Origin: Candidatus Nezhaarchaeales archaeon
GTDB taxonomy: Archaea; Thermoproteota; Methanomethylicia; Nezhaarchaeales; JAWCJE01
Direction: 5' to 3'
Assembly (NCBI GenBank): GCA_038853715.1
Contig: JAWCJE010000001.1
Location: 1 to 64,000, forward strand
DNA length: 64,000 nucleotides
Below, in pieces: positions 1 through 64,000 of this stretch; position 1 is the stretch's first letter; every line of letters begins with the position of its first letter. The notes beneath the pieces are model-generated. The model saw only the letters and a program-made list of their open reading frames with translations, was not told the origin of the DNA and did no database searches. The translations under genes and the position numbers were made by a program.

Positions 1-639
1 TTATCGAGGCAGTGTGCGCCGTTGATGGAGACTTTAAGGTGCGGGTCGGAATGATGACCCCCAACATGGCGCTGAGCATCCTGGAAAGCTTAATTAAAGC
101 CTATAAAAGCGAGAAGGTCTTTAAGTTTGTTCATCTACCCGTTCAAAGCGGAGATGACCATGTCTTGGAGAAGATGCGCCGCTTCTACACGGCGGCTGAC
201 TTCAAACGGGTTGTAAACGCGTTTAAAGCTGCTTTTCCGGAGATGACGATAGCGACGGACATTATCTGCGGCTTTCCAGGCGAGGACGAAAAGGCCTTTG
301 AAAAAACCTTGCGGTTAATAGAGGAGGTTAAGCTCGACGTAGTTAACGTTTCAAAGTTTTTCGCTAGGCCAAGAACGCCAGCCGCGGCCATGAAGGACGC
401 CGTTCCACCCACGGAGATAAAGCGGAGAAGCGCCATACTAAGCAGCTTGGCTATGAAGATCGCTCTGAAAAGGAATCGCGAATGGGTTGGCTGGGAAGGA
501 CGCTGGTTCATGGATGGGTAGAAACTTCGCCTACAAGCCGGTAGTGGTGAAAAGCGCCGGGAATTTGCTGGGTAAAGTTGTACGTGTTAAAATTCATGGC
601 GCTTCCCCAACCCATCTTGAAGGCTCATTATTGGGTTAA
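1..639 (+). pseudogene. tRNA t6A37 methylthiotransferase (MtaB/CDKAL1-like), 3' part, frameshifted
   Basis: The gene enters from the left edge, so its start is outside the window. The visible part is the C-terminal half of the radical-SAM domain (motifs HLPVQSGDD and ATDIICGFPGE), typical of archaeal methylthiotransferases that make ms2t6A37 in tRNA. The frame stops at 519-521, just after the conserved REWVGWEG. The next frame, from about 498-514, then reads MGRNFAYKPVVVK followed by a TRAM-like RNA-binding end that stops at 637-639. The family normally has about ten residues between WEG and GRNFAYKP, so a short deletion plus frameshift is the simplest reading. It may be a real mutation or an assembly error. 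Family assignment is confident; functional status is not. Confidence 0.8.
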
Positions 640-878
640 AGGTATTTTGTAATTTTTACTGCTTTGTGGCTTAATTCGGATACCTTCCGGTCTAGGAGGG
701 GGTCCACTTGAAGCTGGTGGAGTACGTCTACTTTAAACCAGGGCTCTAGCAGCGTTTCTCCTACCTTCTCCTTTAGGTATTCGTAAACGGTTCCTTTAAA
801 GGATATTGAAACGTACTGCGGCTTATAGCTTGTTTTAAGCTTTAAAGCTAAACTTCGGGGAAGAACTTTCTCATGAAG
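636..878 (-). pseudogene. decayed gene fragment of unknown family
   Basis: On the minus strand about 80 codons are open, with amino-acid use typical of a real protein (for example GTVYEYLKEKVGETLLEPWF). The frame begins straight after a stop and has no usable start codon near its beginning, so this looks like the 3' end of a gene whose front is lost. Its stop overlaps the last bases of the methylthiotransferase on the other strand, and IS5-type debris abuts its upstream side. I do not recognise the family. Confidence 0.45.
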
Positions 879-1031
879 TTAATTATGGCTTCATGTTGTC
901 TTGGGTTGAGCGAAACCATCAACCCTAGTCCTAGGTGGAAGCAAGGGCTTAATAAACTTCCACTCACCATCACTAAGCTCGCGAAGCCCCGTGAAGAAGG
1001 CATAAAAAGAAAACTTAAATAGTTTTACAAC
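848..1031 (-). pseudogene. IS5-like transposase N-terminal remnant
   Basis: The minus strand encodes LSDGEWKFIKPLLPPRTRV, the characteristic opening of IS5-family transposases, after which the frame breaks. A second frame carries a short continuation (NPRQHEAIINF) and then stops. The A+T-rich stretch at about 1014-1031, just upstream of the transposase start, may be a terminal inverted repeat. No catalytic DDE region follows, so this is a dead fragment. Confidence 0.6.
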
Positions 1032-1063
1032 GAGTTCATCGAGAATGTTGAAGGGGGTTATGA

Positions 1064-1759
1064 GTGTTTCGTTCACATGTTTTACTTCTTAGTATTTTAC
1101 CCTTAATGCTTAACATCTTAATTACTCCCATGGTGATAATCTCTATAGTTTCTCTACCGGGATTCCTTAAAGACCCTGTATACTACGTTTACACTTATGG
1201 GCTGGTTCTCTGGTCCATTTACCACGTGCTCCTCGCTTGGCTAGCGCTTAGGTTCTTTAAGGTTGAGGGGCAAAATATTAGTGAGATAGTAGGTCCTTTA
1301 AGAGATAGGTTTTTGCGTATGGTTTTCTTAACTATTTCGCTACTTGTACTATCTGTCCTACTTTTTCAAGTAGTTGAACCCTTTGTAACCGACTTAATTT
1401 ATGGCCAGGACGCGTGGAGACGGTTTTTAAGCGAGTATAAGAGGGTTCCATTACCCTTAGCCGTTTACGGAATAACCATAACGTCATTAACTGCTGGAAT
1501 CTGCGAAGAGGTTGTATGGAGGGGGTATCTTCAAACAAGGTTTGAACGCTTGCTACGCGGCAGGGTTTTGGCCGCTGTATTGCTTCAGGCGGTACTATTC
1601 GGTCTTTGGCATAGCATATCGGTTCATACACTTTTCACGGTGATCATCGGCTTCATTTACGGATTAATTTATGCTAGAACGAGAAGGCTTATGCCAATGA
1701 TGGTGAGCCACTGGCTCGGAGACGTCGTAGGCTTTTCCGCAATGTACTTTATAGCCTAA
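1064..1759 (+). CDS. CPBP (CAAX/Abi) family intramembrane metalloprotease
   Basis: A 231-residue multi-pass membrane protein. The CPBP catalytic signature is present: E148-E149 with R153 (EEVVWRGY), H183 in FGLWH and H216 in HWLGD. The family includes CAAX prenyl endopeptidase-like glutamate proteases and peptide-resistance proteins of the cell membrane; the substrate cannot be inferred. The start is GTG, preceded by a purine-rich AAGGGGG. An ATG at 1060 is in another frame and hits a stop quickly. It stands alone between transposase debris and a gene on the opposite strand. Confidence 0.85.
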   Translation: MFRSHVLLLSILPLMLNILITPMVIISIVSLPGFLKDPVYYVYTYGLVLWSIYHVLLAWLALRFFKVEGQNISEIVGPLRDRFLRMVFLTISLLVLSVLLFQVVEPFVTDLIYGQDAWRRFLSEYKRVPLPLAVYGITITSLTAGICEEVVWRGYLQTRFERLLRGRVLAAVLLQAVLFGLWHSISVHTLFTVIIGFIYGLIYARTRRLMPMMVSHWLGDVVGFSAMYFIA

Positions 1760-1910
1760 AATGAAGTAGAAGGTTTCTTACGTTCACGAATTTAACATCG
1801 CCAAGCAAGCCCGCTACATTCTTTACCTCAGAAACCCTGGCTACGGGCATCTTAAACGCCGTAAAGTTCGTAGAAGGACGTTAATAAGACCAATAGAGTG
1901 TTATAAACAC

Positions 1911-2903
1911 CTAGGCTATCACGTAGTGGTTTATCCCGGTTTTTCTTACTATGTTTACCATTCCCCGTTCTCTTAGTAGTTCTAGGTGTGCTATGGCTTC
2001 AGCTACGGCTAAGTACTTTTGAAGCGGCGGGAACTCCTCCCATGACCGGTAGGGGGCGTCCCATCGTATCATTGATGCTACGTGGTACGCGGTTGATGGG
2101 CGTTGAACTAGGTTTAATACTTCCTCGAGACGTCTTTGATGGTGCTCCTTTAACTGCCGTATTCTTAGGCGGCTATCGGTATAGGGCTCTCCGTGGGCTG
2201 GTAGGACTAAGCTTACCTTTAAACGTTCTAACTCCTTTAAGCTTTTAAGGTAGCTTGCTAAGGCGTTAACCCCCTCCCTTACCTGCGTTACGTTTGGCGT
2301 TATGGATGGTAGTAGGCTATCGCCAGCTATTAGTATCTGCTTCTCAGCCTCGTATAGGCATAGGTGGCCTGGCGAATGGCCGGGTGTCCATATTATTTTG
2401 AAGCGGTATTCGTCGACGTTTAGAGTTTCGCCGCCCTTAAACCTATGATCGGCTTTAGCGAGATACGCGTATACCTCGCTGTTGTTAGCGCCTGGGTTTG
2501 CCTTACGCATCTGTTTAAGTAGGAGGGTTGGTACACCGTTAGCTTTAAGGAAGCTCGCTATCTGAGCCCACATGGCGTTAAAGCTGAACGCTATCCTCTC
2601 CGATAGCTCAGCCTCGATAACGTGTAAAGCGAGTTTAACGTTCGACTTACTCCTTAGCTTAGGGATTAAGCCGACGTGGTCTATATGGAAATGGGTTAAT
2701 ACTACTTCGGTTAGAGAACCCGGTTCCAGTCCTACTCTACCTAGTTGTAGTTGTAACTCATCCCATGCTTCACTGGTATTTATCCCGGTATCTACGAGTA
2801 CGGCTTGCCTATCGCCCCGTATAAGGTACGAGTTTAGGAAGCCTAATGGGCCCGGTAACGGCATTCTCAACCTGAATAGGCCCGGTAGTATTTCCTCCAC
2901 CAT
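1911..2903 (-). CDS. MBL-fold metallo-hydrolase
   Basis: A 330-residue soluble protein with the metallo-beta-lactamase metal motif H71-x-H73-x-D75-H76, a later TPGHSPGH histidine and an LPAHGEP motif near residue 240. It has about 80 further residues than a minimal glyoxalase II-like domain, a C-terminal helical part seen in many MBL hydrolases of beta-oxidation loci. A thioesterase or lactonase-type hydrolase is likely, but the substrate is unknown. It is transcribed away from the acyl-CoA synthetase gene that begins 170 bases away on the other strand. Confidence 0.85.
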   Translation of the reverse strand: MVEEILPGLFRLRMPLPGPLGFLNSYLIRGDRQAVLVDTGINTSEAWDELQLQLGRVGLEPGSLTEVVLTHFHIDHVGLIPKLRSKSNVKLALHVIEAELSERIAFSFNAMWAQIASFLKANGVPTLLLKQMRKANPGANNSEVYAYLAKADHRFKGGETLNVDEYRFKIIWTPGHSPGHLCLYEAEKQILIAGDSLLPSITPNVTQVREGVNALASYLKSLKELERLKVSLVLPAHGEPYTDSRLRIRQLKEHHQRRLEEVLNLVQRPSTAYHVASMIRWDAPYRSWEEFPPLQKYLAVAEAIAHLELLRERGMVNIVRKTGINHYVIA

Positions 2904-3074
2904 GTTAAACCCTCAAGGGGGCTGCGTTTAACACCCTACCTTAGATGGTTTTAACCCGCTTTACGGTCGTAAAGTATTATTGGACGTTAAAGTACTATAA
3001 GCTTTGACGCCTAATTGAAGGTAACGCTTGTGGCGCGTATGGTTAATGGCGTTAGGGAGGCGTAACGCGGGGTT

Positions 3075-4505
3075 ATGGAGTCCTTCAATAGGATGTTTCA
3101 TCCTAGGGGTGTAGCCGTTATAGGTGCTTCGGCTAACCCTAAGAAGATGGGTTATCACGCCTTAAAGAGCTTAATGAGCTGCGGCTTTAAGGGGTATGTT
3201 TACCCGGTTAACCCGAGGTATAAGGAGCTTTTCGGGTTGAAAACCTACCCCTCCATTAAGGAGGTGCCGGACCCCGTTGATTTAGCAGTAGTCGTTGTCC
3301 CTTCAACGCAGGCTCCTTTAATGGTGGCTGAATGCGGTAAACGCGGAATAGCTGGAGCCGTACTTATAACGGCGGGCTTTAAGGAGGCCGGGTTGGAGGA
3401 GGGTTTAAAGCTTCATGAGGAGCTAGCCGGGGAGGCTAGGAGGTCGAACGTTAAGATTATAGGTCCTAACACGTTCGGCTTCGTTAACCTCCACGCCAAC
3501 CTTAACGCTAGCTTCACCCCATCCTTTTCAGCTTTAAGAAGGGGGCCTATATCGTTGGTAAGTCAAAGTGGAGGGGTATGCCACGTCCTCATGCCCTACG
3601 CCCTTGAGCAAGGTATAGGCTTCAGTAAGATAGTGGGGCTTGGAAACAGGGTTAACGTGGACTTCCCCGATATGCTCGACTACTTAGCCTCGGACCCGGA
3701 TACTAGAAGCGTAGCATTATACGTTGAAGGCGTGGATAACCCGAGGGAGCTAATGGCGGCTGCTAAGCGTACCGTGAAGGTTAAACCAGTGGTAGCATAT
3801 AAAACGGGGAGGTCTAGGGCCGCCGATGAGGCTTCATGGTCCCATACAGGGTCCTTAGCCGGTAACTATAGGCTTTACGAGGCTGCCTTTAAACAAGCCG
3901 GGGTTCTCACCGTTAGCGACTCCGTGGAACTCGTATCGGCGGCTAAAGCTTTAGCCTTTCAGCCTCCAGCTAGAGGAAGGAGGGTGGCGGTTATATCGTT
4001 AGTAGCCGGTTTAGGGATTATAGCTGCTGATACCTGTGAAGGCCAGGGCTTAATTCTTACTAGGTTTACGCGTGAAACCGAGGAGGCGTTAAGGAAACTA
4101 TTACCCCCCTATACTATTAGGACTAACCCTGTTGATTTAGGCTTCGTAGCTAACGATCCGGATACCTGCGGTAATGCTGTAGAGATTGTAGCTAGCGATA
4201 GGAACGTGGACGCGATATCGTTAAACTACATATATTCATGGTCGGAGGGGTTTATGGAGCTACCGGTAAAGTGGATTATAAACGCCTTTAAAGCCTATGG
4301 GAAGCCGCTGGTTATGTGTTTACGCTACCCGAAGAATATATGGGACGCTGAGAAGCAGCAGCTCGAGGATAATGGTATCCCAACGTTTCCAACACCTGAG
4401 TTAGCTGCTAAATCCTTAGCTCGACTATGCGAATACGGCGAAGTACTTAGAAAGCTAGGCGTAAATAAGGATGAAGGTGCCTCCGCTTTTAAAGGTAGTA
4501 GTTGA
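3075..4505 (+). CDS. acdA: acyl-CoA synthetase (ADP/NDP-forming), alpha subunit
   Basis: A 476-residue protein matching the alpha subunit of ADP-forming acetyl/acyl-CoA synthetases: an N-terminal CoA-binding Rossmann domain (GVAVIGASANPKKMG), two succinyl-CoA-ligase-like domains, and the phospho-histidine motif SHTGSLAGN near residue 257. These enzymes interconvert acyl-CoA + ADP + Pi with acid + ATP in archaea. The length fits a stand-alone alpha subunit (about 460). The ATP-grasp beta subunit is not adjacent and none with the usual short length lies in the window, so the partner must be elsewhere. The ATG follows a GGGAGG-type ribosome-binding site. Confidence 0.88.
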   Translation: MESFNRMFHPRGVAVIGASANPKKMGYHALKSLMSCGFKGYVYPVNPRYKELFGLKTYPSIKEVPDPVDLAVVVVPSTQAPLMVAECGKRGIAGAVLITAGFKEAGLEEGLKLHEELAGEARRSNVKIIGPNTFGFVNLHANLNASFTPSFSALRRGPISLVSQSGGVCHVLMPYALEQGIGFSKIVGLGNRVNVDFPDMLDYLASDPDTRSVALYVEGVDNPRELMAAAKRTVKVKPVVAYKTGRSRAADEASWSHTGSLAGNYRLYEAAFKQAGVLTVSDSVELVSAAKALAFQPPARGRRVAVISLVAGLGIIAADTCEGQGLILTRFTRETEEALRKLLPPYTIRTNPVDLGFVANDPDTCGNAVEIVASDRNVDAISLNYIYSWSEGFMELPVKWIINAFKAYGKPLVMCLRYPKNIWDAEKQQLEDNGIPTFPTPELAAKSLARLCEYGEVLRKLGVNKDEGASAFKGSS

Positions 4506-4584
4506 AGGCTAGGTTATGCTTAGCGTTTCCCCTCAAGCCACTTTGAAAAAGCTTAAACCTTAAGGCGTTTTACGGTTAAACGGA

Positions 4585-5001
4585 GTGGTATTTACGCCTG
4601 AACCGTTGGTAGGCGTTTCAGCCTTAGTTCAAAGCGAGCAAGGCTTAATAGCCCTCGTTAAGAGGCTTAAGGAGCCTTACGCGGGGAGGTGGGCCTTCCC
4701 CGGAGGCCTTATAAACTATGGTGAGGAAACGGTGAAGGCCGTGGTTAGGGAGGTTAAGGAAGAAACGGGGCTTGACGTAGTACTGGAGGGGTTGTTAGGG
4801 GTTTACGATATAATAAGGCTTGAGGGGCCTGTAAGGTATCACTACGTAACGGTGTGTTTTAAAGCTAGAAGTTTAAACCTCGATATAAGGCCTGGTTCGG
4901 ACGCTGAAGAAGCTAAATGGTTTAAGGCTGAGGAAATTAAACCTGGGATGGTGACTCAAACGACACTTAAAGCCTTAAGGGATGCTGGAGTTCTACGGTA
5001 G
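4585..5001 (+). CDS. Nudix hydrolase
   Basis: A 138-residue protein with a complete Nudix box at residues 41-63 (G-x5-E-x7-REVKEETGL), so it should bind Mg2+ and hydrolyse a nucleoside diphosphate linked to another group. The front part (LVQSEQGLIALVKRL, GRWAFPGG) resembles ADP-ribose or NADH pyrophosphatase-like members, but the substrate cannot be told. The start is GTG. It follows acdA by 79 bases on the same strand and might share a transcript. Confidence 0.88.
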   Translation: MVFTPEPLVGVSALVQSEQGLIALVKRLKEPYAGRWAFPGGLINYGEETVKAVVREVKEETGLDVVLEGLLGVYDIIRLEGPVRYHYVTVCFKARSLNLDIRPGSDAEEAKWFKAEEIKPGMVTQTTLKALRDAGVLR

Positions 5002-5010
5002 CAGTAAAAC

Positions 5011-5100
5011 TCAGTTAATGCATCCCCTCGGTAGTATCAACGCTTCAAGTATCCTCTTCAAGGCTTCAATCCTTGAACCCTTCACCCTCCAACTACTCAT
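5011..5100 (-). CDS. possible 29-residue peptide or gene tail
   Basis: An ATG-started minus-strand frame reads MSSWRVKGSRIEALKRILEA and ends after 29 codons. The composition is helical and protein-like but the frame is very short. It lies just downstream of the small hypothetical gene at 5118-5357 on the same strand. It could be a relic of a longer protein. Weakly supported. Confidence 0.2.
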   Translation of the reverse strand: MSSWRVKGSRIEALKRILEALILPRGCIN

Positions 5101-5117
5101 TGTATGATAGCACCGGC

Positions 5118-5357
5118 TTATCGTGGTGGGTACCTACGCTTACACTCCTCACATACGAGGATCCATACGTAACCATCTAGGATCAACAGCATCACGTAGT
5201 CGCTGAGGATAGCGTTACCGTATACGTCGCATAGTATAACCTCGTCCGGCACCGGTATCACGCACTCGACGTTGCCCTCGTCGTCCGTGAACGTTATGCT
5301 TCTATCCTTGAAGAAGCTTCTATGCCTCCCAATTATTATCACGCAGTCCACAACCAT
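5118..5357 (-). CDS. small hypothetical protein
   Basis: A 79-residue acidic protein that I do not recognise. It begins with a hydrophobic beta-like stretch, is rich in Asp/Val/Ile, and ends with a CEECKRRYPPR tail that could hold part of a metal site. No membrane helix is clear. The base composition matches the neighbouring genes and no overlapping frame on the other strand looks better, which argues it is real. The start is ATG; the region upstream on this strand is the GC-rich repeat block. Confidence 0.45.
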   Translation of the reverse strand: MVVDCVIIIGRHRSFFKDRSITFTDDEGNVECVIPVPDEVILCDVYGNAILSDYVMLLILDGYVWILVCEECKRRYPPR

Positions 5358-5420
5358 CGTTGTATGTAGGCGTCTAGGGTGTTCTGCACGAATCTGAAAA
5401 CGCTTTTAAGCCCCTTTAGT

Positions 5421-5545
5421 GGTGCTGGAGGGGCCAGCGTCCCCGAGATGTGGATCCCGAGGAGCGCTTCCAGAATCACTTTTCATCAACCCCTCCAGCC
5501 TGCCCGGCTTCAAAGGTGGCTGACCACGCCTCAGCCGGGCTTAAG
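5421..5545. other. GC-rich block with nested inverted repeats (structured RNA or IS relic)
   Basis: Perfect complementary arms occur at 5424-5433 with 5490-5499 (GCTGGAGGGG/CCCCTCCAGC) and at 5502-5509 with 5533-5540 (GCCCGGCT/AGCCGGGC). The second encloses a smaller GTGG-CTGA-CCAC hairpin at 5516-5526, and further partial pairing (GCGTCC/GGAGCGC) lies inside the first arm. Together they could fold into two adjacent stem-loops. The minus strand is also open for about 50 codons of a Pro/Gly/Arg-rich peptide resembling a decayed TnpB tail, so an IS605-type relic is an alternative. It matches no RNA family I know. Confidence 0.35.
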
Positions 5546-5730
5546 CCTTCACCGGAGCCTCAAGGCGTGCCTCTAGGCTTAACCCCTCCATGAAACGCTC
5601 AAGTAAGGCGCTGTTTACGCTTTTAACTTTATTGGCGTTGTTGCGCTTTAAGCCCCTTAGCGGCGTAAACGGCTAAGTAAAGCACTTTAAGGGGTAGAGG
5701 CGATTTAAGGTGTAATTGAGGCGTACGTTC

Positions 5731-5835
5731 ATGGGTAGGAGGCGTACCGCTCTCTTCCTATTATTCATATTAATCCTCGCTTGGTTATTGCTCCCGTTAT
5801 TATTAGCGCTTCCAAGCGTAAAGATACCGGGCATC
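5731..5835 (+). CDS. possible small hydrophobic peptide
   Basis: An ATG frame gives a 34-residue peptide: MGRRRTALFLLF followed by a long Leu/Ile membrane segment. A different frame downstream, to 6086, is open but has only a TTG start and no recognisable domain, so these could be parts of one broken membrane-anchored gene. Apart from this and the GC-rich block, I see no gene in the 5358-6079 gap. Confidence 0.22.
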
Positions 5836-6079
5836 CCTTAAGGAACTGGGGCATAAGCTTTAAACGCCTCGTTATAGACGCACTTAGATCTAGGGAGTGT
5901 TCCCCTATTGAGCTACCTAAGGCTTTATGTATCACTAACAGAACCGATGAAGTCAATATCGTTGCAACCGAGGTGAACGCTAAAAAAACCGTTAGGATAA
6001 CCATGCTGGGAAGTAACCTAAACCACGAGGAAGTAACAAAACCTCATGGGGGAAACCTAAGTAGCTTCGGGCAACTTCA

Positions 6080-6087
6080 TTTATAAG
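6080..6087 (+). promoter_or_regulatory. TATA box of the 4-hydroxybutyryl-CoA dehydratase-like gene
   Basis: TTTATAAG lies 35-42 bases before the ATG at 6122, a position that places the transcript start near 6110. A GAGG at 6107-6110 could serve for ribosome binding. Confidence 0.45.
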
Positions 6088-6121
6088 TTACCACAATAAT
6101 CTAAACCGAGGTTAATGAAGT

Positions 6122-7561
6122 ATGAAAACTGCAAAAGAATATTTGGAAAGTATTGAGAAGCTAAAACTTCGAGTATATCTAAATGGTGAAAGGATAGATT
6201 CGATAGTCAAGAACCCTGTTACGAAAACGGTTGTTGATGCTACAGCTAAAATTTACGATTTAGCTCAAAATCCCGTCTATCAAGACGTTATGACGGCTTA
6301 TTCCCCACTCGTACAGGAAAGAGTAAATAGAAGTGTTCATCTTTTTCGGAGTAGGGATGACCTTGAAAAAAGGGTTGAAATGGCTATTTTAACAAGCCGT
6401 CTTCTTGGAACATGTAACTACAGATGCCCGGCCTGCGACATATTAAACGGGTTGGCAAGTACAACGTATGAAATGGATAAAAAGCTAGGAACAAAATATC
6501 ATGAAAGGCTTATCAACTATGTTAAATGGGTTCAGAAGAATGATTTAGCGGTAAGCGGCTCAGCTACCGATGTTAAAGGAGATAGGGGGAAAAGACCTAA
6601 AGAACAAGACCTCGATATGTACGTTAGGGTTGTCGAGAAAAGGGATGACGGTATAATTGTTAGGGGGGCAAAGATGCATCAAAGTGGGGCAATAGCTGCC
6701 CATGAACATGTAGTTATACCTGGAACTGCTTTCCGTAAAGGTGAAGAGGAATATGCTGTAGCTTTCGCCATTCCGAGCGGATCTAAAGGCGTAACGTACA
6801 TATGTCAATATACCCCTCAGGACGCTGAAAGATTGACGGCGGAAAACCAGTACCACCTTGGTAACCCTATTTACGGTATAAGGGAGACGTGTATGATCGT
6901 TTTTGATGATGTTTTCGTTCCATGGGACAGGGTCTTTATGTGTGGAGAAGTTGAGTTTACAGGAACTTTAGTTTCACGTTTCGCAAAAACACATAGAATG
7001 AGTTGTGGAGGGGCATGTAAGGTTGGTTTTGGAGATTTAATGATAGGAGCAGCCCATGCGGTAATAGACTATCTTGGAGTTTCTGACGCACCCCATATAA
7101 GAGAGAAGCTTATTGAAATGGTTAAAATAAATGAAACCCTTCACGCATGCGCTATTGCAGCAGCATTTAAAGGCGTAGAGGAACCTGAAGGTTCGGGAAT
7201 ATACTTACCTGATAGAATTTTTAGTAATATTGCGAGGCTTAATTGCGCTGAAGGTTTTTGGAGGCTTATGGCTTTACTTGGAGATGTTTGTGGGGGTTTA
7301 GCTGCAACAATGCCCTCAGAAAAAGAGCTTAAAAACCCTGAAACATCAGAATATATTAAGAAGTACCTAAAAGCTAGAGTTCCAGCTGAAAAAAGGATGC
7401 GAATTACGAAGTTTATACAAAACTGGGTCGCAGGTACGCATGGTGTCGCGACTTGGCATGGAGCAGGCTCCGTTGAAGCTCAAAAAATAGAGATTTATAG
7501 AACGGTAAACTTTGAAGAAAAAAGAAAGTTAGCGGAAAACTTAGCTGGAATAAAAGATTAG
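6122..7561 (+). CDS. abfD: 4-hydroxybutyryl-CoA dehydratase / HpaB-family flavoenzyme
   Basis: A 479-residue protein of the 4-hydroxyphenylacetate 3-hydroxylase/4-hydroxybutyryl-CoA dehydratase family. The dehydratase holds FAD and a [4Fe-4S] cluster through three Cys and one His. C98-x3-C102, H291 and C299 (in HRMSCGGACKVGFGD) fall where the clostridial enzyme has C99, C103, H292 and C299, although one extra residue sits between His and the last Cys. This supports a radical dehydratase making crotonyl-CoA rather than a hydroxylase. The product would feed the acyl-CoA and hydroxyacyl-CoA dehydrogenases nearby. The gene is visibly richer in A+T and in AAA/GAA codons than its neighbours and is followed by a dead transposase, suggesting transfer. 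Other dehydratases of the family cannot be excluded. Confidence 0.85.
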   Translation: MKTAKEYLESIEKLKLRVYLNGERIDSIVKNPVTKTVVDATAKIYDLAQNPVYQDVMTAYSPLVQERVNRSVHLFRSRDDLEKRVEMAILTSRLLGTCNYRCPACDILNGLASTTYEMDKKLGTKYHERLINYVKWVQKNDLAVSGSATDVKGDRGKRPKEQDLDMYVRVVEKRDDGIIVRGAKMHQSGAIAAHEHVVIPGTAFRKGEEEYAVAFAIPSGSKGVTYICQYTPQDAERLTAENQYHLGNPIYGIRETCMIVFDDVFVPWDRVFMCGEVEFTGTLVSRFAKTHRMSCGGACKVGFGDLMIGAAHAVIDYLGVSDAPHIREKLIEMVKINETLHACAIAAAFKGVEEPEGSGIYLPDRIFSNIARLNCAEGFWRLMALLGDVCGGLAATMPSEKELKNPETSEYIKKYLKARVPAEKRMRITKFIQNWVAGTHGVATWHGAGSVEAQKIEIYRTVNFEEKRKLAENLAGIKD

Positions 7562-7713
7562 AAAAAGATTCAAGACGAATGTGAGAAAACTTTTCCTCGA
7601 TGTTTTAGAGTTCTTCGGGGATTTTTGCGTTCCCTCGATCTCACCAATTTTGATTCTTAATTCGCTCTGATGGCCTTACAACTAGCTTTTGCTTCACAAG
7701 TTTTTCTTTGAAC

Positions 7714-8130
7714 TCACCTGAAAACCCTTGGCGGGTAGGCTATTTGTATGAATCCTAGGAATGCTGATGCTAGCTTTTCGTATCTTATTGTTATTCTTCT
7801 AATAGCTTTATGAAGCGTTAGGCCACGTCCGAACGCTTAAGGGTGATGATTCGGGCGATATAACTACGTGAATCTTAGCGTCCTTAATATGCTTAATTCG
7901 TCGTATAAACTAGCTCCCCCTTCCTAGCCCTAATGGTTGTACTATCAACTACAACCCTATCTAGGCTTAGCTTACCCATAGAATACCCCTTAGATATTAG
8001 GATATTGAGTATCCGCCTCCATACGTTCAGCTCCATTCAACCTCTTGAGAACCCTGAAGCTTTTGATCATTCTATAACCTTTTAACCTGATGCGTTGAAG
8101 TCTTAGGAGTGACTTAAGGGTTTTTTCGGA
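7714..8130 (-). pseudogene. IS5-like DDE transposase, frameshifted remnant
   Basis: Fragments in several minus-strand frames line up with an IS5-type transposase: VWRRILNILISKG, then VVVDSTTIRARKG (first catalytic Asp), KIHVVISPESSPLSV, and the terminal RYEKLASAFLGFIQIA. At least three frame changes separate them, so it is inactive. It fills most of the gap after the 4-hydroxybutyryl-CoA dehydratase-like gene. The rest of the gap, 8131-8290, shows no gene. Confidence 0.65.
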
Positions 8131-8303
8131 TGAGTTCTAAGTCTTATGTATGGGGTTTCGTGACGAGGTCTTGTTAGGCTTTTCTCCTCCTTTAAGTTTA
8201 GCGTCCAATCAACTTCCTAGCCCACGAGGTTTGAGCGTTCAATTTAGAACGCTTAAGATTTAAAAAAGCTTTATACGAAGTAGTAAACCGGCGGTGTTAA
8301 GCG

Positions 8304-9449
8304 GTGGATTTTGAGTTAACCGAGGAGCATAGGATGATTAAGGAGTCGGCTAGGGAGTTCGCTGAGAAGGAGATTAGGCCGGCGGGACTTAAATATGAAG
8401 AGGAGGGCAGGTTCCCCTTTGAAGTATTCCGTAAAGCCGCTAAGCTCGGCTTTATAGGGGCCTCGATACCTGAAGAGTATAATGGTGCTGGCTTAGACCT
8501 TTTAGCCGACGTATTAATCTTGGAGGAGTTTTCGAGGGCCGATAGTAGTATTGGTGCCTGCATGATGAGCGTTACGCTCGGATGCCCCATGGTGAGGGAG
8601 TTTGGAAGCCGTGAGCTTAAGGAGCGATACCTAGCCAAGGTCCCAGCCGGTGAAGCCGTATCCGCTATAGCTGTTACTGAGCCTGACGCTGGGAGTGACG
8701 TAGCCGCTATAAAGACTACGGCAGTTAAGGATGGTGATGAATGGGTGCTTAACGGGACGAAGCAGTTTATAACCAACGGCAACATAGCCGATTGGGTGGT
8801 AGTTTTAGCTAAAACGGATCCCTCTGTTCAACCGGCCTATAAGGGTATTACGGCCTTCCTAGTTGAAACCAGGAGCGATGGTTATAGCGCGAGTAAGCTT
8901 AAGACTATGGGGATGCATTGCTACGATCACGCAGAGGTAAACCTATCAGGGGTAAGGGTGCCGAACTCCCATATCGTAGGGGAGCTTAATAGGGGCTTCT
9001 ACCAGCTTATGAGGTTCTTTAACGAGTCGCGGATTACGGTGGGCGCCGTAGCTTTAGGGATAGCTCAAGGGGCCTTTGAAAGAGCGTTAGACTACGCTAG
9101 GAAGAGGAAGACCTTCGGTAAGCCGCTAGTTGAGCACCAGGCTATACAGTTTAAACTCGCTGATATGGCTAAGGAGATTGAAGCCGCTCGGCTTTTACTA
9201 TATAAAGCTGCTTGGAGTGTTTCAAGGGGTAAGCCGGACCCCTACTTATCGTCGATGGCTAAGCTAGCCGCTAGCGAAGCCGCAGTACACGTAGCTTATG
9301 AAGCCGTCCAAATACATGGCGGCTACGGTTACTGCAAGGAGTACGACGTTGAACGCTACTATAGGGATGCTAGAGCTCAAACCATATATGAGGGTACTAG
9401 TGAAATCCAGAGGATGATTATAGCTAGAAGGATACTTGGGAAACTCTAA
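8304..9449 (+). CDS. acyl-CoA dehydrogenase
   Basis: A 381-residue FAD enzyme of the acyl-CoA dehydrogenase family, which forms the alpha-beta double bond in acyl-CoA and passes electrons to ETF. The N-terminal helical domain is followed by AVTEPDAGSD (flavin/substrate loop) and by the C-terminal IYEGTSEIQ motif carrying the usual catalytic Glu. The length is normal. The start is GTG with GGCGGTG just upstream and a TTTATAC box around 8270. Short-chain or branched-chain acyl-CoA specificity is plausible given the propionyl-CoA genes further on, but is not shown by sequence. Confidence 0.93.
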   Translation: MDFELTEEHRMIKESAREFAEKEIRPAGLKYEEEGRFPFEVFRKAAKLGFIGASIPEEYNGAGLDLLADVLILEEFSRADSSIGACMMSVTLGCPMVREFGSRELKERYLAKVPAGEAVSAIAVTEPDAGSDVAAIKTTAVKDGDEWVLNGTKQFITNGNIADWVVVLAKTDPSVQPAYKGITAFLVETRSDGYSASKLKTMGMHCYDHAEVNLSGVRVPNSHIVGELNRGFYQLMRFFNESRITVGAVALGIAQGAFERALDYARKRKTFGKPLVEHQAIQFKLADMAKEIEAARLLLYKAAWSVSRGKPDPYLSSMAKLAASEAAVHVAYEAVQIHGGYGYCKEYDVERYYRDARAQTIYEGTSEIQRMIIARRILGKL

Positions 9450-9489
9450 ATACGCGTTTTTAAGGGTTAAACCCGCTACCTAGTTTTAC

Positions 9490-9615
9490 TACTAAGGCCG
9501 TTGCAAAACTCCATCACCTAAGTTGACTGGTTAAGCATTCGTCAAGAGTTTTACAACAGGTTCATCAATAACCCGTTTAATGGAATTGCTGAACGTGTAA
9601 GTAGGACGTTTCATA
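9490..9615 (+). pseudogene. insertion-sequence end with transposase tail remnant
   Basis: TTGCAAAACTCCATCACCT at about 9496-9514 resembles the outer end of the IS6-like element at 20.36 kb (TTGTAACAGTCCATCACCT). Downstream, one frame reads EFYNRFINNPFNGIAERV, similar to the FYNNF tail of that transposase type. Nothing longer survives. Confidence 0.4.
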
Positions 9616-9625
9616 AAGAAAAAGT

Positions 9626-9739
9626 TTATTTAATCTTAACGTTGTAGCTGCCGCACTTAGGACATGATGGTAAACGGTGCGGTATATACTCGAATAGGGA
9701 GGGGGTAAATTCGTAGCCACAGTTTAAGCATTTAGGCAT
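9626..9739 (-). CDS. 37-residue zinc-ribbon protein
   Basis: A tiny protein, MPKCLNCGYEFTPSLF followed by a second CPKCG pair, i.e. two C-x2-C knuckles binding one Zn. The frame is open further upstream, but the inner ATG at 9737-9739 is preceded by GAGGTG at good spacing and the zinc ribbon begins directly after it, so I place the start there. Such mini zinc ribbons are common in archaea and their roles are mostly unknown. It ends beside IS debris. Confidence 0.65.
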   Translation of the reverse strand: MPKCLNCGYEFTPSLFEYIPHRLPSCPKCGSYNVKIK

Positions 9740-9900
9740 CGAAACACCTCGAGCCGCTTCATTGTTATGGCTGAAACAAGGAAGTATGGGTGGATGATAT
9801 ATCTTTCGATCATTACTCGTGGTTAGCCAGCGGCTGATCACTTACTAATGGCTCCGCGTGAAAGCTTTTTAAGCCGCGTTAAGCTAAAACGCGTTACGAG

Positions 9901-10815
9901 GTGGTTATAACGAGTTTAAAGCTCGAGGAAATTAAGAAGGTGGCTGTCATCGGAGCTGGTGTAATGGGGCATGGTATCGCTCAGGTATGCGCTAGGAGTG
10001 GCTACGAGGTCGTATTGATAGACGTGAGCGAGGAAGTGTTAAGGAAGGCGTTATCACTGATTAGGGAGGGGCCCTTCGGCTTAATGAGGCTAGTGGAAAA
10101 GGGTAAAATGAGTAAGGAGCAAGTCGAGGAGGTAATGCTCCGAATTAAAACCTCGACTAGCTATAATGCCGCCGGCGACGTCGACTACGTTATCGAGGCC
10201 GTACCCGAGGACCTCGAGTTAAAGAAGAAGGTGTTTAAGCAGCTCGACGAGATATGCCCCCCGCGAAGCGTTCTAGCTTCAAACACGACCTCGATCATGA
10301 TAACCGAGATAGCTTCAGCTGTTAAAAGGCCTGATAAAGTTATAGGAATGCACTGGTTTAACCCGGCGCCGGTAATGCGCCTAGTAGAGGTTGTTAGGGG
10401 CATGCTGACTTCGAGTGAAACGCTTAAAGTTACCGTTGAACTAGCCAAGAAGCTCGGCAAAGTACCCATCGAGGTTAAGGATGGGCCCGGCTTCTTTACG
10501 AGTAGGTTCCTCATAGCGTTCACCCTCGAAGCGATAAGGCTGTTAGAGGCCGGAGTGGCAGGCGTAAAGGATATGGATGAAATGTGTAAACTGGGCTTCG
10601 GCTTCCCCATGGGTCCCTTCGAGCTAATGGACCTAGTGGGGCTCGACGTAATACATCACGCCGCGAACTACATCTACGAAGCCACTAAAGACGCTAAGTA
10701 CGCTCCGCCCCTAACCTTAAGCAAGATGGTAACAGCTGGCTACCTAGGTGATAAAAGGGTGAAGGCGGGGAGCAAAGGAGGATGGTACGAATACTGGGTT
10801 AGAAGAGAGGCTTAA
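9901..10815 (+). CDS. 3-hydroxyacyl-CoA dehydrogenase
   Basis: A 304-residue single-function 3-hydroxyacyl-CoA dehydrogenase. The NAD-binding Rossmann motif GAGVMGHGIAQ lies near residues 19-29, the catalytic His region GMHWFNPAPVM near 145, and the C-terminal 3HCDH domain ends with KGGWYEY. It oxidises (S)-3-hydroxyacyl-CoA to 3-oxoacyl-CoA. In this window it would follow crotonyl-CoA formation or acyl-CoA dehydrogenation after a hydratase, which is not seen here. The start is GTG; a leucine-rich stretch precedes the Rossmann strand, and later GTG codons fall inside the fold. Confidence 0.93.
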   Translation: MVITSLKLEEIKKVAVIGAGVMGHGIAQVCARSGYEVVLIDVSEEVLRKALSLIREGPFGLMRLVEKGKMSKEQVEEVMLRIKTSTSYNAAGDVDYVIEAVPEDLELKKKVFKQLDEICPPRSVLASNTTSIMITEIASAVKRPDKVIGMHWFNPAPVMRLVEVVRGMLTSSETLKVTVELAKKLGKVPIEVKDGPGFFTSRFLIAFTLEAIRLLEAGVAGVKDMDEMCKLGFGFPMGPFELMDLVGLDVIHHAANYIYEATKDAKYAPPLTLSKMVTAGYLGDKRVKAGSKGGWYEYWVRREA

Positions 10816-11092
10816 CGGGAACCTTTCACCCTCTCGATTTAAGCCGTTATCTTTAAACCCTTCAGGTTTTTATTAACCTGCTTCAAGCCTGCTTAAAACC
10901 GTATAAACGTGGCTACCCCTTCACTAGGGGCTAAAAAGTTTTAGGGGCGTACCTCGTAACCCGCCGTTACCCTAACGATACCTAAGGCTACCTCCTGCTT
11001 TACGGCTTAACTCCAAGATCCATTAAGCTTCGCGTAAGGTGTTGGAGACGCTAATCCGATGAGGACCTACAATTAAGCCGCGAAGCGGAAAG

Positions 11093-11099
11093 AAAAAAA
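11093..11099 (-). terminator. oligo-T terminator of the Nramp-like gene
   Basis: Seven consecutive T on the minus strand lie about 28 bases after the stop at 11127. Oligo-T alone can stop archaeal RNA polymerase. Apart from this, the interval 10816-11126 shows no gene. Confidence 0.5.
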
Positions 11100-11126
11100 G
11101 TTGATGGTTTCTTCAGCGCTTAACGG

Positions 11127-12575
11127 TTATAGGCGTACTCCTGTTAATACCTGTACGGTTAACCCCACTAGGAAGAAGAGGTTCCATACCGTTCCGATTA
11201 CGAGTATTACCGTGCTCACTATGCTCGGCTTTAACTCCTTGGGTAAAAACTTGTAGTTCACCACTATTTGTAGTGGGAAGGCAATGACCAAGGCGAAGAG
11301 GCCTAAACAAGCCCCTATAGCCGTAAGTTCGTATGGTGAAGCCCACCCGAAGCCTATCATACCGACTAGCAGTATTAACGCTACCACGAAGAGTAGGTAG
11401 AGAACTAAGTAGTAAAGCCTGCGCGGGTCCTCCTTGCTCCAGCTTCTAGCCTTACCGCTAGCGATCCAAAAGTTATCAGTTATAACCCTTGACACGGCGT
11501 CCATTAACCCGAACTGGGTGCCGAAGAGCATTAGGAAGCCCCCGAACAGCACTATGAACCATGCAGCTGGCCCCAGCACCTCGCTTAAGGCCTGGGCCTG
11601 TACTACTGCGCAGGCGAAGCCCATGGGCGCTAGCTTCCTAGGTACAAGCAGCCCGTAGGCTAAGGTGCTCGTTAGGAAGACCGTTATGAAGGTTAGCAGG
11701 GACATCACTATCCAAGAGTCAATCCTAGCGGTGTTAACCCAGCCCTTCCACCTCTTTAGGTTCTCCTCGTCAAGCTTAAAGGGTACCTCTTCAGCACCGA
11801 TCTTAACCTTCCTGCCGCCGATGATAGCCGAGATGTAGCCCACCTTAGCCCCCATGCCCCAGCCCTTATCCCTAGCGTAACTAGATAACATCATGTTGAA
11901 GCCGAAGCCAGCCGGCATGTAGGCTATTGCCGACGCGACAATAAACCAGTCGAGCCCCCTTGGAAAGGACGGGATGAAAATGCCCTTGGCTACGTCAGCC
12001 CAGGCGAAGGCGGGAGCGCCTAGGGCGGTACCTACTGCTACGAGGAGTATCATTAAGACTACTACGGGCCAGTTTATTAACTCGAGCGTCCTCTGTATCT
12101 TAACCCCCACGTGAAGTATGAAGAGTGATAATACTAGTAAGCCTACACCCCACGCTAAGACCAAGCCAGTATCGCCTGGGCCAGGCGGCCTCCCCAGCTG
12201 TACAGCTGCTATCGCCGCGGCTGAAGCGGAGGCCCACCCCGGCCACATCACCGGTATGAAGAGTAGGAAGGCCCATGCCCAAGCCCACGCGAGGGGCTTA
12301 CCAAGCTTCATGTAGGCCTGGTGTATTGGTTGCCCGCAGTACAACGTGTACTTTATGGACTCCGAGCCAAGCACGGCTTGCACTAAGCATCCAATTACAG
12401 CCGTCCACATAAGCGTCGGCCCGTACTTCACCACCATGGCCGGGAAGAGGTACCATTCACCCGCCCCTATTGCTAGGGACGCTAGGATTATCCCAGGCCC
12501 TATAGCCTTGAGGTGGCCCATTAACCCTGTTGGAGGCGGTGGAAGCTCAAGCTCCTTAGAGGCTTTCTCGCTCAT
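11127..12575 (-). CDS. Nramp-like divalent-metal transporter
   Basis: A membrane protein of about 482 residues with roughly eleven or twelve hydrophobic helices. The N-terminal GPGIILASLAIGAGEWYLF corresponds to the TM1 region of the Nramp/SLC11 fold, but the classical DPGN metal motif is not present there (GAGE instead), as in divergent archaeal Nramp-related proteins. The substrate may therefore not be Mn2+ or Fe2+. The frame extends five codons further to 12590. I choose the inner ATG because GGTGGT lies just before it. Transcribed alone, with an oligo-T terminator downstream. Confidence 0.75.
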   Translation of the reverse strand: MSEKASKELELPPPPTGLMGHLKAIGPGIILASLAIGAGEWYLFPAMVVKYGPTLMWTAVIGCLVQAVLGSESIKYTLYCGQPIHQAYMKLGKPLAWAWAWAFLLFIPVMWPGWASASAAAIAAVQLGRPPGPGDTGLVLAWGVGLLVLSLFILHVGVKIQRTLELINWPVVVLMILLVAVGTALGAPAFAWADVAKGIFIPSFPRGLDWFIVASAIAYMPAGFGFNMMLSSYARDKGWGMGAKVGYISAIIGGRKVKIGAEEVPFKLDEENLKRWKGWVNTARIDSWIVMSLLTFITVFLTSTLAYGLLVPRKLAPMGFACAVVQAQALSEVLGPAAWFIVLFGGFLMLFGTQFGLMDAVSRVITDNFWIASGKARSWSKEDPRRLYYLVLYLLFVVALILLVGMIGFGWASPYELTAIGACLGLFALVIAFPLQIVVNYKFLPKELKPSIVSTVILVIGTVWNLFFLVGLTVQVLTGVRL

Positions 12576-12773
12576 TAAACCACCATCCAATCTTTTACGT
12601 TCAATGCGAGCTCTTAAAGCTTTCCTAAGGGCCGTTCAAATCTAGCGAAAAGGCTTCTTAACGCGTTAAAGGGCTCATAGGCTTACCGTTTAAGTTTAAA
12701 GGGCAGCATTAAACCTTGCCGTTAATAGGGATGTAAAGGTTAAACGTTTATGACTTTTACCGTTTCATCAGGG

Positions 12774-12789
12774 TTTAGCTTAAGCTAAA
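12774..12789. promoter_or_regulatory. 16-bp perfect palindrome in a gene-free stretch
   Basis: TTTAGCTTAAGCTAAA is perfectly self-complementary. It lies about 200 bases upstream of the Nramp-like gene, in a 360-base gap (12576-12936) in which I see no gene. It could be an operator but may be chance. Confidence 0.2.
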
Positions 12790-12936
12790 AGCTTAACGTA
12801 TTCGATCTTCCTCACCTTAAAACCTTGAAGAAGGATGGTGGAAACGCCTCTAAGCTGGTAAGGTTAGGTTAACCTTTAATTGCTTTAGCTTTAGTAGTCG
12901 CGCTTAAAAGTAGAGGAGGCAGTACGAGCGCTGGAT

Positions 12937-13045
12937 AAAAAAAGTGCTTTGCGGCTTAATTACGTACTCCCCATTAATCCTACATTAAACGCCTCACGTT
13001 AATTCGTGTGGAGTTAATGTAGGGCTAGGAATTAAGCTACAAAGC
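12937..13045 (-). terminator. large hairpin plus T7 after livM
   Basis: In the transcript direction, 9 bases after the livM stop, a long imperfect hairpin runs from 13045 to 12946. Its outer arms are GCTTTGTAGCTTAATT/AATTAAGCCGCAAAGC, the middle arms CCTACATTAA/TTAATGTAGG, and the tip AACGCCTCACG/CGTGTGGAGTT. One side has an unpaired bulge of about a dozen bases. Immediately beyond lies a run of seven T (12937-12943). It looks like an intrinsic terminator, unusually long for one, and might also be a stability element. Confidence 0.65.
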
Positions 13046-13053
13046 AGAAAAGT

Positions 13054-14127
13054 TTAATAGGAGAAGGGCCAGAGGTCGAAGAACCTCTTCGCCTTCCTTA
13101 CTAAGGCTGCGAAGCCCCTAGGTTCAAATATGAGGATGCCGGCTATAACGGCTCCGTAAAGTATTGCTCTAAACCCAAAGGCCGTAGGCCCAAGCCAAGG
13201 TGCGTAGGCGCTTAAAGCTCCTACGAGCATCGTAATTCCGGTAGCGATACCCCACATGACCGTAGACCCTAGTATTGAGCCCCAAACTAGGCTTCCTAGC
13301 CCTCCGACGATTACGCCTACGCCTAGCATCTCCCAGGAGATCAGGTAATAGAAGTGTTCAGGGGTTACCATACCCACTATGTAACCGTATAAGCCTCCAC
13401 CTACACCGGCGTAGAAGCCTGAGATAGCTGCTGCTATCATCTTATATTTTAGCAGTCCTAACCCTTGAACTTGGGCTGCGTAGTCTTTTTCGCCTATCAT
13501 CATTAAGGCTTTACCCAGCGGGCTTCTACCTATGTGGGCCATGAAGAGGGCCATAATGACCGTTATGGCGAGGATGACGTAATACTGCTGAACGTCGGTG
13601 AGAGGGTAGCCTAGATGGGTACCCATGGTAGCGCAGTAAACAACGCTACCCGGTATATCCTTAGTTATGTAGCAAAGCAACCACTCTATTATGAACTGGC
13701 CAGCGGTAGTGGTGAAAAGTAGGTAAAACAGCTTAACCCTTAGCGACGGCAGGAAGAAGAACATAGCTACTCCGGCCGTTACAATACCGGCAATGGGTAA
13801 AGTGACTATGAAGGGTAGTGGGGTGATAGATAGCCCTAGGTGGTCAGGCCGTGATAAGAAGCCGACGGTATAGGCCCCTACGCCCATGAGGGCGGCGTGC
13901 ATAACCGAGAAGAGATGGGAGCAGGTAAGTAGGTTAAGGCCCATTATGGTTATTGAGAACACCATGATCACCGTCAGTAGGCGGTAAACTAGAGATGAAG
14001 CTGTAAAGGGTAGCGTTAGAAGCACTAGGAATAGGAGGGTTATACCTACCCAGTGGAAGCGCTTCTCGAAGAACCCCATGTCCTCTCTGTAGGTTTCCTT
14101 AATTACGCCGCAAGGACGACTAGCCAT
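13054..14127 (-). CDS. livM: Liv-type ABC transporter permease
   Basis: A 357-residue inner-membrane permease of the branched-chain amino-acid (HAAT) ABC family, with about ten hydrophobic helices and the LivM-type segment LMMIGEKDYAAQVQGLGLLKYK (shortened here to its idea: the EAA-like cytoplasmic loop near residue 210). It pairs with LivH to form the channel. It is the last gene of the livF-livG-ligase-livH-livM operon, starts 3 bases after the livH stop, and is followed by a large hairpin terminator. Confidence 0.9.
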   Translation of the reverse strand: MASRPCGVIKETYREDMGFFEKRFHWVGITLLFLVLLTLPFTASSLVYRLLTVIMVFSITIMGLNLLTCSHLFSVMHAALMGVGAYTVGFLSRPDHLGLSITPLPFIVTLPIAGIVTAGVAMFFFLPSLRVKLFYLLFTTTAGQFIIEWLLCYITKDIPGSVVYCATMGTHLGYPLTDVQQYYVILAITVIMALFMAHIGRSPLGKALMMIGEKDYAAQVQGLGLLKYKMIAAAISGFYAGVGGGLYGYIVGMVTPEHFYYLISWEMLGVGVIVGGLGSLVWGSILGSTVMWGIATGITMLVGALSAYAPWLGPTAFGFRAILYGAVIAGILIFEPRGFAALVRKAKRFFDLWPFSY

Positions 14128-14130
14128 GGC

Positions 14131-15057
14131 TTACACCCTTTCGATCCTAACCGTTCCGAAGAGGCCGTAAGGCTTTACCACTAGGATTGCGAGTAGGACG
14201 ATGAATGGTATGACTTCCCTTATACCTGGGATGAACATGTTCATGTAGGTACCTAAGGTTTGCTCTAATAGGCCTAGTAGTAAGCCTCCTAGTAGGGCTC
14301 CTCCAGGGCTATCAATACCGCCTATGATGGCCGCCGGTAAAGCCCTCGATAAGCCTAGGTCCGAGATTATGATGTTAATACCGTTTATAGCCCCTAGAAC
14401 CAGTCCAGCTAAAGCGGCGGCGACATAGGCAATCATCCAGCTGTACGTGTATATCTTCTTAATGCTTATACCGTGGGCTGCCGCTGCCTCCGGTTCAAGC
14501 GATACCGCTCTCATAGCGAAGCCGAACAGCGTCTTCCTAAACATGTAGAAGAAGAAGCCGAAGATTATGATTGACCCGCTTATACTCCATACGTATACGT
14601 AGGGTAGGTGTATAGGCCCTATGGTTATAGGTATGGGTGGGAAAACTACGTGTTGCTCTGGGAAAACCCTTAATGTAGTACCCCAAAGTAGTATCGTGAT
14701 TCCCCTAAGGAATAATCCTAGGGCTACGGTCATCATTATCAATGAAAGGATCGATTGCCCGTACAGCGGCCTCATTAATCCACGCTCGGTAGCTATCGCG
14801 AACACCATGTATAGTAGCGATGCTAAAATTAAGGCGAAGATAAGGTTGCCGACTGGGTTCCCTATAAGCCTAAGCTCCCCGAAGGCCATGACTAGGTAGG
14901 CGCCCATGAGTACCATATCGCCCACGGCGATATTAACGAGTTTTCCAACTCTATATATTAGGACGAAGCCGAGCGCCATTACCCCGTAAATGGTCCCTGA
15001 AGCTAACCCTATAATTATAGGGTCTAGGATGACGGAGATGTCGACCATACTACTCAA
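14131..15057 (-). CDS. livH: Liv-type ABC transporter permease
   Basis: A 308-residue multi-spanning permease of the LivH family. The N-terminal GLASGTIYGVMALGFVLIYR and the loop FGFAMRAVSLEPEAAAAHGI around residues 180-200 are characteristic. It forms a heterodimer with LivM. Its start overlaps the end of the upstream acyl-CoA ligase gene by 8 bases, so the ligase is truly inside the operon and probably translationally coupled to it. Confidence 0.92.
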   Translation of the reverse strand: MSSMVDISVILDPIIIGLASGTIYGVMALGFVLIYRVGKLVNIAVGDMVLMGAYLVMAFGELRLIGNPVGNLIFALILASLLYMVFAIATERGLMRPLYGQSILSLIMMTVALGLFLRGITILLWGTTLRVFPEQHVVFPPIPITIGPIHLPYVYVWSISGSIIIFGFFFYMFRKTLFGFAMRAVSLEPEAAAAHGISIKKIYTYSWMIAYVAAALAGLVLGAINGINIIISDLGLSRALPAAIIGGIDSPGGALLGGLLLGLLEQTLGTYMNMFIPGIREVIPFIVLLAILVVKPYGLFGTVRIERV

Positions 15058-17068
15058 CCTTCCTAATCTGCATCTTAACCCTCACCATGTCCCTTCTACC
15101 GTCCTCATACTTCACCTCGCCTAGGAACGAAATCTCGTTGGCATCACTGTAAAGCGCGTCTATAACCTCCTTGTAGCGTTGCCTTATAAGCGGCCTCCTA
15201 AGCTTCCTAGTCCTAGTCATTTCATCGTCATCGGCGTGGAACTCCTTGTAGAGGATGGTGAACTTCCTTATCTTCATGGAGTCAGGTAGATCCCTATTAA
15301 CGTCCTTTACAACTTTCTCCATCAAGTCGTATACCTCAGGCTTTTGTGAAAGATCTACGTAGCCCGTGTAAGGTATATTGTGATCCTCAGCCCATTTACC
15401 CGTGTTTTCGGGGTGTATGTTTAGTATAGCGGTTACGTAGGGTTTACCGTGGTCGAGGACCATGGCCTCCCTAACGTAAGGGCTGAACTTAAGCCTATTC
15501 TCCAAGTGTTGCGGTGGTACCCGGGTTCCATCCTGTAGGACTATGATGTCCGCCATCCTATCTACGCATATTAGGTGCCCCTTAGCGTCAACCATTCCGA
15601 AGTCCTCGGAGTATAACCAGTCATTAACTATGGCTTTACTGCTAGGCCTATCGTAGTAACCCTTCATAACGGCCGGGCTCTTCGAAATTATCTCCCCTGT
15701 TTTAGTTATAGCTATCACGGTGCCCGGTAGGGGTTTGCCGGCTGTCCATGGATCTACTTCGCCGTCTCGATGTAGACATGAGATACCGGATATTTCGCTC
15801 TGACCGTAGATCTGCTTTATGTTAACGCCCATGCTTCTCAGGAACTTGAAGTCGTCGATGGAGACTTGCGCGCCCCCCGTATAAGCATGCCTCATCCTCC
15901 TTAACCCAACCTTATCTAACACCGACCTGAAAGCTAAGACGTAGCATAACGGCTTCACTAATTTAAGCCAGAAGGGTATCTTCATACCCTTAAACTCGAG
16001 TTCAACCCTAGCGTAGCCGGCTTTTAAAGCTAGGTCGAAAACCTTACGCCTTAACCAGCCTGAATCCGCTATTTTAACTTGGATCTGGGCTACGATATCC
16101 CTCCATATCCTAGGGGGGCCGAACATGATGGTCGGCCCGACCTCTCTAAAGTCCCTCCATACGGTCTCGGGTTCTTCGTAGAAGTTAACGGTGAAACCCG
16201 CGGTTAAGCCGCAGGATAACGACATCATTTGCTCGCCTATCCAAGCGAAGGGCAGGAAGGAGAAGTACCTATCGTCGGGGCCCATGGGTACGACCTTCTG
16301 CATGGCTAAGCCCATGTACATCATGTTCTCGAAGCTCAACATAACGCATTTAGGTGTACCAGTGGTTCCTGAGGAGGTTACGAAGCAAGCTAGGTCGTTA
16401 CGCGTTTGTCTATTAACGTTCTCCTCAAATAGGTTCGGCTCTTTTTGGGCTAGCTTCCTACCTAGCTCTTGAACCTCTCTAAAGCTTATTATCTTAGGGT
16501 TTTCCCTATACCTCCACATGCCTGTCCAATCTTCAACGATCACCTTTTCTAGTTCGGGGAGTTCCTTAATTATTGATAGGATTTTATCCGTTTGCTCTTG
16601 GTCCTCGCAGTATACCCACCGCGACTTACTATTAGTTATGAGGGGTAGTAACTGTTCGGGTAGGTTATCCTGGTAAACTCCGAAAGGTATGCCTAAAGCT
16701 GCCTCGGCTCCGAGGTACGTGTAGAGCCATTCAGGCCTATTATCGCCTATTAACGTAATTTTATCATCTTTCTCGAAGCCTAACGCCGTTAGGCCTAGCG
16801 CGAAGCTTTTAACGTTTTCAAGGTAGTCCCTCCAAGATATCCTTTGCCATATACCGTACTCCTTCTCCCTTAAGGCCGTCTCATCCCCCCTGGTTTTAGC
16901 GAACTTAACTAGTAGTTTAAGGAAGGTATCCTCGGCTGGCAGTTCGACCTTAACATCTTCTCCGTAGCAAACGTCGATAATCTCCTCCGGAGCGGACTTT
17001 AACGCTTCCTTAACCCATTCGGGTAGTTCCTTACTTACCTTCTTAGCTGTTACAGCCTCTAACGACAT
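15050..17068 (-). CDS. long-chain-type acyl-CoA synthetase (AMP-forming) inside the liv operon
   Basis: A 672-residue AMP-binding enzyme of the FadD/long-chain acyl-CoA synthetase group. It has the phosphate loop TSSGTTGTPKCVM near residue 230, YTGGAQVS, QIYGQSEIS and the adenylate-binding D-x6-RMAD segment (VDRMAD). It makes acyl-CoA from a carboxylate, ATP and CoA. It sits between the ATPase and permease genes, 16 bases after livG and overlapping livH. The simplest inference is that the importer brings in a carboxylic acid (fatty, branched or aromatic) that this enzyme traps as CoA ester, rather than an amino acid. The exact substrate is unknown. Confidence 0.9.
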   Translation of the reverse strand: MSLEAVTAKKVSKELPEWVKEALKSAPEEIIDVCYGEDVKVELPAEDTFLKLLVKFAKTRGDETALREKEYGIWQRISWRDYLENVKSFALGLTALGFEKDDKITLIGDNRPEWLYTYLGAEAALGIPFGVYQDNLPEQLLPLITNSKSRWVYCEDQEQTDKILSIIKELPELEKVIVEDWTGMWRYRENPKIISFREVQELGRKLAQKEPNLFEENVNRQTRNDLACFVTSSGTTGTPKCVMLSFENMMYMGLAMQKVVPMGPDDRYFSFLPFAWIGEQMMSLSCGLTAGFTVNFYEEPETVWRDFREVGPTIMFGPPRIWRDIVAQIQVKIADSGWLRRKVFDLALKAGYARVELEFKGMKIPFWLKLVKPLCYVLAFRSVLDKVGLRRMRHAYTGGAQVSIDDFKFLRSMGVNIKQIYGQSEISGISCLHRDGEVDPWTAGKPLPGTVIAITKTGEIISKSPAVMKGYYDRPSSKAIVNDWLYSEDFGMVDAKGHLICVDRMADIIVLQDGTRVPPQHLENRLKFSPYVREAMVLDHGKPYVTAILNIHPENTGKWAEDHNIPYTGYVDLSQKPEVYDLMEKVVKDVNRDLPDSMKIRKFTILYKEFHADDDEMTRTRKLRRPLIRQRYKEVIDALYSDANEISFLGEVKYEDGRRDMVRVKMQIRKVE

Positions 17069-17084
17069 AACCCTTCGAAGCCTC

Positions 17085-17834
17085 CTATTCCCCTAAATAC
17101 GCCTTTATGACGGCGGGGTTCTTAACGACCTCCTCAGGGCTACCCTCGGCTATCTTAACGCCCGTATCCAATACGACTACTCTATGTGCTACATCGTGAA
17201 CCAGGGACATGTCGTGCTCCACTAAAAGCACAGTTTTACCTAGGACCTCGTTTAGCTCTAAAACGAACCTAGCCATATCCCTCTTCTCATCGATGCTTAA
17301 GCCTGATGTAGGCTCATCCAGTAAGAGGACGTCTGGATCCCACATTAAGACTCTAGCTAACTCTACCTTCTTCCTTAAACCCATCGCTAAGCCCTCAGCG
17401 TGAGCAGTCCTATAGGGTTCGAGCTCAACAAAATCTATTAGCTTTTCCGCGTATTCTCTAGCTTCAGTTATGCCTTTAAAGCTTAAGGACTTTAAGATGC
17501 CACCATGCTTAGTCATGTATCCGGCCATTATGTTGTCGAGCACGGTCCCCGGGAAGACGTAAGGTGTTTGGAACGTTCTACCTATCCCCATCTGCGCCCT
17601 CTTATGGACTGGGGTTTTAGTTATATCCATCCCCTTATAAGTAATGGTTCCTCTTTGAGGCCTATAGAAGCCGCATATACAGTTTAGAAGCGTAGTTTTA
17701 CCGGATCCGTTAGGGCCTACGAGTGCTAAAAGCTCTCCCTTCTTCAGGTCGAGGCTTACACCCCTTAAGGCTATAACCCCTCCAAACCTTACGTGTACGT
17801 CCTTAGCTTCAAGGATAACACTCAAGATATCCAC
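17085..17834 (-). CDS. livG: Liv-type ABC transporter ATPase
   Basis: A 249-residue ATPase with Walker A GPNGSGKTT, Walker B VLLLDEP followed by TSGLS, and a switch His in LLVEHD. The signature loop reads AMGLRKKVELAR instead of the canonical LSYGQQR, which is common in divergent LivG proteins. It works with LivF on the cytoplasmic side of the importer. Its start overlaps the livF end by 13 bases. Confidence 0.92.
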   Translation of the reverse strand: MDILSVILEAKDVHVRFGGVIALRGVSLDLKKGELLALVGPNGSGKTTLLNCICGFYRPQRGTITYKGMDITKTPVHKRAQMGIGRTFQTPYVFPGTVLDNIMAGYMTKHGGILKSLSFKGITEAREYAEKLIDFVELEPYRTAHAEGLAMGLRKKVELARVLMWDPDVLLLDEPTSGLSIDEKRDMARFVLELNEVLGKTVLLVEHDMSLVHDVAHRVVVLDTGVKIAEGSPEEVVKNPAVIKAYLGE

Positions 17835-18625
17835 CTCTTCCTCCTCTTATACGATTTAACGTCTTGATAACTCATCCTACCGGCTTCACCAATACCTAGG
17901 TAGTAGTTTTGAACGTCGGGGTTGTTAAGTAGTTTTTCGGATGGACCATCGAGTACGAGCCTACCACCCTCAATAACGTAGCCGTACTCGGCTATCTCCA
18001 AGGCCTTCCTAACGTTCTGCTCCGCTAGAACGATTGTTACCCCCTCCTTTTCGTTGATGTCCTTAATGGTTTTAAAGAGCTCCGATACTATTTTTGGCGA
18101 TAGGCCTAGGGATGGCTCATCAAGTAGGAGGACCTTAGGCTTTGATATTAAGGCCCTCCCTATCACTAGCATTTGCTGTTCTCCACCGCTGAGGAGGCCG
18201 GTTTTGATGTTACGCCTTTCCTTAAGCCTAGGGAAGAAGTTGTAGACGAACTCTAAGGCGTCTTTAGGATTACCGGTCCTCCTACCATAAAGCCCCGATA
18301 GTAGGTCTTCCTCAACGCTTAACTCTTCAAATACCCTTCTCCCCTCATGTACGTAGGTTATTCCGGCTTTAGCTATATCCTCGGGCCTTTCGTTCTCTAT
18401 TTTTCTACCCTCATACTCTATGTAGCCTCGAGATACGTAGCCTCTTTCAAGCCTTATAATTCCAGCTATGGCCTTTAACACGGTGCTCTTACCTGAGCCG
18501 TTAGCACCTAGTAGCGCTATTATACCGCCACTAGGAACTTTTAGGGAAACACCCTTAACGACTAGAATGAAGGGGTCGAAGGTAACCTCGACGTTGTTAA
18601 GAAATAATTGTATATCTCCCTTCAT
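17822..18625 (-). CDS. livF: Liv-type ABC transporter ATPase
   Basis: A 267-residue ATPase with Walker A GANGSGKST, the signature LLSGGEQQM, Walker B VLLLDEPSLGL and the LivF-typical LAEQNVRKALEIAE. It is the first gene of the operon. GAGGAA lies just before the ATG and a TATA-like box lies at 18673-18685. About 20 extra residues after the usual LivF end are basic (SYKRRKRW). Confidence 0.93.
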   Translation of the reverse strand: MKGDIQLFLNNVEVTFDPFILVVKGVSLKVPSGGIIALLGANGSGKSTVLKAIAGIIRLERGYVSRGYIEYEGRKIENERPEDIAKAGITYVHEGRRVFEELSVEEDLLSGLYGRRTGNPKDALEFVYNFFPRLKERRNIKTGLLSGGEQQMLVIGRALISKPKVLLLDEPSLGLSPKIVSELFKTIKDINEKEGVTIVLAEQNVRKALEIAEYGYVIEGGRLVLDGPSEKLLNNPDVQNYYLGIGEAGRMSYQDVKSYKRRKRWIS

Positions 18626-18672
18626 GTTCTTCCTCTAACCCACGATGGAATTTTCCCTCAATATGAAATAGA

Positions 18673-18685
18673 CTTTATATATAAG
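18673..18685 (-). promoter_or_regulatory. probable TATA box of the liv operon
   Basis: On the minus strand the sequence is CTTATATATAAAG, about 54 bases before the livF ATG. This would place the transcript start about 27 bases upstream of the start codon, leaving room for the GAGGAA ribosome-binding site. Confidence 0.5.
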
Positions 18686-18750
18686 CTTTACGTCCAGGCT
18701 TAGGAGGCTCCAACGGGCTTAAGCCTAAGATGGAGGTATGCAACCTTTAA

Positions 18751-18860
18751 ACCACGTAACAGAATAGAACGCTGGTTCAAAACCTAAAAGCCAAACGCTT
18801 CTACAATAACTTCCTAAACAACTTAACAGTATTAGGCTTAGATTCAGCGGCTAGGCCCCC
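18751..18860 (+). pseudogene. IS6-like transposase tail remnant
   Basis: Two neighbouring plus-strand frames read RNRIERWFKT and then LKAKRFYNNFLNN, which joined give the RNxxERWFRTLKxRxxxFYNNF tail of IS6-type transposases. One frameshift separates them and the rest of the gene is missing. The relic lies between livF and livK. Confidence 0.5.
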
Positions 18861-18952
18861 TCGACAACCGTATTATATGTTTAATGTTAAGGGTTTAGTT
18901 GGCTTGAGCGTACGTACGACGTGACAGTGAGGCTACGAAAGCGCAGAATAAG

Positions 18953-18987
18953 AAAAAAGATGGGGTTCTCGGTTTTTACCAACCGAG
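18953..18987 (-). terminator. intrinsic terminator overlapping the livK stop codon
   Basis: The arms CTCGGTT and AACCGAG (18968-18974 and 18981-18987) form a perfect 7-bp stem. The livK stop (18976-18978) lies in the loop, and a six-T run follows on the minus strand at 18953-18958. This ends the livK transcript separately from the livFG operon. Confidence 0.65.
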
Positions 18988-20277
18988 CCAAGCGGCTTTT
19001 CTCTCGATCTCGATCCAGTCGCTAGCCTTCTTGTACTTTCCACCTTCAATCTTTAGCACTATGGCCTTGGTGTTGGGCCTGTGATCTGCACCGGTGAAGG
19101 TTACAGGCGGGACTATGGTGCCCTCGATGACCTTATCCTTCCAAGACTCCATGGCCTCCTTAACCTTGGGACCTGATACCTCCTTAAATTTAGCCCAAGC
19201 GTCAGCTATAGCGAGCACGGCGCATCTAACGTTAATCCAGCCCCTTATATAGGATGAGATTGGGAAGTAGTCTTTAGGTCCGTAGAGCTTTACGGACTCC
19301 CTTAACGGGTTTACTAACGCTGGGCATTCAGCTTCGAAGCCCCAGTAGTAATGGCCACTCATACCGTGGACGCCTTCAGCAGCTTCACCAGCCAGCTTAA
19401 CCAGGTTCTCGTCGTGGCCCCATTGGTTAATCATGAGTAGGGCTTCAAGGCCGTGCTTCTTCATATCCTTTGCGAGTACAGCTGCTGTAGCGGTCGTATT
19501 ACCCATCCATACGAAGTTAGCGCCGAACGTCTTCATGGCTAGGACTTGCGATGAGAAGTCAGCACCCCTCTGACTACAGTTTTGATCTGGGCCTATCTCA
19601 AAGCCGAGCTCTGCTGCTAACGCCTTTCCTGCCGGTATAGGTGCTCGACAGTATGGTACACCGAAGTCGTAGGCGAAGCATATCTTCGGCGGCACCGTCT
19701 TCTTAAGCTCCTTTGTCCAGTAGTCCTTCATCCATATTATAGCCGCCCTCATTTGGTCAGAGTAGCTACAGACCGGGTAAAAGTTGTACGGGGTTTTAGC
19801 GGGGTCGTTTAGGTGTGACGAGTAGCTGGCTGAAATGTAAACGATCTGGTCTTTAGCTATTGAAGGCGATAATGCCTCCGTATCGCCAGTACCCCACCCA
19901 ATTATGACGGGTGGGTTATAGGTAGCCTTATAGCGCTCGTAGGTAGCTATTGCTTCAGGGATCCTATAGGCGTAATCGGTGGAGACGAAGTCGAACTTAC
20001 CAATACCTGGTATACCGCCCTCTTTCTCATTTATCCATTTAGCGGCGTTTTCAGCCCCCCAAGCGTAGTCCACTCCCACATCCGACGTTGCGCCAGACTT
20101 ATCAACTAGCGCGGGTATCGTGATTTTAGGAGCGGCAGGTGGTGGCGGCGGTGGTGGAGGGGTTGGCGGGGGAGGGGTTGGTGCCGGTCTGGTTAAGTAG
20201 TAGTAACCGGTTCCAGCCACGATAGCAACTACGACTACGCCGCCTGCTATTGCCAAAAAAGTCCTTCTAGTAACCAA
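18976..20277 (-). CDS. livK: Liv-type ABC transporter substrate-binding protein
   Basis: A 433-residue extracytoplasmic binding protein. The N-terminus has a TRRTFLAIAGG twin-arginine-like signal with one hydrophobic segment, then a proline-rich linker (residues about 30-48), then a type I periplasmic-binding fold (VDKSGATSDVGVDYAWG). The linker presumably spaces the domain from the membrane anchor. It starts with TTG at 20277, preceded by AGGTGAAGGTG and a very A+T-rich promoter. It has its own terminator, so the binding protein can be made in excess over the permease. The ligand is probably the acid activated by the operon's ligase (inference). Confidence 0.92.
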   Translation of the reverse strand: MVTRRTFLAIAGGVVVVAIVAGTGYYYLTRPAPTPPPPTPPPPPPPPAAPKITIPALVDKSGATSDVGVDYAWGAENAAKWINEKEGGIPGIGKFDFVSTDYAYRIPEAIATYERYKATYNPPVIIGWGTGDTEALSPSIAKDQIVYISASYSSHLNDPAKTPYNFYPVCSYSDQMRAAIIWMKDYWTKELKKTVPPKICFAYDFGVPYCRAPIPAGKALAAELGFEIGPDQNCSQRGADFSSQVLAMKTFGANFVWMGNTTATAAVLAKDMKKHGLEALLMINQWGHDENLVKLAGEAAEGVHGMSGHYYWGFEAECPALVNPLRESVKLYGPKDYFPISSYIRGWINVRCAVLAIADAWAKFKEVSGPKVKEAMESWKDKVIEGTIVPPVTFTGADHRPNTKAIVLKIEGGKYKKASDWIEIERKAAWLGW

Positions 20278-20371
20278 TTTTTCACCTTCACCTTTAAGAT
20301 AAGGTTTGCATATAAGTTTTATAAGTTTTTTATAAATTTTACGCTACCCTCGTGGTATTTGTAACAGTCCA

Positions 20372-20974
20372 TCACCTCCTGATTATTGTGTTTATTATGT
20401 TTGGTATTGTTGTGTATGATTTTATCCGGTTTAATGTTGTTCGTTTTGTGCTTCTATGCTTGAAGCTGTGGAACCTTTTTAGTCTATGTTTTAATGATCT
20501 GAATGTTTGTTCTATTGTGTTTCTAATTCCGAAGGTTACGTGTTGATGCTTTGCTTTAACCCATTCTAACGCGTTATACCATGGTCCTTCGTCGTGTACG
20601 CACTCAACGTTGAAGCCTAGCTTACCCATAATCCTTAATACGTCTATGGACGTTCTACTATCTAGGCTTACGTAAACCTCTATAACTCGTTTAGAGTATA
20701 AGTCTACAACGTACCATATAAATATCCTCCTATTAATGAATTTGAAGCCTGTTTCATCTATTGCTACGAGCTTAACCTTAAGCTTGAAAGAAGCCTTAGA
20801 TAAAGAATGCTAATAACGACATAAACTCGTAAAGGAAAATCTATGCCTAGATGAAGCAGCCCTATAAGATAAACCCAAGTAGTAATCTATTAATGCTTCA
20901 ACCATACTTATAGAAGAGTTATAATCACCGTACGGCTTAACCAAAGGTAGAATACCTAGTAAAACTCGATCCAA
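20372..20974 (-). pseudogene. IS6-like transposase with one in-frame TAG
   Basis: From a TTG at 20974 the frame encodes an N-terminal helix-turn-helix region (SMVEALIDYYLGLSYRAAS), a DDE core (VAIDETGFKF, WYVVDLYSKR) and the tail IRNTIEQTFRSLKHRLKRFH, about 200 residues. The single interruption is a TAG at 20810-20812 within LCRY-stop-HSLSKA, where relatives usually carry Trp, so one TGG-to-TAG change explains it. The outer end near 20360 (TTGTAACAGTCCATCACCT) is the probable terminal repeat. Pyrrolysine read-through is possible in principle but unlikely at such a site. Confidence 0.75.
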
Positions 20975-21064
20975 GCGAAGGCACCTTAAGGGCTCCTTCG
21001 ATGATATAAATAGTTTTTAAAAGTTAAATATAAATGCTTTCAAGGCGGTTTTTGTCCGATCATT

Positions 21065-22291
21065 ATGAGTGAAGCGTTGAGAAGGGTTTTGGATTATTGC
21101 TATAGGAATAGCCCTTTTTACAGGAAGAAGTTTGACGAGGCCGGGGTTAAGCCTTCAGATGTACGTAGCATAGACGACTTCCTTAAGAAGGTTCCCTTTA
21201 GCAGTAAGAAGGAGGTTCTTGAAAGCCAGTATAGTAAGCCTCCTTTCGGCGATTTTTTAGCAGTTGAAGCGCGAAGGATTAGGAGGGTTTACGTATCCCC
21301 TGGTCCTCTCTACGAGCCTTATACTGAGAAGGATCTCGTTGATACTAGGAGGGTTCACGCGGAGATGTTATCGAGTATAGGTGTTAGGCCTGGTGATGTA
21401 GCGCAGGTTACCGCGAGCTATAACATGATGCCTGGGGCTTGGTATCTTCACGACGGGCTTGAAGAGTTAGGATGCACGGTTATTCCAGCCGGTCCGGGTG
21501 AGAGTAGGATGCAGGTTACTATTATGAGGAGCTTCGGAACCACGGTTTACCTAGGGGCTCCTAGCTTTTTAGCTAGGATTTACGATGTATGCCGAGAGCT
21601 CGGAGTGGAGCCTAGGAAGGACTTAAAGCTACGTATAGGGTTTTCATCCTTTGAGCCTTTAACGCCGACCCTTAGACGGGATCTCGAGGAGAAGTTCGGC
21701 GTGGAGCTTTTTAACGCTTACGGGATAGGCGAGCTGGGATGGTTTGCTTGCGAATGTAAGCAACATGACGGTATGCATGTTTTAGGCGACCACTTCCTCG
21801 TCGAAATAATAGACCCAGAAACCCTTGAACCGGTAGGCTTAGGGGAGGAGGGTGAAATCGTGGTTACGCCTCTATTTAGGGAGGCCATGCCCCTCGTAAG
21901 GTATAGGACCGGAGATCTATCGTCGTTCGCTAGGGAGCCGTGTCCCTGCGGTATTTCTTGGCCTAAGCTTACCGGTATCTACGGGAGGGTTGATATGGCC
22001 ACTAAGGTTAAAGGCGTATTAATTCACGCTTGGCAGGTTCAAAAGGTTTTAGCGGCCCACCCGGAGCTAGGTAGGTTTCAAATAGTTGTTGATAGGCCTG
22101 CTAGGATAGATGTAGCTAAAATACTGATCGAGGTAGCCCCAGATAAAGTGGGGTCCGAGGAGCTTAAAAGGAGGCTTTATAGCGAGCTTAAGGATGCAAC
22201 CCACGTGGACTTTGATGTGGAGCTCGTAGTTGAAGGCACGATACCTAAGGACGCGAAAACGTTAGAAGATAGGAGGAAGATCTGGAGGTAA
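21065..22291 (+). CDS. phenylacetate-CoA ligase-family protein (PaaK-like)
   Basis: A 408-residue AMP-forming ligase of the PaaK family. The N-terminal RNSPFYRKKFDEAG, the central NAYGIGELGWFACEC, and LVRYRTGDLSSF with the PaaK C-terminal lid (GRVDMATKVKG) are clear. The serine/threonine-rich phosphate loop of true PaaK (SSGTTG) is replaced by YVSPGPLYEPYT, as seen in a divergent archaeal/bacterial branch, so catalysis and substrate are uncertain. Aromatic or other carboxylates are plausible. The start is ATG, 90 bases after the dead transposase start on the other strand. Confidence 0.82.
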   Translation: MSEALRRVLDYCYRNSPFYRKKFDEAGVKPSDVRSIDDFLKKVPFSSKKEVLESQYSKPPFGDFLAVEARRIRRVYVSPGPLYEPYTEKDLVDTRRVHAEMLSSIGVRPGDVAQVTASYNMMPGAWYLHDGLEELGCTVIPAGPGESRMQVTIMRSFGTTVYLGAPSFLARIYDVCRELGVEPRKDLKLRIGFSSFEPLTPTLRRDLEEKFGVELFNAYGIGELGWFACECKQHDGMHVLGDHFLVEIIDPETLEPVGLGEEGEIVVTPLFREAMPLVRYRTGDLSSFAREPCPCGISWPKLTGIYGRVDMATKVKGVLIHAWQVQKVLAAHPELGRFQIVVDRPARIDVAKILIEVAPDKVGSEELKRRLYSELKDATHVDFDVELVVEGTIPKDAKTLEDRRKIWR

Positions 22292-22387
22292 GCCTGATAC
22301 TCGGTTAAGCCTTTATTTACGTTGATCTCGAGGTTTCAAGGTTAATATTTAAACCTTGAGGGGTTTAATGGTATCTTCTACGTTATG

Positions 22388-23350
22388 TTAAGAGGCGGAT
22401 TTGAGGGGTACGAGACGACTTAATACTTCGCTAGCGGCGCTATAGGGATCTACTTCTCCTATCGCGGTTTTCTGGACTAGATCCTTAAACTCTTTAAGCT
22501 CCTTAGCTTTGCTTATTACTCGTTTTTCTAGCTCATCGATCATGGCTTCAACTATCTCCGCTTCGCTCTTAAGCACCAGCTTTCGATGGAGGTCTCGGGA
22601 CCGCACTAAGTGCTGCATATGTTTCTCGATGTAATCCACGAGCTCTGATACTCCTTCACCGGTCGTAGCCACCGTTTTCACTACAGGGGTCTTCCAAGCC
22701 TGTTCCCCGCGGCTTATAGCTGTAAGGGCTAAGCTTTCCTCGAGGATCATGACGGTTGCGTCTGCGCCGTCTAGATCGGCCTTGTTAACTACGAATATGT
22801 CGGCTATCTCCTGAAGCCCGGCTTTTATCGCTTGGATTTCATCACCCATCTTAGGCATTAACACCACTAGGATCGTATGCGCGTACTTAACCACGTCAAA
22901 CTGGGTTTGCCCAATGCCGACCGTCTCAACTATTACTACGTCTTTACCTGAGGCGTCTAACACCTTAATGACGTTATTCGTCGACCTAGCTAAACCTCCT
23001 AAGCTTCCCCTGCTAGCCATACTCCTAATGAAGACGCCGGGGTCTAATGCGTGCTCCTGCATACGAATCCTATTACCCATTAACGCGCCGCCGGTGAAGG
23101 GGCTTGAAGGGTCGACAGCTACAACGCCTACAGTCTTCCCACGCCTTCTATACTCGCGTATTAACTTATCGACGAGGCAGCTTTTACCTACGCCTGGAGG
23201 ACCTGTTACGCCTATTACGTGGGCGCGTCCCGCATGTTTATGGAGTACGCTTAACGCCTCCTTAGCTTGCGGAGCGTCGTTCTCCACTAGCGTTATTAGC
23301 TTAGCTATAGCTTTACGATCACCCTTAAGTACGCCGTTAACTAGCTCCAC
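22388..23350 (-). CDS. meaB: methylmalonyl-CoA mutase-associated GTPase MeaB (ArgK/LAO family)
   Basis: A 320-residue G3E-family GTPase with P-loop GPPGVGKS, the MeaB motif VAVDPSSPFTGGALMGNRIRM (a switch region), VETVGIGQ and NKAD. MeaB proteins load adenosylcobalamin into methylmalonyl-CoA mutase and protect it. It is divergent from the mutase gene, which begins 295 bases away on the other strand, supporting a role with that mutase. Confidence 0.93.
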   Translation of the reverse strand: MELVNGVLKGDRKAIAKLITLVENDAPQAKEALSVLHKHAGRAHVIGVTGPPGVGKSCLVDKLIREYRRRGKTVGVVAVDPSSPFTGGALMGNRIRMQEHALDPGVFIRSMASRGSLGGLARSTNNVIKVLDASGKDVVIVETVGIGQTQFDVVKYAHTILVVLMPKMGDEIQAIKAGLQEIADIFVVNKADLDGADATVMILEESLALTAISRGEQAWKTPVVKTVATTGEGVSELVDYIEKHMQHLVRSRDLHRKLVLKSEAEIVEAMIDELEKRVISKAKELKEFKDLVQKTAIGEVDPYSAASEVLSRLVPLKSAS

Positions 23351-23468
23351 TTCCTTCCCCCTCTACATGAAGGGGGTCAGCCTTAAATAGGTTATCGTAA
23401 CTCGTTTAACGCTACGCCGAATTCCGGCTTCTTCGATAAACGCTTCATCCTCCTCTTTTAGCTAAGTA

Positions 23469-23570
23469 CTCGGGTCTTTCGAAGCTGTGGCGGAAAGAGT
23501 GAAGGACCGCTTCGATGCGGTAACGATGATCGTAGGCTCCCTTGAAGGATTGAACGTGGAAGGATTTTAG
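23469..23570 (+). pseudogene. tail of an LLM-class oxidoreductase (relic)
   Basis: Upstream of the mutase gene one frame ends LGSFEAVAERVKDRFDAVTM, then about 12 more codons and a stop. This resembles the C-terminal end of flavin/F420-dependent LLM-class oxidoreductases (GSPEEVAERVKERF). No upstream part of the gene remains. The rest of the 23351-23644 gap is empty. Confidence 0.4.
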
Positions 23571-23644
23571 AAGACAATTAAACCCCGTGTAATCAAGTAA
23601 GGTTTAATAGGCTAAGCCTCCTCCCTTAGAAGGGAGGGTTTACT

Positions 23645-25300
23645 TTGAGTGAGAAGGAACTCCTTGAAAGGGAGAAGAAGGAAAGGGAGATGGCTAAGGC
23701 CGGTGGAGAACGTAAGCCAGCCTTCTACACGTTGTCAGGCATCCCTATTAAACGATTGTACACCCCTGAGGACGTTAAGGGGTTAAACTACGAAGTTCAC
23801 TTAGGTGAACCAGGTAAGTACCCCTTTACAAGGGGTATCTACCCGACCATGTATAGGGGGCGGATCTGGACCATAAGGATGTTTTCCGGTTACGGTAGCC
23901 CTGAGGAGACTAATCGGCGGTGGAAGGAGCTTATTAAGCATGGTGAGACGGGGTTAAGTACCGCGTTCGACTATCCAACGTTGAACGGCTACGATTCCGA
24001 TCATCCATTAGCGAGGGGCGAGGTTGGAAGGGCTGGGGTAGCGGTTTCCTGCCTCCCAGATATGGAGAGGTTGTTTGAAGGTATACCTATAGGGTCTGTT
24101 ACTACGTCCTTTACGATTAACGCTCCAGCCATATGTATCTTATCGATGTACTTCGCCACGGCGCTTAAGCAAGGAGTACCTCTAACCCAGGTCGGCGGTA
24201 CTACGCAGAACGATATGTTGAAGGAGTTTATAGCTCAAAAATCCTACAGGTTTCCGCCTGAGCCTTCGCTCTTTATAAACGTTGACATCGTTAAGTTCTG
24301 CACTGAGCATGCTCCACTCTGGCACCCTATAAGTATTAGCGGCTACCATATAAGGGAGGCTGGAGCAACGGCTATTCAGGAGCTTGCTTGGACCTTGGCT
24401 GACGGTATGACCTTCGTCGAGAAGGGCGTAGAAATGGGGCTTGACGTGGATAGCTTTGCTCCTAGGCTTTCCTTCTTCTTCTGCTGCCACGTCGACTTCT
24501 TCGAGGAGATAGCTAAGTTTAGGGCCGCTAGGAGGATGTGGGCTAAGATAATGAAGGATAGGTTTAACGCTAAAGATCCGAGGTCTTGGTGTTTACGCTT
24601 CCATACTCAAACGGCGGGGCAATCCTTAACCTATCAGTACCCGGAGCTTAACATAGCTAGAACCGCTATAGAAGCGTTAGCGGCCGTCTTAGGTGGTACT
24701 AACTCGCTACATACTAATTCTTACGATGAAGCTATATGCCTACCGACTGAGAAAGCAGCTCAAATAGCCACCTTAACCCAGAGGTTTATAGCTCATGAAA
24801 CCGGTGTAGCTAGCGTCGTAGACCCCTTAGGCGGCTCCTACTACGTTGAATGGTTAACTAACGAGGTTGAAGCGCGCGCATGGGAGGAAATAGAGCGTAT
24901 CGAGAAGCAGGGAGGAGTCCTTAAGTGTATAGAGAATGGCTACTACCTACGCGAACTAGCTAGGACGGCTAACGAGTATAGGAGGAAGATTGAAAGCGGC
25001 GAAATAGAGGTTGTAGGTGTAAACTGCTTTGCCCCTCCGGACTTGAAGTATGACTTTAAACCGTTGAAGATACCTTTAGAGCTGGAGGAACAGAGAAAGG
25101 AGTTCCTATCCAGGTTAAGGGAGAGACGTAACAACTCGGAGGTTAAAGCGGTCCTTAACAAGCTACGGAGAGCCGCTGAAGATAGGGAGCACCTATTTCC
25201 ATTGGTGCTTAAAGCGGTACAAGTGCATGCTACGCTTGGAGAGATAATGCAGACCTTCGAAGACGTCTATGGAAGGTATAAGGAGCAACCAGTGTTTTAA
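23645..25300 (+). CDS. mcmA1: methylmalonyl-CoA mutase, large (catalytic) subunit
   Basis: A 551-residue protein covering the TIM-barrel substrate-binding part of adenosylcobalamin-dependent methylmalonyl-CoA mutase. It has TRGIYPTMYRGRIWTIRMF near the front, GGTTQNDMLKEFIAQ, and the substrate-pocket stretch GTNSLHTNSYDEA. It interconverts methylmalonyl-CoA and succinyl-CoA. The B12-binding domain is a separate gene 24 bases downstream, the usual archaeal split. The start is TTG at 23645 behind GGGAGGG. Neighbours (MeaB, B12 subunit, corrinoid adenosyltransferase) confirm the assignment over isobutyryl-CoA mutase, though that cannot be fully excluded. Confidence 0.95.
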   Translation: MSEKELLEREKKEREMAKAGGERKPAFYTLSGIPIKRLYTPEDVKGLNYEVHLGEPGKYPFTRGIYPTMYRGRIWTIRMFSGYGSPEETNRRWKELIKHGETGLSTAFDYPTLNGYDSDHPLARGEVGRAGVAVSCLPDMERLFEGIPIGSVTTSFTINAPAICILSMYFATALKQGVPLTQVGGTTQNDMLKEFIAQKSYRFPPEPSLFINVDIVKFCTEHAPLWHPISISGYHIREAGATAIQELAWTLADGMTFVEKGVEMGLDVDSFAPRLSFFFCCHVDFFEEIAKFRAARRMWAKIMKDRFNAKDPRSWCLRFHTQTAGQSLTYQYPELNIARTAIEALAAVLGGTNSLHTNSYDEAICLPTEKAAQIATLTQRFIAHETGVASVVDPLGGSYYVEWLTNEVEARAWEEIERIEKQGGVLKCIENGYYLRELARTANEYRRKIESGEIEVVGVNCFAPPDLKYDFKPLKIPLELEEQRKEFLSRLRERRNNSEVKAVLNKLRRAAEDREHLFPLVLKAVQVHATLGEIMQTFEDVYGRYKEQPVF

Positions 25301-25324
25301 GCGCGCGTTAAGGGGACAGAGAGC

Positions 25325-25732
25325 TTGAACGGAGAGCGGAAGATACGCGTTTTAATAGCTAAGCCCGGGTTAAATGGGCATGATAGAGGGGCTAAGGTAG
25401 TAGCTCGAGGTCTCGCCGAGGAGGGGATGGAGGTCATATACCTAGGGCTTTGGAATACCCCTGAGCAGATAGTTGAAGCCGCGGTACAGGAGGATGTAGA
25501 CGTAGTAGGGTTAAGCATACTTTCAGGGGCGCACGACGTACTCGCTCCCGCAGTTAGGAAGCTACTGGATGAGAAGGGCTTAAAGGATGTATTGCTACTA
25601 GTCGGAGGGACCATACCGTTGGAGGATGTGGAGTTCTTGAAGAAGAACGGCGTCGCCGAGGTCTTCGTACCTGGTACGCCGATAAAGGCCATCAGCGAGT
25701 TCATAAGAAAGAACGTAAAACCCAGACGGTAA
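25325..25732 (+). CDS. mcmA2: methylmalonyl-CoA mutase, B12-binding subunit
   Basis: A 135-residue cobalamin-binding domain that partners the large mutase subunit. It holds the base-off/His-on site, with H19 as the lower cobalt ligand in NGHDRG, and later the SILSGAHD and GGTIP loops. The family motif is DxHxxG; here the first Asp is Asn (N17, codon AAT). That Asp normally hydrogen-bonds the ligand His, so cobalt tuning may differ. The start is TTG behind AGGGGACAGAG. It clearly forms an operon with mcmA1. Confidence 0.93.
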
Positions 25733-25859
25733 CTTAAGACTTGGTTTAACAGCTTTAACCCTACGGATTTAACGATTAACAATGAATCCTAGCTTACGCC
25801 CCTGAGGTCGTAGCGGCGTAAAGTTTTAACGTTGAAGTTAAGCTATAAGTAGCGGAGGC

Positions 25860-26411
25860 CTACCTATAACCGTACTTTTCGAAGTATACGAAGTCTTTAA
25901 GCTCCTTCCTTTTAGGGGGTTCCTTAGGGGTTTCTAAGGGGTAGCCTAAGGGCATTAACTCCACTACGCTAACCCCGGGCGGTACCCCAAGGATTTCTGC
26001 TGCCTTTTTCGCATCGAAGGCGCCGACGTGAAGTGTACCTAAGCCGAGGCTATGAGCTGCGAGGGTGAGGTTTTGAAGGGCTAACGCTACGTCGAACATG
26101 AAGAAGTCGCCTTTATCCGTTACGGGTTTTCCGCCTTTAAACCCTGAAACACCGAGTTTAGCGCATGCAACAATAACTACCGGGGCGTTCTTAACGGCGT
26201 CAATGCCCGGGTTCCGAGGCGTTAAGGTTTCGGCGAGCTTTGCCTTGGTTTCAGGGTTTCTAACAATTATGAACTCCCAGCATTGAGTATTAGCCCATGA
26301 AGGAGCCCATCGAGCCGCTTCTAGCACCGTCCATAGCTTTCCCTCTTCAACTGGGTCGGGTTTAAAGCGTCGAATAGACCTACGGGTCTTTATAGCTTCA
26401 ATCACGTCCAT
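25860..26411 (-). CDS. nitroreductase-family flavoprotein
   Basis: A 183-residue FMN protein of the nitroreductase family: N-terminal AIKTRRSIRRF, then WAPSWANTQCWEF (flavin/dimer loop) and GTLHVGAFD with VVELMPLGYP at the end. Family members reduce nitro groups, quinones or flavins with NAD(P)H. It lies between the mutase genes and the corrinoid adenosyltransferase. A role as the reductase that provides cob(I)alamin is conceivable but is only inference from position. Confidence 0.88.
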   Translation of the reverse strand: MDVIEAIKTRRSIRRFKPDPVEEGKLWTVLEAARWAPSWANTQCWEFIIVRNPETKAKLAETLTPRNPGIDAVKNAPVVIVACAKLGVSGFKGGKPVTDKGDFFMFDVALALQNLTLAAHSLGLGTLHVGAFDAKKAAEILGVPPGVSVVELMPLGYPLETPKEPPKRKELKDFVYFEKYGYR

Positions 26412-26464
26412 ACCTAGACCTCCTTAGGGAGGAGCTACCTTATTATTAAAGGTTTACGGTGGCC

Positions 26465-27001
26465 TTAGTACTCAATACCCATCCTAGCGGTAATCCCCTT
26501 CTCTTTATATGGGTGCTTAACCTCCTCGAATAAGGTAACTAAGTCTGCCGCGTCAAGTAGCTCTTTAGGCGCATACCTTCCGGTTAGTACTAACTCTACG
26601 TTGGAGGGTTTATCCTTAATCAGCCTTAAAACTTCGTTTACGCTTAGTAGCCCCCATCCCACCGCTATATTAACTTCGTCTAGGATAACCACGTCGTACT
26701 TCCCGCTCTTAATGACCTCTTCAGCGTGCTTTAACGCTTCCTTGGCAAGCTTCACGTCCAACTCGTTTACATCACTCCTGGTTATGCATTCCTTACGCCC
26801 GAACTGAACGATCATGAAGTCGGGCGTTAACCTACGGACGCCTTCAACCTCGCCGTAGTTCCAGTTCTTCATAAACTGGACCATGTAGACCTTGAGGCCG
26901 TGTCCCACAGCCCTTAACCCTAACCCTAAGGCAGCGGTAGTCTTACCCTTACCGTTCCCAGTATAAACCTGAACTAACCCTTTACTGAGCTTACCGCTCA
27001 T
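26465..27001 (-). CDS. cobA: corrinoid adenosyltransferase (CobA/BtuR type)
   Basis: A 178-residue P-loop protein with GNGKGKTT (residues 15-22), QFMKNWNYGE and DVVILDEVNIA, the marks of the CobA/CobO/BtuR adenosyltransferase that makes adenosylcobalamin from cob(I)alamin and ATP. The frame is open to a TTG at 27025, but the inner ATG at 27001 has AGGTG eight bases before it and matches the usual family start. It probably supplies the cofactor of the mutase encoded nearby. Confidence 0.92.
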   Translation of the reverse strand: MSGKLSKGLVQVYTGNGKGKTTAALGLGLRAVGHGLKVYMVQFMKNWNYGEVEGVRRLTPDFMIVQFGRKECITRSDVNELDVKLAKEALKHAEEVIKSGKYDVVILDEVNIAVGWGLLSVNEVLRLIKDKPSNVELVLTGRYAPKELLDAADLVTLFEEVKHPYKEKGITARMGIEY

Positions 27002-27160
27002 CTTTAAGCACCTAGGGTGAAGCAACCATTTTCAAACCTTTAAAGCTAACTACTCTCCTCATAAGCTTCTTCGGCGAGGTGGAATGCTGAAGCCTTATGC
27101 TTTTTTAGTACGTTTAACGTCGTGGTACGCGTTTTACCGCGTGATATAGGCGCTTTTAAG

Positions 27161-27186
27161 CTCTCCACGGCTTCAGCCGTGGGGTT
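27161..27186 (-). repeat. solo hairpin resembling an IS200/IS605 (TnpB) right end
   Basis: CCACGGCT-TC-AGCCGTGG (27165-27182) is a perfect 8-bp stem with a two-base loop, flanked by CTCT and GGTTCTCG. GAACCCCACGGCTGAAGCCG-type hairpins mark the right ends of many archaeal and bacterial IS605/IS1341 elements, where the TnpB guide RNA ends. No tnpB gene is adjacent: 27002-27229 holds no gene. It may be a scar, or simply a terminator of the nitrilase gene on the same strand. Confidence 0.45.
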
Positions 27187-27229
27187 CTCGCTTTTTCGGG
27201 TCTAAGCCTTCATCATGCCGGGTTCAGGG

Positions 27230-28018
27230 CTATGTAAGGGGCTTGTATAGGTTGGGCCTCCTATCCTTCATTCTTTCACGCCTACTTTTACGGGTGAGTT
27301 CAAGGTCTAGGTCCGCTACGATCGCGGATGGAGTTTCACCTGCTTCAGCGATGAGCTTAACATGGAAGACGCTGTCAGCTTGGACTTGGAAGCCGGTGAT
27401 ACAGCTATGGCCAAGCCAGGTAGGCGGCTTCACGATGTTAACCCCGACAGTGTAAACCCTATTCTCTAACGCCCTAGCCTTAAGGTATAGCTGCCACGAT
27501 TCCCAAGCATTACTCGTTATACGTGAAGGGTTTAAAACTACGTCGACGTCCTTAAGCGCCATAATCCTTACCACCTCGGGGAAGACGAGGTCGTAGCATA
27601 CGGCTATGCCCAGCTTAAACCCTTTAAGCTCAAAGACCTCCACGGCTTCAGCCGGTTCCACTATCCCTCTTTCATCTTTAAAGGGGTGCATCTTATCCTG
27701 GTAGCCCATTAAACCCTTAGGCCCTATAATAGGGCTTCTAATCCTTAGCGAGCCTTTAAAAACGGTGTGTAAAGCCCCGGGAACCACGTAAACGTTGTAT
27801 TCGGAGGCGAGCTCCGTGAAGGCTTTAACCGCCGCTTCGTAACCTTCCTTAAGTAAAGCTAAATTCCTCCTAGGCTCTGGGAAAAGCCAGCTTTCAGGTA
27901 GGCAGATTAGCGTTGCACCATCGTTAACCGCGTTCCTCGTCAACGTTAAAGCCTCCTGAAGCCCCTCGCTAATTGAATGCTTAGGCTCCACCTGTACGGC
28001 TGCAACCCTTAGCTTCAA
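27230..28018 (-). CDS. carbon-nitrogen hydrolase (nitrilase superfamily)
   Basis: A 262-residue amidase-like enzyme with the complete Glu-Lys-Cys triad of the nitrilase superfamily: E42 in CLPESW, K109 in YQDKMHPF and C141 in AVCYDLVFPE. It should hydrolyse an amide or nitrile, or transfer the acyl group. The substrate is not evident; omega-amidase-like or N-carbamoyl hydrolases are candidates. ATG start. It stands alone, with the IS605-like hairpin just after its stop. Confidence 0.9.
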   Translation of the reverse strand: MKLRVAAVQVEPKHSISEGLQEALTLTRNAVNDGATLICLPESWLFPEPRRNLALLKEGYEAAVKAFTELASEYNVYVVPGALHTVFKGSLRIRSPIIGPKGLMGYQDKMHPFKDERGIVEPAEAVEVFELKGFKLGIAVCYDLVFPEVVRIMALKDVDVVLNPSRITSNAWESWQLYLKARALENRVYTVGVNIVKPPTWLGHSCITGFQVQADSVFHVKLIAEAGETPSAIVADLDLELTRKSRRERMKDRRPNLYKPLT

Positions 28019-28078
28019 CGCTTAACCCAGCCCGAGAGGATAGCGAAAAATTCTGGTCGACTCGGCTAAAAAGGTTGC

Positions 28079-28669
28079 TTAACCGGTTAAGCCTTGGATT
28101 CCTTCACGCATGATGCTTACGGCTATAGCCGCTGTTAGTAAGCCCATTATCCTCGTTATCGCCTTCGACCCGTTCCTACCGAGGAGCTTGAAAAAGCTCT
28201 CGGATTCAGCTAGGATTATGTAGGCGAGGGCTACGTTAATGCCGACGGTTAATAATACGTGGAGAAGGCCGTAGAGGCTCATTATGTACATCGTGGTACT
28301 TATGCTTCCAGGCCCTGCTAGGAGGGGTGTAGCTAACGGAACTACGGCTATGTCTTCCGCTTCCACCCTTCTAATGAGTTTTTCTAGGCGGCCAAGAACC
28401 ATTTCTACTGATAGTATGAAGAGTACGATGCCAGCGGCTACCCTGAAATCGTTAATGGTTATTCTTAGCAGTTTAAAAATGTAGTCGCCTAAAAGAGCGA
28501 AGAAAATTAGAATTCCGCCCGCCGTTAAAGCTGAGGCTTTAGCTATCGATCTACGCCCACTAACCCCTTTCCTCTCGGTTAAAGCGTAGAATATGGGGAC
28601 GTTACCGAGCGGATCAAAGATTATGAAGAGCATGAAGAACGAGTGGAGAAGGCTGGCTAAGTCGATCAT
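28079..28669 (-). CDS. MarC-family membrane protein
   Basis: A 196-residue protein with six hydrophobic helices and the MarC core FIIFDPLGNVPIFYALTE near the front and PLATPLLAGPGSI around residue 115. MarC proteins are small integral membrane proteins of unknown transport function. The 5' third is copied as a truncated fragment at 39420-39647. It diverges from the MFS gene with only 28 bases between starts, so the two share a promoter region. Confidence 0.9.
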   Translation of the reverse strand: MIDLASLLHSFFMLFIIFDPLGNVPIFYALTERKGVSGRRSIAKASALTAGGILIFFALLGDYIFKLLRITINDFRVAAGIVLFILSVEMVLGRLEKLIRRVEAEDIAVVPLATPLLAGPGSISTTMYIMSLYGLLHVLLTVGINVALAYIILAESESFFKLLGRNGSKAITRIMGLLTAAIAVSIMREGIQGLTG

Positions 28670-28697
28670 GGTGCTTCACACGCTCCTTAAGGGTTAA

Positions 28698-29987
28698 GTG
28701 GTGAAAGTACGAAACCTTTTAAGTGTCAACCTGCTTTTAAGCTGTAAGGCCGTTAAAGGAGGATTTAGTATCCACTGGTGCTGGATTGTTTTAGCTGCGG
28801 GTTTCTACACGGTCTTTATGGCTTACGGGATTAGGTTTAGCTACGGCATACTGCTACCGGCAATGATAAGGGAGTTAGGGATTACGACGACGGAGGCCGG
28901 GTTAATTTATAGTGGGTATTTTCTTGCTTACGCGTTTTTCGCGCCTATCGTAGGTACGTTAACGGATAGGGTAGGAGGGAGACGCGTAGTAGCCCTGTTC
29001 TGCGTAGTACTTGGTGTTGGCGCGTTAATGATGGGGCTTATTAACCGGTGGCAAACCGGTTTTACCTCGGCACTAATAATGGGGGTTGGAGCCTCGGCTA
29101 CTTGGACTCCGATCGTAGCCCTCGTATCGAAGTGGTTCGGGGTGAAACGGAGGGGGAGGGCGTTAGGGATACTTACTTCAGGTTATGGGTGGGGCTTCGG
29201 CGTTATGGGGATACTTATCCCCCTAATAGTAGCTAGCTACGGTTGGCGTTACTGTTGGTATAGCCTAGCCCTCATGGCTTTATCGGCGGCACTAATTAAC
29301 GCACTCCTCCTAAGAAGTAAGCCTGAAGAGTTGGGGTTAAAACCGTATGGTTGGACTAGTGAAGATGTCGGAGGGATGGTAAGCCCCGGTAGGATTAATT
29401 ATCGGAGCATCGTTAGGGAGGCTGGGTTCTGGTTGATCGGGGCTTCCTACTTCGCTATATCTTTCGCCACCTATATCGCTATGCTATACACGGTATCGTA
29501 CGTTAACCTGGAGCTAGACGTGGAATACGTCGTAGCGGCGGTATTAATGAGTGTAGTAGCGTTTAGCGGTATACCTGGAGGCTTAATTATCCCTACGCTT
29601 TCCGATTACCTTGGTAGGAGGGGTACGATGGCTGTATGTAACGCGGTGGTCGCGTTTACTTTAATAAGCTTCGTAAGCGTAGGCTCTAACCTTCACGTTT
29701 TAATAGGTATAGCCGCTCTTTACGGAGCTTTCTATAGCGCCATATGGCCGATTTACGCGGCTTACGCCGCTGACTACTTCTCTAGGGAGGCTGCTGGAAC
29801 AGTAGTAGGTCTTTGGACCGTTAACTACGGGATTGGAGCTATGACGGGCTCAGCGGTAGCTGGGTACGTACGCGACGTTACACGGACCTTCTTTTGGTCC
29901 TTCACGCTGGCATCGCTAATGGCCGGTTTAAGCGTAGCATTAATCCTAGTATCCAAGTTGAAGAAGCGAGTTAAGGACTCTCATTGA
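28698..29987 (+). CDS. MFS transporter (monocarboxylate/oxalate-formate antiporter-like)
   Basis: A 429-residue protein with twelve predicted helices and the MFS loop motif GTLTDRVGGRRV between helices 2 and 3. The opening WIVLAAGFYTVFMAYGIRFSYGI resembles the oxalate/formate antiporter-monocarboxylate transporter subgroup (OFA). A carboxylate substrate would suit the neighbourhood but is not proven. The GTG at 28698 is used here; an adjacent GTG at 28701 cannot be excluded, and the true start may lie further in, nearer the first helix. Confidence 0.88.
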   Translation: MVKVRNLLSVNLLLSCKAVKGGFSIHWCWIVLAAGFYTVFMAYGIRFSYGILLPAMIRELGITTTEAGLIYSGYFLAYAFFAPIVGTLTDRVGGRRVVALFCVVLGVGALMMGLINRWQTGFTSALIMGVGASATWTPIVALVSKWFGVKRRGRALGILTSGYGWGFGVMGILIPLIVASYGWRYCWYSLALMALSAALINALLLRSKPEELGLKPYGWTSEDVGGMVSPGRINYRSIVREAGFWLIGASYFAISFATYIAMLYTVSYVNLELDVEYVVAAVLMSVVAFSGIPGGLIIPTLSDYLGRRGTMAVCNAVVAFTLISFVSVGSNLHVLIGIAALYGAFYSAIWPIYAAYAADYFSREAAGTVVGLWTVNYGIGAMTGSAVAGYVRDVTRTFFWSFTLASLMAGLSVALILVSKLKKRVKDSH

Positions 29988-30111
29988 GCCCCGGCGTTAC
30001 CGGCGACGTACTCGGTTAGGGAGGAGCTCTGGTGGAGAAGTAAGGTTAATGGTCCACCTTTATAGGGTTAGGCTTACCATTTTAAGCCCTTGACGCTGGT
30101 TAATACGTCTT

Positions 30112-31086
30112 TTAACGTGATCCTATCGACGCTAAAGCTCTAAGCCTCTTGGTCATGTTTGGATGCGTGGAGAAAAGCTCCATGATCCTATCTACCAGCG
30201 TTACGGGCCTTGAGAGAAGCTCCCGTACTAGTTGTTGATCACTACTCGATATACTCCTCATCGAGTATATTTCGTAGGAGTCCCGTTCAGCGCGATCCGG
30301 ATCCTCTATGAAGAGGGTTTTGAAGGCGTTTAAGCCGCCTACCCCTCCGCTACGCCGTATAGCCCTCCTCGCTGATAGCGCTATTTTAGCTAACGCCTCT
30401 GAAAGCTTTCTAGCCCCGTCGGGGACCGTGGTAGCGCTAGCCCTATCAGCGTAGTATTCGCGAAGCCTACTTAAATGTAGTACGAGTAGGCTTAAGACCC
30501 AGTAGATCGCTAAGCTAGCAATACCAAGGAGCGCTGTGAGGCCGCCCGATCTCTCTTCGCGTCTACCAAGCATTGAAGACCAGAATAGTGAATACCCTAT
30601 GAAGTAGAATAAGGCCGGTAGTAACGACGCCATCATCATAAGCTGGACGTCGCGATGCTTTAAATGGCCGAGCTCATGGCCTACTACGGCTTCAACCTCC
30701 TCCTCTTCAAGCTCGCTTAGTAAGCCCTCGGTAACGGCGATCCTACTACCGGCGATCGGAGAGCCGTAGGCGAAAGCGTTGGGGATTGGGAGCCTAGCGA
30801 TCATGATTCTAGGCTTCTTAAGCCCCATCTTACGGCTTAACTCTTCGACAATCCTATGAAGCCTAGGAGCCTCGCTCTTCGATACCTCCTTAACCTGGTA
30901 CATGGAGTCTATAATATAAGGCGCTATTAGCCACTGGGCTAGGTTAAAGGCTATTACCAGCGATAATAGCGAGAAGATCGTTAAGCGGCCTAGGTAGTTT
31001 AAGATTACGGCTAGGAACAACGTCGATACGCCTATAACCATGGCTAACGTACCTACCATCGATAGCCGAAGCTTTAAAAGGGACAT
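30112..31086 (-). CDS. htpX: M48 family zinc metalloprotease (HtpX-like)
   Basis: A 324-residue membrane protease. Two N-terminal helices are followed by the zinc motif HELGH (H137, E138, H141 counted from the chosen start), AYGSPI and a second hydrophobic pair, then a C-terminal FSTHPNMTKRL typical of HtpX. It degrades damaged membrane proteins. The frame is open to a GTG at 31119, but a TATA-like box directly upstream of that GTG places transcription near 31101, so I use the ATG at 31086. Confidence 0.9.
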   Translation of the reverse strand: MSLLKLRLSMVGTLAMVIGVSTLFLAVILNYLGRLTIFSLLSLVIAFNLAQWLIAPYIIDSMYQVKEVSKSEAPRLHRIVEELSRKMGLKKPRIMIARLPIPNAFAYGSPIAGSRIAVTEGLLSELEEEEVEAVVGHELGHLKHRDVQLMMMASLLPALFYFIGYSLFWSSMLGRREERSGGLTALLGIASLAIYWVLSLLVLHLSRLREYYADRASATTVPDGARKLSEALAKIALSARRAIRRSGGVGGLNAFKTLFIEDPDRAERDSYEIYSMRSISSSDQQLVRELLSRPVTLVDRIMELFSTHPNMTKRLRALASIGSR

Positions 31087-31122
31087 CCTCAACGCCCTCA
31101 CCGAGGATGGAGGAGGCACCCC

Positions 31123-31132
31123 TTATATTTAT
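31123..31132 (-). promoter_or_regulatory. TATA box of the htpX-like gene
   Basis: The minus strand reads AAATATAAGG about 42 bases before the ATG at 31086, implying a leader of about 15 bases. Confidence 0.45.
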
Positions 31133-31149
31133 TTTCGCTCCTACCCTGT

Positions 31150-31382
31150 ATTTATAACAATTTACCACCTACTGATTATCGTGTTTAGTTATGGATAATT
31201 TCATACAGTTATTATAATCGCCGTACCGCTTAACCAAAGGCAACCTAGTAGGACTCAAAACAAGCATCTCCAACAAACCTAGAAACCCTACACGTAAACT
31301 AGAACGGTAAAAGGCTTAGAAGGAACAGTTACTTAACAAACATGGAAAGCGTTAACAAAACTAATGGACTGTTGCAAGCATC
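31150..31382 (-). mobile_element. internally deleted derivative of the 20.4-kb IS6-like element
   Basis: One end (about 31150-31190) matches the outer end at 20358-20398, sharing CACCT-CTGATTAT-GTGTTTA. A second block (GCCGTACCGCTTAACCAAAGG at 31222-31242) matches the 5' part of the transposase gene near 20930. The intervening 500-odd bases of the DDE core are gone. TAATGGACTGTTGCAAG at about 31365 is the inverted counterpart of the outer end. It carries no functional transposase and looks like a MITE-like remnant. The rest of the 31133-31448 gap is empty. Confidence 0.5.
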
Positions 31383-31448
31383 TACTCTTAGTGAAGGGTT
31401 CCTCTGCGTATATCTTCGTATAGGTGTTGTAGGGGCGTATATTTTATT

Positions 31449-32255
31449 TCACATTAAATAGGGTGCCGCGAGAAGCGTTAACGAAGCCATCATTAATAGC
31501 GCCCACTGCTTCAATCCCCACGCTACCACCTTAGACCCGTCTAAGGGGGGTAGTGGGAGGAGGTTGAAGAAGGCTAGCCAAGCGTTAATCCTAAACCCTA
31601 TACGGCTTAAGGCGAGTAGAAAGGCTGGAAGGCTAGGTATCCAGAGGAGCGATAGGAAGGCTGACGAAAGTATTACGTTAACCAATGGTCCGACCGCCGC
31701 GATTAACCCGTAAGCCTTCCTATCGGTAAGGGGGCCGGCTATGTAAACAGCTCCAGGAGCCGCGAACACGAAGCCTAGGAGGGAGAACGCTAAAGCCATG
31801 GCGAGGCCCATGGGCCACATGCGGTACTCCGCCCAACACCCAAGGCTTCGCGCTACGTAACGATGTGCTAGCTCGTGAAACATGAACGCTACGCCTACTC
31901 CGATTAACGATAGGGTAAAACCCCATAGGGATCGGTAACCTAAGGCTATGGTGAAAGCGGCCGATAAAACGAGCATCGATACTAGGATATCCCTAACCTC
32001 CATACGGCTAAGCCCTCTAACCCTACCTGGGCCGCTTATTAATCCTAGAATTAACCTCTTCCAGGAGGGCTTCCTCATTAAGCCTCCGGTTCCGCCTACC
32101 TTAACCGGGGGTGTTGGAGGGCCTAGGGTCCATGAACAATCATGAAGCTCGGGGAGCCTATGGTCAACGCATACCCATTCACCGCAGTAACTACACCTAT
32201 GCGCGGTTAAGTAGGTAAGAGGGAGCCCGCAACGCTTACACCTTACCTTCGACAA
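31449..32255 (-). CDS. AN1-type zinc finger fused to a site-2 protease (M50)
   Basis: A 268-residue protein. Residues 6-40 form an AN1 zinc finger (C6, C9, C21, C24, C29, H32, H38, C40). After a linker come several helices with the intramembrane protease motif H127-E128-x2-H131 and a distal PPLDGSK loop with the second metal ligand. The architecture is an archaeal form of the site-2 protease family. The finger may recognise a protein partner or tag. It runs in the same direction as the DUF gene upstream, 27 bases apart, and both probably share a promoter. Confidence 0.88.
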   Translation of the reverse strand: MSKVRCKRCGLPLTYLTAHRCSYCGEWVCVDHRLPELHDCSWTLGPPTPPVKVGGTGGLMRKPSWKRLILGLISGPGRVRGLSRMEVRDILVSMLVLSAAFTIALGYRSLWGFTLSLIGVGVAFMFHELAHRYVARSLGCWAEYRMWPMGLAMALAFSLLGFVFAAPGAVYIAGPLTDRKAYGLIAAVGPLVNVILSSAFLSLLWIPSLPAFLLALSRIGFRINAWLAFFNLLPLPPLDGSKVVAWGLKQWALLMMASLTLLAAPYLM

Positions 32256-32282
32256 TAGGCTTCACGTCCCCGTAAGGTTAAG

Positions 32283-32645
32283 TTACCTTCCACTTAAGAG
32301 GGAAGCCAGCTTACGCAGTATTTCGCTAGGCATGGTTTTCCTAGCGGAGACTATGAAGATGAACTCCTTTGATCTAAGGAGAATTACGTAGGACTTTTCG
32401 TAGGATATCATTAAGTACTCGATATTGCCGACGATGTTTTGAACTTTTTCGCTTACGCCTAGTACGACCGCAGCCATGAGGCCTGAGAACTGCCTTATTA
32501 AATCCTCGGGCCAAGTAACCTTAGCTCTAGAAGCTATCCTTACCACTTGGCCCATGCTATTAACTATAACCACGTGGCGTATATCGTCGTGGAGCTCGAA
32601 AATCCTATCAACTACATTAAGCCCTTGAGAAGACATAACGACCAC
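32283..32645 (-). CDS. DUF6659-like small protein
   Basis: A 120-residue protein with a profilin/roadblock-like pattern (IRHVVIVNSMGQVVRI, then YLMISYEKSYVILLRSKEFIFIVSA) resembling archaeal DUF6659 proteins of unknown role, often in chemosensory or regulatory settings. A GTG at 32645 and an ATG at 32636 are both possible. A TATA-like box (TTATATAAATC, 32667-32677) puts transcription close to 32645, so translation may be leaderless or begin at the ATG. Probably co-transcribed with the protease gene. Confidence 0.65.
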   Translation of the reverse strand: MVVMSSQGLNVVDRIFELHDDIRHVVIVNSMGQVVRIASRAKVTWPEDLIRQFSGLMAAVVLGVSEKVQNIVGNIEYLMISYEKSYVILLRSKEFIFIVSARKTMPSEILRKLASLLSGR

Positions 32646-32835
32646 TTAGATTATAGCGATCGTAGATTTATATAAGTCTTGACCCTAATGAGCGGTGAAC
32701 TTATCGTAGCTCTACGTTCGTAGTTAACCGGTTACATGTTTAAGCCTCGTATACGTAATGAGTAGGGGAGGGTTTCATCGAATGGTGGGGCTACCGTAAA
32801 ACATCATTTAGCTGCTTGCTACGAAATGGTCTTAA

Positions 32836-32973
32836 TTAGAATCTATCGGCGTTTAGTATTGTTATTTTTTCTATGCTTAAATCAGGCTTGTTTAATCCGT
32901 TTAAGAGCTTTCTAAGCTCATCCTCGCCGATATTACCTTTACTGTTCTTAAGAACAATGAAGATGTAGTTCAA
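32836..32973 (-). CDS. 45-residue unknown small protein
   Basis: A TTG-started frame preceded by AGGTG encodes NYIFIVLKNSKGNIGEDELRK-type sequence (split here after 20 residues) and ends at 32836. The pattern beta strand, acidic helix, strand looks like a compact domain, or the end of a longer decayed gene. I do not recognise it. It diverges from the V4R gene. The rest of the 32646-33148 gap shows no gene. Confidence 0.35.
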   Translation of the reverse strand: MNYIFIVLKNSKGNIGEDELRKLLNGLNKPDLSIEKITILNADRF

Positions 32974-33148
32974 CGGTTAACACCTAGCGAAGTGTGTTAG
33001 GTTTTCAGCCTAATAAAGCTTTCTAGTTAAGTTGAAATGATAGTCCGAGGGAATATTGTTGAAGAATTTTAAACTGGTTAAATAACTTAATATTGCGATA
33101 AACTTAATGTTTTTACGTAAATGATTTAAATGGTTCCAAGGCTATACT

Positions 33149-33631
33149 ATGGGAGTTAAGATGTGTATGGAGGATGCGCTGAACCTACTCAAGGCTAAGG
33201 AGGCTATAATTCTACGCAACGTAACCTTTGCAACCATTCATAAGAGGTTTGAGGAAATATTCGGTGAGGGGCCGGCTGCCTTCATAATGTTTGAAGCCGG
33301 TAGAGTATGCGGGAAGCGTTCTATTGAACGTTTAGCGGATGTAACTAAAGTAATCGGTAGGAGGTTGCTGATTGAGGTTGAGAGGCTTAAGAAGGATGAA
33401 GGATGGTGTTTAATGGACTTCGGTAAATTGAATTTGAAAACGGGGAAGGGCGTTATTATCGTCAAGGACTCCTTCGAAGCGTTAGGCTACGGTTCCTCGC
33501 AACGACCTATATGTCAATTTCTACGGGGATTCTTATCAGCTGTAATATCGTACGTACTGAAAAGGGATGTAGTGCTAATGGAGACTAAATGCTTAGCTAA
33601 AGGGGATCCATACTGCGAGTTTACACTTTAG
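33149..33631 (+). CDS. V4R (4-vinyl reductase-like) domain protein
   Basis: A 160-residue protein consisting of one V4R small-molecule-binding domain. The C-terminal METKCLAKGDPYCEFTL holds the paired Cys and GDPxCEF signature, and FEAGRVCGKR lies in the middle. V4R domains bind hydrophobic ligands and occur in bacteriochlorophyll enzymes, transcription regulators and stand-alone archaeal sensors. No DNA-binding part is attached. ATG start; an inner ATG four codons later is an alternative. Confidence 0.85.
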   Translation: MGVKMCMEDALNLLKAKEAIILRNVTFATIHKRFEEIFGEGPAAFIMFEAGRVCGKRSIERLADVTKVIGRRLLIEVERLKKDEGWCLMDFGKLNLKTGKGVIIVKDSFEALGYGSSQRPICQFLRGFLSAVISYVLKRDVVLMETKCLAKGDPYCEFTL

Positions 33632-33933
33632 GTTAGTTTAACTCGCGGCCTCCTTGAAGAAGGGCGCTAGGTATGGATCAGGCGTATCCGGCTTTACTAA
33701 TACCTGTCGCCCATACTGCCTTACGCTTAGCGGGCTTTACCGTGAGCTTTAACCCTGCTTGAAGGAGCCGCATGGCCCTTTCCCCCGCTTAGGTTTCGAG
33801 CGGAAAACAGTATTCATCGTTTAGCTTCAGAAACCAGTATTTCTACCGGAGTCTACACGGGAAGTAAGGGTTTCTTAACCTCTACTGGGGTTTCATTGAA
33901 TGGTAGGGTTAAACCTACCGCGCGGTACTAATG

Positions 33934-34072
33934 CTACTTTGGATCTTCACTGGTTAAGGCTTTAAGTACTTCGATGGCTTCGGTTGAAGGTATCTTCTTC
34001 AGCTCGTTTAGGTTTAAGCTTCATCCATTACGCTACGCGCTAATTCCTTTACGTAGGTAGCTTATTCCTACT
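33934..34072 (-). pseudogene. decayed gene tail, unknown family
   Basis: In the 500-base gap 33632-34129 two minus-strand frames carry protein-like pieces: ATYVKELARSVMDEA, then after a frame change LNLNELKKIPSTEAIEVLKA and a few more codons to a stop at 33934. This looks like the end of a lost gene. Nothing else in the gap is recognisable. Confidence 0.3.
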
Positions 34073-34129
34073 TAACTTAAAGCTTTTAAGCTTTTGAAGG
34101 CTATAACTGTTAGCCTTGGAGGTTGAAGG

Positions 34130-35500
34130 TTGAAGGTTGCAAGTAGCATTTTTAGGGCTTACGACGTTAGAGGCGTATACGGCGAGGATTTAACGTTGGA
34201 GGTCGCTGAAGCCATAGGTAAGGGTTTCGCTACCTTCTTAGGCGGGGGAGGTAGGAGGGTGGCTGTAGGAAGGGATGTGAGGCTTAGCGGTGAAGTGCTT
34301 CAGGAGGCTTTAATGGGGGGCTTAACCTCCGCCGGGTGTAACGTACTTGATATAGGCGTAGTCACTAGCCCGGTTCTATATTTTACCGTTATAAACCTAC
34401 GTTTAGACGGCGGCGTTATGGTGACGGCGTCCCATAATCCACCGGAGTGGAACGGGTTTAAACTATGTAGGGAGGGAGCGATTCTATGCGGTGAAGGCAC
34501 AGGTATGGAGGAGGTGCGAAGCATTGTGCTCGAAGGAAGGTTTAAGGAGGGTGTTAAGGGTGTTCTGGAACATTACGGTAACGCGTTAAAGGACTACTTT
34601 AACCACGTTTTAAGGCTCGTTAATATTGAGAAGCCGCTTAAAGTCGCACTGGATCCAGGTAACGGGGCTTCAACGTTAACGGCCCCATACCTCTTTAAGG
34701 AGGCTGGCTGCTCTATCGTAGCTATAAACGCAGAGCCGAACGGTAGGTTTCCGGCTCACCATCCCGAGCCTACCGAGGAAGCGTTACAACAGCTTAAAGA
34801 GGTCGTAGTTAAGGAGGAGGCTGACTTCGGGGTTGGGTATGACGGTGATGGTGATCGCGCCGTCTTCATTGATGAAAGGGGCAATATCCTACCTGGGGAC
34901 GTAACGCTCGTACTATTCGCTAAATACTACCTTGAAAAGCGCGGCGGGGGGAAGGTGGTTTACGACGTTAGTTGTTCAACGGCTGTTGAAGAAGCTATTA
35001 GGGCTAGCGGCGGGGAGCCCATAGTAAGTAGGGTTGGACATGCCTTCATGATGAATAGGGTTCTCTCCGAAAAAGCTGTCTTCGGGGGTGAGAAAAGCAG
35101 CCATTTCTACTTTGCTGAGCTCTACGGTATTGATGACGGCGTATTCGCAAGTTTAAAGCTGGCCGAGATCCTATCCAGGAAGGGCGTAAGGCTATCCGAG
35201 CTAGCGAGCACCGTATCTAGGTACCCTTCAACCTCTAAGAACTACGAGTGCGCCGATAACGTAAAGTTTAAGGTTGTTGAGAGGTTAGCCAGGAAGTACA
35301 TGGAGCTCGGTAAGAAGCTTATAGCCTTGGACGGGGTTAAGGTTTTGGAGCCCGAGGGCTGGTTCCTGGTTAGAGCCTCTAACACGCAGCCCCTCATAAA
35401 GGTAACCGTGGAGTCTAAGAGCGTGGAGAAGCTTAAGGAGTTAAAGGAGAAGGTCGAGAAGGACCTATTAGAGGAAATCAGGCGCGGGGCAACACCATAG
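34130..35500 (+). CDS. phosphomannomutase/phosphoglucomutase family
   Basis: A 456-residue alpha-D-phosphohexomutase with all family loops: active-site Ser101 in TASHNPPEWNGFK, the Mg-binding DGDGDR, the sugar-binding GEKSSHFYF, and the phosphate-binding RASNTQPLIKVT near the end. It interconverts hexose 1- and 6-phosphates (mannose, glucose or glucosamine). The start is TTG after repeated GGTTGAAGG; the family begins at this FRAYDVRG segment. Confidence 0.93.
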   Translation: MKVASSIFRAYDVRGVYGEDLTLEVAEAIGKGFATFLGGGGRRVAVGRDVRLSGEVLQEALMGGLTSAGCNVLDIGVVTSPVLYFTVINLRLDGGVMVTASHNPPEWNGFKLCREGAILCGEGTGMEEVRSIVLEGRFKEGVKGVLEHYGNALKDYFNHVLRLVNIEKPLKVALDPGNGASTLTAPYLFKEAGCSIVAINAEPNGRFPAHHPEPTEEALQQLKEVVVKEEADFGVGYDGDGDRAVFIDERGNILPGDVTLVLFAKYYLEKRGGGKVVYDVSCSTAVEEAIRASGGEPIVSRVGHAFMMNRVLSEKAVFGGEKSSHFYFAELYGIDDGVFASLKLAEILSRKGVRLSELASTVSRYPSTSKNYECADNVKFKVVERLARKYMELGKKLIALDGVKVLEPEGWFLVRASNTQPLIKVTVESKSVEKLKELKEKVEKDLLEEIRRGATP

Positions 35501-35648
35501 CTTCGCCGAAGCGGAAACTACCCACTTTAACCGCTTCTACCTTCGAACCTTTAAGGCGTATTAGCTATGGTGCCCTCGAAGAGCACGGTAAGCCGCTAAG
35601 AGTTTTCCTCGGTTAACTTCTTGCAAAAACTTATTTACTATCCAACTT

Positions 35649-35667
35649 AACTACCGTTTAGGTAGTT
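35649..35667. promoter_or_regulatory. perfect inverted repeat upstream of vapB (probable autoregulation operator)
   Basis: AACTACC-GTTTA-GGTAGTT forms a perfect 7-bp dyad ending three bases before the antitoxin ATG. Ribbon-helix-helix antitoxins typically bind such dyads at their own promoter. An A+T-rich box (CTTATTTACTATCC) lies about 20 bases upstream. Confidence 0.55.
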
Positions 35668-35670
35668 ATA

Positions 35671-35931
35671 ATGAGTAGGTATGTTACGGTCTCCACGAAG
35701 GTAAGGAGGAAGCTCAAGGAGGAGGCCGAAAAGCTCGGTATAAAGATTTCTGAGCTTCTTAGAAGGGCTCTTGAAGAAGAGGTTAGAAAGGAGAAGCTTA
35801 AGAGGTTAGAGGAGGAGCTGGATAGCATTAGGAGCGCGCTCGATAGGATCAATATGGATAGAATCGTAAGGGGCATTAGAGAGGATAGGGAAAATAGATT
35901 AACGGTTTACTCTTCGACTCCTCCTCATTAA
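35671..35931 (+). CDS. vapB: VapB-type antitoxin (ribbon-helix-helix)
   Basis: An 86-residue protein with an N-terminal MetJ/CopG-like ribbon-helix-helix (RYVTVSTKVRRKLKEEAEKL), a charged helix rich in Lys/Glu, and a C-terminal tail likely to neutralise the toxin. It starts three bases after a perfect dyad and overlaps the toxin gene, the usual antitoxin-first order. The last residues (YSSTPPH) read through bases that in another frame encode the toxin's N-terminus. Confidence 0.8.
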   Translation: MSRYVTVSTKVRRKLKEEAEKLGIKISELLRRALEEEVRKEKLKRLEEELDSIRSALDRINMDRIVRGIREDRENRLTVYSSTPPH

Positions 35932-36134
35932 TGTACTCGTTAAAACTGGGAAAGCTGGGATTGCTTTACGGAAACTACGTTCAGCCATTAACGATTTACG
36001 AGGTGTTAAACGCGATATGGAAGGAAAGCTACCTGGCTAAAACAGTAACTATGGAGGAGGCAAGGAAGCTCGTAAGGATATTCAAGAAAGCTAGTAGTAT
36101 CGTAAAGGTTACAAGCTTGAAAGAGTTAATCTAA
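35898..36134 (+). pseudogene. vapC: VapC-like PIN toxin, truncated
   Basis: The frame contains the PIN opening LLFDSSSLMYSLK with the first catalytic Asp (codon 35916-35918), then YVQPLTIYEVLNAIWKESYL, and stops at 36132. A canonical start is missing: the frame begins after a TAG and the first ATG, at 35931, lies beyond the catalytic Asp. The 3' half, with the remaining acidic residues (family about 130 residues), is also absent. The toxin is therefore probably dead, unless an ATT at 35898 is used. Confidence 0.65.
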
Positions 36135-36205
36135 AACCTGACGCTCAAAACCCTTAAACCACGCTACGCATAAAGCCAGATAAAAAGGTGGGACCTCATA
36201 ACCCT

Positions 36206-36349
36206 TCAGGAGTGGATCATTCGTCCTTCCCCCTCTAATGAATTATTCTTCTCAACTTCTCCAGGAAGCCCTTCGTCCTTTACCGAAAGCTCGATCTTCC
36301 TCGGCAGCATCCAGTCCTCGTAGAAGTTTTGGTAAAGGGCGTTATGTTG
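36206..36349 (-). pseudogene. gene fragment of unknown family
   Basis: In the gap 36135-36631 about 47 minus-strand codons are open (NALYQNFYEDWMLPRKIEL, then a polar tail) between two stops, with no start codon at the beginning. The composition is protein-like. I do not recognise it. The remainder of the gap, up to the end of nadE, holds nothing evident. Confidence 0.3.
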
Positions 36350-36631
36350 TTAAGGCTAGGTGAGCGGTTAGGGTTTACGCGCTACGAAAGGCCTCAGGGC
36401 CTTTAAGGTATGGAGGGGTAGTAAGCGAGTTAAGGCTCTGAGTTAAACACGCCGCGGTCATATTACCGCTGCTAACCACCCCTCAAGTACTAAACGTCGA
36501 GAAAACGTAGCATAGCTCCAGCCCGGTGAAGCTTGGGAGGGACGCGTGTTGGCGTTATTAACTTCAACGCGAATACGAAGCCCGCATCTTCAAACCACTT
36601 AAAGAGGTGAATGGGGGGCCGTTTAAGTATG

Positions 36632-37447
36632 CTATAGCTCCGCCATGGGTGGTAGGCTCCTCTTATGAGCGGATCGCTCAACCATTAGCTTAACCCTCTC
36701 AACAACCTCCAACGGCACGTTTAACTCCTTGGCTACATCCTCGCTACTCATCCCAAGCTCGTAGGAGGCGTAAAGCACAGGGTCTATTACCTCGTAGCTT
36801 AAGCCAAGCTCCTGCTCAGCTGTTTGACCCCTCCATAGCCTAGGGCTACTTGGCTTAGCCACTATGTGCTTCGGTACGCCTAGGAAGCGGGCTAACTCCT
36901 TAACCTGCGTCTTATACAGGTTGCCCATTGGGAGTAGGTCGGCGGCGCCGTCGCCGTACTTGGTGAAGTAGCCTATCATGACCTCGCTCTTATCGCTAGT
37001 TCCAGCTACGAGCCTATTCAAAGCGTTAGCCGCGTAGTAGAGCAGGATCATCCTGATCCTAGCCCTAATGTTGCCGGCCGACCTATATTCCTCGGGCTTG
37101 TAGAGCTGGTCGAGGGCCTCGGTTAAAGCATCAAAAGCCTTGGTTATCGGGATTAGGTGGTACTCCACGCCTAACGTGTTGGCTACTAGCTTAGCGTCCT
37201 CCACGTCCTCCTTAGGGGTTACGTTTTCATCGGGCATTATCAAGCATAGCACGCGGCTAGGCCCGAGGGCGCGAACGCAGAGGTAAGCCGTTGTCGACGA
37301 GTCCAAGCCCCCGCTTAAGCCTATAACTACGCCGTTAGTCCCTGCCTCCTCAACCCTTCGCCTAATGAAGCCGCTTACCCTATCGGCAACGAGGGGTAGG
37401 TTTAGCTTAGGCGGCCACGTCAACCGGGGCAACCCCGCTACGCCCAT
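36632..37447 (-). CDS. nadE: NAD+ synthetase (ammonia-dependent)
   Basis: A 271-residue enzyme with the N-type PP-loop SGGLDS (residues 45-50), GTSDKSEVMIGYFTKYGD (ammonia/NaAD site) and DLLPMGNLYKTQVKELA. It makes NAD from deamido-NAD, ATP and ammonia; no glutaminase domain is present. It diverges from the acyl-CoA dehydrogenase gene. The first bases of this gene are repeated in degraded form about 2.9 kb away at 40285. Confidence 0.95.
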   Translation of the reverse strand: MGVAGLPRLTWPPKLNLPLVADRVSGFIRRRVEEAGTNGVVIGLSGGLDSSTTAYLCVRALGPSRVLCLIMPDENVTPKEDVEDAKLVANTLGVEYHLIPITKAFDALTEALDQLYKPEEYRSAGNIRARIRMILLYYAANALNRLVAGTSDKSEVMIGYFTKYGDGAADLLPMGNLYKTQVKELARFLGVPKHIVAKPSSPRLWRGQTAEQELGLSYEVIDPVLYASYELGMSSEDVAKELNVPLEVVERVKLMVERSAHKRSLPPMAEL

Positions 37448-37517
37448 GGGAGAAAAACCCCTCTTAAAGTGGTTTTACGCCTTTAAGGCTTAGCTCAACA
37501 AATGCTTTAAGGACTAG

Positions 37518-37528
37518 GGTTATATAGG
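37518..37528 (+). promoter_or_regulatory. TATA box of the acyl-CoA dehydrogenase gene
   Basis: GGTTATATAGG ends 31 bases before the ATG at 37560. The same box and about 45 following bases recur before the deleted copy at 40389-40429 with few changes, so both copies kept a promoter. Confidence 0.55.
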
Positions 37529-37559
37529 CGTTTAAACCGCGTAAACACCGTGGTCTACT

Positions 37560-38837
37560 ATGTCCCTTATGCTTAGCCCTGAAATGAAGTACGTAAGGGC
37601 AATGGCTACTGAGGAGGACTTAAGGATAGTGAAGGCCGTGCGCGAGTACGTTGAAAGGGAGGTAATGCCGCGCCGTATAGATCTCGATGGAGGATGGCAT
37701 CGCGATGAAAAGCTTGCGCGCAAAACCTTTGAGAAGCTCCATAAGGGGCTGGTTGATCTCGGTGTTCAAAGGGCCTTCTTCCCGAAGGAGGTCGGTGGTT
37801 TAGGTATTAGGTCGACGGTCACGATGTGCATGGTTTGGGAGGAGCTAGCCCGCGGCGATATAGGGTTAGCTGCGCACCTCTCCATACTCCGATGGGTTAT
37901 GGCGCCGGCTTTCATAGCCCGAAGGAAGGATCTAATTGAGAGGTTTGCAGCTAAAATATGTGACGATAAGCCCCATACGGCCTGCATGGCTATTACCGAG
38001 CCCGCTGGAGGAACCAATATTGAGGATCCAACGCAGCACGGGCGGACAATAGCTACGAGGGCTAGGCTTGAAGGAGACGAATGGGTAATAAACGGGCATA
38101 AAATATGGCCTAGTGGAGCTGGGGTAGCCGACGTAGTTTACTGTACGGTTTGTACGACTGATCCAGCTAAGGGGGATGAAGGAATAGCCTTAATATACGT
38201 ACCCCCGGATACACCCGGTTTATCCTTCGGTAAGCCGATAGAGAAAATGGGGTTATGCTGGACTGATATTAACGCTGAGATCTTCTACGAGGACGTACGC
38301 GTACCTAAGGAGTTTAGAGTGGCGGGCCCGGGTGAGGACGCTAAGATCCTACACGACATAATAGCCGGGGGTAGGTTGGGGACGGCGGCTATGGCTGTAG
38401 GCGCTGCTCAAGCAGCCTTCGAAATAGCCTTAAGCTTTACTAAGGATAGGGAGATAGCTGGTAAACCGGTTAGGGAGCGTTCACTTCACGCCTCCATACT
38501 GGCGGATATGGCTATCGCTATTGAAACCGCTAGGGCCTACTATATGCAGGTAGCTTGGATGGTGGATCATCCACAGCTTTATGGAAGGCCTGGATCGTTC
38601 GCCATGCTAGCTAAGTGTTCGGCGGCTAAAGCGTACGCGTGTGATGTGGCGGTGATGGTTACGAATAAGGCCATGGAGCTAATGGGATCCTACGGATACG
38701 CTGAAGCCTACCACGTTGAAAAGTACTTAAGGGATTGTAAAATCCTTCAGCTATGGCTTGGAGGCCCGCAACGCGCACGTTTAGATACGGCGCTCGGCTA
38801 TTACCCCTTCGAGTGGTCATCGGGCCGCGGGAAGTGA
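37560..38837 (+). CDS. acyl-CoA dehydrogenase-family protein (divergent)
   Basis: A 425-residue protein with the three acyl-CoA dehydrogenase domains: helical N-terminus, MAITEPAGGTNIEDP in the beta domain, and the C-terminal helices to KYLRDCKILQLWLGG. The place where the family usually has YEGTSEI with the catalytic Glu reads LQLWLGGPQRARLD, so the base may be elsewhere, as in isovaleryl- or glutaryl-type enzymes, or missing. It begins with ATG behind a TATA box. An in-frame-deleted duplicate lies at 40430-40642. The link to the aldehyde oxidoreductase downstream of that copy suggests they work together (inference). Confidence 0.88.
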   Translation: MSLMLSPEMKYVRAMATEEDLRIVKAVREYVEREVMPRRIDLDGGWHRDEKLARKTFEKLHKGLVDLGVQRAFFPKEVGGLGIRSTVTMCMVWEELARGDIGLAAHLSILRWVMAPAFIARRKDLIERFAAKICDDKPHTACMAITEPAGGTNIEDPTQHGRTIATRARLEGDEWVINGHKIWPSGAGVADVVYCTVCTTDPAKGDEGIALIYVPPDTPGLSFGKPIEKMGLCWTDINAEIFYEDVRVPKEFRVAGPGEDAKILHDIIAGGRLGTAAMAVGAAQAAFEIALSFTKDREIAGKPVRERSLHASILADMAIAIETARAYYMQVAWMVDHPQLYGRPGSFAMLAKCSAAKAYACDVAVMVTNKAMELMGSYGYAEAYHVEKYLRDCKILQLWLGGPQRARLDTALGYYPFEWSSGRGK

Positions 38838-38841
38838 AAGC

Positions 38842-38937
38842 ATGTTCGAATACGTTGGAAGGATCCTCTTCGTAAACCTATCGAAAGATAAGGTTCGGTG
38901 GAAGGCATTTAAGCTTGGAACGCTTAAACTACTCTGA
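38842..38937 (+). pseudogene. truncated 5' end of an aldehyde ferredoxin oxidoreductase gene
   Basis: Four bases after the acyl-CoA dehydrogenase stop, MFEYVGRILFVNLSKDKVRW matches the first codons of the intact oxidoreductase at 40649 (MFGYAGWILFVDLSEGRVQ). Similarity is lost after about 22 codons and a stop follows. It is the remainder of the duplicate downstream gene. Confidence 0.75.
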
Positions 38938-38944
38938 AAGAAAA

Positions 38945-39208
38945 ATGTCGAAGAGTCCGGACGTGTTAACCCCCAAGCTGATTGAGCTCTTGGAAAAAGA
39001 CCCTGGACAAACAGTCAAGCAGCTCGCAGAACAATTAAGCGTTAATAGAACCTTCCTCGCTGGCTATTTAAAAGCATTGGAGAGTCAAGGTTACGTCAGG
39101 TCAAAGAAGATCGGACCTGCCAAAGTTTACTTTAAGGGACATGGAAAGAGTGATAAAAATGAAAAGTATGGATTTTTCCCCACTCTCAATGTATTTCGCC
39201 TCCCTTAA
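38945..39208 (+). CDS. winged helix-turn-helix protein
   Basis: An 87-residue protein whose residues 1-60 form a MarR/ArsR-like winged helix (LLEKDPGQTVKQLAEQLSVN, then YLKALESQGYVRSKKIGPAK). The tail is short and may be frameshifted: another frame from 39159 continues open for 44 codons. The frame extends upstream to a TTG at 38915, but the ATG at 38945 fits the domain. The stretch 38940-39420 is richer in A+T than its surroundings and splits the duplicated block, so it may be an insertion from elsewhere. Target unknown. Confidence 0.65.
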   Translation: MSKSPDVLTPKLIELLEKDPGQTVKQLAEQLSVNRTFLAGYLKALESQGYVRSKKIGPAKVYFKGHGKSDKNEKYGFFPTLNVFRLP

Positions 39209-39419
39209 ATGGGATGCAGAATTTGTAAACCATAATAGTAGCAGTTCAGTAGATATCAGAAAAGTTGGGATTGATAAATCCGATGGAATATGAGGAAAGG
39301 CAACACTTAGAACAACAATTGAAGAAGATCGGATTTAAAAGATTCCTAAATATGCCTTCTTTAAGGATGTCTACATGGCTTACCTCTACCACTGTCAATT
39401 AGAGTTCATGAATGGCTTT

Positions 39420-39647
39420 TTACATTATCTCCAACAGCTTGAAAATATACTCGCCTAAGAGGGCGAAGAAGACTAGGATCCCGTCCGCCGTTAAAGCTGA
39501 AGCCTTGGCTATTGACCTACGCCCACTAACCCCCTTCCTTTCGGTTAAAGCGTAAAATATGGGGACGTTACCGAGGGGGTCGAAGATAACGAACAGCATA
39601 AAGAACGAGTGAAGAAAGCTGAGAACCAAGTCAGCATGCCGCTTCAC
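39420..39647 (-). pseudogene. truncated duplicate of the MarC-family gene
   Basis: The minus strand encodes FLHSFFMLFVIFDPLGNVPI and continues for about 67 residues nearly identical to the start of the intact MarC protein at 28079-28669, then stops at FKLLEIM. The upstream flank is similar too, so about 230 bases were copied. Two thirds of the protein is missing. Confidence 0.85.
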
Positions 39648-39720
39648 TTAGCCCCCTAAGAGTTAAGCAGGTCTTCAAGTGAAGGGTGGTTGAGCCCCGC
39701 GACGTTTGAGAGGCGTTTAA

Positions 39721-40152
39721 TCACCAATACTGCGGTGGGTAAGAACTTCTGATCTTTCTATTTGGATCTGCTTTTAACGCGAATAAACCCTCACTTACGT
39801 CCTCGAGTATTATCCCGAGCTTTCCAGCGAGTTTATCGCTTATCAGCACCTCCTCCTCTATCTCCGATATCACCACGTCCGCTACGCACTTAGGCTTAAC
39901 ATCCTCTTCCGCTACGGAGACCTCTACGAGACCCGGTATTAAGTAGTTCTTCACAGCTCCTCCCGCCGTCCCGTAGGTTACTATCCTCGCTTTAGGCAAC
40001 ATGTCCGGCCATATTTTAAGCCCCTCGGCAAGTCTACGGGGTATTAAGAGTTGAGGGGTCGTAGTCTCAAATCCGGAGTTAACTAAAGCTACCGTTTCAC
40101 GGTACTCCTCCGAGCCCTTAACGACTATCGCCAGCTTTACCCTTACCGCCAT
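39721..40152 (-). CDS. archaeal conserved protein, retropepsin-like (Asp replaced by Asn)
   Basis: A 143-residue soluble protein with the outline of a clan AA aspartyl-protease half: ETVALVNSGFETTTPQLLIP, TYGTAGGAV and VADVVISEIEEEVLISDKLAG. The catalytic D(T/S)G is NSG here, so proteolysis is unlikely; related crenarchaeal proteins also seem to carry Asn. The function is unknown. It lies in the rearranged 39-40.3 kb segment but appears intact. Confidence 0.6.
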   Translation of the reverse strand: MAVRVKLAIVVKGSEEYRETVALVNSGFETTTPQLLIPRRLAEGLKIWPDMLPKARIVTYGTAGGAVKNYLIPGLVEVSVAEEDVKPKCVADVVISEIEEEVLISDKLAGKLGIILEDVSEGLFALKADPNRKIRSSYPPQYW

Positions 40153-40284
40153 ACTTCCTTCTCACACCTTCCTCGTAAATATGGCCTATTCTAGGCTTTC
40201 GCTTTAACTCGTAAATATGGCCTATCCTTTGAAGCATGCCCCCTCAAACGAATTAGCGTAAGGAAGCTTAAAAACCTGACATTA

Positions 40285-40429
40285 CATCAACCCGGGCGAC
40301 CCCTACTCGGCTATGCCTATGGGAGAAGCCCCTTCCTAAATGGGTTTTACGCTTTTAAGACCTAGCTTAGTAGCTCGTTAATCCCTAGGGTTATATAGGT
40401 GTTTAAGCGCGTAAACACCGTGGTCTGCC
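40285..40429 (+). repeat. second copy of the nadE/acyl-CoA dehydrogenase intergenic region
   Basis: About 145 bases are clearly similar to 37418-37559, including the first codons of nadE (reverse strand), the GGGAGAA-CCCCT stretch, the TATA box and GTAAACACCGTGGTCT just before the start codon. This marks the left edge of the duplicated block. Confidence 0.75.
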
Positions 40430-40642
40430 GTGTCTCTCATGCTTAGCCCCGAGGTGAAGTACGTAAGAGCTGTAGCTAGCGAGGAGGGCTTGAGGATAGT
40501 GAAGGCCGTGCGCGAGTACGTTGAGAAGTACTTAAGGGGCTGCGAGATACTTCAGCTATGGCTTGGGGGACCGCAGCGCGCACGCTTGGACACGGCGCTC
40601 GGCTACTACCCCTTCAAGTGGTCGTCTGGCCACGTGAGGTGA
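40430..40642 (+). pseudogene. acyl-CoA dehydrogenase copy with a 355-codon in-frame deletion
   Basis: The 70-codon frame joins the first 32 residues of the dehydrogenase at 37560 (MSLMLSPEVKYVRA...) to its last 38 (EKYLRGCEILQLWLGG...). In the full gene the 9-base word ACGTTGAAA occurs at both breakpoints (37648-37656 and 38713-38721), 1065 bases apart, so recombination between short repeats explains the loss. The frame and promoter are intact, so a peptide may still be made, but it has no enzyme core. The start is probably GTG at 40430. Confidence 0.8.
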
Positions 40643-40648
40643 AAGCCG

Positions 40649-42580
40649 TTGTTCGGGTACGCTGGATGGATCCTGTTCGTGGACTTATCGGAGGGTAGGG
40701 TTCAACGGAGGGCTTTAAGCGAGGATGCGGCTAAGGGCTTCATCGGAGGGCTGGGCGTCAACGTTAAGCTCGCCTACGACCTGATTAAGCCCGGTACCCA
40801 TCCCCTCGAGCCCGATAACCCCATAATTATGGGCGCCGGCCCCTTAATAGCTACCCCGGCGATAGGGGCCGTTAAGGTGGCCGCTACAACGAAGCTCCCG
40901 GCCACGGGCACCGTGGCCACCGGCACGGCTGGAGGGTACTTCGGCTATGCGCTTAAACGCGCTGGCTACGACCACCTGGTGGTAACCGGTCGAGCCGAGA
41001 ATCCAACGTACTTGGAGGTTGTGGATGGAGAGGCCGACCTTAAGGACGCCCGCCACCTAATCGGGCTTGACGCCTACCAAACCGTTAACGCCTTAAAGGG
41101 GAAGCGAGAAGCTGGAGGAAGCGTAAGGAGCGTAGTATCGATCGGTAAGGCGGGGGAGCGCCTTTTAAGCTGGTCCATATGCCTCGTGGACAACGTCTCC
41201 CACCTCGGCAGAGGCGGGATGGGGGCCGTTATGGGGTCGAAGAACCTTAAAGCCGTAGTCGTTCAGGGGAGCGGCAGCATACCTCTAGCCCACCCGGATA
41301 GGGTGGAAAGCTTAACGAAGGAGTTAGCGGCAAGGGCTAGGGCGAAGCTCGGCTTCATTAGGAACTTAACCCGCTTCGGGGTTTGGATCGGCCTCGAGAA
41401 CTGGGCTAAGGCGGGTATGGTAACCCGTAGGAACTTTAGGGAAGCGCGCTCCGAGGAGGAGGTTGAAAAGCTCTGTAGCCGCGAGGAGTTCTTAAAGCTT
41501 AAGGTTAAGTCCGTAGGCTGCCCCAAGTGCCCGGGCCCCTGTAAGGGGTTGTTTAAGGTTAACGGCGGCGAAGTAGCCCTACCGGAGCCCTTAAACGTGG
41601 CAATATGCTTCACGGCTAGGCTTAATGACTGCCCCCTTAAGGAAGGCGTAAAACTCCTCTACGAGGCCACTAGGCACGGTATAGACTGCCTTAACCTCGC
41701 CGGGCTCCTCGACTTCCTCGCTGAATTAAGCGAGAAGGGGCTGGTGGAAGAGGCGAAGCTAGGCTTTAAGCCCGAGCTCACGGTTAAAGCGGTGCTCGAG
41801 CTCGTGAACCTACTAATCGAGCGCAGGGGTATTGGAAGGGCTGCTGCTGAAGGGTGGACGGCCATACTTAAGGAGGTGGGCGTTGAAGCCGGGAGGTACG
41901 CCGTAGAGTTCAAGGGTTTATCGCCAATCTTTGAGGCAAGGGCTAACTTTGGCGCCGAGTCCTTCGGGCACCTGGTTAACCCTAGGGGCCATGAAGGGCC
42001 CGTTCAGCTAACGGTAATCCCCGGGAGGAGCGCGGACGAGCTGCGCAGGTACCTAGCTAGGGTAGGGTGCTCAAGGGAGGAGGTTGAAGGTGTTTTCGCG
42101 GGTGGAAGGTTTAACGTAGCCCTATACACGAAGCACGTGGAGGATTGGAAATACCTTTTGGACTGCTTAGGGCTATGTAGGAGGGAGAGCATCGTAGTAT
42201 TTTACGATGCTGAAACCTGCGCTAAACTATATTCAGCCGTTACGGGGTTTGAAGCCGATGTCCGCCGCTTGAAAAATTCCGCTGAAAGGGTTTGGCTACT
42301 GGAGCGGTTAATTAATGTTCGTGAAGGATTTACGCGAAGCAATGATAAGGCCCCTAAAAGGTGGTTTGAACCCTTAACGTTTAACGGGTTAAAGCTAGGG
42401 CTATCCGATTACTTTAAAACCGTACAGGTTTCGAGGAGCGATATTGAAAAGCTTCTAAGCGATTACTACGCTGCGCGAGGATGCGACATTGAAACTGGCG
42501 TACCGCTTAAAGAAAGCCTATTAAAGTTAGGTTTAAACGTTGAGCTTAACGTTCCAACCTATATTTCTAGTGGAGTTTAG
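40649..42580 (+). CDS. aldehyde ferredoxin oxidoreductase family (tungsten) protein
   Basis: A 643-residue AOR-family enzyme. The N-terminal tungstopterin-binding domain has PLIATPAIGAVK, ATGTAGGYFGYALKRAG and RGGMGAVMGSKNLKAV. The [4Fe-4S] ligands are C291-x2-C294-x3-C298 with a distal Cys in DCLGLC near 513-517. AOR enzymes oxidise aldehydes to acids with ferredoxin, or work in aromatic acyl-CoA reduction. The start is TTG, 6 bases after the deleted dehydrogenase copy. A truncated copy of its 5' end lies at 38842. The substrate is unknown. Confidence 0.9.
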   Translation: MFGYAGWILFVDLSEGRVQRRALSEDAAKGFIGGLGVNVKLAYDLIKPGTHPLEPDNPIIMGAGPLIATPAIGAVKVAATTKLPATGTVATGTAGGYFGYALKRAGYDHLVVTGRAENPTYLEVVDGEADLKDARHLIGLDAYQTVNALKGKREAGGSVRSVVSIGKAGERLLSWSICLVDNVSHLGRGGMGAVMGSKNLKAVVVQGSGSIPLAHPDRVESLTKELAARARAKLGFIRNLTRFGVWIGLENWAKAGMVTRRNFREARSEEEVEKLCSREEFLKLKVKSVGCPKCPGPCKGLFKVNGGEVALPEPLNVAICFTARLNDCPLKEGVKLLYEATRHGIDCLNLAGLLDFLAELSEKGLVEEAKLGFKPELTVKAVLELVNLLIERRGIGRAAAEGWTAILKEVGVEAGRYAVEFKGLSPIFEARANFGAESFGHLVNPRGHEGPVQLTVIPGRSADELRRYLARVGCSREEVEGVFAGGRFNVALYTKHVEDWKYLLDCLGLCRRESIVVFYDAETCAKLYSAVTGFEADVRRLKNSAERVWLLERLINVREGFTRSNDKAPKRWFEPLTFNGLKLGLSDYFKTVQVSRSDIEKLLSDYYAARGCDIETGVPLKESLLKLGLNVELNVPTYISSGV

Positions 42581-43457
42581 AGTGTGGAAAACTTAATCAG
42601 CTGGAAACCGGTAGGTTTGATTTCTTTACGGGGGATCGTAAACCTTCCAACAATCCGTTAGATAATTGAATGTTCACCGTACTTTTTAACGAGCGTTTAA
42701 GGCGCGATTCTGGAAGGGCTTCAGTATGAGCATGGAAAGCTGGATATTAGGCGTAAAGGCTAAGTAAGCATCCTAGAAGGATTTAAAGGGTATTGTAGGG
42801 TAGACCTTTAGCTCTCAGATAAGACTATTGATTCGCATTATGGGTACGTAAAAGTTCTTAGAGTACGTTAGGGAGCCTAACGGCTTATTGAGGATGGAGG
42901 ACGTTCAGAATGTTGAGAATATAAGGAGGTTTTAGACTCTTACGAGAAGGAGTCCTTGGACGTACTCTAAAGCCTTAAAGGTTTTGAAAAGCCGGGGAAA
43001 TAACCGGCATTAAGATCATACCTTGAGTTTTAAGGGACTGGTTCTGCCGCGAGATAGGAAGGCTGGCGTTCCGGATAGGTAGTTGATGCCTTCTGTGGAA
43101 GGGCCCCAAGAAGCGTTTTTAGCGAGACATTACATAGGCTTCGGTCCAGAAAAACTAAAGGGAATCTGTAATAAAGTCAAACTCCATGAGCTACTCTCCA
43201 TATAAACGTATACTTTTCAAGGTTACATTACGTGGAATAATTAGGCTTAGCAAACGGTGAGGCTAGCTTAAAACCTGTTGTTTAGGTTAACTAGTCGACC
43301 TTACGTTAAGGGTTTAAAGAATTGTTCAGCGTTAATCTGATAGTGTGTAGCGGCATCAAGCATGGTGAGCCAAGCGGTGATAGCGCGTTTAACCTTAAAA
43401 CAACTACTTCGCTAGGTTTATAAGAGGTGAAGTAGAGGCTTTAGGGGAGGCTTTCCT
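42581..43457 (+). other. gene-free stretch with eroded coding sequence
   Basis: No intact gene is seen in these 877 bases. Between about 42850 and 43190 short protein-like pieces in changing plus-strand frames (VREPNGLLRMEDVQNVENIR, YEKESLDVL, SLKGFEKPGEITGIKI, GFGPEKLKGICNKVKLHELL) suggest one gene in advanced decay, family unknown. A TATA-like TTTATAAG near 43418-43425 serves the next gene. Confidence 0.35.
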
Positions 43458-44540
43458 ATGCCGTACCCTATATCTAAAACCGTGGCTATCGTAGTTGCGG
43501 TGGTCGTTGTCATAGCTATAGTGGCAGCCGCAGTATTTACTATGATGCCTACCGCGCCTCCGGCTCCTGGTGCACCTCCAGCTAAGAAGGTATGGAGATG
43601 GGGGACTGCTGATCCCGCTAGTTACGGTTATAAGGTATCCGCCTTCCTTGTCGACTTTATAAGGAGGAATTTAACGCGTTACGATATTACGGTGTACCCC
43701 TTTGTTTCAACGACGGCTAACATAAAGGCTTATTGTAAGGGGGAGCTTGAATCTGTTTATATTGCCGATCTCGGGTTCTACGAGCTATACACCTTTACTG
43801 GAGCGTTCGAAGGCTTTAAACCCGAAGTTAAAAAGATGCCCCTTCAATCGTTCTGGACGTATACTATGGAGACTTTCATCTTAATACCGGCTGGTAGGGC
43901 TGGAGAAATTAAGAGTTGGAGTGATTTAAGGGGTAAACCGGTGTTTCTAACCCCGGCGGGGTATATGAATCACCTTAACATTCGTAGAGCGTTGAAGGCT
44001 CTCGGAGTCGAGGTTCAACACGTTGAGGTCGATACGAAGCTTGTTTCGAAAGCGCTTGAAGATGGAACTATCGTTGCAACAGCCCTATACACTACGGCAA
44101 CCCTTTCACTACCTACATGGGGTAAGGAGCTCGACATCGCCTATGGTGATAAACTTATCCCCTTAAACCCAACCCCTGAAGAAGTTGAAAAGCTGAAGAA
44201 GGCAGGGTTATCGGTTGTAGATATAACCGTAGATAAGGCTTTTACGAAGATGAAGATGAAGCCACTTTACGGTATACCATTCTTCTTCGGCTACCACGTA
44301 GGCTCAGAGATCCCTGAGGAGGATGTTTACATGATGCTTAAGGTGTTAGAGAAGAATAAAGATGCTTTAACGGCGCTTGAGGCTGGCTTTGCTCCGCTAG
44401 CTAAGGACTTCGCCGGGTTCCAGGTGGCTGGGATACAATCCTGCGATCCAAGCCTTGTTCCAATCCATCCGGGGCTAGCGAAATACCTTAAGGAGAAAGG
44501 CGTGTGGAAGGCTGAATGGGATAAATACGTAGCTCGGTGA
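43458..44540 (+). CDS. TAXI-family TRAP transporter substrate-binding protein
   Basis: A 360-residue extracytoplasmic protein: an N-terminal hydrophobic anchor (residues 8-30), a proline/alanine linker, then a TAXI-type solute-binding domain (WRWGTADPASYGYKVSAFL; DLRGKPVFLTPAGY). It delivers an organic acid to the fused TRAP permease encoded 4 bases downstream. GGGGAGG precedes the ATG and a TTTATAAG box lies about 35 bases before it. Known TAXI ligands include glutamate-like and other dicarboxylates, which fits the CoA-ester genes that follow. Confidence 0.9.
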   Translation: MPYPISKTVAIVVAVVVVIAIVAAAVFTMMPTAPPAPGAPPAKKVWRWGTADPASYGYKVSAFLVDFIRRNLTRYDITVYPFVSTTANIKAYCKGELESVYIADLGFYELYTFTGAFEGFKPEVKKMPLQSFWTYTMETFILIPAGRAGEIKSWSDLRGKPVFLTPAGYMNHLNIRRALKALGVEVQHVEVDTKLVSKALEDGTIVATALYTTATLSLPTWGKELDIAYGDKLIPLNPTPEEVEKLKKAGLSVVDITVDKAFTKMKMKPLYGIPFFFGYHVGSEIPEEDVYMMLKVLEKNKDALTALEAGFAPLAKDFAGFQVAGIQSCDPSLVPIHPGLAKYLKEKGVWKAEWDKYVAR

Positions 44541-44544
44541 AGCG

Positions 44545-46479
44545 ATGCATAAAGCCATAAGCAAAGTAATACCCCTCCTTATTTTTATTTTCTCTTTGGC
44601 ATACTTCTCGATCTCTGTTTATTTCTTTAGCACGGGGTTTATGGGGACCATGTACATAGTTTTAATACTGGTCCCTTTAGCGTTCATAGTTTACGTTTTA
44701 AGAAGCTTAAGGGATGGAACCCTTTACCCTAAGCTTGGTTTTAAGGTAAACGCCTTAATAGCCGCGGTTTACATAGCCCTATGCATCTACCTAATATATT
44801 ACTTGACAAGTGAATATATAAATCTAATTTGGCTTAGGGCTGGAGCGTTTAACCTCGCGGATAAGATCGTTGCGGTAGTGGTATTCCTCCTGATGATGGA
44901 GTATTCGAGGAGGGAGCATAAGGTGCTTTTCTACCTCAACCTTTTCCTAATGTTCTACTGTGTTTACGGATGGCTCTTCCCAGGGGTCTTCGGACACCCC
45001 GGAGTTTCTTGGGAGAGAGTTATAACGTCTTCAACCGTTGAGATAAAGCTGGGTACTTTCGGGACCTACGCGCAGACAGGGGCTGGGATAATTGGGGCTT
45101 TTATGCTTATACTAGGGGTTGCGATAGGGGTTGGTGTTCAGGAGTCCATAGTTAAAGTGATCGTTAAGGGTTTAGGTAGACGGGTAAGCCTTGCCCCTCA
45201 AACGGCGGTTTTAAGCTCCATGGCTTTAGCTACCAGTAGTGGTTCAGGGGCTGCTATCTCAACTCTAACCGGTCAATTCACGATACCGTTAATGAAGAGT
45301 TTAGGCTTCCCACCCGCCTACGCGGCCTCCGTGGAGGGTGCTTCGGCTTTAGGTGGCTTAATAATGCCGCCGGTGATGGCTATAGCGGCCTTCTTAATGG
45401 CTGATTTCCTAGGTGTAAGCTACTTTGAGGTTATGGCTAGAGGGTTTGCTCCAGCCTTCGTATACTATTTTACTATAGCATTCTCAGTTTACCTAATGAC
45501 TTTAAGGTACGTTAGGATGGTTAAAGCTGAAAGGGTTGAAGACGTACTCTCTAAACTAGGAGTAACGCGTTTGATTGATAAGCTGAACTTCATCCTCTTC
45601 TTCACGTGTTTAGCCGCCCTAATATATTTAATGGGAGGGCTTTGGTGGCCTGAGATGAGGGCTGCATTAACTGCTACTACCGCCTTCCTAATAATCGCTT
45701 TAACGTTCCGCGTGATCCTCCACGAGGCGTCGGGCTTAAAGGGTAGGGTTTTTGACCTCCTTAAATGTTTAAGGAGGACTATAGAAGGGTTTACGTTAAC
45801 CCTCGTGGACCTCATGCTCCTCCTCGCGGTTTTAGGGATAATGATAAACCTCTTTACGGTTAGCGGCTGGCTTTTAAAGCTCGGAATGATGATGATGTCC
45901 CTCGGTGAAGCCGGGCCGCTCGCGCTTATAACTATAACGTTTATAATCGGCATGTTCCTCGGTTTAGGCCTCCCGCCATCAGCCACGTACATATTGACGG
46001 CCATAATTATAGCTCCAGCGATGATCGCCCTCGGGTTTAACCCGTGGATAACACATTTCTACGCGTTCTTCATAGCCATGATGTCCGAGTATACACCACC
46101 AACCTCCCTTAGCGCGGCCGTTACTTCTAGAATTGCCGGCGCCTCCTTCATGGAGACCATGCTACGCACACTTCAAGTCTCAATCCCAATATTCTTCTTA
46201 ACATTTACGCTATTCAATTGGGGCGACCTAGTTATTGAGCCTGGGGTAAAGCAGCTAGCCGCGGTCTTAATGGTGACCGTTGGATGCTTAGGCGTATCGT
46301 TAGCGATATACGGTAAATTAAGCAGGCGTAGAGCTCTAGATATAGCTTTAAGGGGTGCGGCTATGGCTCTAGGATTAATGGTGCTATTCCACCCGGAGAG
46401 AACTTTATGTATAGTGATGGCGTTAGTCTTAATACCACTACTAATACTCGGGGTTAGGAGAAGTAGGAAGCTCTACTAA
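44545..46479 (+). CDS. TRAP transporter fused permease (DctQM type)
   Basis: A 644-residue membrane protein joining the small 4-helix and large 12-helix TRAP permease parts, with extra C-terminal helices, as usual for TAXI systems. The signature stretches MALATSSGSGAAISTLTGQF, GGLIMPPVMAIAAFLMADFL and LGLPPSATYILTAIIIAPAM are present. It uses an ion gradient (usually Na+) to import the ligand captured by the binding protein. Directly downstream of that gene in one operon. Confidence 0.93.
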   Translation: MHKAISKVIPLLIFIFSLAYFSISVYFFSTGFMGTMYIVLILVPLAFIVYVLRSLRDGTLYPKLGFKVNALIAAVYIALCIYLIYYLTSEYINLIWLRAGAFNLADKIVAVVVFLLMMEYSRREHKVLFYLNLFLMFYCVYGWLFPGVFGHPGVSWERVITSSTVEIKLGTFGTYAQTGAGIIGAFMLILGVAIGVGVQESIVKVIVKGLGRRVSLAPQTAVLSSMALATSSGSGAAISTLTGQFTIPLMKSLGFPPAYAASVEGASALGGLIMPPVMAIAAFLMADFLGVSYFEVMARGFAPAFVYYFTIAFSVYLMTLRYVRMVKAERVEDVLSKLGVTRLIDKLNFILFFTCLAALIYLMGGLWWPEMRAALTATTAFLIIALTFRVILHEASGLKGRVFDLLKCLRRTIEGFTLTLVDLMLLLAVLGIMINLFTVSGWLLKLGMMMMSLGEAGPLALITITFIIGMFLGLGLPPSATYILTAIIIAPAMIALGFNPWITHFYAFFIAMMSEYTPPTSLSAAVTSRIAGASFMETMLRTLQVSIPIFFLTFTLFNWGDLVIEPGVKQLAAVLMVTVGCLGVSLAIYGKLSRRRALDIALRGAAMALGLMVLFHPERTLCIVMALVLIPLLILGVRRSRKLY

Positions 46480-46749
46480 TCGCTCGTTGAAGCTTTAAGC
46501 CGCGTTTATTGGATGAGGAAGTATAGTAAAATCGGAAGAGGGGGACGTATTTCCAACGGAAGGATAAGCCTCCACTTTACTGAAGGCTATCTACTAGGAG
46601 ACCTGTTACGTTTAAGGTAAAACTTCGCTTAACGTGTAGCGAAGTTTCGCTAAGAAGCTCGACGGGTTTATTGGAGAGACTAAAACGCTGGCCTAGTGAA
46701 GGCTAAATTAATAGATTAGGCTTAAGTATAGGGTTGAAAGGGGAGCCGC

Positions 46750-48090
46750 ATGGGTGTAACGGAGGATTTAGCCGATTTTATTGTTAGCGTGGGCTACGAA
46801 GATCTTCCAAACGAGGTTGTAGAGCGTGCAAAGCTTTGTATCCTAGATTGGCTTGGCGCTGCTTTAGCGGGTTCGTTAGAGCCTCCGGCTAACATAGTAA
46901 CCTCAATCATTAAGGAGGCCGGTGGGAGGGAGGAATCCACTATAATCGGTATGGGTGTTAAAACCTTCTGCGTAAACGCTGCGTTAGCTAATGGGGTGCT
47001 TGGGCATACCGTCGAGTTGGACGACGTCCATGAAGAGGCCATTATCCATCCGGCAGCACCTGTTCTTCCAGCGGCTTTAGCCGTTGCAGAACGCGTTAAT
47101 GCTAGCGGTCGAGACCTTATAGTATCCGTTGTTTTAGGTTACGATGTTGAAATAAGGATTGGGAAAGCCGTGAACCCGTCGCATTATCGGTTTTGGCATC
47201 CTACGGGTACTTGCGGTACCTTTGGAGCTACAGCGGCAGCTGGTAAGATTTTAGGTTTGAACGGCGAGGAAATGGTGCACGCTTTAGGGATTGCTGGAAC
47301 GCAGGCGGCTGGCTTAATCGAGGTTTTCGGGACGATGAGTAAGCCCCTCAATCCTGGAAGGGCCGCTGAAAACGGTGTTTGGGCCGCGCTTCTAGCTCAG
47401 AAGGGCTTTACGAGTACGAGAAGAATACTTGAAGCTGAGAGAGGATATTGTAGAGCGACCTCCAAGGACTTCGACCCCGGCAAAATAACCGAAAAGCTAG
47501 GAGAAAAGTTTGAAATAGTAAATAACGTATTCAAGGTTCATGCCTCCTGCGGCCATACGCATGGCGCTATCGACGCCGCCCTCCTATTATCTAAGGAGTA
47601 CAACGTTAAACCTGAGGACATCGAAAGGGTCGTGGTTAAAACGTATCCTATCGCCGTAGACGTCGTCGGTAGAAATTATGAGCCAAAGACTGCCTCCGAA
47701 GCGAAGTTTAGCCTCCCCTACTGCTTAGCCGTCACGCTAGTTTATGGCAGGGTTGGTTTAACCGAGTTTTCCAAGGAGAAGTTGAACGATCCTAAGGTTC
47801 GGGAGCTTTCAAGGAAGGTTACGGTTACTACTGACCCCGAATACGTTAACGTCCGATTGGGTTCCGCGAAAGTCGTCCTGTACACCATAGATGGAGGTAG
47901 GTTTGAATGCCGCGTAGACACCCCGAAGGGTTACCCCGAGAACCCAGTAACGGAGGCGGACTTAGAAAGGAAATTTATAGAGCTCGCCTCCCTCGTACTA
48001 CCCGGGGAAAGGGTTAGGAGGATCATAGAGGCCGTGAAGGGCTTAGAGGGGCTTGAAAGGATAACAGCTTTAACTGATCTACTTCGTTAG
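46750..48090 (+). CDS. MmgE/PrpD family protein
   Basis: A 446-residue enzyme of the MmgE/PrpD family: LADFIVSVGYEDLP, LGHTVELDDVHEEAIIHPAA with the conserved acidic/His cluster, HPTGTCGTFGATAAA and YPIAVDVVGR. The family includes 2-methylcitrate dehydratase, cis-aconitate decarboxylase and iminodisuccinate epimerase. With the TRAP transporter upstream and a CitE-like lyase plus CoA ligase convergent downstream, it most likely acts on a C4-C7 di- or tricarboxylate. It starts with ATG after GGGGAG. Which reaction it catalyses cannot be read from sequence. Confidence 0.9.
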   Translation: MGVTEDLADFIVSVGYEDLPNEVVERAKLCILDWLGAALAGSLEPPANIVTSIIKEAGGREESTIIGMGVKTFCVNAALANGVLGHTVELDDVHEEAIIHPAAPVLPAALAVAERVNASGRDLIVSVVLGYDVEIRIGKAVNPSHYRFWHPTGTCGTFGATAAAGKILGLNGEEMVHALGIAGTQAAGLIEVFGTMSKPLNPGRAAENGVWAALLAQKGFTSTRRILEAERGYCRATSKDFDPGKITEKLGEKFEIVNNVFKVHASCGHTHGAIDAALLLSKEYNVKPEDIERVVVKTYPIAVDVVGRNYEPKTASEAKFSLPYCLAVTLVYGRVGLTEFSKEKLNDPKVRELSRKVTVTTDPEYVNVRLGSAKVVLYTIDGGRFECRVDTPKGYPENPVTEADLERKFIELASLVLPGERVRRIIEAVKGLEGLERITALTDLLR

Positions 48091-48211
48091 TAATTGCGGT
48101 CTATTACTCGAACAGCGATCGATGTAGGGCTTTGAGGGAAACCTTACGAGGGGCCCTATTAGCTGGCTTTAACCGTTAAGTTTTAAGATGAATTCCTACG
48201 TAGGCGTCACG

Positions 48212-49111
48212 CTACATATTGGATTTTAGAATCATCCTTTTAACGACCATTTCGTGGAGCGCTAATATTTCTTTAGCCATTTTATACGTAACCTCATCGA
48301 TCATCCTTCCATCAACGGAAGCGGCGCCTAAACCCCTCGCCTTAGCCTCCTCATAAGCCTCTATCACCTTCTTAGCTGAGTTAACGTCCTTCTCCGAAGG
48401 AGAGAAGACCAGGTTAATGGGTTCAATATGCGTTGGATGGATACACATCTTACCTTTAAATCCTAGGCTTAACGCTATCTTCGACTCCTTGATTAGCCCC
48501 TCCTTATCTATTATGAGGCCTAGGAAGGGAGTATCTATAGCTGGGATTCCAGCTACTCTCGCGGCTAAGGCTAAACGTGATCTAGGATAGAGGAGCTCGG
48601 TTTCCTCAGGGGAAATGGCGAAGTAGCTTCGTCCGAAGTCGCGCATGTAATCGGCGGCTCCGAACCCCACTGCAACTACACGTTTACTCGCAGTAACTAT
48701 CTCGTTTACGTTTAAGATCCCTTTAGCGCTTTCAACAAGCGGAATTATACCGATTTCAGCCGGCCCCTCCTCTCCCTCCATAAGCTTCTCCAGCTCGAGA
48801 ATATCGTCCCTAGATTCGGATTTAGGGAGCATGATGGCGTCAATCCTCTCTCGAATGACGAACTTTAGGTCTTCCTTGGTTAAGCCCGTCGCTAACCCGT
48901 TCACCCTAATGACAACGTTGTGACCGGCCTCCTTCAGTAATCCGATGGCGTCTTTAGCTAGCCATCTGGCTGTTTCCTTCTCCCTCATCGGGACAGCGTC
49001 TTCCAAGTCTAGGATAATGGCGTCAGGTTTTTCATCCTTAGCACTTTGTATAAGCCTCCAGTTATTCGCTGGGACGAAAAGCATGGACCTCAGCAGCTTT
49101 AACCGGTCCAT
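48212..49111 (-). CDS. HpcH/HpaI aldolase, CitE/malyl- or citramalyl-CoA lyase-like
   Basis: A 299-residue TIM-barrel lyase of the CitE family with SMLFVPANNWR, the Mg-binding LDLEDAVP, LPKSES, GFGAADYMRDFG and GKMCIHPTH. Such proteins cleave citryl-, malyl-, beta-methylmalyl- or citramalyl-CoA. It is read after the two CoA-ligase subunits (8 bases after the alpha gene), so a CoA ester made by that ligase is probably its substrate: malate to glyoxylate + acetyl-CoA, or citramalyl-CoA to pyruvate + acetyl-CoA. Confidence 0.88.
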   Translation of the reverse strand: MDRLKLLRSMLFVPANNWRLIQSAKDEKPDAIILDLEDAVPMREKETARWLAKDAIGLLKEAGHNVVIRVNGLATGLTKEDLKFVIRERIDAIMLPKSESRDDILELEKLMEGEEGPAEIGIIPLVESAKGILNVNEIVTASKRVVAVGFGAADYMRDFGRSYFAISPEETELLYPRSRLALAARVAGIPAIDTPFLGLIIDKEGLIKESKIALSLGFKGKMCIHPTHIEPINLVFSPSEKDVNSAKKVIEAYEEAKARGLGAASVDGRMIDEVTYKMAKEILALHEMVVKRMILKSNM

Positions 49112-49119
49112 GGTTCTTC

Positions 49120-50016
49120 CTACCTCTTAAGGATTTTAGCCGAGGTTAAGGCTAGTTCGAGTGGGCTATTAACCACGTAGGCTCCAGCCTCTTTAAGAAG
49201 CCTCTCCTTACTTTCCGCCGTATCCCTTCCCCGTTGAATAAATGCGCTCGCGTGTGAAAACCTGATACCGCTGGGTAGAGACCTTCCAGCTATGTAGACT
49301 ACGAGGGGCTTCGTAAACCTACCCTCCTTAATTACCTCAGCGGCTTCGCTCTCCATAACCCCGCCGATCTCCCCAAACATCACGACGAGGTCCGTTTCAG
49401 GGTCCTTCTCGAAAAGCTCTAGGTATTCAGCGGCGGTCGTACCTACGACCACCTCCGTACCCGTATGAACAGCGGTACTTATTCCTAACCCCTCCCTACA
49501 TATAGTCCATGAGACTGTGCTCGTTTGACCTCCGCTTCTAGATATTACACCTACATGACCGGGCTTAAACGCCTCCTCCGCGACTTCCTTCGCCCCTCCG
49601 ATCCAACCGCATAAAGCCTTCCCGGGACTAATGATCCCCAGCGTCCCTGGACCGATTACCCTAGCGTTCTTCTCCTTCGCTCTAGCGATGATCTCCAAGA
49701 TGTCGTGCAACGGAACCCGTTCGACTGGCATAACTAATGTCTTTATTCCGGCGTCTAAGGCTTCTAGGGCGGCGTTCTTAACTAATGGGGCTGGAACGAA
49801 GGTTGCACTCATATCCATGGGTCCGTGCTCCTCGATAGCTTCCTTAACCGTGTTGTATACTGGTACGCCCCAAACCTGCTCGCCTCCCCGGCCCGGAGTT
49901 ACCCCAGCGACGACCTTCGTGCCGTATTCAACCATAAGTCTAGTGGCGAATTCACCCGTTCTACCGGTTATACCTTGCACGAGTACCGTGGTTTTCTCGT
50001 CTATGATTATCGCCAT
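49120..50016 (-). CDS. sucD: succinate/malate-CoA ligase alpha subunit
   Basis: A 298-residue SucD-family protein: CoA-binding Rossmann N-terminus (TTVLVQGITGRTGEFATR), RVIGPGTLGIISPGKA, VGVISRSGGQTST and the phospho-His loop IRFSHASAFIQRGRDTAESK. The usual GHAGA around the catalytic His is SHASA here, a noticeable change. It forms an operon with the beta subunit (8 bases apart) and the CitE-like lyase, so malate-, itaconate- or citramalate-CoA ligase activity is as likely as succinate-CoA ligase. Confidence 0.88.
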   Translation of the reverse strand: MAIIIDEKTTVLVQGITGRTGEFATRLMVEYGTKVVAGVTPGRGGEQVWGVPVYNTVKEAIEEHGPMDMSATFVPAPLVKNAALEALDAGIKTLVMPVERVPLHDILEIIARAKEKNARVIGPGTLGIISPGKALCGWIGGAKEVAEEAFKPGHVGVISRSGGQTSTVSWTICREGLGISTAVHTGTEVVVGTTAAEYLELFEKDPETDLVVMFGEIGGVMESEAAEVIKEGRFTKPLVVYIAGRSLPSGIRFSHASAFIQRGRDTAESKERLLKEAGAYVVNSPLELALTSAKILKR

Positions 50017-50024
50017 ACTACCAC

Positions 50025-51635
50025 CTAAACGGGTACTCGATACTTCCTTCGGAACTCGTCTAAACCGTGAAGCGGAAGCTCAATGGTTATCGCTTTTCCT
50101 CCGTATAGCTCACATTCCACTTCACATGCTAAACACTCATTACAAAGCCTTTTAAGCTGCTCAGGGCTTCCAGTTAAAGCGGGTTTTCCGCCCTCTATTT
50201 TTAAGCAGGCTCTACCATACCACCTGTCCGCTTTTATACACGCGAAACCACACTTCGGCGCGATACACCTAGCGAGGCTAATGGTTACCTTACCGGTTTG
50301 AGATGTGAAGGAAAGGTGTTCGCCTAAGGGGCCCTGCTTCCCTTCATACTCCTTAGGAGGGCTTGTCTCCTGTTTCCTCTTATAATCCTTTATTAACGTA
50401 ATCATTCTATCGGCGAGGAAATCCATGTTATAGATGTTGTCACGCCCGTAAAGCTCCCAACGTAGTGGTACGTCCTTTAACCCTTCCCTTATAATCCTAT
50501 GAGTTTCACGCTCTTTATTTCCAGCTATTAAGATTAAGGCCGGGAAGCCGGGCCTTAACCTAGCTTCCTCCCTTAGAGCCTTTACGAGGGCGTAAGCGTG
50601 ATACCATTGTTCTTGATTAGCAAGAACCGCTCCAGCTAAACAGTAGCCTTCAAGCCCGGGTATTGATAGTAGTATCTTTATGGCCCTGTAAACCTTTGAC
50701 GCTGCGGGATTCCCACTAGTATCTGCGTAGGTGGCTAGTTTAAGCCCCCTCCTCATTAAGGCGTCGGCTGCGAGCATTGAAGCTCCTCCGCCGATACCGT
50801 GGAAGGCTATGTAGCCTCCTTTCTCAACTTCGTGGATGTTTGGATTTAACTGTACGAAGTAGCAGGTCCCCCTATAATCCTCCTCCTCCACCTTCCACGC
50901 TATCTTCTCAAGTTCGGTGGGAGGCCTAGCCATATCGCGAGGCAATTCCACTTTAAACTCTGGGTGGCGGAACGTTGAATTATCGTCTATTGTTATTCGG
51001 CAGTCCGCCGCAATGATCCTTCCATCCCTCGTTAAAACGAGCGGGTTTACTTCAACCGTACTAGCGTCGTTTTTCGTAAAAACATCGTAAAGCTTACGAG
51101 CGATATCGCTTATCGAGGCCACCACGTTCGGGGATTCTATAAGCTTTAATACGAGCTTCTGCGCGTCAGAGGGTTGAAACCCGTGAAGGTAGTTTACGTT
51201 CACCGATGATATTTTCTCCGGATGCTTCTCCATTACCTCCTCTACGTCTACGCCTCCTTCAGTACTGAAGAGGATGGTTGGACCCTTAACCTTGTAGGAG
51301 TCGTTAACGATTATGCTTAAAAAGAACTCTTTCTCCACGTTGAGCTTCTCTTCTGCTAAAAGCTTTTCCACCTTTAAACCCTTAATCTCCTTCCCTAGTA
51401 GTTCGCGCGCTACACCTTCAGCCTCTAAAGGTGTGTTCGCAAACTTTATCCCGCCGGCTTTAAACCGACCTGTAGTTAATATTTGCGCCTTAATCACGAC
51501 CGGTTTACCTATTTTTTCAGCCACCTTTACGGCTTCGTACGGTGTGGTTACTATGTCGCCCTCCGGAACGGGGATACCAACGCTTTTAAGCAGATTCTTC
51601 CCTTGATACTCATACAGCCTGACCATGGAGGTCAC
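50025..51635 (-). CDS. sucC: ATP-grasp CoA ligase beta subunit with C-terminal 8-Cys ferredoxin-like domain
   Basis: A 536-residue protein, about 140 longer than normal SucC. Residues 1-400 are an ATP-grasp CoA-ligase beta subunit (LYEYQGKNLLKSVGIPVPEG, GRFKAGGIKFA, VEVNPLVLTRDGRI, FHGIGGGASMLAADAL). The extension carries C457-x4-C462-x3-C466-x10-C477 and C498-x2-C501-x2-C504-x3-C508, enough for two [4Fe-4S] clusters, and ends AITIELPL. Spacing and ending recall the iron-sulfur domain of RLI/ABCE1 (a similarity, not a proven relation). The start is GTG behind AAAGGGG. The first gene of the ligase-lyase operon. A redox-sensing or electron-carrying role is speculative. Confidence 0.88.
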   Translation of the reverse strand: MTSMVRLYEYQGKNLLKSVGIPVPEGDIVTTPYEAVKVAEKIGKPVVIKAQILTTGRFKAGGIKFANTPLEAEGVARELLGKEIKGLKVEKLLAEEKLNVEKEFFLSIIVNDSYKVKGPTILFSTEGGVDVEEVMEKHPEKISSVNVNYLHGFQPSDAQKLVLKLIESPNVVASISDIARKLYDVFTKNDASTVEVNPLVLTRDGRIIAADCRITIDDNSTFRHPEFKVELPRDMARPPTELEKIAWKVEEEDYRGTCYFVQLNPNIHEVEKGGYIAFHGIGGGASMLAADALMRRGLKLATYADTSGNPAASKVYRAIKILLSIPGLEGYCLAGAVLANQEQWYHAYALVKALREEARLRPGFPALILIAGNKERETHRIIREGLKDVPLRWELYGRDNIYNMDFLADRMITLIKDYKRKQETSPPKEYEGKQGPLGEHLSFTSQTGKVTISLARCIAPKCGFACIKADRWYGRACLKIEGGKPALTGSPEQLKRLCNECLACEVECELYGGKAITIELPLHGLDEFRRKYRVPV

Positions 51636-51770
51636 GAACCCCTTTTACCAATAGGGTTGGCTTCGCTTTTTTAAATTTTCTTAGGATGTAAACGTAACCG
51701 GTTAATCATGCACATAAAGTTTTACGGTAAATTCTATTGTAAACTTGTAGACGGATGTTCCGCTGAATGG

Positions 51771-52871
51771 TTATGGGGAGCCTAAGAGGAGTGGGGCATA
51801 GGTTAGGATTACTCCCCCCGCTACTACGGAGGCTATTTGGCCCCCAGTGTTGCATGCTATCGCGTGCATTAATAGCCAGTTGTCAGGGTCTTCGCGTCTA
51901 GCTATTAGGTGTGCCGTCCTCGCCGCCATGGGAAATGCGGATATCGCTGTAGCTCCGATTAAAGGGTTTATCTTCCCCCTCGTAAGGAGGTATGCTAACT
52001 TAGCGGATAGAATGCCGAGGGTTAATGCTAAAACGAAGGCTACTACGCCTAATGCAAATACGAGTAAGGTTTGTATCGTTAAGAATTCCTCAGCCCTCAT
52101 AGTCCCGCCTATGGTGATCCCTAAAAGCAGGGTTACGATGTTGTTTAACTCGTTTTCCGACGTCTTCCTCAACCTTTCCACTACCCCGCTTTCCTTCATG
52201 AAGTTCCCTAGCATTAAGCTACCCATCAACGGGGTTCCCATCGGCGCTACGATACCTGTTATTAAAGTTACCACTACCGGGAAGAGTATGCGGATAACTT
52301 TAGGGTAAGATCTTGGCTCATACCTCATTCTAACCAGTCTCTCCTTACGGGTGGTAAGCGCTTTAGATATTGGGACTTGAAGGATCGGAATGGACGCTAT
52401 GTAGGAGTATGCGCATACAGCGACTGCTCCAAGCATGTGTGGAGCGTGCTTCGACGTAACGTAGATGGCCGTCGGCCCGTCCATGGCCCCGATTATCCCT
52501 ATGGAGGCCGCCTCAAGCGGTTTAAACCCTACTAGTAGGGCGAAGATGAGCGTGATGAAAATACACATCTGTGATGGTACGGCGAGTAATAGGAGCCAAG
52601 GGCGTTCTAGGAGGGGACCGAAGTCGCACATGGCGCCTACCCCTATGAAGATTAAGCATGGGAATAGCTCCGTTACAATGCCCAAGTTGTAAATATGCCA
52701 AAGGATGCCTTCCCCCGGCTTCATTAGTTCCGCGTAGGGTACGTTAACTAAGATAGCCCCGAAACCTATTGGTAATAATAGAAGGGGTTCGTAGCGTTTT
52801 ACTACTGCAAGATAGATAAGTAGGCAGCCCACCCCGATCATTACTAGGTTTCCAGCAGGGAAAGGTAACAT
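51771..52871 (-). CDS. mmdB: Na+-translocating decarboxylase beta subunit (OadB/MmdB)
   Basis: A 366-residue multi-spanning protein of the OadB/MmdB/GcdB family, the channel that couples decarboxylation of carboxybiotin to Na+ export. The ion-site segment GIIGAMDGPTAIYVTSKHAP and the helix INPLIGATAISAFPMAAR are conserved; LLMHAIACNTGGQIA replaces the usual HAMGPNVAGQI. It forms an operon with the biotin carrier and a gamma/delta-type subunit (28 and 4 bases apart). The carboxyltransferase is 8 kb away at 61939. Confidence 0.93.
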   Translation of the reverse strand: MLPFPAGNLVMIGVGCLLIYLAVVKRYEPLLLLPIGFGAILVNVPYAELMKPGEGILWHIYNLGIVTELFPCLIFIGVGAMCDFGPLLERPWLLLLAVPSQMCIFITLIFALLVGFKPLEAASIGIIGAMDGPTAIYVTSKHAPHMLGAVAVCAYSYIASIPILQVPISKALTTRKERLVRMRYEPRSYPKVIRILFPVVVTLITGIVAPMGTPLMGSLMLGNFMKESGVVERLRKTSENELNNIVTLLLGITIGGTMRAEEFLTIQTLLVFALGVVAFVLALTLGILSAKLAYLLTRGKINPLIGATAISAFPMAARTAHLIARREDPDNWLLMHAIACNTGGQIASVVAGGVILTYAPLLLGSP

Positions 52872-52899
52872 CCCCTTTAACCCCTTACGCGTGAACCAA

Positions 52900-53292
52900 T
52901 CAACCTATTACGACTAAAACATCGTCACTCTTTACGCTTTGCCCCTCCGAAACCGCTATCCTCTTAACGACGCCGGGTTTAGGAGCGTATATCTCATTCT
53001 CCATCTTCATAGCCTCCAAGACCAGAAGTACATCGCCAACCTTAACTTTATCGCCCACCTTACACTTTATCGATGTAATCGTCCCTGGGATAGGAGCCCT
53101 TACTACGCCTTCTCCACCTGTAGCCTCCATCATCGGGGTTTTAGGCTCAATTTTAAGTTCCCTTCTCTCGATTATTGGCGTGACCGATGGCCTCAGCACC
53201 TCAGAAACAGGAGTTGACGGCGCTATTCCAACCTCTTCCACCTCAACCATGAAGGTTTTCCCCTCAATGCTGACCTTAAACCTCCTTTTCAC
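52900..53292 (-). CDS. mmdC: biotin carrier (biotinyl-lipoyl) subunit
   Basis: A 130-residue protein with a front strand-rich part, a proline-containing hinge (residues 45-60) and a biotinyl domain with EAMKMENEI; K96 is the biotinylation site. It carries CO2 between carboxyltransferase and membrane beta subunit, or to a ligase. Neighbouring subunits define it as part of the Na+-pump decarboxylase rather than acetyl-CoA carboxylase. Confidence 0.93.
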   Translation of the reverse strand: MKRRFKVSIEGKTFMVEVEEVGIAPSTPVSEVLRPSVTPIIERRELKIEPKTPMMEATGGEGVVRAPIPGTITSIKCKVGDKVKVGDVLLVLEAMKMENEIYAPKPGVVKRIAVSEGQSVKSDDVLVVIG

Positions 53293-53296
53293 CTTA

Positions 53297-53623
53297 CTAT
53301 CTCCTCCGGATCGGTTTCTCCATTAACCCCATCCTACCGGCTATACTCCAAACCTTAGGTTGTACGTTCCCCCTTGAAGCGGTGATCGACGCTTGCAGCG
53401 CTGACTTCATCCCCATGTAGGAGGTAACGGCGGCAATAGCCGCCGCTTTCTCCTCCTCGCTAATCCCTTCACCGACCTCCTCCTTCGATGGGGCTTCCCC
53501 GACGAGTACCCCCCTCTTAAACGACCTCTTCAGTATCTCGCAGATAACTATGACTAATACGAGGGCTGAGAACATCCCTAACGCTCCCAGCGCGGTGATG
53601 GCAACGCCGAAACCCAAGGACAT
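53297..53623 (-). CDS. mmdD: decarboxylase gamma/delta (OadG/MmdD) subunit
   Basis: A 108-residue protein with one N-terminal membrane helix (residues 5-30), an acidic linker, and the OadG-type end EEEKAAAIAAVTSYMG followed by VWSIAGRMGLMEKP. The family anchors the carboxyltransferase to the membrane beta subunit. It ends 4 bases before the biotin carrier gene. The C-terminal WSIAGRMGLME motif reappears in the protein at 63526, which lies next to the carboxyltransferase. Confidence 0.85.
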   Translation of the reverse strand: MSLGFGVAITALGALGMFSALVLVIVICEILKRSFKRGVLVGEAPSKEEVGEGISEEEKAAAIAAVTSYMGMKSALQASITASRGNVQPKVWSIAGRMGLMEKPIRRR

Positions 53624-53636
53624 TGAGGAAACCCTC

Positions 53637-53800
53637 TTAACTCGTTAGGGTTCCAGATTTATGCTTTACCACCGCTAAGCCCCACACGCCGCCGTTGTAA
53701 GATTTATAGGTTTTCATTCCCCCCTCTTCTATTGGTTCGCTGATTGCTTTTTTAGCTTTAAATGTCTCGAAACCCCACTTCTTCTTTACTCCTTGTAGGC
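53637..53800 (-). pseudogene. short decayed reading frame upstream of mmdD
   Basis: Upstream of mmdD a minus-strand frame of about 50 codons (LQGVKKKWGFETFKAKKAI, later GGVWGLAVVKHKS) ends at 53637. It has a possible ATG giving 27 codons only. It may be a gene relic or a leader peptide. The remaining part of the 53624-54115 gap holds no gene. Confidence 0.25.
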
Positions 53801-54115
53801 CTCCTTCCTAGGCTTAACGTAAGAGTTCGTCCTTTTAAGCATGAACTCTATATGGAGAAACCTGAAAGCCTTTAAGAGAACCTTAACTCGCTACTAGCTT
53901 CGTAGGTGAACGGAGCGTTAAGCATTACCTCTATAACCAGAATGTACACCGATTCAATGAAACTATCCAATTGGAAGAGGCCTAAACCGTCTTTTGGTTT
54001 ACGGTTATGCATGTAGTTAGCTAAGCGATTAGCTTAATGAGGTTAGGTTCATCGCGTGGGAAAGCTTAAAGTTAAGGGGCTATTTTAGAGTTCTGGTCTA
54101 TGGGAGGCTATCTGC

Positions 54116-55819
54116 TTGGAGGTTTTAAGCCACGACTTAGTTATTGTGGGTGCTGGTATTGCGGGTTTACGCGCGGCGATTTCAGCTTCTGAAGCTACTG
54201 GTGGTAAGCTTGACGTAGCCGTTATTTCAAAGGTATACCCGATACGATCGCATTCGGTATGTGCTCAAGGGGGTACCGCGGCTGTACTTAGGGAGGGGGA
54301 TTCCTTTGACCTACACGCGTGGGATACCGTTGTAGGGGCAGACTTCCTAGCTGATCAGGACGTGGTGGAGGTTTTCGTTAGACGGTCTCCTAGGGAGGTA
54401 ATACTAATTGAGCATTGGGGGTGTCCTTGGAGTAGGACCGAGGACGGTAAAATGGCTCAACGCCCCTTCGGAGGGCATAGCTTCCCGAGGGCTTGCTTCG
54501 CGGCCGATATGACCGGGTTCCATGAAATGCATACCCTCTATGGGAGGGCTAACGCCTACGGTAACGTAACGTTCTACAATGAGTGGATGGTTACGTCTCT
54601 ACTAGTTGAGGATAATGCGGTTAAGGGATTAACGGCTATCGAGCTTAAGTCGGGGGCCATGCAGGCGGTGAAGGCTAAAGCAGTCATTATGGCTACGGGC
54701 GGCGCCTGTAGGATATACGGCTTTACCACTTATTCGCATACGGCTACCGGCGATGGGATGGCTATAGCTTATAGGGCTGGAGCACCCCTTGAGGATATGG
54801 AGTTCGTTCAATTCCACCCTACAGCCTTAGTTCCTTCAGGCGTCCTTATAACTGAGGGTGCACGCGGAGAAGGAGGCTACCTTATTAACGTTAAGGGTGA
54901 ACGCTTCATGAAGCGTTACGCCCCTAAAAAGATGGAGTTAGCGCCTAGGGATATAGTTGCAAGGGCTGAAGAAGTTGAGGTTAGGGAGGGGCGTGGGTTT
55001 AAGGGTCCTTGGGGGCCCTACATAGCCCTCGACCTTAGACATTTAGGTGAGGAGAAGATAAAGGAGCGATTACCGCTCATAAGGGAGGTATCAATTAAGC
55101 TAGCGGGCATAGACCCCGTGGATGAGCCAATACCGATTAGACCCGCTGCGCATTACTCGATGGGCGGGATTAGAGCTAATGTGAAAACCGTTACCCCGCT
55201 ACGTGGGCTTTACGCGGCCGGTGAATGTTCCTGTTTAAGCCTTCATGGTGCTAATAGGCTTGGTACAAACTCAACAGCTGAATGCCTAGTCTTCGGCGCT
55301 ATAGCCGGTGAGGAGGCGGCTAAGTACGCGGTTAACTCTACGTTAGGCGAACTAGACGTGGAGAAGTTGAAGGCTGAGGAGAAGAGGGTTTTCGATGAGG
55401 TGTTAGGTAGTGAGGGCGATGAAAGGGTGCCGTCTATTAGGAGTGAGCTTCGAAGTTTAATGGATGAGAATGTGGGTATATTTAGGACCGAGGAAGGCCT
55501 TAAGGAGGCTTTAAAGGGCGTTAGGAGCCTTAAGGAGAGGGTTAGGAGGGTTAGGATCGAGGATAGGGGGAGAACCTATAACTCCGGCCTTGCCGCTGCC
55601 CTAGAGCTGGACTTCATGCTTGACCTAGCGGAGGTTACCGTGGTAAGCGCCCTAGCTCGAACGGAGTCTAGGGGGGCGCACTATAGGCTTGACTATCCTA
55701 ACCGCGACGATAAGAACTGGTTGAAGCATACCTTAGCCTATTACACCGTGGATGGACCGCGGCTTGACTACGCGCCTGTAACCATAACTAGGTGGACGCC
55801 TACGGCTAGAGCCTATTAG
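54116..55819 (+). CDS. sdhA: succinate dehydrogenase/fumarate reductase flavoprotein subunit
   Basis: A 567-residue FAD enzyme. [10 protein letters not shown] binds FAD, H46 in [14 protein letters not shown] is the covalent flavin ligand, and the active site has [20 protein letters not shown] and [11 protein letters not shown]. It interconverts succinate and fumarate and passes electrons to the iron-sulfur subunit encoded 13 bases downstream. The start is TTG at 54116. No cytochrome b or membrane-anchor gene follows, so a soluble TfrA-like enzyme is likely. Confidence 0.93.
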
Positions 55820-55832
55820 GAGGGGATGTAGC

Positions 55833-57398
55833 GTGGAGGGGATGGTTAAAATCGTCGAATTCCGGGTTAAACGATTCAACCCGGAGAAGGGTGAAACCTA
55901 TGAGTCTACGTATAGGGTGCCGGTTCGAAGGGGTATGACGATCCTTGACGCCCTAATGTACATTAAGGAGAACATCGACGAAACATTAACCTTTAGGTAT
56001 TCCTGTAGGATGGGGATATGTGGTAGTTGTAGCGTAATGGTTAACGGTAAACCTATGCTGGCCTGTTATACTCAAATATTGGATTTAGGGGCTGACGTAT
56101 TAACTATTGAGCCGCTCGCCAACCTTACGGTGATCAAGGACTTAGTGGTTGACGTAAAGCCGTTCCTGGATAAGGTGCTCGAGGTAAAGCCTTATATTAT
56201 TAGGTCTGAGGAGGAGTTAAGGAGGCCTGAAGAGTTTATTCAGGGCGTTGAGGAGCTTAAGAGGTACTGGGACTTCTCCTTATGCATTAAGTGCTCTGTT
56301 TGCTACGCTGCATGTCCAGCCTCCATTGATAACGCGTTCCTAGGTCCATCGGCCCTATCCACCAATTACAGGTTCATTGTTGATACGCGTGACGCCGGTT
56401 TAAACGAACGGCTTAAGAAGGCTTCTGAAAGCGTTTGGCTATGCACCTCATGCAACTCGTGCACGTTAACCTGCCCTAAGAACGTTGATAGCGCCCTTTC
56501 AATTGTCGAGGAGAAGAGATTACTGGTTGAAGAGGGGCGGATATCGAAGAGAGTTATCGACGTATTGACGAGCTCCTTTAAATATCATAACCCGCTCGGT
56601 ATGCCTAGGGCTAAGAGGCTTGATTGGGCTAAGGGCTTAAACGTTAAGGAGGCCGTAAGCGTAGGTAGATGTGATACGCTTCTCTTCATGTGCTGTCTAC
56701 CATCCTACGACGCTAGGCTTCAAGAGGTAGCGAAGGCAGCCGCGTCACTACTCGCAGTAATAGGAGTAGACTACGTAGTGCTTGGAAGCGAGGAGGAATG
56801 GTGTTGTGGGGATCACATTTTAAGGATGGGTGAAAGGGGTCTTTTCGAGGAGTTAGCGGCTCATAATGCGTCCAGCTTTAGGAGGTATGGCGTAAGTAGG
56901 ATTATAACCGTTTCACCGCATTGCTACTACGCGTTTAAGAATGAGAAGCCTTACACGGACGTTAAAGCTACGGTTCAACACTATACCGAGGTTTTAGGAG
57001 AGGCCTTGGATAAGGGTAGGCTTAGGTTTTCAAAGGCTATGAGTAAGCGGGTAATGTACCACGATCCATGCTTTCTAGGTAAGCGTAGCAAAGTTTACGA
57101 GGCGCCCCGGAAAATCCTTGAAGCAATACCAGGGTTAAAACTCGTTGAGGCTAGAAGGAATAAGGAGAATAGCTTCTGCTGTGGCGGGGGAGCTGGACGT
57201 ATATGGATTGAGGAAGCCCCCTACGATAAACGGCCCTGCGTAAACAGGGTTAAAGAGGCAGTGGAGTTAGACGTCGACGTTATAGCTACGTCTTGCCCAT
57301 TCTGCATAAGCACCTTAGAGGACGCCGTAAAAGTATTGGAGGTTGAAGGGAAAATAGCGGTAAGAGACATCCTAGAAATAGTTAAGGAGACATTATAG
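55833..57398 (+). CDS. tfrB: fumarate reductase iron-sulfur subunit fused to HdrB-like CCG domains (TfrB-like)
   Basis: A 521-residue protein in three parts: a [2Fe-2S] domain (C58, C63, C66, C78), two cluster motifs (C151/C154/C157/C161 and C204/C207/C210/C214), and two CCG domains (MCCLPSYDARLQ, EEWCCGD; YHDPCFLG, NSFCCGGGAGR). This is the architecture of thiol:fumarate reductase TfrB of methanogens (about 490 residues), whose CCG part resembles heterodisulfide reductase HdrB. The electron partner may be a thiol or a quinone. The start is GTG with AGGAGG upstream; an ATG at 55842 is less well placed. Confidence 0.9.
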   Translation: MEGMVKIVEFRVKRFNPEKGETYESTYRVPVRRGMTILDALMYIKENIDETLTFRYSCRMGICGSCSVMVNGKPMLACYTQILDLGADVLTIEPLANLTVIKDLVVDVKPFLDKVLEVKPYIIRSEEELRRPEEFIQGVEELKRYWDFSLCIKCSVCYAACPASIDNAFLGPSALSTNYRFIVDTRDAGLNERLKKASESVWLCTSCNSCTLTCPKNVDSALSIVEEKRLLVEEGRISKRVIDVLTSSFKYHNPLGMPRAKRLDWAKGLNVKEAVSVGRCDTLLFMCCLPSYDARLQEVAKAAASLLAVIGVDYVVLGSEEEWCCGDHILRMGERGLFEELAAHNASSFRRYGVSRIITVSPHCYYAFKNEKPYTDVKATVQHYTEVLGEALDKGRLRFSKAMSKRVMYHDPCFLGKRSKVYEAPRKILEAIPGLKLVEARRNKENSFCCGGGAGRIWIEEAPYDKRPCVNRVKEAVELDVDVIATSCPFCISTLEDAVKVLEVEGKIAVRDILEIVKETL

Positions 57399-57721
57399 GT
57401 TGGTTGAACAGCGCTTGGAAAGGATATGACGGTAGCGAGGTTCAAAGATTGGAGGCGTAATAATTTTTAAGCCTTTAACTAGTTGATTTTTGAACCTAAG
57501 CTGAGGTGAACGCTTAGTTTAACTTTAATGCTTCGTAGCCTCACGTAAGGTGATGGAGGCCTCCTTAAGTCGAACTTATGGAGCTGCGTAATCGACGTTT
57601 ATGGTGACCCATTACCGGATGAACGTTAGAAAAGCTAGTAGAAACCAGGTTGATTACCATGGAAGCGCGGTAGAAACGTAAGGCTAATTAATGCGGGTTT
57701 CCAGCCCTTATTTGAAGGCTT
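57399..57721. other. 323-base gap, nothing recognisable
   Basis: No frame with protein-like content, repeat or RNA gene is seen. An A+T-rich box (AATAATTTTTAAG near 57460) lies too far from the next ATG to be assigned. Confidence 0.4.
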
Positions 57722-58090
57722 ATGGATCCTTTAACGCTTTCAACTATAAGCTTGATTCTAGCCTTTGTGGTGTTAGCCGAGAACACCGTAGGCTTATGGA
57801 AGATCACCCAAGGCATTAAGGCCGTCCAAGATAGCGTTAAAGAGGTTCAGGAGGGCATTAAGGCCGTCCAAGATAGCGCTAAAGCAGTCCAGGAGGGCGT
57901 TAAAGCCGTCCAAGATAGCGCTAAAGAAGTCGAGGAGGGCATTAAGGCCGTTCAAGATAGCGTTAAAGAGGTTCAAGAGGGCGTTAAAGCCGTCCAAGAC
58001 GGACAAAGGTACATGGTTGAAGGTCTGAAAACCTTACAAGAAGGTCAAAAGGCGATAATGGAGGCTTTGGAAAGGATTAGGAAGGGGTAA
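57722..58090 (+). CDS. membrane-anchored coiled-coil protein with 14-residue repeats
   Basis: A 122-residue protein. Residues 4-24 form one membrane helix; from residue 31 on a 14-residue unit (consensus GIKAVQDSVKEVQE) repeats four times almost exactly and then degenerates (GVKAVQDGQRYMVE, GLKTLQEGQKAIME). Fourteen is two heptads, so a continuous amphipathic coiled coil outside or beneath the membrane is expected. I do not know its function; similar proteins act as spacers or oligomerisation stalks. ATG start. It stands alone. Confidence 0.7.
   Translation: MDPLTLSTISLILAFVVLAENTVGLWKITQGIKAVQDSVKEVQEGIKAVQDSAKAVQEGVKAVQDSAKEVEEGIKAVQDSVKEVQEGVKAVQDGQRYMVEGLKTLQEGQKAIMEALERIRKG
57812..58021 (+). 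repeat. 42-bp tandem repeats
   Basis: Units begin at 57812, 57854, 57896 and 57938, with a degenerate fifth at 57980. Each starts GGC(A/G)TTAA(G/A)GCCGT and differs from the others by a few bases. They encode the coiled-coil repeat and may vary in number between strains. Confidence 0.85.
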
Positions 58091-58141
58091 TGGGCCGTTA
58101 GGGTACGATGATTAAGCCGCATTAAAGCGGGGTAACTTTCA

Positions 58142-59425
58142 CTACAGGTTTTTTATGAAGCCGTTCATAAGCGTTAAAAATCTTTCTACGTCTTCCTTGG
58201 TATGCGCCGTTGAAAGGAATATGTAGGGTTTTACTGGCGTCTGATAAAGTACCCCGTTATTTATCATGTAGTGGAATAGCTTTTCAGCGATTACGCTATT
58301 CTTTGTTCTTTCAGCCGTTAACCCGTTTATCGGCCTCTCCTTCGTAAAGTGGATGCCGAGTAAAGAACCTAAACCGGTTACGTATGCTTCGAAGTTGTTT
58401 TTGGAAAAAACTTCCTCTAAACCTTCCTTCATCAAATTACCCAGTTCTTCTAGGTGGTTATATATTGATTCGCGGTTTCTTTCAAGCTCCTCTATTAAAG
58501 TATATCCAGCCCTCATTGTTAATGTATTCCCCGTGTACGTTCCTCCATGGAAAACCCTTTCCCAGAAGTAGGGTCTTTTAATTTGATCCAGTAGTTCCAT
58601 TACGTCGGCCCTACCGCAAAACGCGCCTGCACCTGGGAAGTATTGTCCTCCAACTGCTTTACCGGTAGTTGTAATATCTGGTTTTACGCCGTAATAATGC
58701 TGAGCGCCCTTATAGAAGCGGAATCCTGTTATAACTTCATCAAATATTAGTAACGCATCCTTTTCGTAGCATATCTCCCTAAGGCCCTTTAGAAACTCCC
58801 TATTAGCTGGGATGTTGCCAGCCACTCCTATGACCGGCTCAACGATTATAGCCGCTAAATCCAAACCCTTAATTATCCTCCTAACCCCCTCTAAATCGTT
58901 GAACGGCAGTAGTACTGTATCCTTCATCGCGTCCTCTACTAACCCTAACGATGCCAATTTATCGTATGGATATGAAACGCCTTTATGTAGCGCGTCGTAA
59001 CCTCCATGCCATCCCCCTTCAAACTTACCTATCTTTACCTTTTTAGTATAGGCTCTAGCGAGCCTTACCGCGTACATGTTAGCCTCGGTACCACTATTCG
59101 TCGGCCTCGCCATGTCGGTATTAAACCAGCTGCATATAGCCTTAGCCCATTTAACCTCCCACTCATTACACCAGCCTAGGTGTATTCCGTACTCTAATTG
59201 TTCTTTGACTGCTTTCATTATAGGCTCATAGTTATGGCCGACCACGACGGCTCCGTGAGACATCCAAAAATCGAGGTACTCATTACCGTTCACATCCCAT
59301 AGCCTACTGCCCTTCGCTCTTCTAATATAAATTGGGTAGGGCTCGAAAAACCTTAAAGAGTATGTGACGCCGCCGGGTAAGAACTTCTTAGCTTCTTCAA
59401 AGAGTTCTTTAGACTTATCGCTCAT
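58142..59425 (-). CDS. glutamate-1-semialdehyde aminomutase-like class III aminotransferase
   Basis: A 427-residue PLP enzyme closest to glutamate-1-semialdehyde 2,1-aminomutase: LPGGVTYSLRFFEPYPIYIR at the front, TNSGTEANMYAVRLARA, FDEVITGFR, and the PLP lysine in TTTGKAVGGQYFPGAGAFCG. True HemL would serve tetrapyrrole synthesis, including cobamide. No other hem/cob biosynthetic gene is adjacent and the residues GGQYFPGAG differ from the usual GGGLPVGAY, so another aminotransferase or aminomutase is possible. ATG start. It is richer in A+T than its neighbours. Confidence 0.8.
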   Translation of the reverse strand: MSDKSKELFEEAKKFLPGGVTYSLRFFEPYPIYIRRAKGSRLWDVNGNEYLDFWMSHGAVVVGHNYEPIMKAVKEQLEYGIHLGWCNEWEVKWAKAICSWFNTDMARPTNSGTEANMYAVRLARAYTKKVKIGKFEGGWHGGYDALHKGVSYPYDKLASLGLVEDAMKDTVLLPFNDLEGVRRIIKGLDLAAIIVEPVIGVAGNIPANREFLKGLREICYEKDALLIFDEVITGFRFYKGAQHYYGVKPDITTTGKAVGGQYFPGAGAFCGRADVMELLDQIKRPYFWERVFHGGTYTGNTLTMRAGYTLIEELERNRESIYNHLEELGNLMKEGLEEVFSKNNFEAYVTGLGSLLGIHFTKERPINGLTAERTKNSVIAEKLFHYMINNGVLYQTPVKPYIFLSTAHTKEDVERFLTLMNGFIKNL

Positions 59426-59513
59426 ACTGGTTCGGTATTAAGTTTAGCTTTACGGTTTTTAAATTTTAAGTAGGCACCGTATTAACGGTGATCAATCGTT
59501 ACTCCTTAGCCGT

Positions 59514-60794
59514 CTAGGCTGTAGCTGGCTTATAGGCTGACTTATACGTTAGGACGTTGCCCATTAAGGCCTTAAGCTGCGGCGGTATGATGTCCTTCCT
59601 AGCTAGCTTCTCCCTAACCTTTAACACCATCCTCGGTATGTCTATACCCATGGGGCATACATCTTTACATCTACCGCAAAGCGTACAGGTGAACGCCTGT
59701 GTTGCTGTTGCTTCTAATCCTCTCGTGAAGAGGGTCCAAGGTGTACCGAAGCCTCCCATATAGGGCCCATGCTCACCGTAGTAGCCTCCAACCACGTTCC
59801 ATACTGGGCACGTGTAGAGGCATCCTCCGCACTTAATGCATGTGAACGCCTCCCGGAAGTCTGGGTCCACTAGCATATCGCTTCTACCGTTATCGAGTAG
59901 GATTACGTCTATTTCAGACGGACCTGAGGCCGGCGTTACTAGTACTCGCTCTATGTCGTTTGAGCGGCTTAAGCCTATGGTGCTCATGAAGGTAACGGTG
60001 GCACCGCCAGTAGCGTATACGGGTATTACTTTAGCGTAGAGCTCACAGGTATACCTATCCGGCATTACCTTTTCAATACCTGCTAACACTATATGCTTAT
60101 CGGGTAGCGTAGTAACTAACCTATCGTTAGCTTCATTCGTTAATATGTAGATTAACCCCGTATCCGCGGCGATAGCGTTAGCCCCTGAAAATCCTACCCG
60201 GGCCTCCATAGCCTTCCTCCTAACGAACTCTTTAGCGAACCTAACTAGCTCCCTAGGTTCAGGCGGTAGCTCTCTACCAGCTAGCTTTGAGTACGCTTCA
60301 GCGGCTCTTTGACGTGGAACCGTTATGGAGACCCCTGTCGGATGTGATGGCTTCCATTTAAGTAGTTGAAGCACTATGGCGCCTACATCGGTTTCCCAAG
60401 CCTTAATCCCGTGTTCCTCCAAGAACTCGTTAAGCTCTATTTCTTCGCTTGTTAAGCTTTTTACTTTAACTATTTCCTTCTCATCGCCTATCATCTTGAG
60501 GATTAATCGATTAGCTTCATCGCCGTCCTTGGCGAGGTAAACGTTCATACCCTGCTCCTTCATGGCCTTAATAGCCTGCGATATATACACATCCATCTTA
60601 TCGAGGGCAGCCCTACGAATACCCTTTAACTCCTCAGCCCACTCCTCAACTTTAAACGTTTGAAGGGACTTAGCCTTCCTATCCGTGTAGTGTTTAACGG
60701 CTCGCACTATGGCTTGATACTGGAACTGGTCGGCTGATAAGTCGATTAAACGGTTAAAGTACCCCTCGAAGTCAACTTTAACCACTGCTTTCAC
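59514..60794 (-). CDS. lutB: LUD-domain iron-sulfur protein (LutB/LldF-like)
   Basis: A 426-residue protein with an N-terminal LUD domain and two ferredoxin motifs, C319-x2-C322-x2-C325-x3-C329 (CIKCGGCLYTCP) and C370-x2-C373-x2-C376-x3-C380 (CTLCGRCKDVCP). With the CCG protein encoded before it (starts overlapping by 4 bases) it forms the LutAB part of the iron-sulfur lactate oxidation complex, which converts lactate to pyruvate or takes electrons from another dehydrogenase. No lutC is adjacent. A weak CACCGT/ACGGTG hairpin lies after its stop at 59479-59494. Confidence 0.88.
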   Translation of the reverse strand: MKAVVKVDFEGYFNRLIDLSADQFQYQAIVRAVKHYTDRKAKSLQTFKVEEWAEELKGIRRAALDKMDVYISQAIKAMKEQGMNVYLAKDGDEANRLILKMIGDEKEIVKVKSLTSEEIELNEFLEEHGIKAWETDVGAIVLQLLKWKPSHPTGVSITVPRQRAAEAYSKLAGRELPPEPRELVRFAKEFVRRKAMEARVGFSGANAIAADTGLIYILTNEANDRLVTTLPDKHIVLAGIEKVMPDRYTCELYAKVIPVYATGGATVTFMSTIGLSRSNDIERVLVTPASGPSEIDVILLDNGRSDMLVDPDFREAFTCIKCGGCLYTCPVWNVVGGYYGEHGPYMGGFGTPWTLFTRGLEATATQAFTCTLCGRCKDVCPMGIDIPRMVLKVREKLARKDIIPPQLKALMGNVLTYKSAYKPATA

Positions 60795-61507
60795 CTCAAC
60801 CTTGAGAGTATATAGCGGCCGAGCTCCACTACTTCGATGGGCCGTTTGGTTACGTCTAATCGACGTTCAGCCGCTATACCTAGGTTTAATAGGCAAGTGG
60901 GGCAAGCTGTAATTAGTTTTGAGACGCCTAATGGCTCAATGTCTCTTTCAAGCCTTACTTCAGCCATCCTAATGCTAAGTTCAGGGGCTACAGCCCATAA
61001 GCCTCCCCCACCACCGCAGCAAAGAGCTTCACGGCCGGATGTTAACGGTTCAATAAGGGTTGAAGCAGCTTGAAGAACCTTTCTGGGTGCTTCAAACTCG
61101 CCGCTCAGTCTTCCAAGCTCGCAGGGGTCATGATACGTAACCTTTTCCTTCGGCTCGGCGAAGCTAAACTTACTCAAGGATTCAGCTAAGGCTTGCGTTA
61201 TATGCTTGAATGGTGGAAGCCGGGCTTCAAACTCCCTGTACTTCTTAAAGGCGTGATAGCAGCCAGCACATCCAGTGATTAAGAGGTCTACGTTCGCTTT
61301 AGCTATTTGTTCAGAGGTATCGTGAATTACCCTTTCAGCCTCATCGAGGCTCCCGATTAGGAGTAGGGGGTCTCCGCAACATCCTTCATCGCTTAGCTTA
61401 ACCACCTCGTAACCGATTTTCTCTAAAAGCTTTACGTGATCCTCGACGAGGTCTGGGAACCTATACCTAAGCGTGCAACCAGCCCAATAAAGCGCCTTCA
61501 ATAACAT
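60791..61507 (-). CDS. lutA: CCG-domain iron-sulfur protein (LutA/LldE-like)
   Basis: A 238-residue protein with two CCG cysteine-rich domains (GCTLRYRFPD and DEGCCGDPLLLIGSLDEAE; then YHDPCELGRL and LCCGGGGGLWA), as in LutA, GlpC and HdrB. It binds a non-cubane or standard [4Fe-4S] cluster and transfers electrons. Translationally coupled to lutB (overlap of 4 bases). A 23-bp palindrome covers its promoter. The start ATG at 61507 follows GGAGTAGG. Confidence 0.88.
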   Translation of the reverse strand: MLLKALYWAGCTLRYRFPDLVEDHVKLLEKIGYEVVKLSDEGCCGDPLLLIGSLDEAERVIHDTSEQIAKANVDLLITGCAGCYHAFKKYREFEARLPPFKHITQALAESLSKFSFAEPKEKVTYHDPCELGRLSGEFEAPRKVLQAASTLIEPLTSGREALCCGGGGGLWAVAPELSIRMAEVRLERDIEPLGVSKLITACPTCLLNLGIAAERRLDVTKRPIEVVELGRYILSRLR

Positions 61508-61516
61508 CCTACTCCA

Positions 61517-61539
61517 TTTAAACCTTTTAAAGGTTTAAA
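61517..61539. promoter_or_regulatory. palindrome over the lutAB promoter
   Basis: TTTAAACCTTT-T-AAAGGTTTAAA is a perfect dyad of 11-bp arms lying 10-32 bases before the lutA ATG, over the probable TATA element. A second half-site (CCTTAAAAGGTTTTTT) lies at 61547-61562. A repressor binding here would block lutAB. Confidence 0.45.
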
Positions 61540-61570
61540 AACGAAGGCCTTAAAAGGTTTTTTCTACGGT

Positions 61571-61789
61571 TTAAGCGTATGTTAACGCCATTTTTAACCC
61601 CTTCTTCTTTAACCTTTCAAGGATACGGGTTAGGATAGCGCGAAGCTCCTCAGCATCCATACGTTCCACTTTTACCTTAAGCTCCTCGTGGTTACGCGCG
61701 TTAAGCTCTAGCATAAGCTCCTTTTCAACTTCGTCCGGTTGCGATATCTTAAAGCCGAGGTACTTGGCTATGATTACCCAACACACCAT
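61571..61789 (-). CDS. small hypothetical protein
   Basis: A 72-residue protein that I do not recognise: a short hydrophobic start (MVCWVIIAKYLGF), then a highly charged helical region rich in Glu/Leu/Arg. It runs in the same direction as lutA, which begins 64 bases downstream of its stop, but the palindrome between them suggests separate control. ATG start with a GGCGGT upstream. Confidence 0.5.
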   Translation of the reverse strand: MVCWVIIAKYLGFKISQPDEVEKELMLELNARNHEELKVKVERMDAEELRAILTRILERLKKKGLKMALTYA

Positions 61790-61938
61790 TAATACCGCCT
61801 CGACGACGTTATAACGTGTATAGACGGAGTACTTTAACTATGCGTTCATCGCCGCTAAGACTTAGAGATGCCGAGTAATACGGGGCCTTCAATGCTTAAA
61901 GCTTAAGAATGAGGTGCCCCTACCTTTAAGGGGGTTAT

Positions 61939-63522
61939 ATGAGCACTGATAAGGAGGTTAAGGAGCACCTCCTTAAACAACTGTACGAGTTAAAGGCTAA
62001 GGTAGCTGAAATGGGTGGCCCTAAAGGTGTTGAAAGGCAGCGTAAGCTTGGAAAGCTAACGGCTAGGGAGCGTATTGAGAAACTACTTGATCCGGGGTCC
62101 TTCGTTGAGGTAGGGGCCCTCGTTAAGCATCGCGGCGTCGAGCTAGGCATGGATAAAAGGGAGGTAGCCGCGGACGGCGTAGTTACGGGTTACGGTACTA
62201 TTGAGGGTAGGAAGGTGTACGTATTCTCCCAGGACTTCACCTCCATGGGTGGTACGCTGGGCGAGATGCACGCTAAGAAGATATGCTTAATCCTAGATAG
62301 GGCGGCTAAGGACGGATGCCCGGTAATAGGTATTAATGATTCCGGAGGCGCTAGAATACAGGAAGGTGTCGACGCCTTATCCGGTTATGGGCAAATATTC
62401 TTTAGGAACTCCATATACTCCGGGGTTGTTCCGCAGATATGCGCAATCCTAGGCCCGTGCGCTGGAGGCGCCGTCTACTCCCCGGCCTTAATGGACTTCG
62501 TGTTCATGGTTGAAGGTGAAAGCTACGCCTTCATAACCGGGCCCAGGGTAATTAAGGAGGTACTAGGTGAGGAGATAAGCGAGGTTGAACTCGGCGGACC
62601 CTTGGTTCAGCAGCAGAAAGCCGGAGTTTGCCATCGCTGTGAGAAAAGCGAGGAGGAATGCTTTAAATCCATTAGGTGGTTACTACGCTACCTACCTTCG
62701 AACAACCTTGAGGACCCTCCTAGGATGAATACTGGCGACGACCCAGAGCGTATCGATGAAACGCTCTTCGACGTAGTGCCAGCCGACCCCACAAAGCCCT
62801 ACGACATGTATGAGGTTATAAGAAGGGTTTTTGATGCACCCCTACCGGATGAACCCGTTAATTACTTTGATATACTACCTCTATTCGCCCCTAACATAGT
62901 AACCTGCTTCGCTAGGCTTAACGGTTACCCTGTAGGTATTATAGCTAACCAGCCTAAGGTGAAGGCCGGCTGCTTAGATATCGATGCCTCCGATAAAGCT
63001 TCAAGGTTTATTAGGTTCTGCGACTCCTTCAACATACCCTTAATCAACATAGTCGACGTACCCGGTTACCTACCGGGTAGGGATCAGGAGTGGGGCGGTA
63101 TAATTAGGCATGGAGCTAAAATGCTCTACGCGTACTCGGAGGCAACCGTACCTAAGATTACGTTAATCATTAGGAAGGCCTACGGTGGCTCCTACCTAGC
63201 TATGTGCAGCAAGGATCTAGGCGCCGACTGGGTATTTGCTTGGCCCACGGCCGAGCTAGCCGTTATGGGGCCTGAAGGAGCTGCCCCAATAATATTTAGG
63301 GAGGAGATCGAGAAAGCGCCGGACCCGGCGAAGGCGTTAAAGGAGAAGATAGCCCTCTACCGTTCACTCTTCGCTAACCCGTATAGGGCTGCTGCACACC
63401 TCCATATCGACGACGTAATAGACCCTAAGGAAACCCGCCCCCGCCTAGTTAGGGCGCTCGAGGCCTCATTAAGTAAGAGGGATGAAAGGCCGAGGAGGAA
63501 ACACGGAGTACCACCGGTGTAG
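61939..63522 (+). CDS. mmdA: methylmalonyl-CoA decarboxylase/propionyl-CoA carboxylase carboxyltransferase subunit
   Basis: A 527-residue carboxyltransferase: N-terminal MGGPKGVERQRKLGKLTARE, oxyanion loops GINDSGGARIQEGVDALSGY and GPCAGGAVYSPALMDFVFMV, and in the second half VDVPGYLPGRDQEWGGIIRHG and GGSYLAMCSKDLGADWVFAW. It moves the carboxyl group between methylmalonyl-CoA (or a related acyl-CoA) and biotin. No biotin carboxylase gene is present in the window, while beta, biotin and delta subunits lie at 51.8-53.6 kb, which favours the Na+-pump decarboxylase. ATG start behind AAGGGGG. Confidence 0.93.
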   Translation: MSTDKEVKEHLLKQLYELKAKVAEMGGPKGVERQRKLGKLTARERIEKLLDPGSFVEVGALVKHRGVELGMDKREVAADGVVTGYGTIEGRKVYVFSQDFTSMGGTLGEMHAKKICLILDRAAKDGCPVIGINDSGGARIQEGVDALSGYGQIFFRNSIYSGVVPQICAILGPCAGGAVYSPALMDFVFMVEGESYAFITGPRVIKEVLGEEISEVELGGPLVQQQKAGVCHRCEKSEEECFKSIRWLLRYLPSNNLEDPPRMNTGDDPERIDETLFDVVPADPTKPYDMYEVIRRVFDAPLPDEPVNYFDILPLFAPNIVTCFARLNGYPVGIIANQPKVKAGCLDIDASDKASRFIRFCDSFNIPLINIVDVPGYLPGRDQEWGGIIRHGAKMLYAYSEATVPKITLIIRKAYGGSYLAMCSKDLGADWVFAWPTAELAVMGPEGAAPIIFREEIEKAPDPAKALKEKIALYRSLFANPYRAAAHLHIDDVIDPKETRPRLVRALEASLSKRDERPRRKHGVPPV

Positions 63523-63525
63523 AAC

Positions 63526-63942
63526 GTGACAACTCAGGTAACTAAGGAGGAGGCAGCCGTAGTATTCGCAGCTTTAACCACCTATTTAGCTAAACCAGCT
63601 AAACCTCCGCTTTTAAGGGATGAGCTAATAGAGGCCGTTAAACCGTTACTTGAAGAATACGAGAAGCGAGTTAGAAGCGAGCTACTAGGTGAGGTTAAAG
63701 TGTTAATTGAAGCCTTGACCAGGAGGATAGACCTATTAGAGAGGAGGATGACGGCCTTAACTAGGCCTGTTGAAACGCGTAAACCCGAGGCTGAGGCCGT
63801 CCCCGTAGGCCCACCTTGGAGTCTACCCCTTAGGGGGTTAAAGGGGTACGTTAAGCGTACAGTTAAGACCGCTTCACTATGGGGTTTAGCCGGTAGGATG
63901 GAGCTTATGGAGCGTGGAGGTGTTAAAGCTTGGTTCAAATAA
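63526..63942 (+). CDS. OadG/MmdE-like small subunit of the decarboxylase
   Basis: A 138-residue protein beginning KEEAAVVFAALTTYLAKP, followed by a coiled-coil stretch (VKVLIEALTRRIDLLERRM) and ending SLWGLAGRMELMERGG. The start and end match the C-terminal half of the delta/gamma subunit at 53297 (EEEKAAAIAAVTSYMG; VWSIAGRMGLMEKP), but there is no membrane helix. In Veillonella a small epsilon subunit likewise resembles the delta C-terminus. It follows mmdA by 3 bases with a GTG start. It probably docks or stabilises the complex. Confidence 0.75.
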   Translation: MTTQVTKEEAAVVFAALTTYLAKPAKPPLLRDELIEAVKPLLEEYEKRVRSELLGEVKVLIEALTRRIDLLERRMTALTRPVETRKPEAEAVPVGPPWSLPLRGLKGYVKRTVKTASLWGLAGRMELMERGGVKAWFK

Positions 63943-64000
63943 CCGATTTAATATTCCGCGACGCGCATCAATCATTGATAGCTACGAGGATGCGGACCGA

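Follow-up and report, generated by a model that had tools for sequence, protein, structure and literature searches.

A citryl-CoA-synthetase-like ligase subunit with a ferredoxin-like domain in a Nezhaarchaeales genome, and its possible role as an iron-sulfur gate

In the reverse TCA cycle, as in citrate catabolism, the cleavage of citrate is a key step; to our knowledge, little is known about its regulation in prokaryotes. In Hydrogenobacter thermophilus, a two-subunit, SucCD-like citryl-CoA synthetase (CcsA/CcsB; PDB 6hxq) works together with a citryl-CoA lyase (CCL) of the citrate-synthase fold, which splits the CoA thioester; the solved CcsA chain, of 429 aa, has no iron-sulfur (Fe-S) domain. 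Human ATP-citrate lyase (ACLY) carries a phosphorylated linker between its beta and alpha parts, and in bacterial operons that combine the citrate lyase CitDEF with a Na+ oxaloacetate decarboxylase (OAD), CitE and OAD-type genes lie side by side. In open-licence papers we found no description of an Fe-S or ferredoxin domain on SucC or on a citryl-CoA synthetase; an account elsewhere is possible.

The locus described here lies in a genome of a Candidatus Nezhaarchaeales archaeon (GCA_038853715.1, contig JAWCJE010000001.1); “the window” denotes the whole stretch of 64,000 nucleotides that was analyzed. Like CcsA/CcsB, the locus encodes a two-subunit, SucCD-like ligase with GGG and GNP loop motifs and a lyase proposed to split the CoA thioester, but this lyase is CitE rather than a citrate-synthase-fold CCL, and the position of Arg369 is occupied by Leu. 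The Citrate_bind-like domain and the proposed overall chemistry recall ATP-citrate lyase (ACLY/AclAB), and the extension of the ligase subunit sits, as does the phosphorylated linker of the human enzyme, between the beta and alpha parts; in contrast to ACLY/AclAB, however, the window has separate genes, an Fe-S domain instead of the phospho-linker, and no citrate-synthase-type module in the genome. The arrangement of CitE beside OAD-type genes resembles the CitDEF operons, whereas CitF is absent from this genome and the acyl-carrier/CoA-transferase route would give way to a CoA ligase. Finally, SucC itself (PDB 3ufx; NF001913/TIGR01016) shares the ATP-grasp fold and catalytic residues and is the best PDB hit by E-value, yet the target falls under the curated cut-offs for SucC, has different acid-binding loops and an additional linker and Fe-S domain, and an ordinary SucC is encoded separately in the same genome. 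The features of the locus, in window coordinates, are as follows.

43458..46479, plus strand: TAXI-type TRAP transporter (solute-binding protein and fused permease), a possible acid importer
46750..48090, plus strand: MmgE/PrpD-family dehydratase, divergent; a recurrent neighbor in the CitE clade
48212..49111, minus strand: CitE (HpcH-HpaI C-C lyase), with a proposed role in cleavage of the CoA thioester; separated from SucD by 8 bp
49120..50016, minus strand: SucD-type alpha subunit, with phospho-His H255; 8-bp gap after SucC-Fd
50025..51635, minus strand: fusion of a SucC-type ATP-grasp CoA-ligase subunit and a 2[4Fe-4S]-type domain (SucC-Fd), 536 aa from GTG
50370..51626, minus strand: part of SucC-Fd resembling SucC and the citryl-CoA synthetase large subunit, residues ~4-422; K49, R57, E195, N197, and D211 conserved
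50322..50369, minus strand: linker of SucC-Fd, residues ~423-438; pLDDT below 50 at 428-436 in the AlphaFold2 model
50046..50321, minus strand: ferredoxin-like domain of SucC-Fd, residues 439-530
51771..52871, minus strand: beta subunit of a Na+-translocating decarboxylase (OadB/MmdB type), located upstream of SucC-Fd
52900..53292, minus strand: biotin carboxyl carrier protein, with AMKM motif
53297..53623, minus strand: small membrane protein without a family match, resembling a decarboxylase gamma subunit in position and size

The ORF encoding SucC-Fd is intact in one open frame of 536 aa, although the ATG of Met4 (plus-strand position 51626) is the likelier start, since relatives begin with MVRLYEYQ. 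Pfam placed ATP-grasp_2 at residues 6-200 and a Citrate_bind-like match at 270-399, and no Pfam family scored above its cut-off over the final ~100 residues. An AlphaFold2 model built from 48 sequences (mean pLDDT 88) was confident over the SucC part (1-422) and over the 439-530 domain, with low confidence in the linker. The original prediction of a SucC-type subunit with a C-terminal dicluster Fe-S tail was of a genuine fusion, which also occurs in independent genomes. That a frameshift or misassembly joined two genes might be suspected from relatives in which SucC and Fd are separate genes next to each other, followed by SucD (G004, G006, and G225), but this can hardly be credited: apart from the single open frame, the same fusion is present in an independent MAG (L031; 76% identical over the whole protein and 81% over the domain), in Ignisphaera (L032), in G002 and G005 (57-58% identical), in another genome of the window's clade (L072), and throughout the CCL clade described below. 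The two observations that had been named as counting against a fusion, a join at about residues 430-450 and the lack of the extension in close relatives, were both looked for, and neither holds: L031, L032, G002, and G005 are fused. We therefore regard an assembly join or frameshift as ruled out.

A search for the domain combination across genomes, as originally suggested, was made with five domain sequences as queries against one genome per GTDB species. It returned 164 encoding stretches, the best 80 of which were kept; these constitute the sampling outside Thermoproteota. SucC was encoded on the same protein or close by in 79 of the 80 kept relatives (~2.5 kb away in L046), and in the remaining one, L059, the domain stands at the start of the contig and is followed by SucD. 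Nearly all kept loci with enough contig included SucD. While the kept relatives (best 80 of 164) cover many bacterial and archaeal phyla, the domain is patchy in Thermoproteota, where 6 of the 398 genomes sampled encode it.

Two sets of loci could be distinguished by their lyase. The CCL set, found mainly in Aminicenantota, Caldifarciminota, Calditrichota, Acidobacteriota, and syntrophs, encodes a fused SucC-Fd followed by SucD; a citrate-synthase-fold CCL is next in 38 loci (among the best 80 of 164), most of which also contain genes for an HD protein and an aconitase-family large subunit (gene identities taken from L084). The CitE set, comprising Thermoproteota (including the window), Archaeoglobus, Chloroflexota, Myxococcota, and Thermodesulfobacteriota, has CitE as its lyase. 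Here CitE adjoins in 25 loci, again among the best 80 of 164, with Fd split in 21 and fused in four, and MmgE/PrpD genes are common neighbors. When the tree was built from only the SucC part, each set formed a clade of its own (support 94 and 98); the lyase changed once on this tree and the fusion state three times. Hydrogenobacter CcsA and two poorly alignable SucC rows fell on long branches of uncertain placement. The conserved partners of the domain (ligase, lyase, aconitase or PrpD) are non-redox enzymes. In two of the loci we also noticed (i) a small MoaD/ThiS-like ORF ending in LAAGG (L116, 3024-3245, minus strand), directly upstream of the split SucC, Fd, and SucD in G225, and (ii) an additional, divergent pair of SucC and SucD in a Dehalococcoides MAG (L034, 12202-14207), immediately after the Fd-linked ligase and CitE.

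Among solved structures, the closest relatives of the ligase by sequence were Thermus SucC (E = 6.8e-59) and Hydrogenobacter citryl-CoA synthetase (6hxq; E = 1.1e-43); by fold they were succinyl-CoA synthetase (SCS), citryl-CoA synthetase (CCS), and ATP-citrate lyase (ACL). Its scores are below both SucC cut-offs (NF001913/TIGR01016; 236.3 vs 370 and 229.7 vs 375.55), and the genome's second SucC, 17 kb away, passes (456 > 375). The ATP-grasp catalytic residues K49, R57, E195, N197, and D211 are invariant in the Fd-linked ligases, and the phospho-His of SucD, H255, is conserved in 72 of 72. The acid-binding loops (GGG, DTSGNP, and A[NS]QEQ, the last being ANQEQ in the window) are of the CCS/ACL type, unlike those of SCS. 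Judged by these characters and by the lyase genes beside it, the ligase groups with the citryl-CoA synthetases and not with ordinary SucC, and its substrate is probably a citrate-like acid. Rather than a plain SucC-type maker of CoA thioesters with an odd tail, as had been supposed, it appears to be a ligase of the citryl-CoA synthetase type with a lyase as its partner, CitE here and CCL in many bacteria. Neither a protein of the citrate-synthase/CCL fold (PF00285) nor CitF (PF04223) was found in the window genome, which is 95% complete; CitE must therefore obtain its thioester from another source, most obviously the ligase encoded next to it.

In ferredoxins, motif-1 Cys I-III and motif-2 Cys IV ligate one cluster (A), and motif-1 Cys IV and motif-2 Cys I-III ligate the other (B). 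The tail of SucC-Fd contains eight Cys, which we checked at the codon level (C457, C462, C466, C477, C498, C501, C504, and C508), and the original prediction arranged these in two quartets. All eight are indeed present, but C477 is shared with L031 alone among 81 aligned domains, and the fourth motif-1 position, Cys in 75 of the 81, is D470 (codon GAC) in the window. The likely ligand set is therefore seven Cys and one Asp; following ferredoxin topology rather than a structure, we assign C457, C462, C466, and C508 to cluster A, and D470, C498, C501, and C504 to cluster B. Across the alignment, all eight ligand positions are Cys in 57 of 81 domains. CCL-type domains have eight Cys without exception (51/51, with Asp in 0/51), whereas exactly one Cys is replaced by Asp in 24 of the 30 CitE-type domains, always in cluster B and never in cluster A. 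The replaced position is motif-1 IV in six domains (including D470 of the window), motif-2 I in 17, and motif-2 II in one (L055); two Asp never occur together, and no residue other than Asp is found. On the SucC tree the Asp sites imply six state changes, with a minimum of four if Asp is scored against Cys alone. Because a Cys-to-Asp replacement needs two base changes, drift is an unlikely cause. If changes were independent and even over the eight positions, the chance that six of six fall in cluster B would be ~0.016, a rough figure limited by the relatedness of the sequences. The search patterns for the 80 loci left three of the four cluster-A positions unconstrained, so the invariance of those three is no sampling effect.

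The fold of the domain (AlphaFold2 pLDDT 89) returned many ferredoxin-fold domains among its best Foldseek hits, but with E of 0.3-2, and a profile search of the PDB with the domain gave weak ferredoxin hits alone, among them a ferredoxin subunit of 2-oxoglutarate oxidoreductase. The tail had been likened to the iron-sulfur domain of RLI/ABCE1. In its spacing (Cx4Cx3Cx3C...Cx2Cx2Cx3C) and 2[4Fe-4S] layout it does resemble RLI/ABCE1 and the PorD/KorD ferredoxins; however, the similarity is weak, and the domain has its own conserved sequence, CxECLACE, with one Asp ligand in the window. Pfam gave no match to PF04068 (Fer4_RLI) at E<=10, and the structure comparison proposed earlier went against the likeness, as ABCE1 was absent from the Foldseek hits. 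Comparison by hhalign was suggestive at most (87.5% probability for the domain vs RLI and 51% vs PorD-type ferredoxins, compared with 98% for RLI vs PorD). Membership in the RLI/ABCE1 family is accordingly not supported: the domain forms a separate branch among the dicluster ferredoxins, and its likeness to RLI is that of dicluster ferredoxins in general.

What might such a domain do on a ligase? The unique Fe is easily lost from Asp-ligated clusters, and the sensor of NsrR is a [4Fe-4S] cluster with an Asp ligand (PMC5411485); together with the non-redox neighbors, this leads us to favor a regulatory gate. The recurrence of Cys-to-Asp in one cluster site likewise suggests redox, oxygen or iron sensing rather than an accident of fusion, in line with the earlier idea of redox regulation or oxygen sensing, of which the gating itself is the part that we infer. 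As a tentative reading that falls a little short of even confidence, we thus propose a citrate-type CoA ligase with CitE as its lyase and the Fe-S domain as its gate, cluster occupancy and substrate being likewise presumed. SucC-Fd and SucD would use ATP and CoA to activate citrate or a closely related hydroxy-polycarboxylate via the phosphohistidine of SucD, and CitE would cleave the thioester to acetyl-CoA (or a homolog) and a 2-oxo acid, probably oxaloacetate, which could feed the neighboring biotin/Na+ decarboxylase, or fumarate reductase and the methylmalonyl route. The ferredoxin-like domain would hold an all-Cys cluster A and an Asp-ligated, labile cluster B, the state of which (reduced, oxidized, or, under O2, NO or a shortage of iron, converted to [3Fe-4S] or lost) may act as an on-board switch that sets ligase activity or docking with SucD or the lyase.

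Two other roles for the domain can be weighed against this gate. A structural, non-redox role has been proposed for some Fe-S domains of non-redox enzymes, and the main rival explanation is that the domain holds the SucC-SucD-lyase assembly together, the clusters being folding staples without redox function. This would suit the non-redox neighbors and the finding that the domain may be fused or free, such that non-covalent binding to the ligase would be needed in many species; moreover, the subunit D of archaeal RNA polymerase, a non-redox protein with a ferredoxin-like domain, is among the weak Foldseek hits. We nonetheless consider it unlikely, as a replacement that recurs, is always Asp and always affects one cluster would be odd for a mere staple. 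Quite improbable is a working electron carrier that ties the ligase to a ferredoxin-dependent oxidoreductase or to the adjoining fumarate reductase, despite the 2[4Fe-4S]-type layout, the resemblance to the 2-oxoglutarate oxidoreductase subunit, and FrdA-like genes near some loci. Such genes occur at some loci only, no oxidoreductase is a conserved neighbor across both clades, and the ligase reaction itself involves no electron transfer. The coupling to a ferredoxin-dependent partner that was originally entertained is for these reasons not favored.

A further alternative concerns only the substrate and overlaps with the proposed citrate-type gate. The Arg369 position is Leu or Phe in 29 of 29 CitE-clade ligases (Leu in the window) and Arg in 37 of 37 of the CCL clade, and Arg is retained in CCS and nearly all SCS rows; the substrate of the CitE clade, in which Trp344 is fixed, may therefore have moved off citrate. 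The ligases of this clade could act on a dicarboxylate or branched acid, converting, e.g., malate to malyl-CoA, or itaconate or citramalate to citramalyl-CoA, with the Fe-S domain still regulatory. The PrpD-family neighbors would agree with such a substrate, as would the match of CitE to the citramalyl-CoA lyase model RipC/Ccl, below its cut-off (186.6 of 375 bits). Conversely, citE is the top model for the lyase, again with a score short of the cut-off (239.8 of 443.4 bits), the loop motifs are CCS/ACL-like, and the upstream biotin/Na+ decarboxylase genes suit oxaloacetate; on balance, we rate a non-citrate substrate as rather unlikely.

The surroundings in the window would fit import of a citrate-like acid, its cleavage to acetyl-CoA and oxaloacetate, and then a route to propionate. 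Within ~20 kb are genes for a PycB/OadA-type alpha subunit, methylmalonyl-CoA decarboxylase alpha, mutase, epimerase, ordinary SucCD, and fumarate reductase. The decarboxylase genes of L031, the nearest relative, do not adjoin SucC-Fd, and their linkage is therefore not conserved.

Several features of this region were observed in passing. Window positions 43458-64000 and G000:C1:63930-72260 (L121) form a compact acid-import/fermentation island, with genes for TAXI-TRAP, PrpD, CitE, the ligase, the biotin/Na+ decarboxylase, fumarate reductase, methylmalonyl-CoA decarboxylase alpha, OadA/PycB, mutase, epimerase, SucCD, and acyl-CoA dehydrogenase. Beside FrdA is encoded a FrdB-type subunit that carries an additional, cysteine-rich CCG (TfrB-like) half (55833-57398), and a LutB/LdhH-like iron-sulfur protein and, next to it, a CCG-domain protein (59514-61507) resemble a split L-lactate dehydrogenase large subunit. 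An aldehyde:ferredoxin oxidoreductase-like ORF lies at 40649-42580, its NCBIfam match being mainly over the first 224 residues.

With more reserve than for the window itself, we suggest that ATP-dependent cleavage of citrate or a related acid may be Fe-S-gated in many uncultured anaerobes, and that the CitE-type sensor has repeatedly been made labile by the Cys-to-Asp replacement in one of its clusters. The ligase-linked Fe-S domain occurs in dozens of uncultured lineages from both domains of life, and the repeated replacement in one cluster yields a precise, testable prediction. As this citryl-CoA-synthetase branch scores under the SucC cut-offs, it could be overlooked, or misnamed succinyl-CoA synthetase, in surveys of carbon fixation. 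If the proposal is true, a conserved Fe-S domain on the ligase would tie the redox or iron status of the cell directly to carbon flow.
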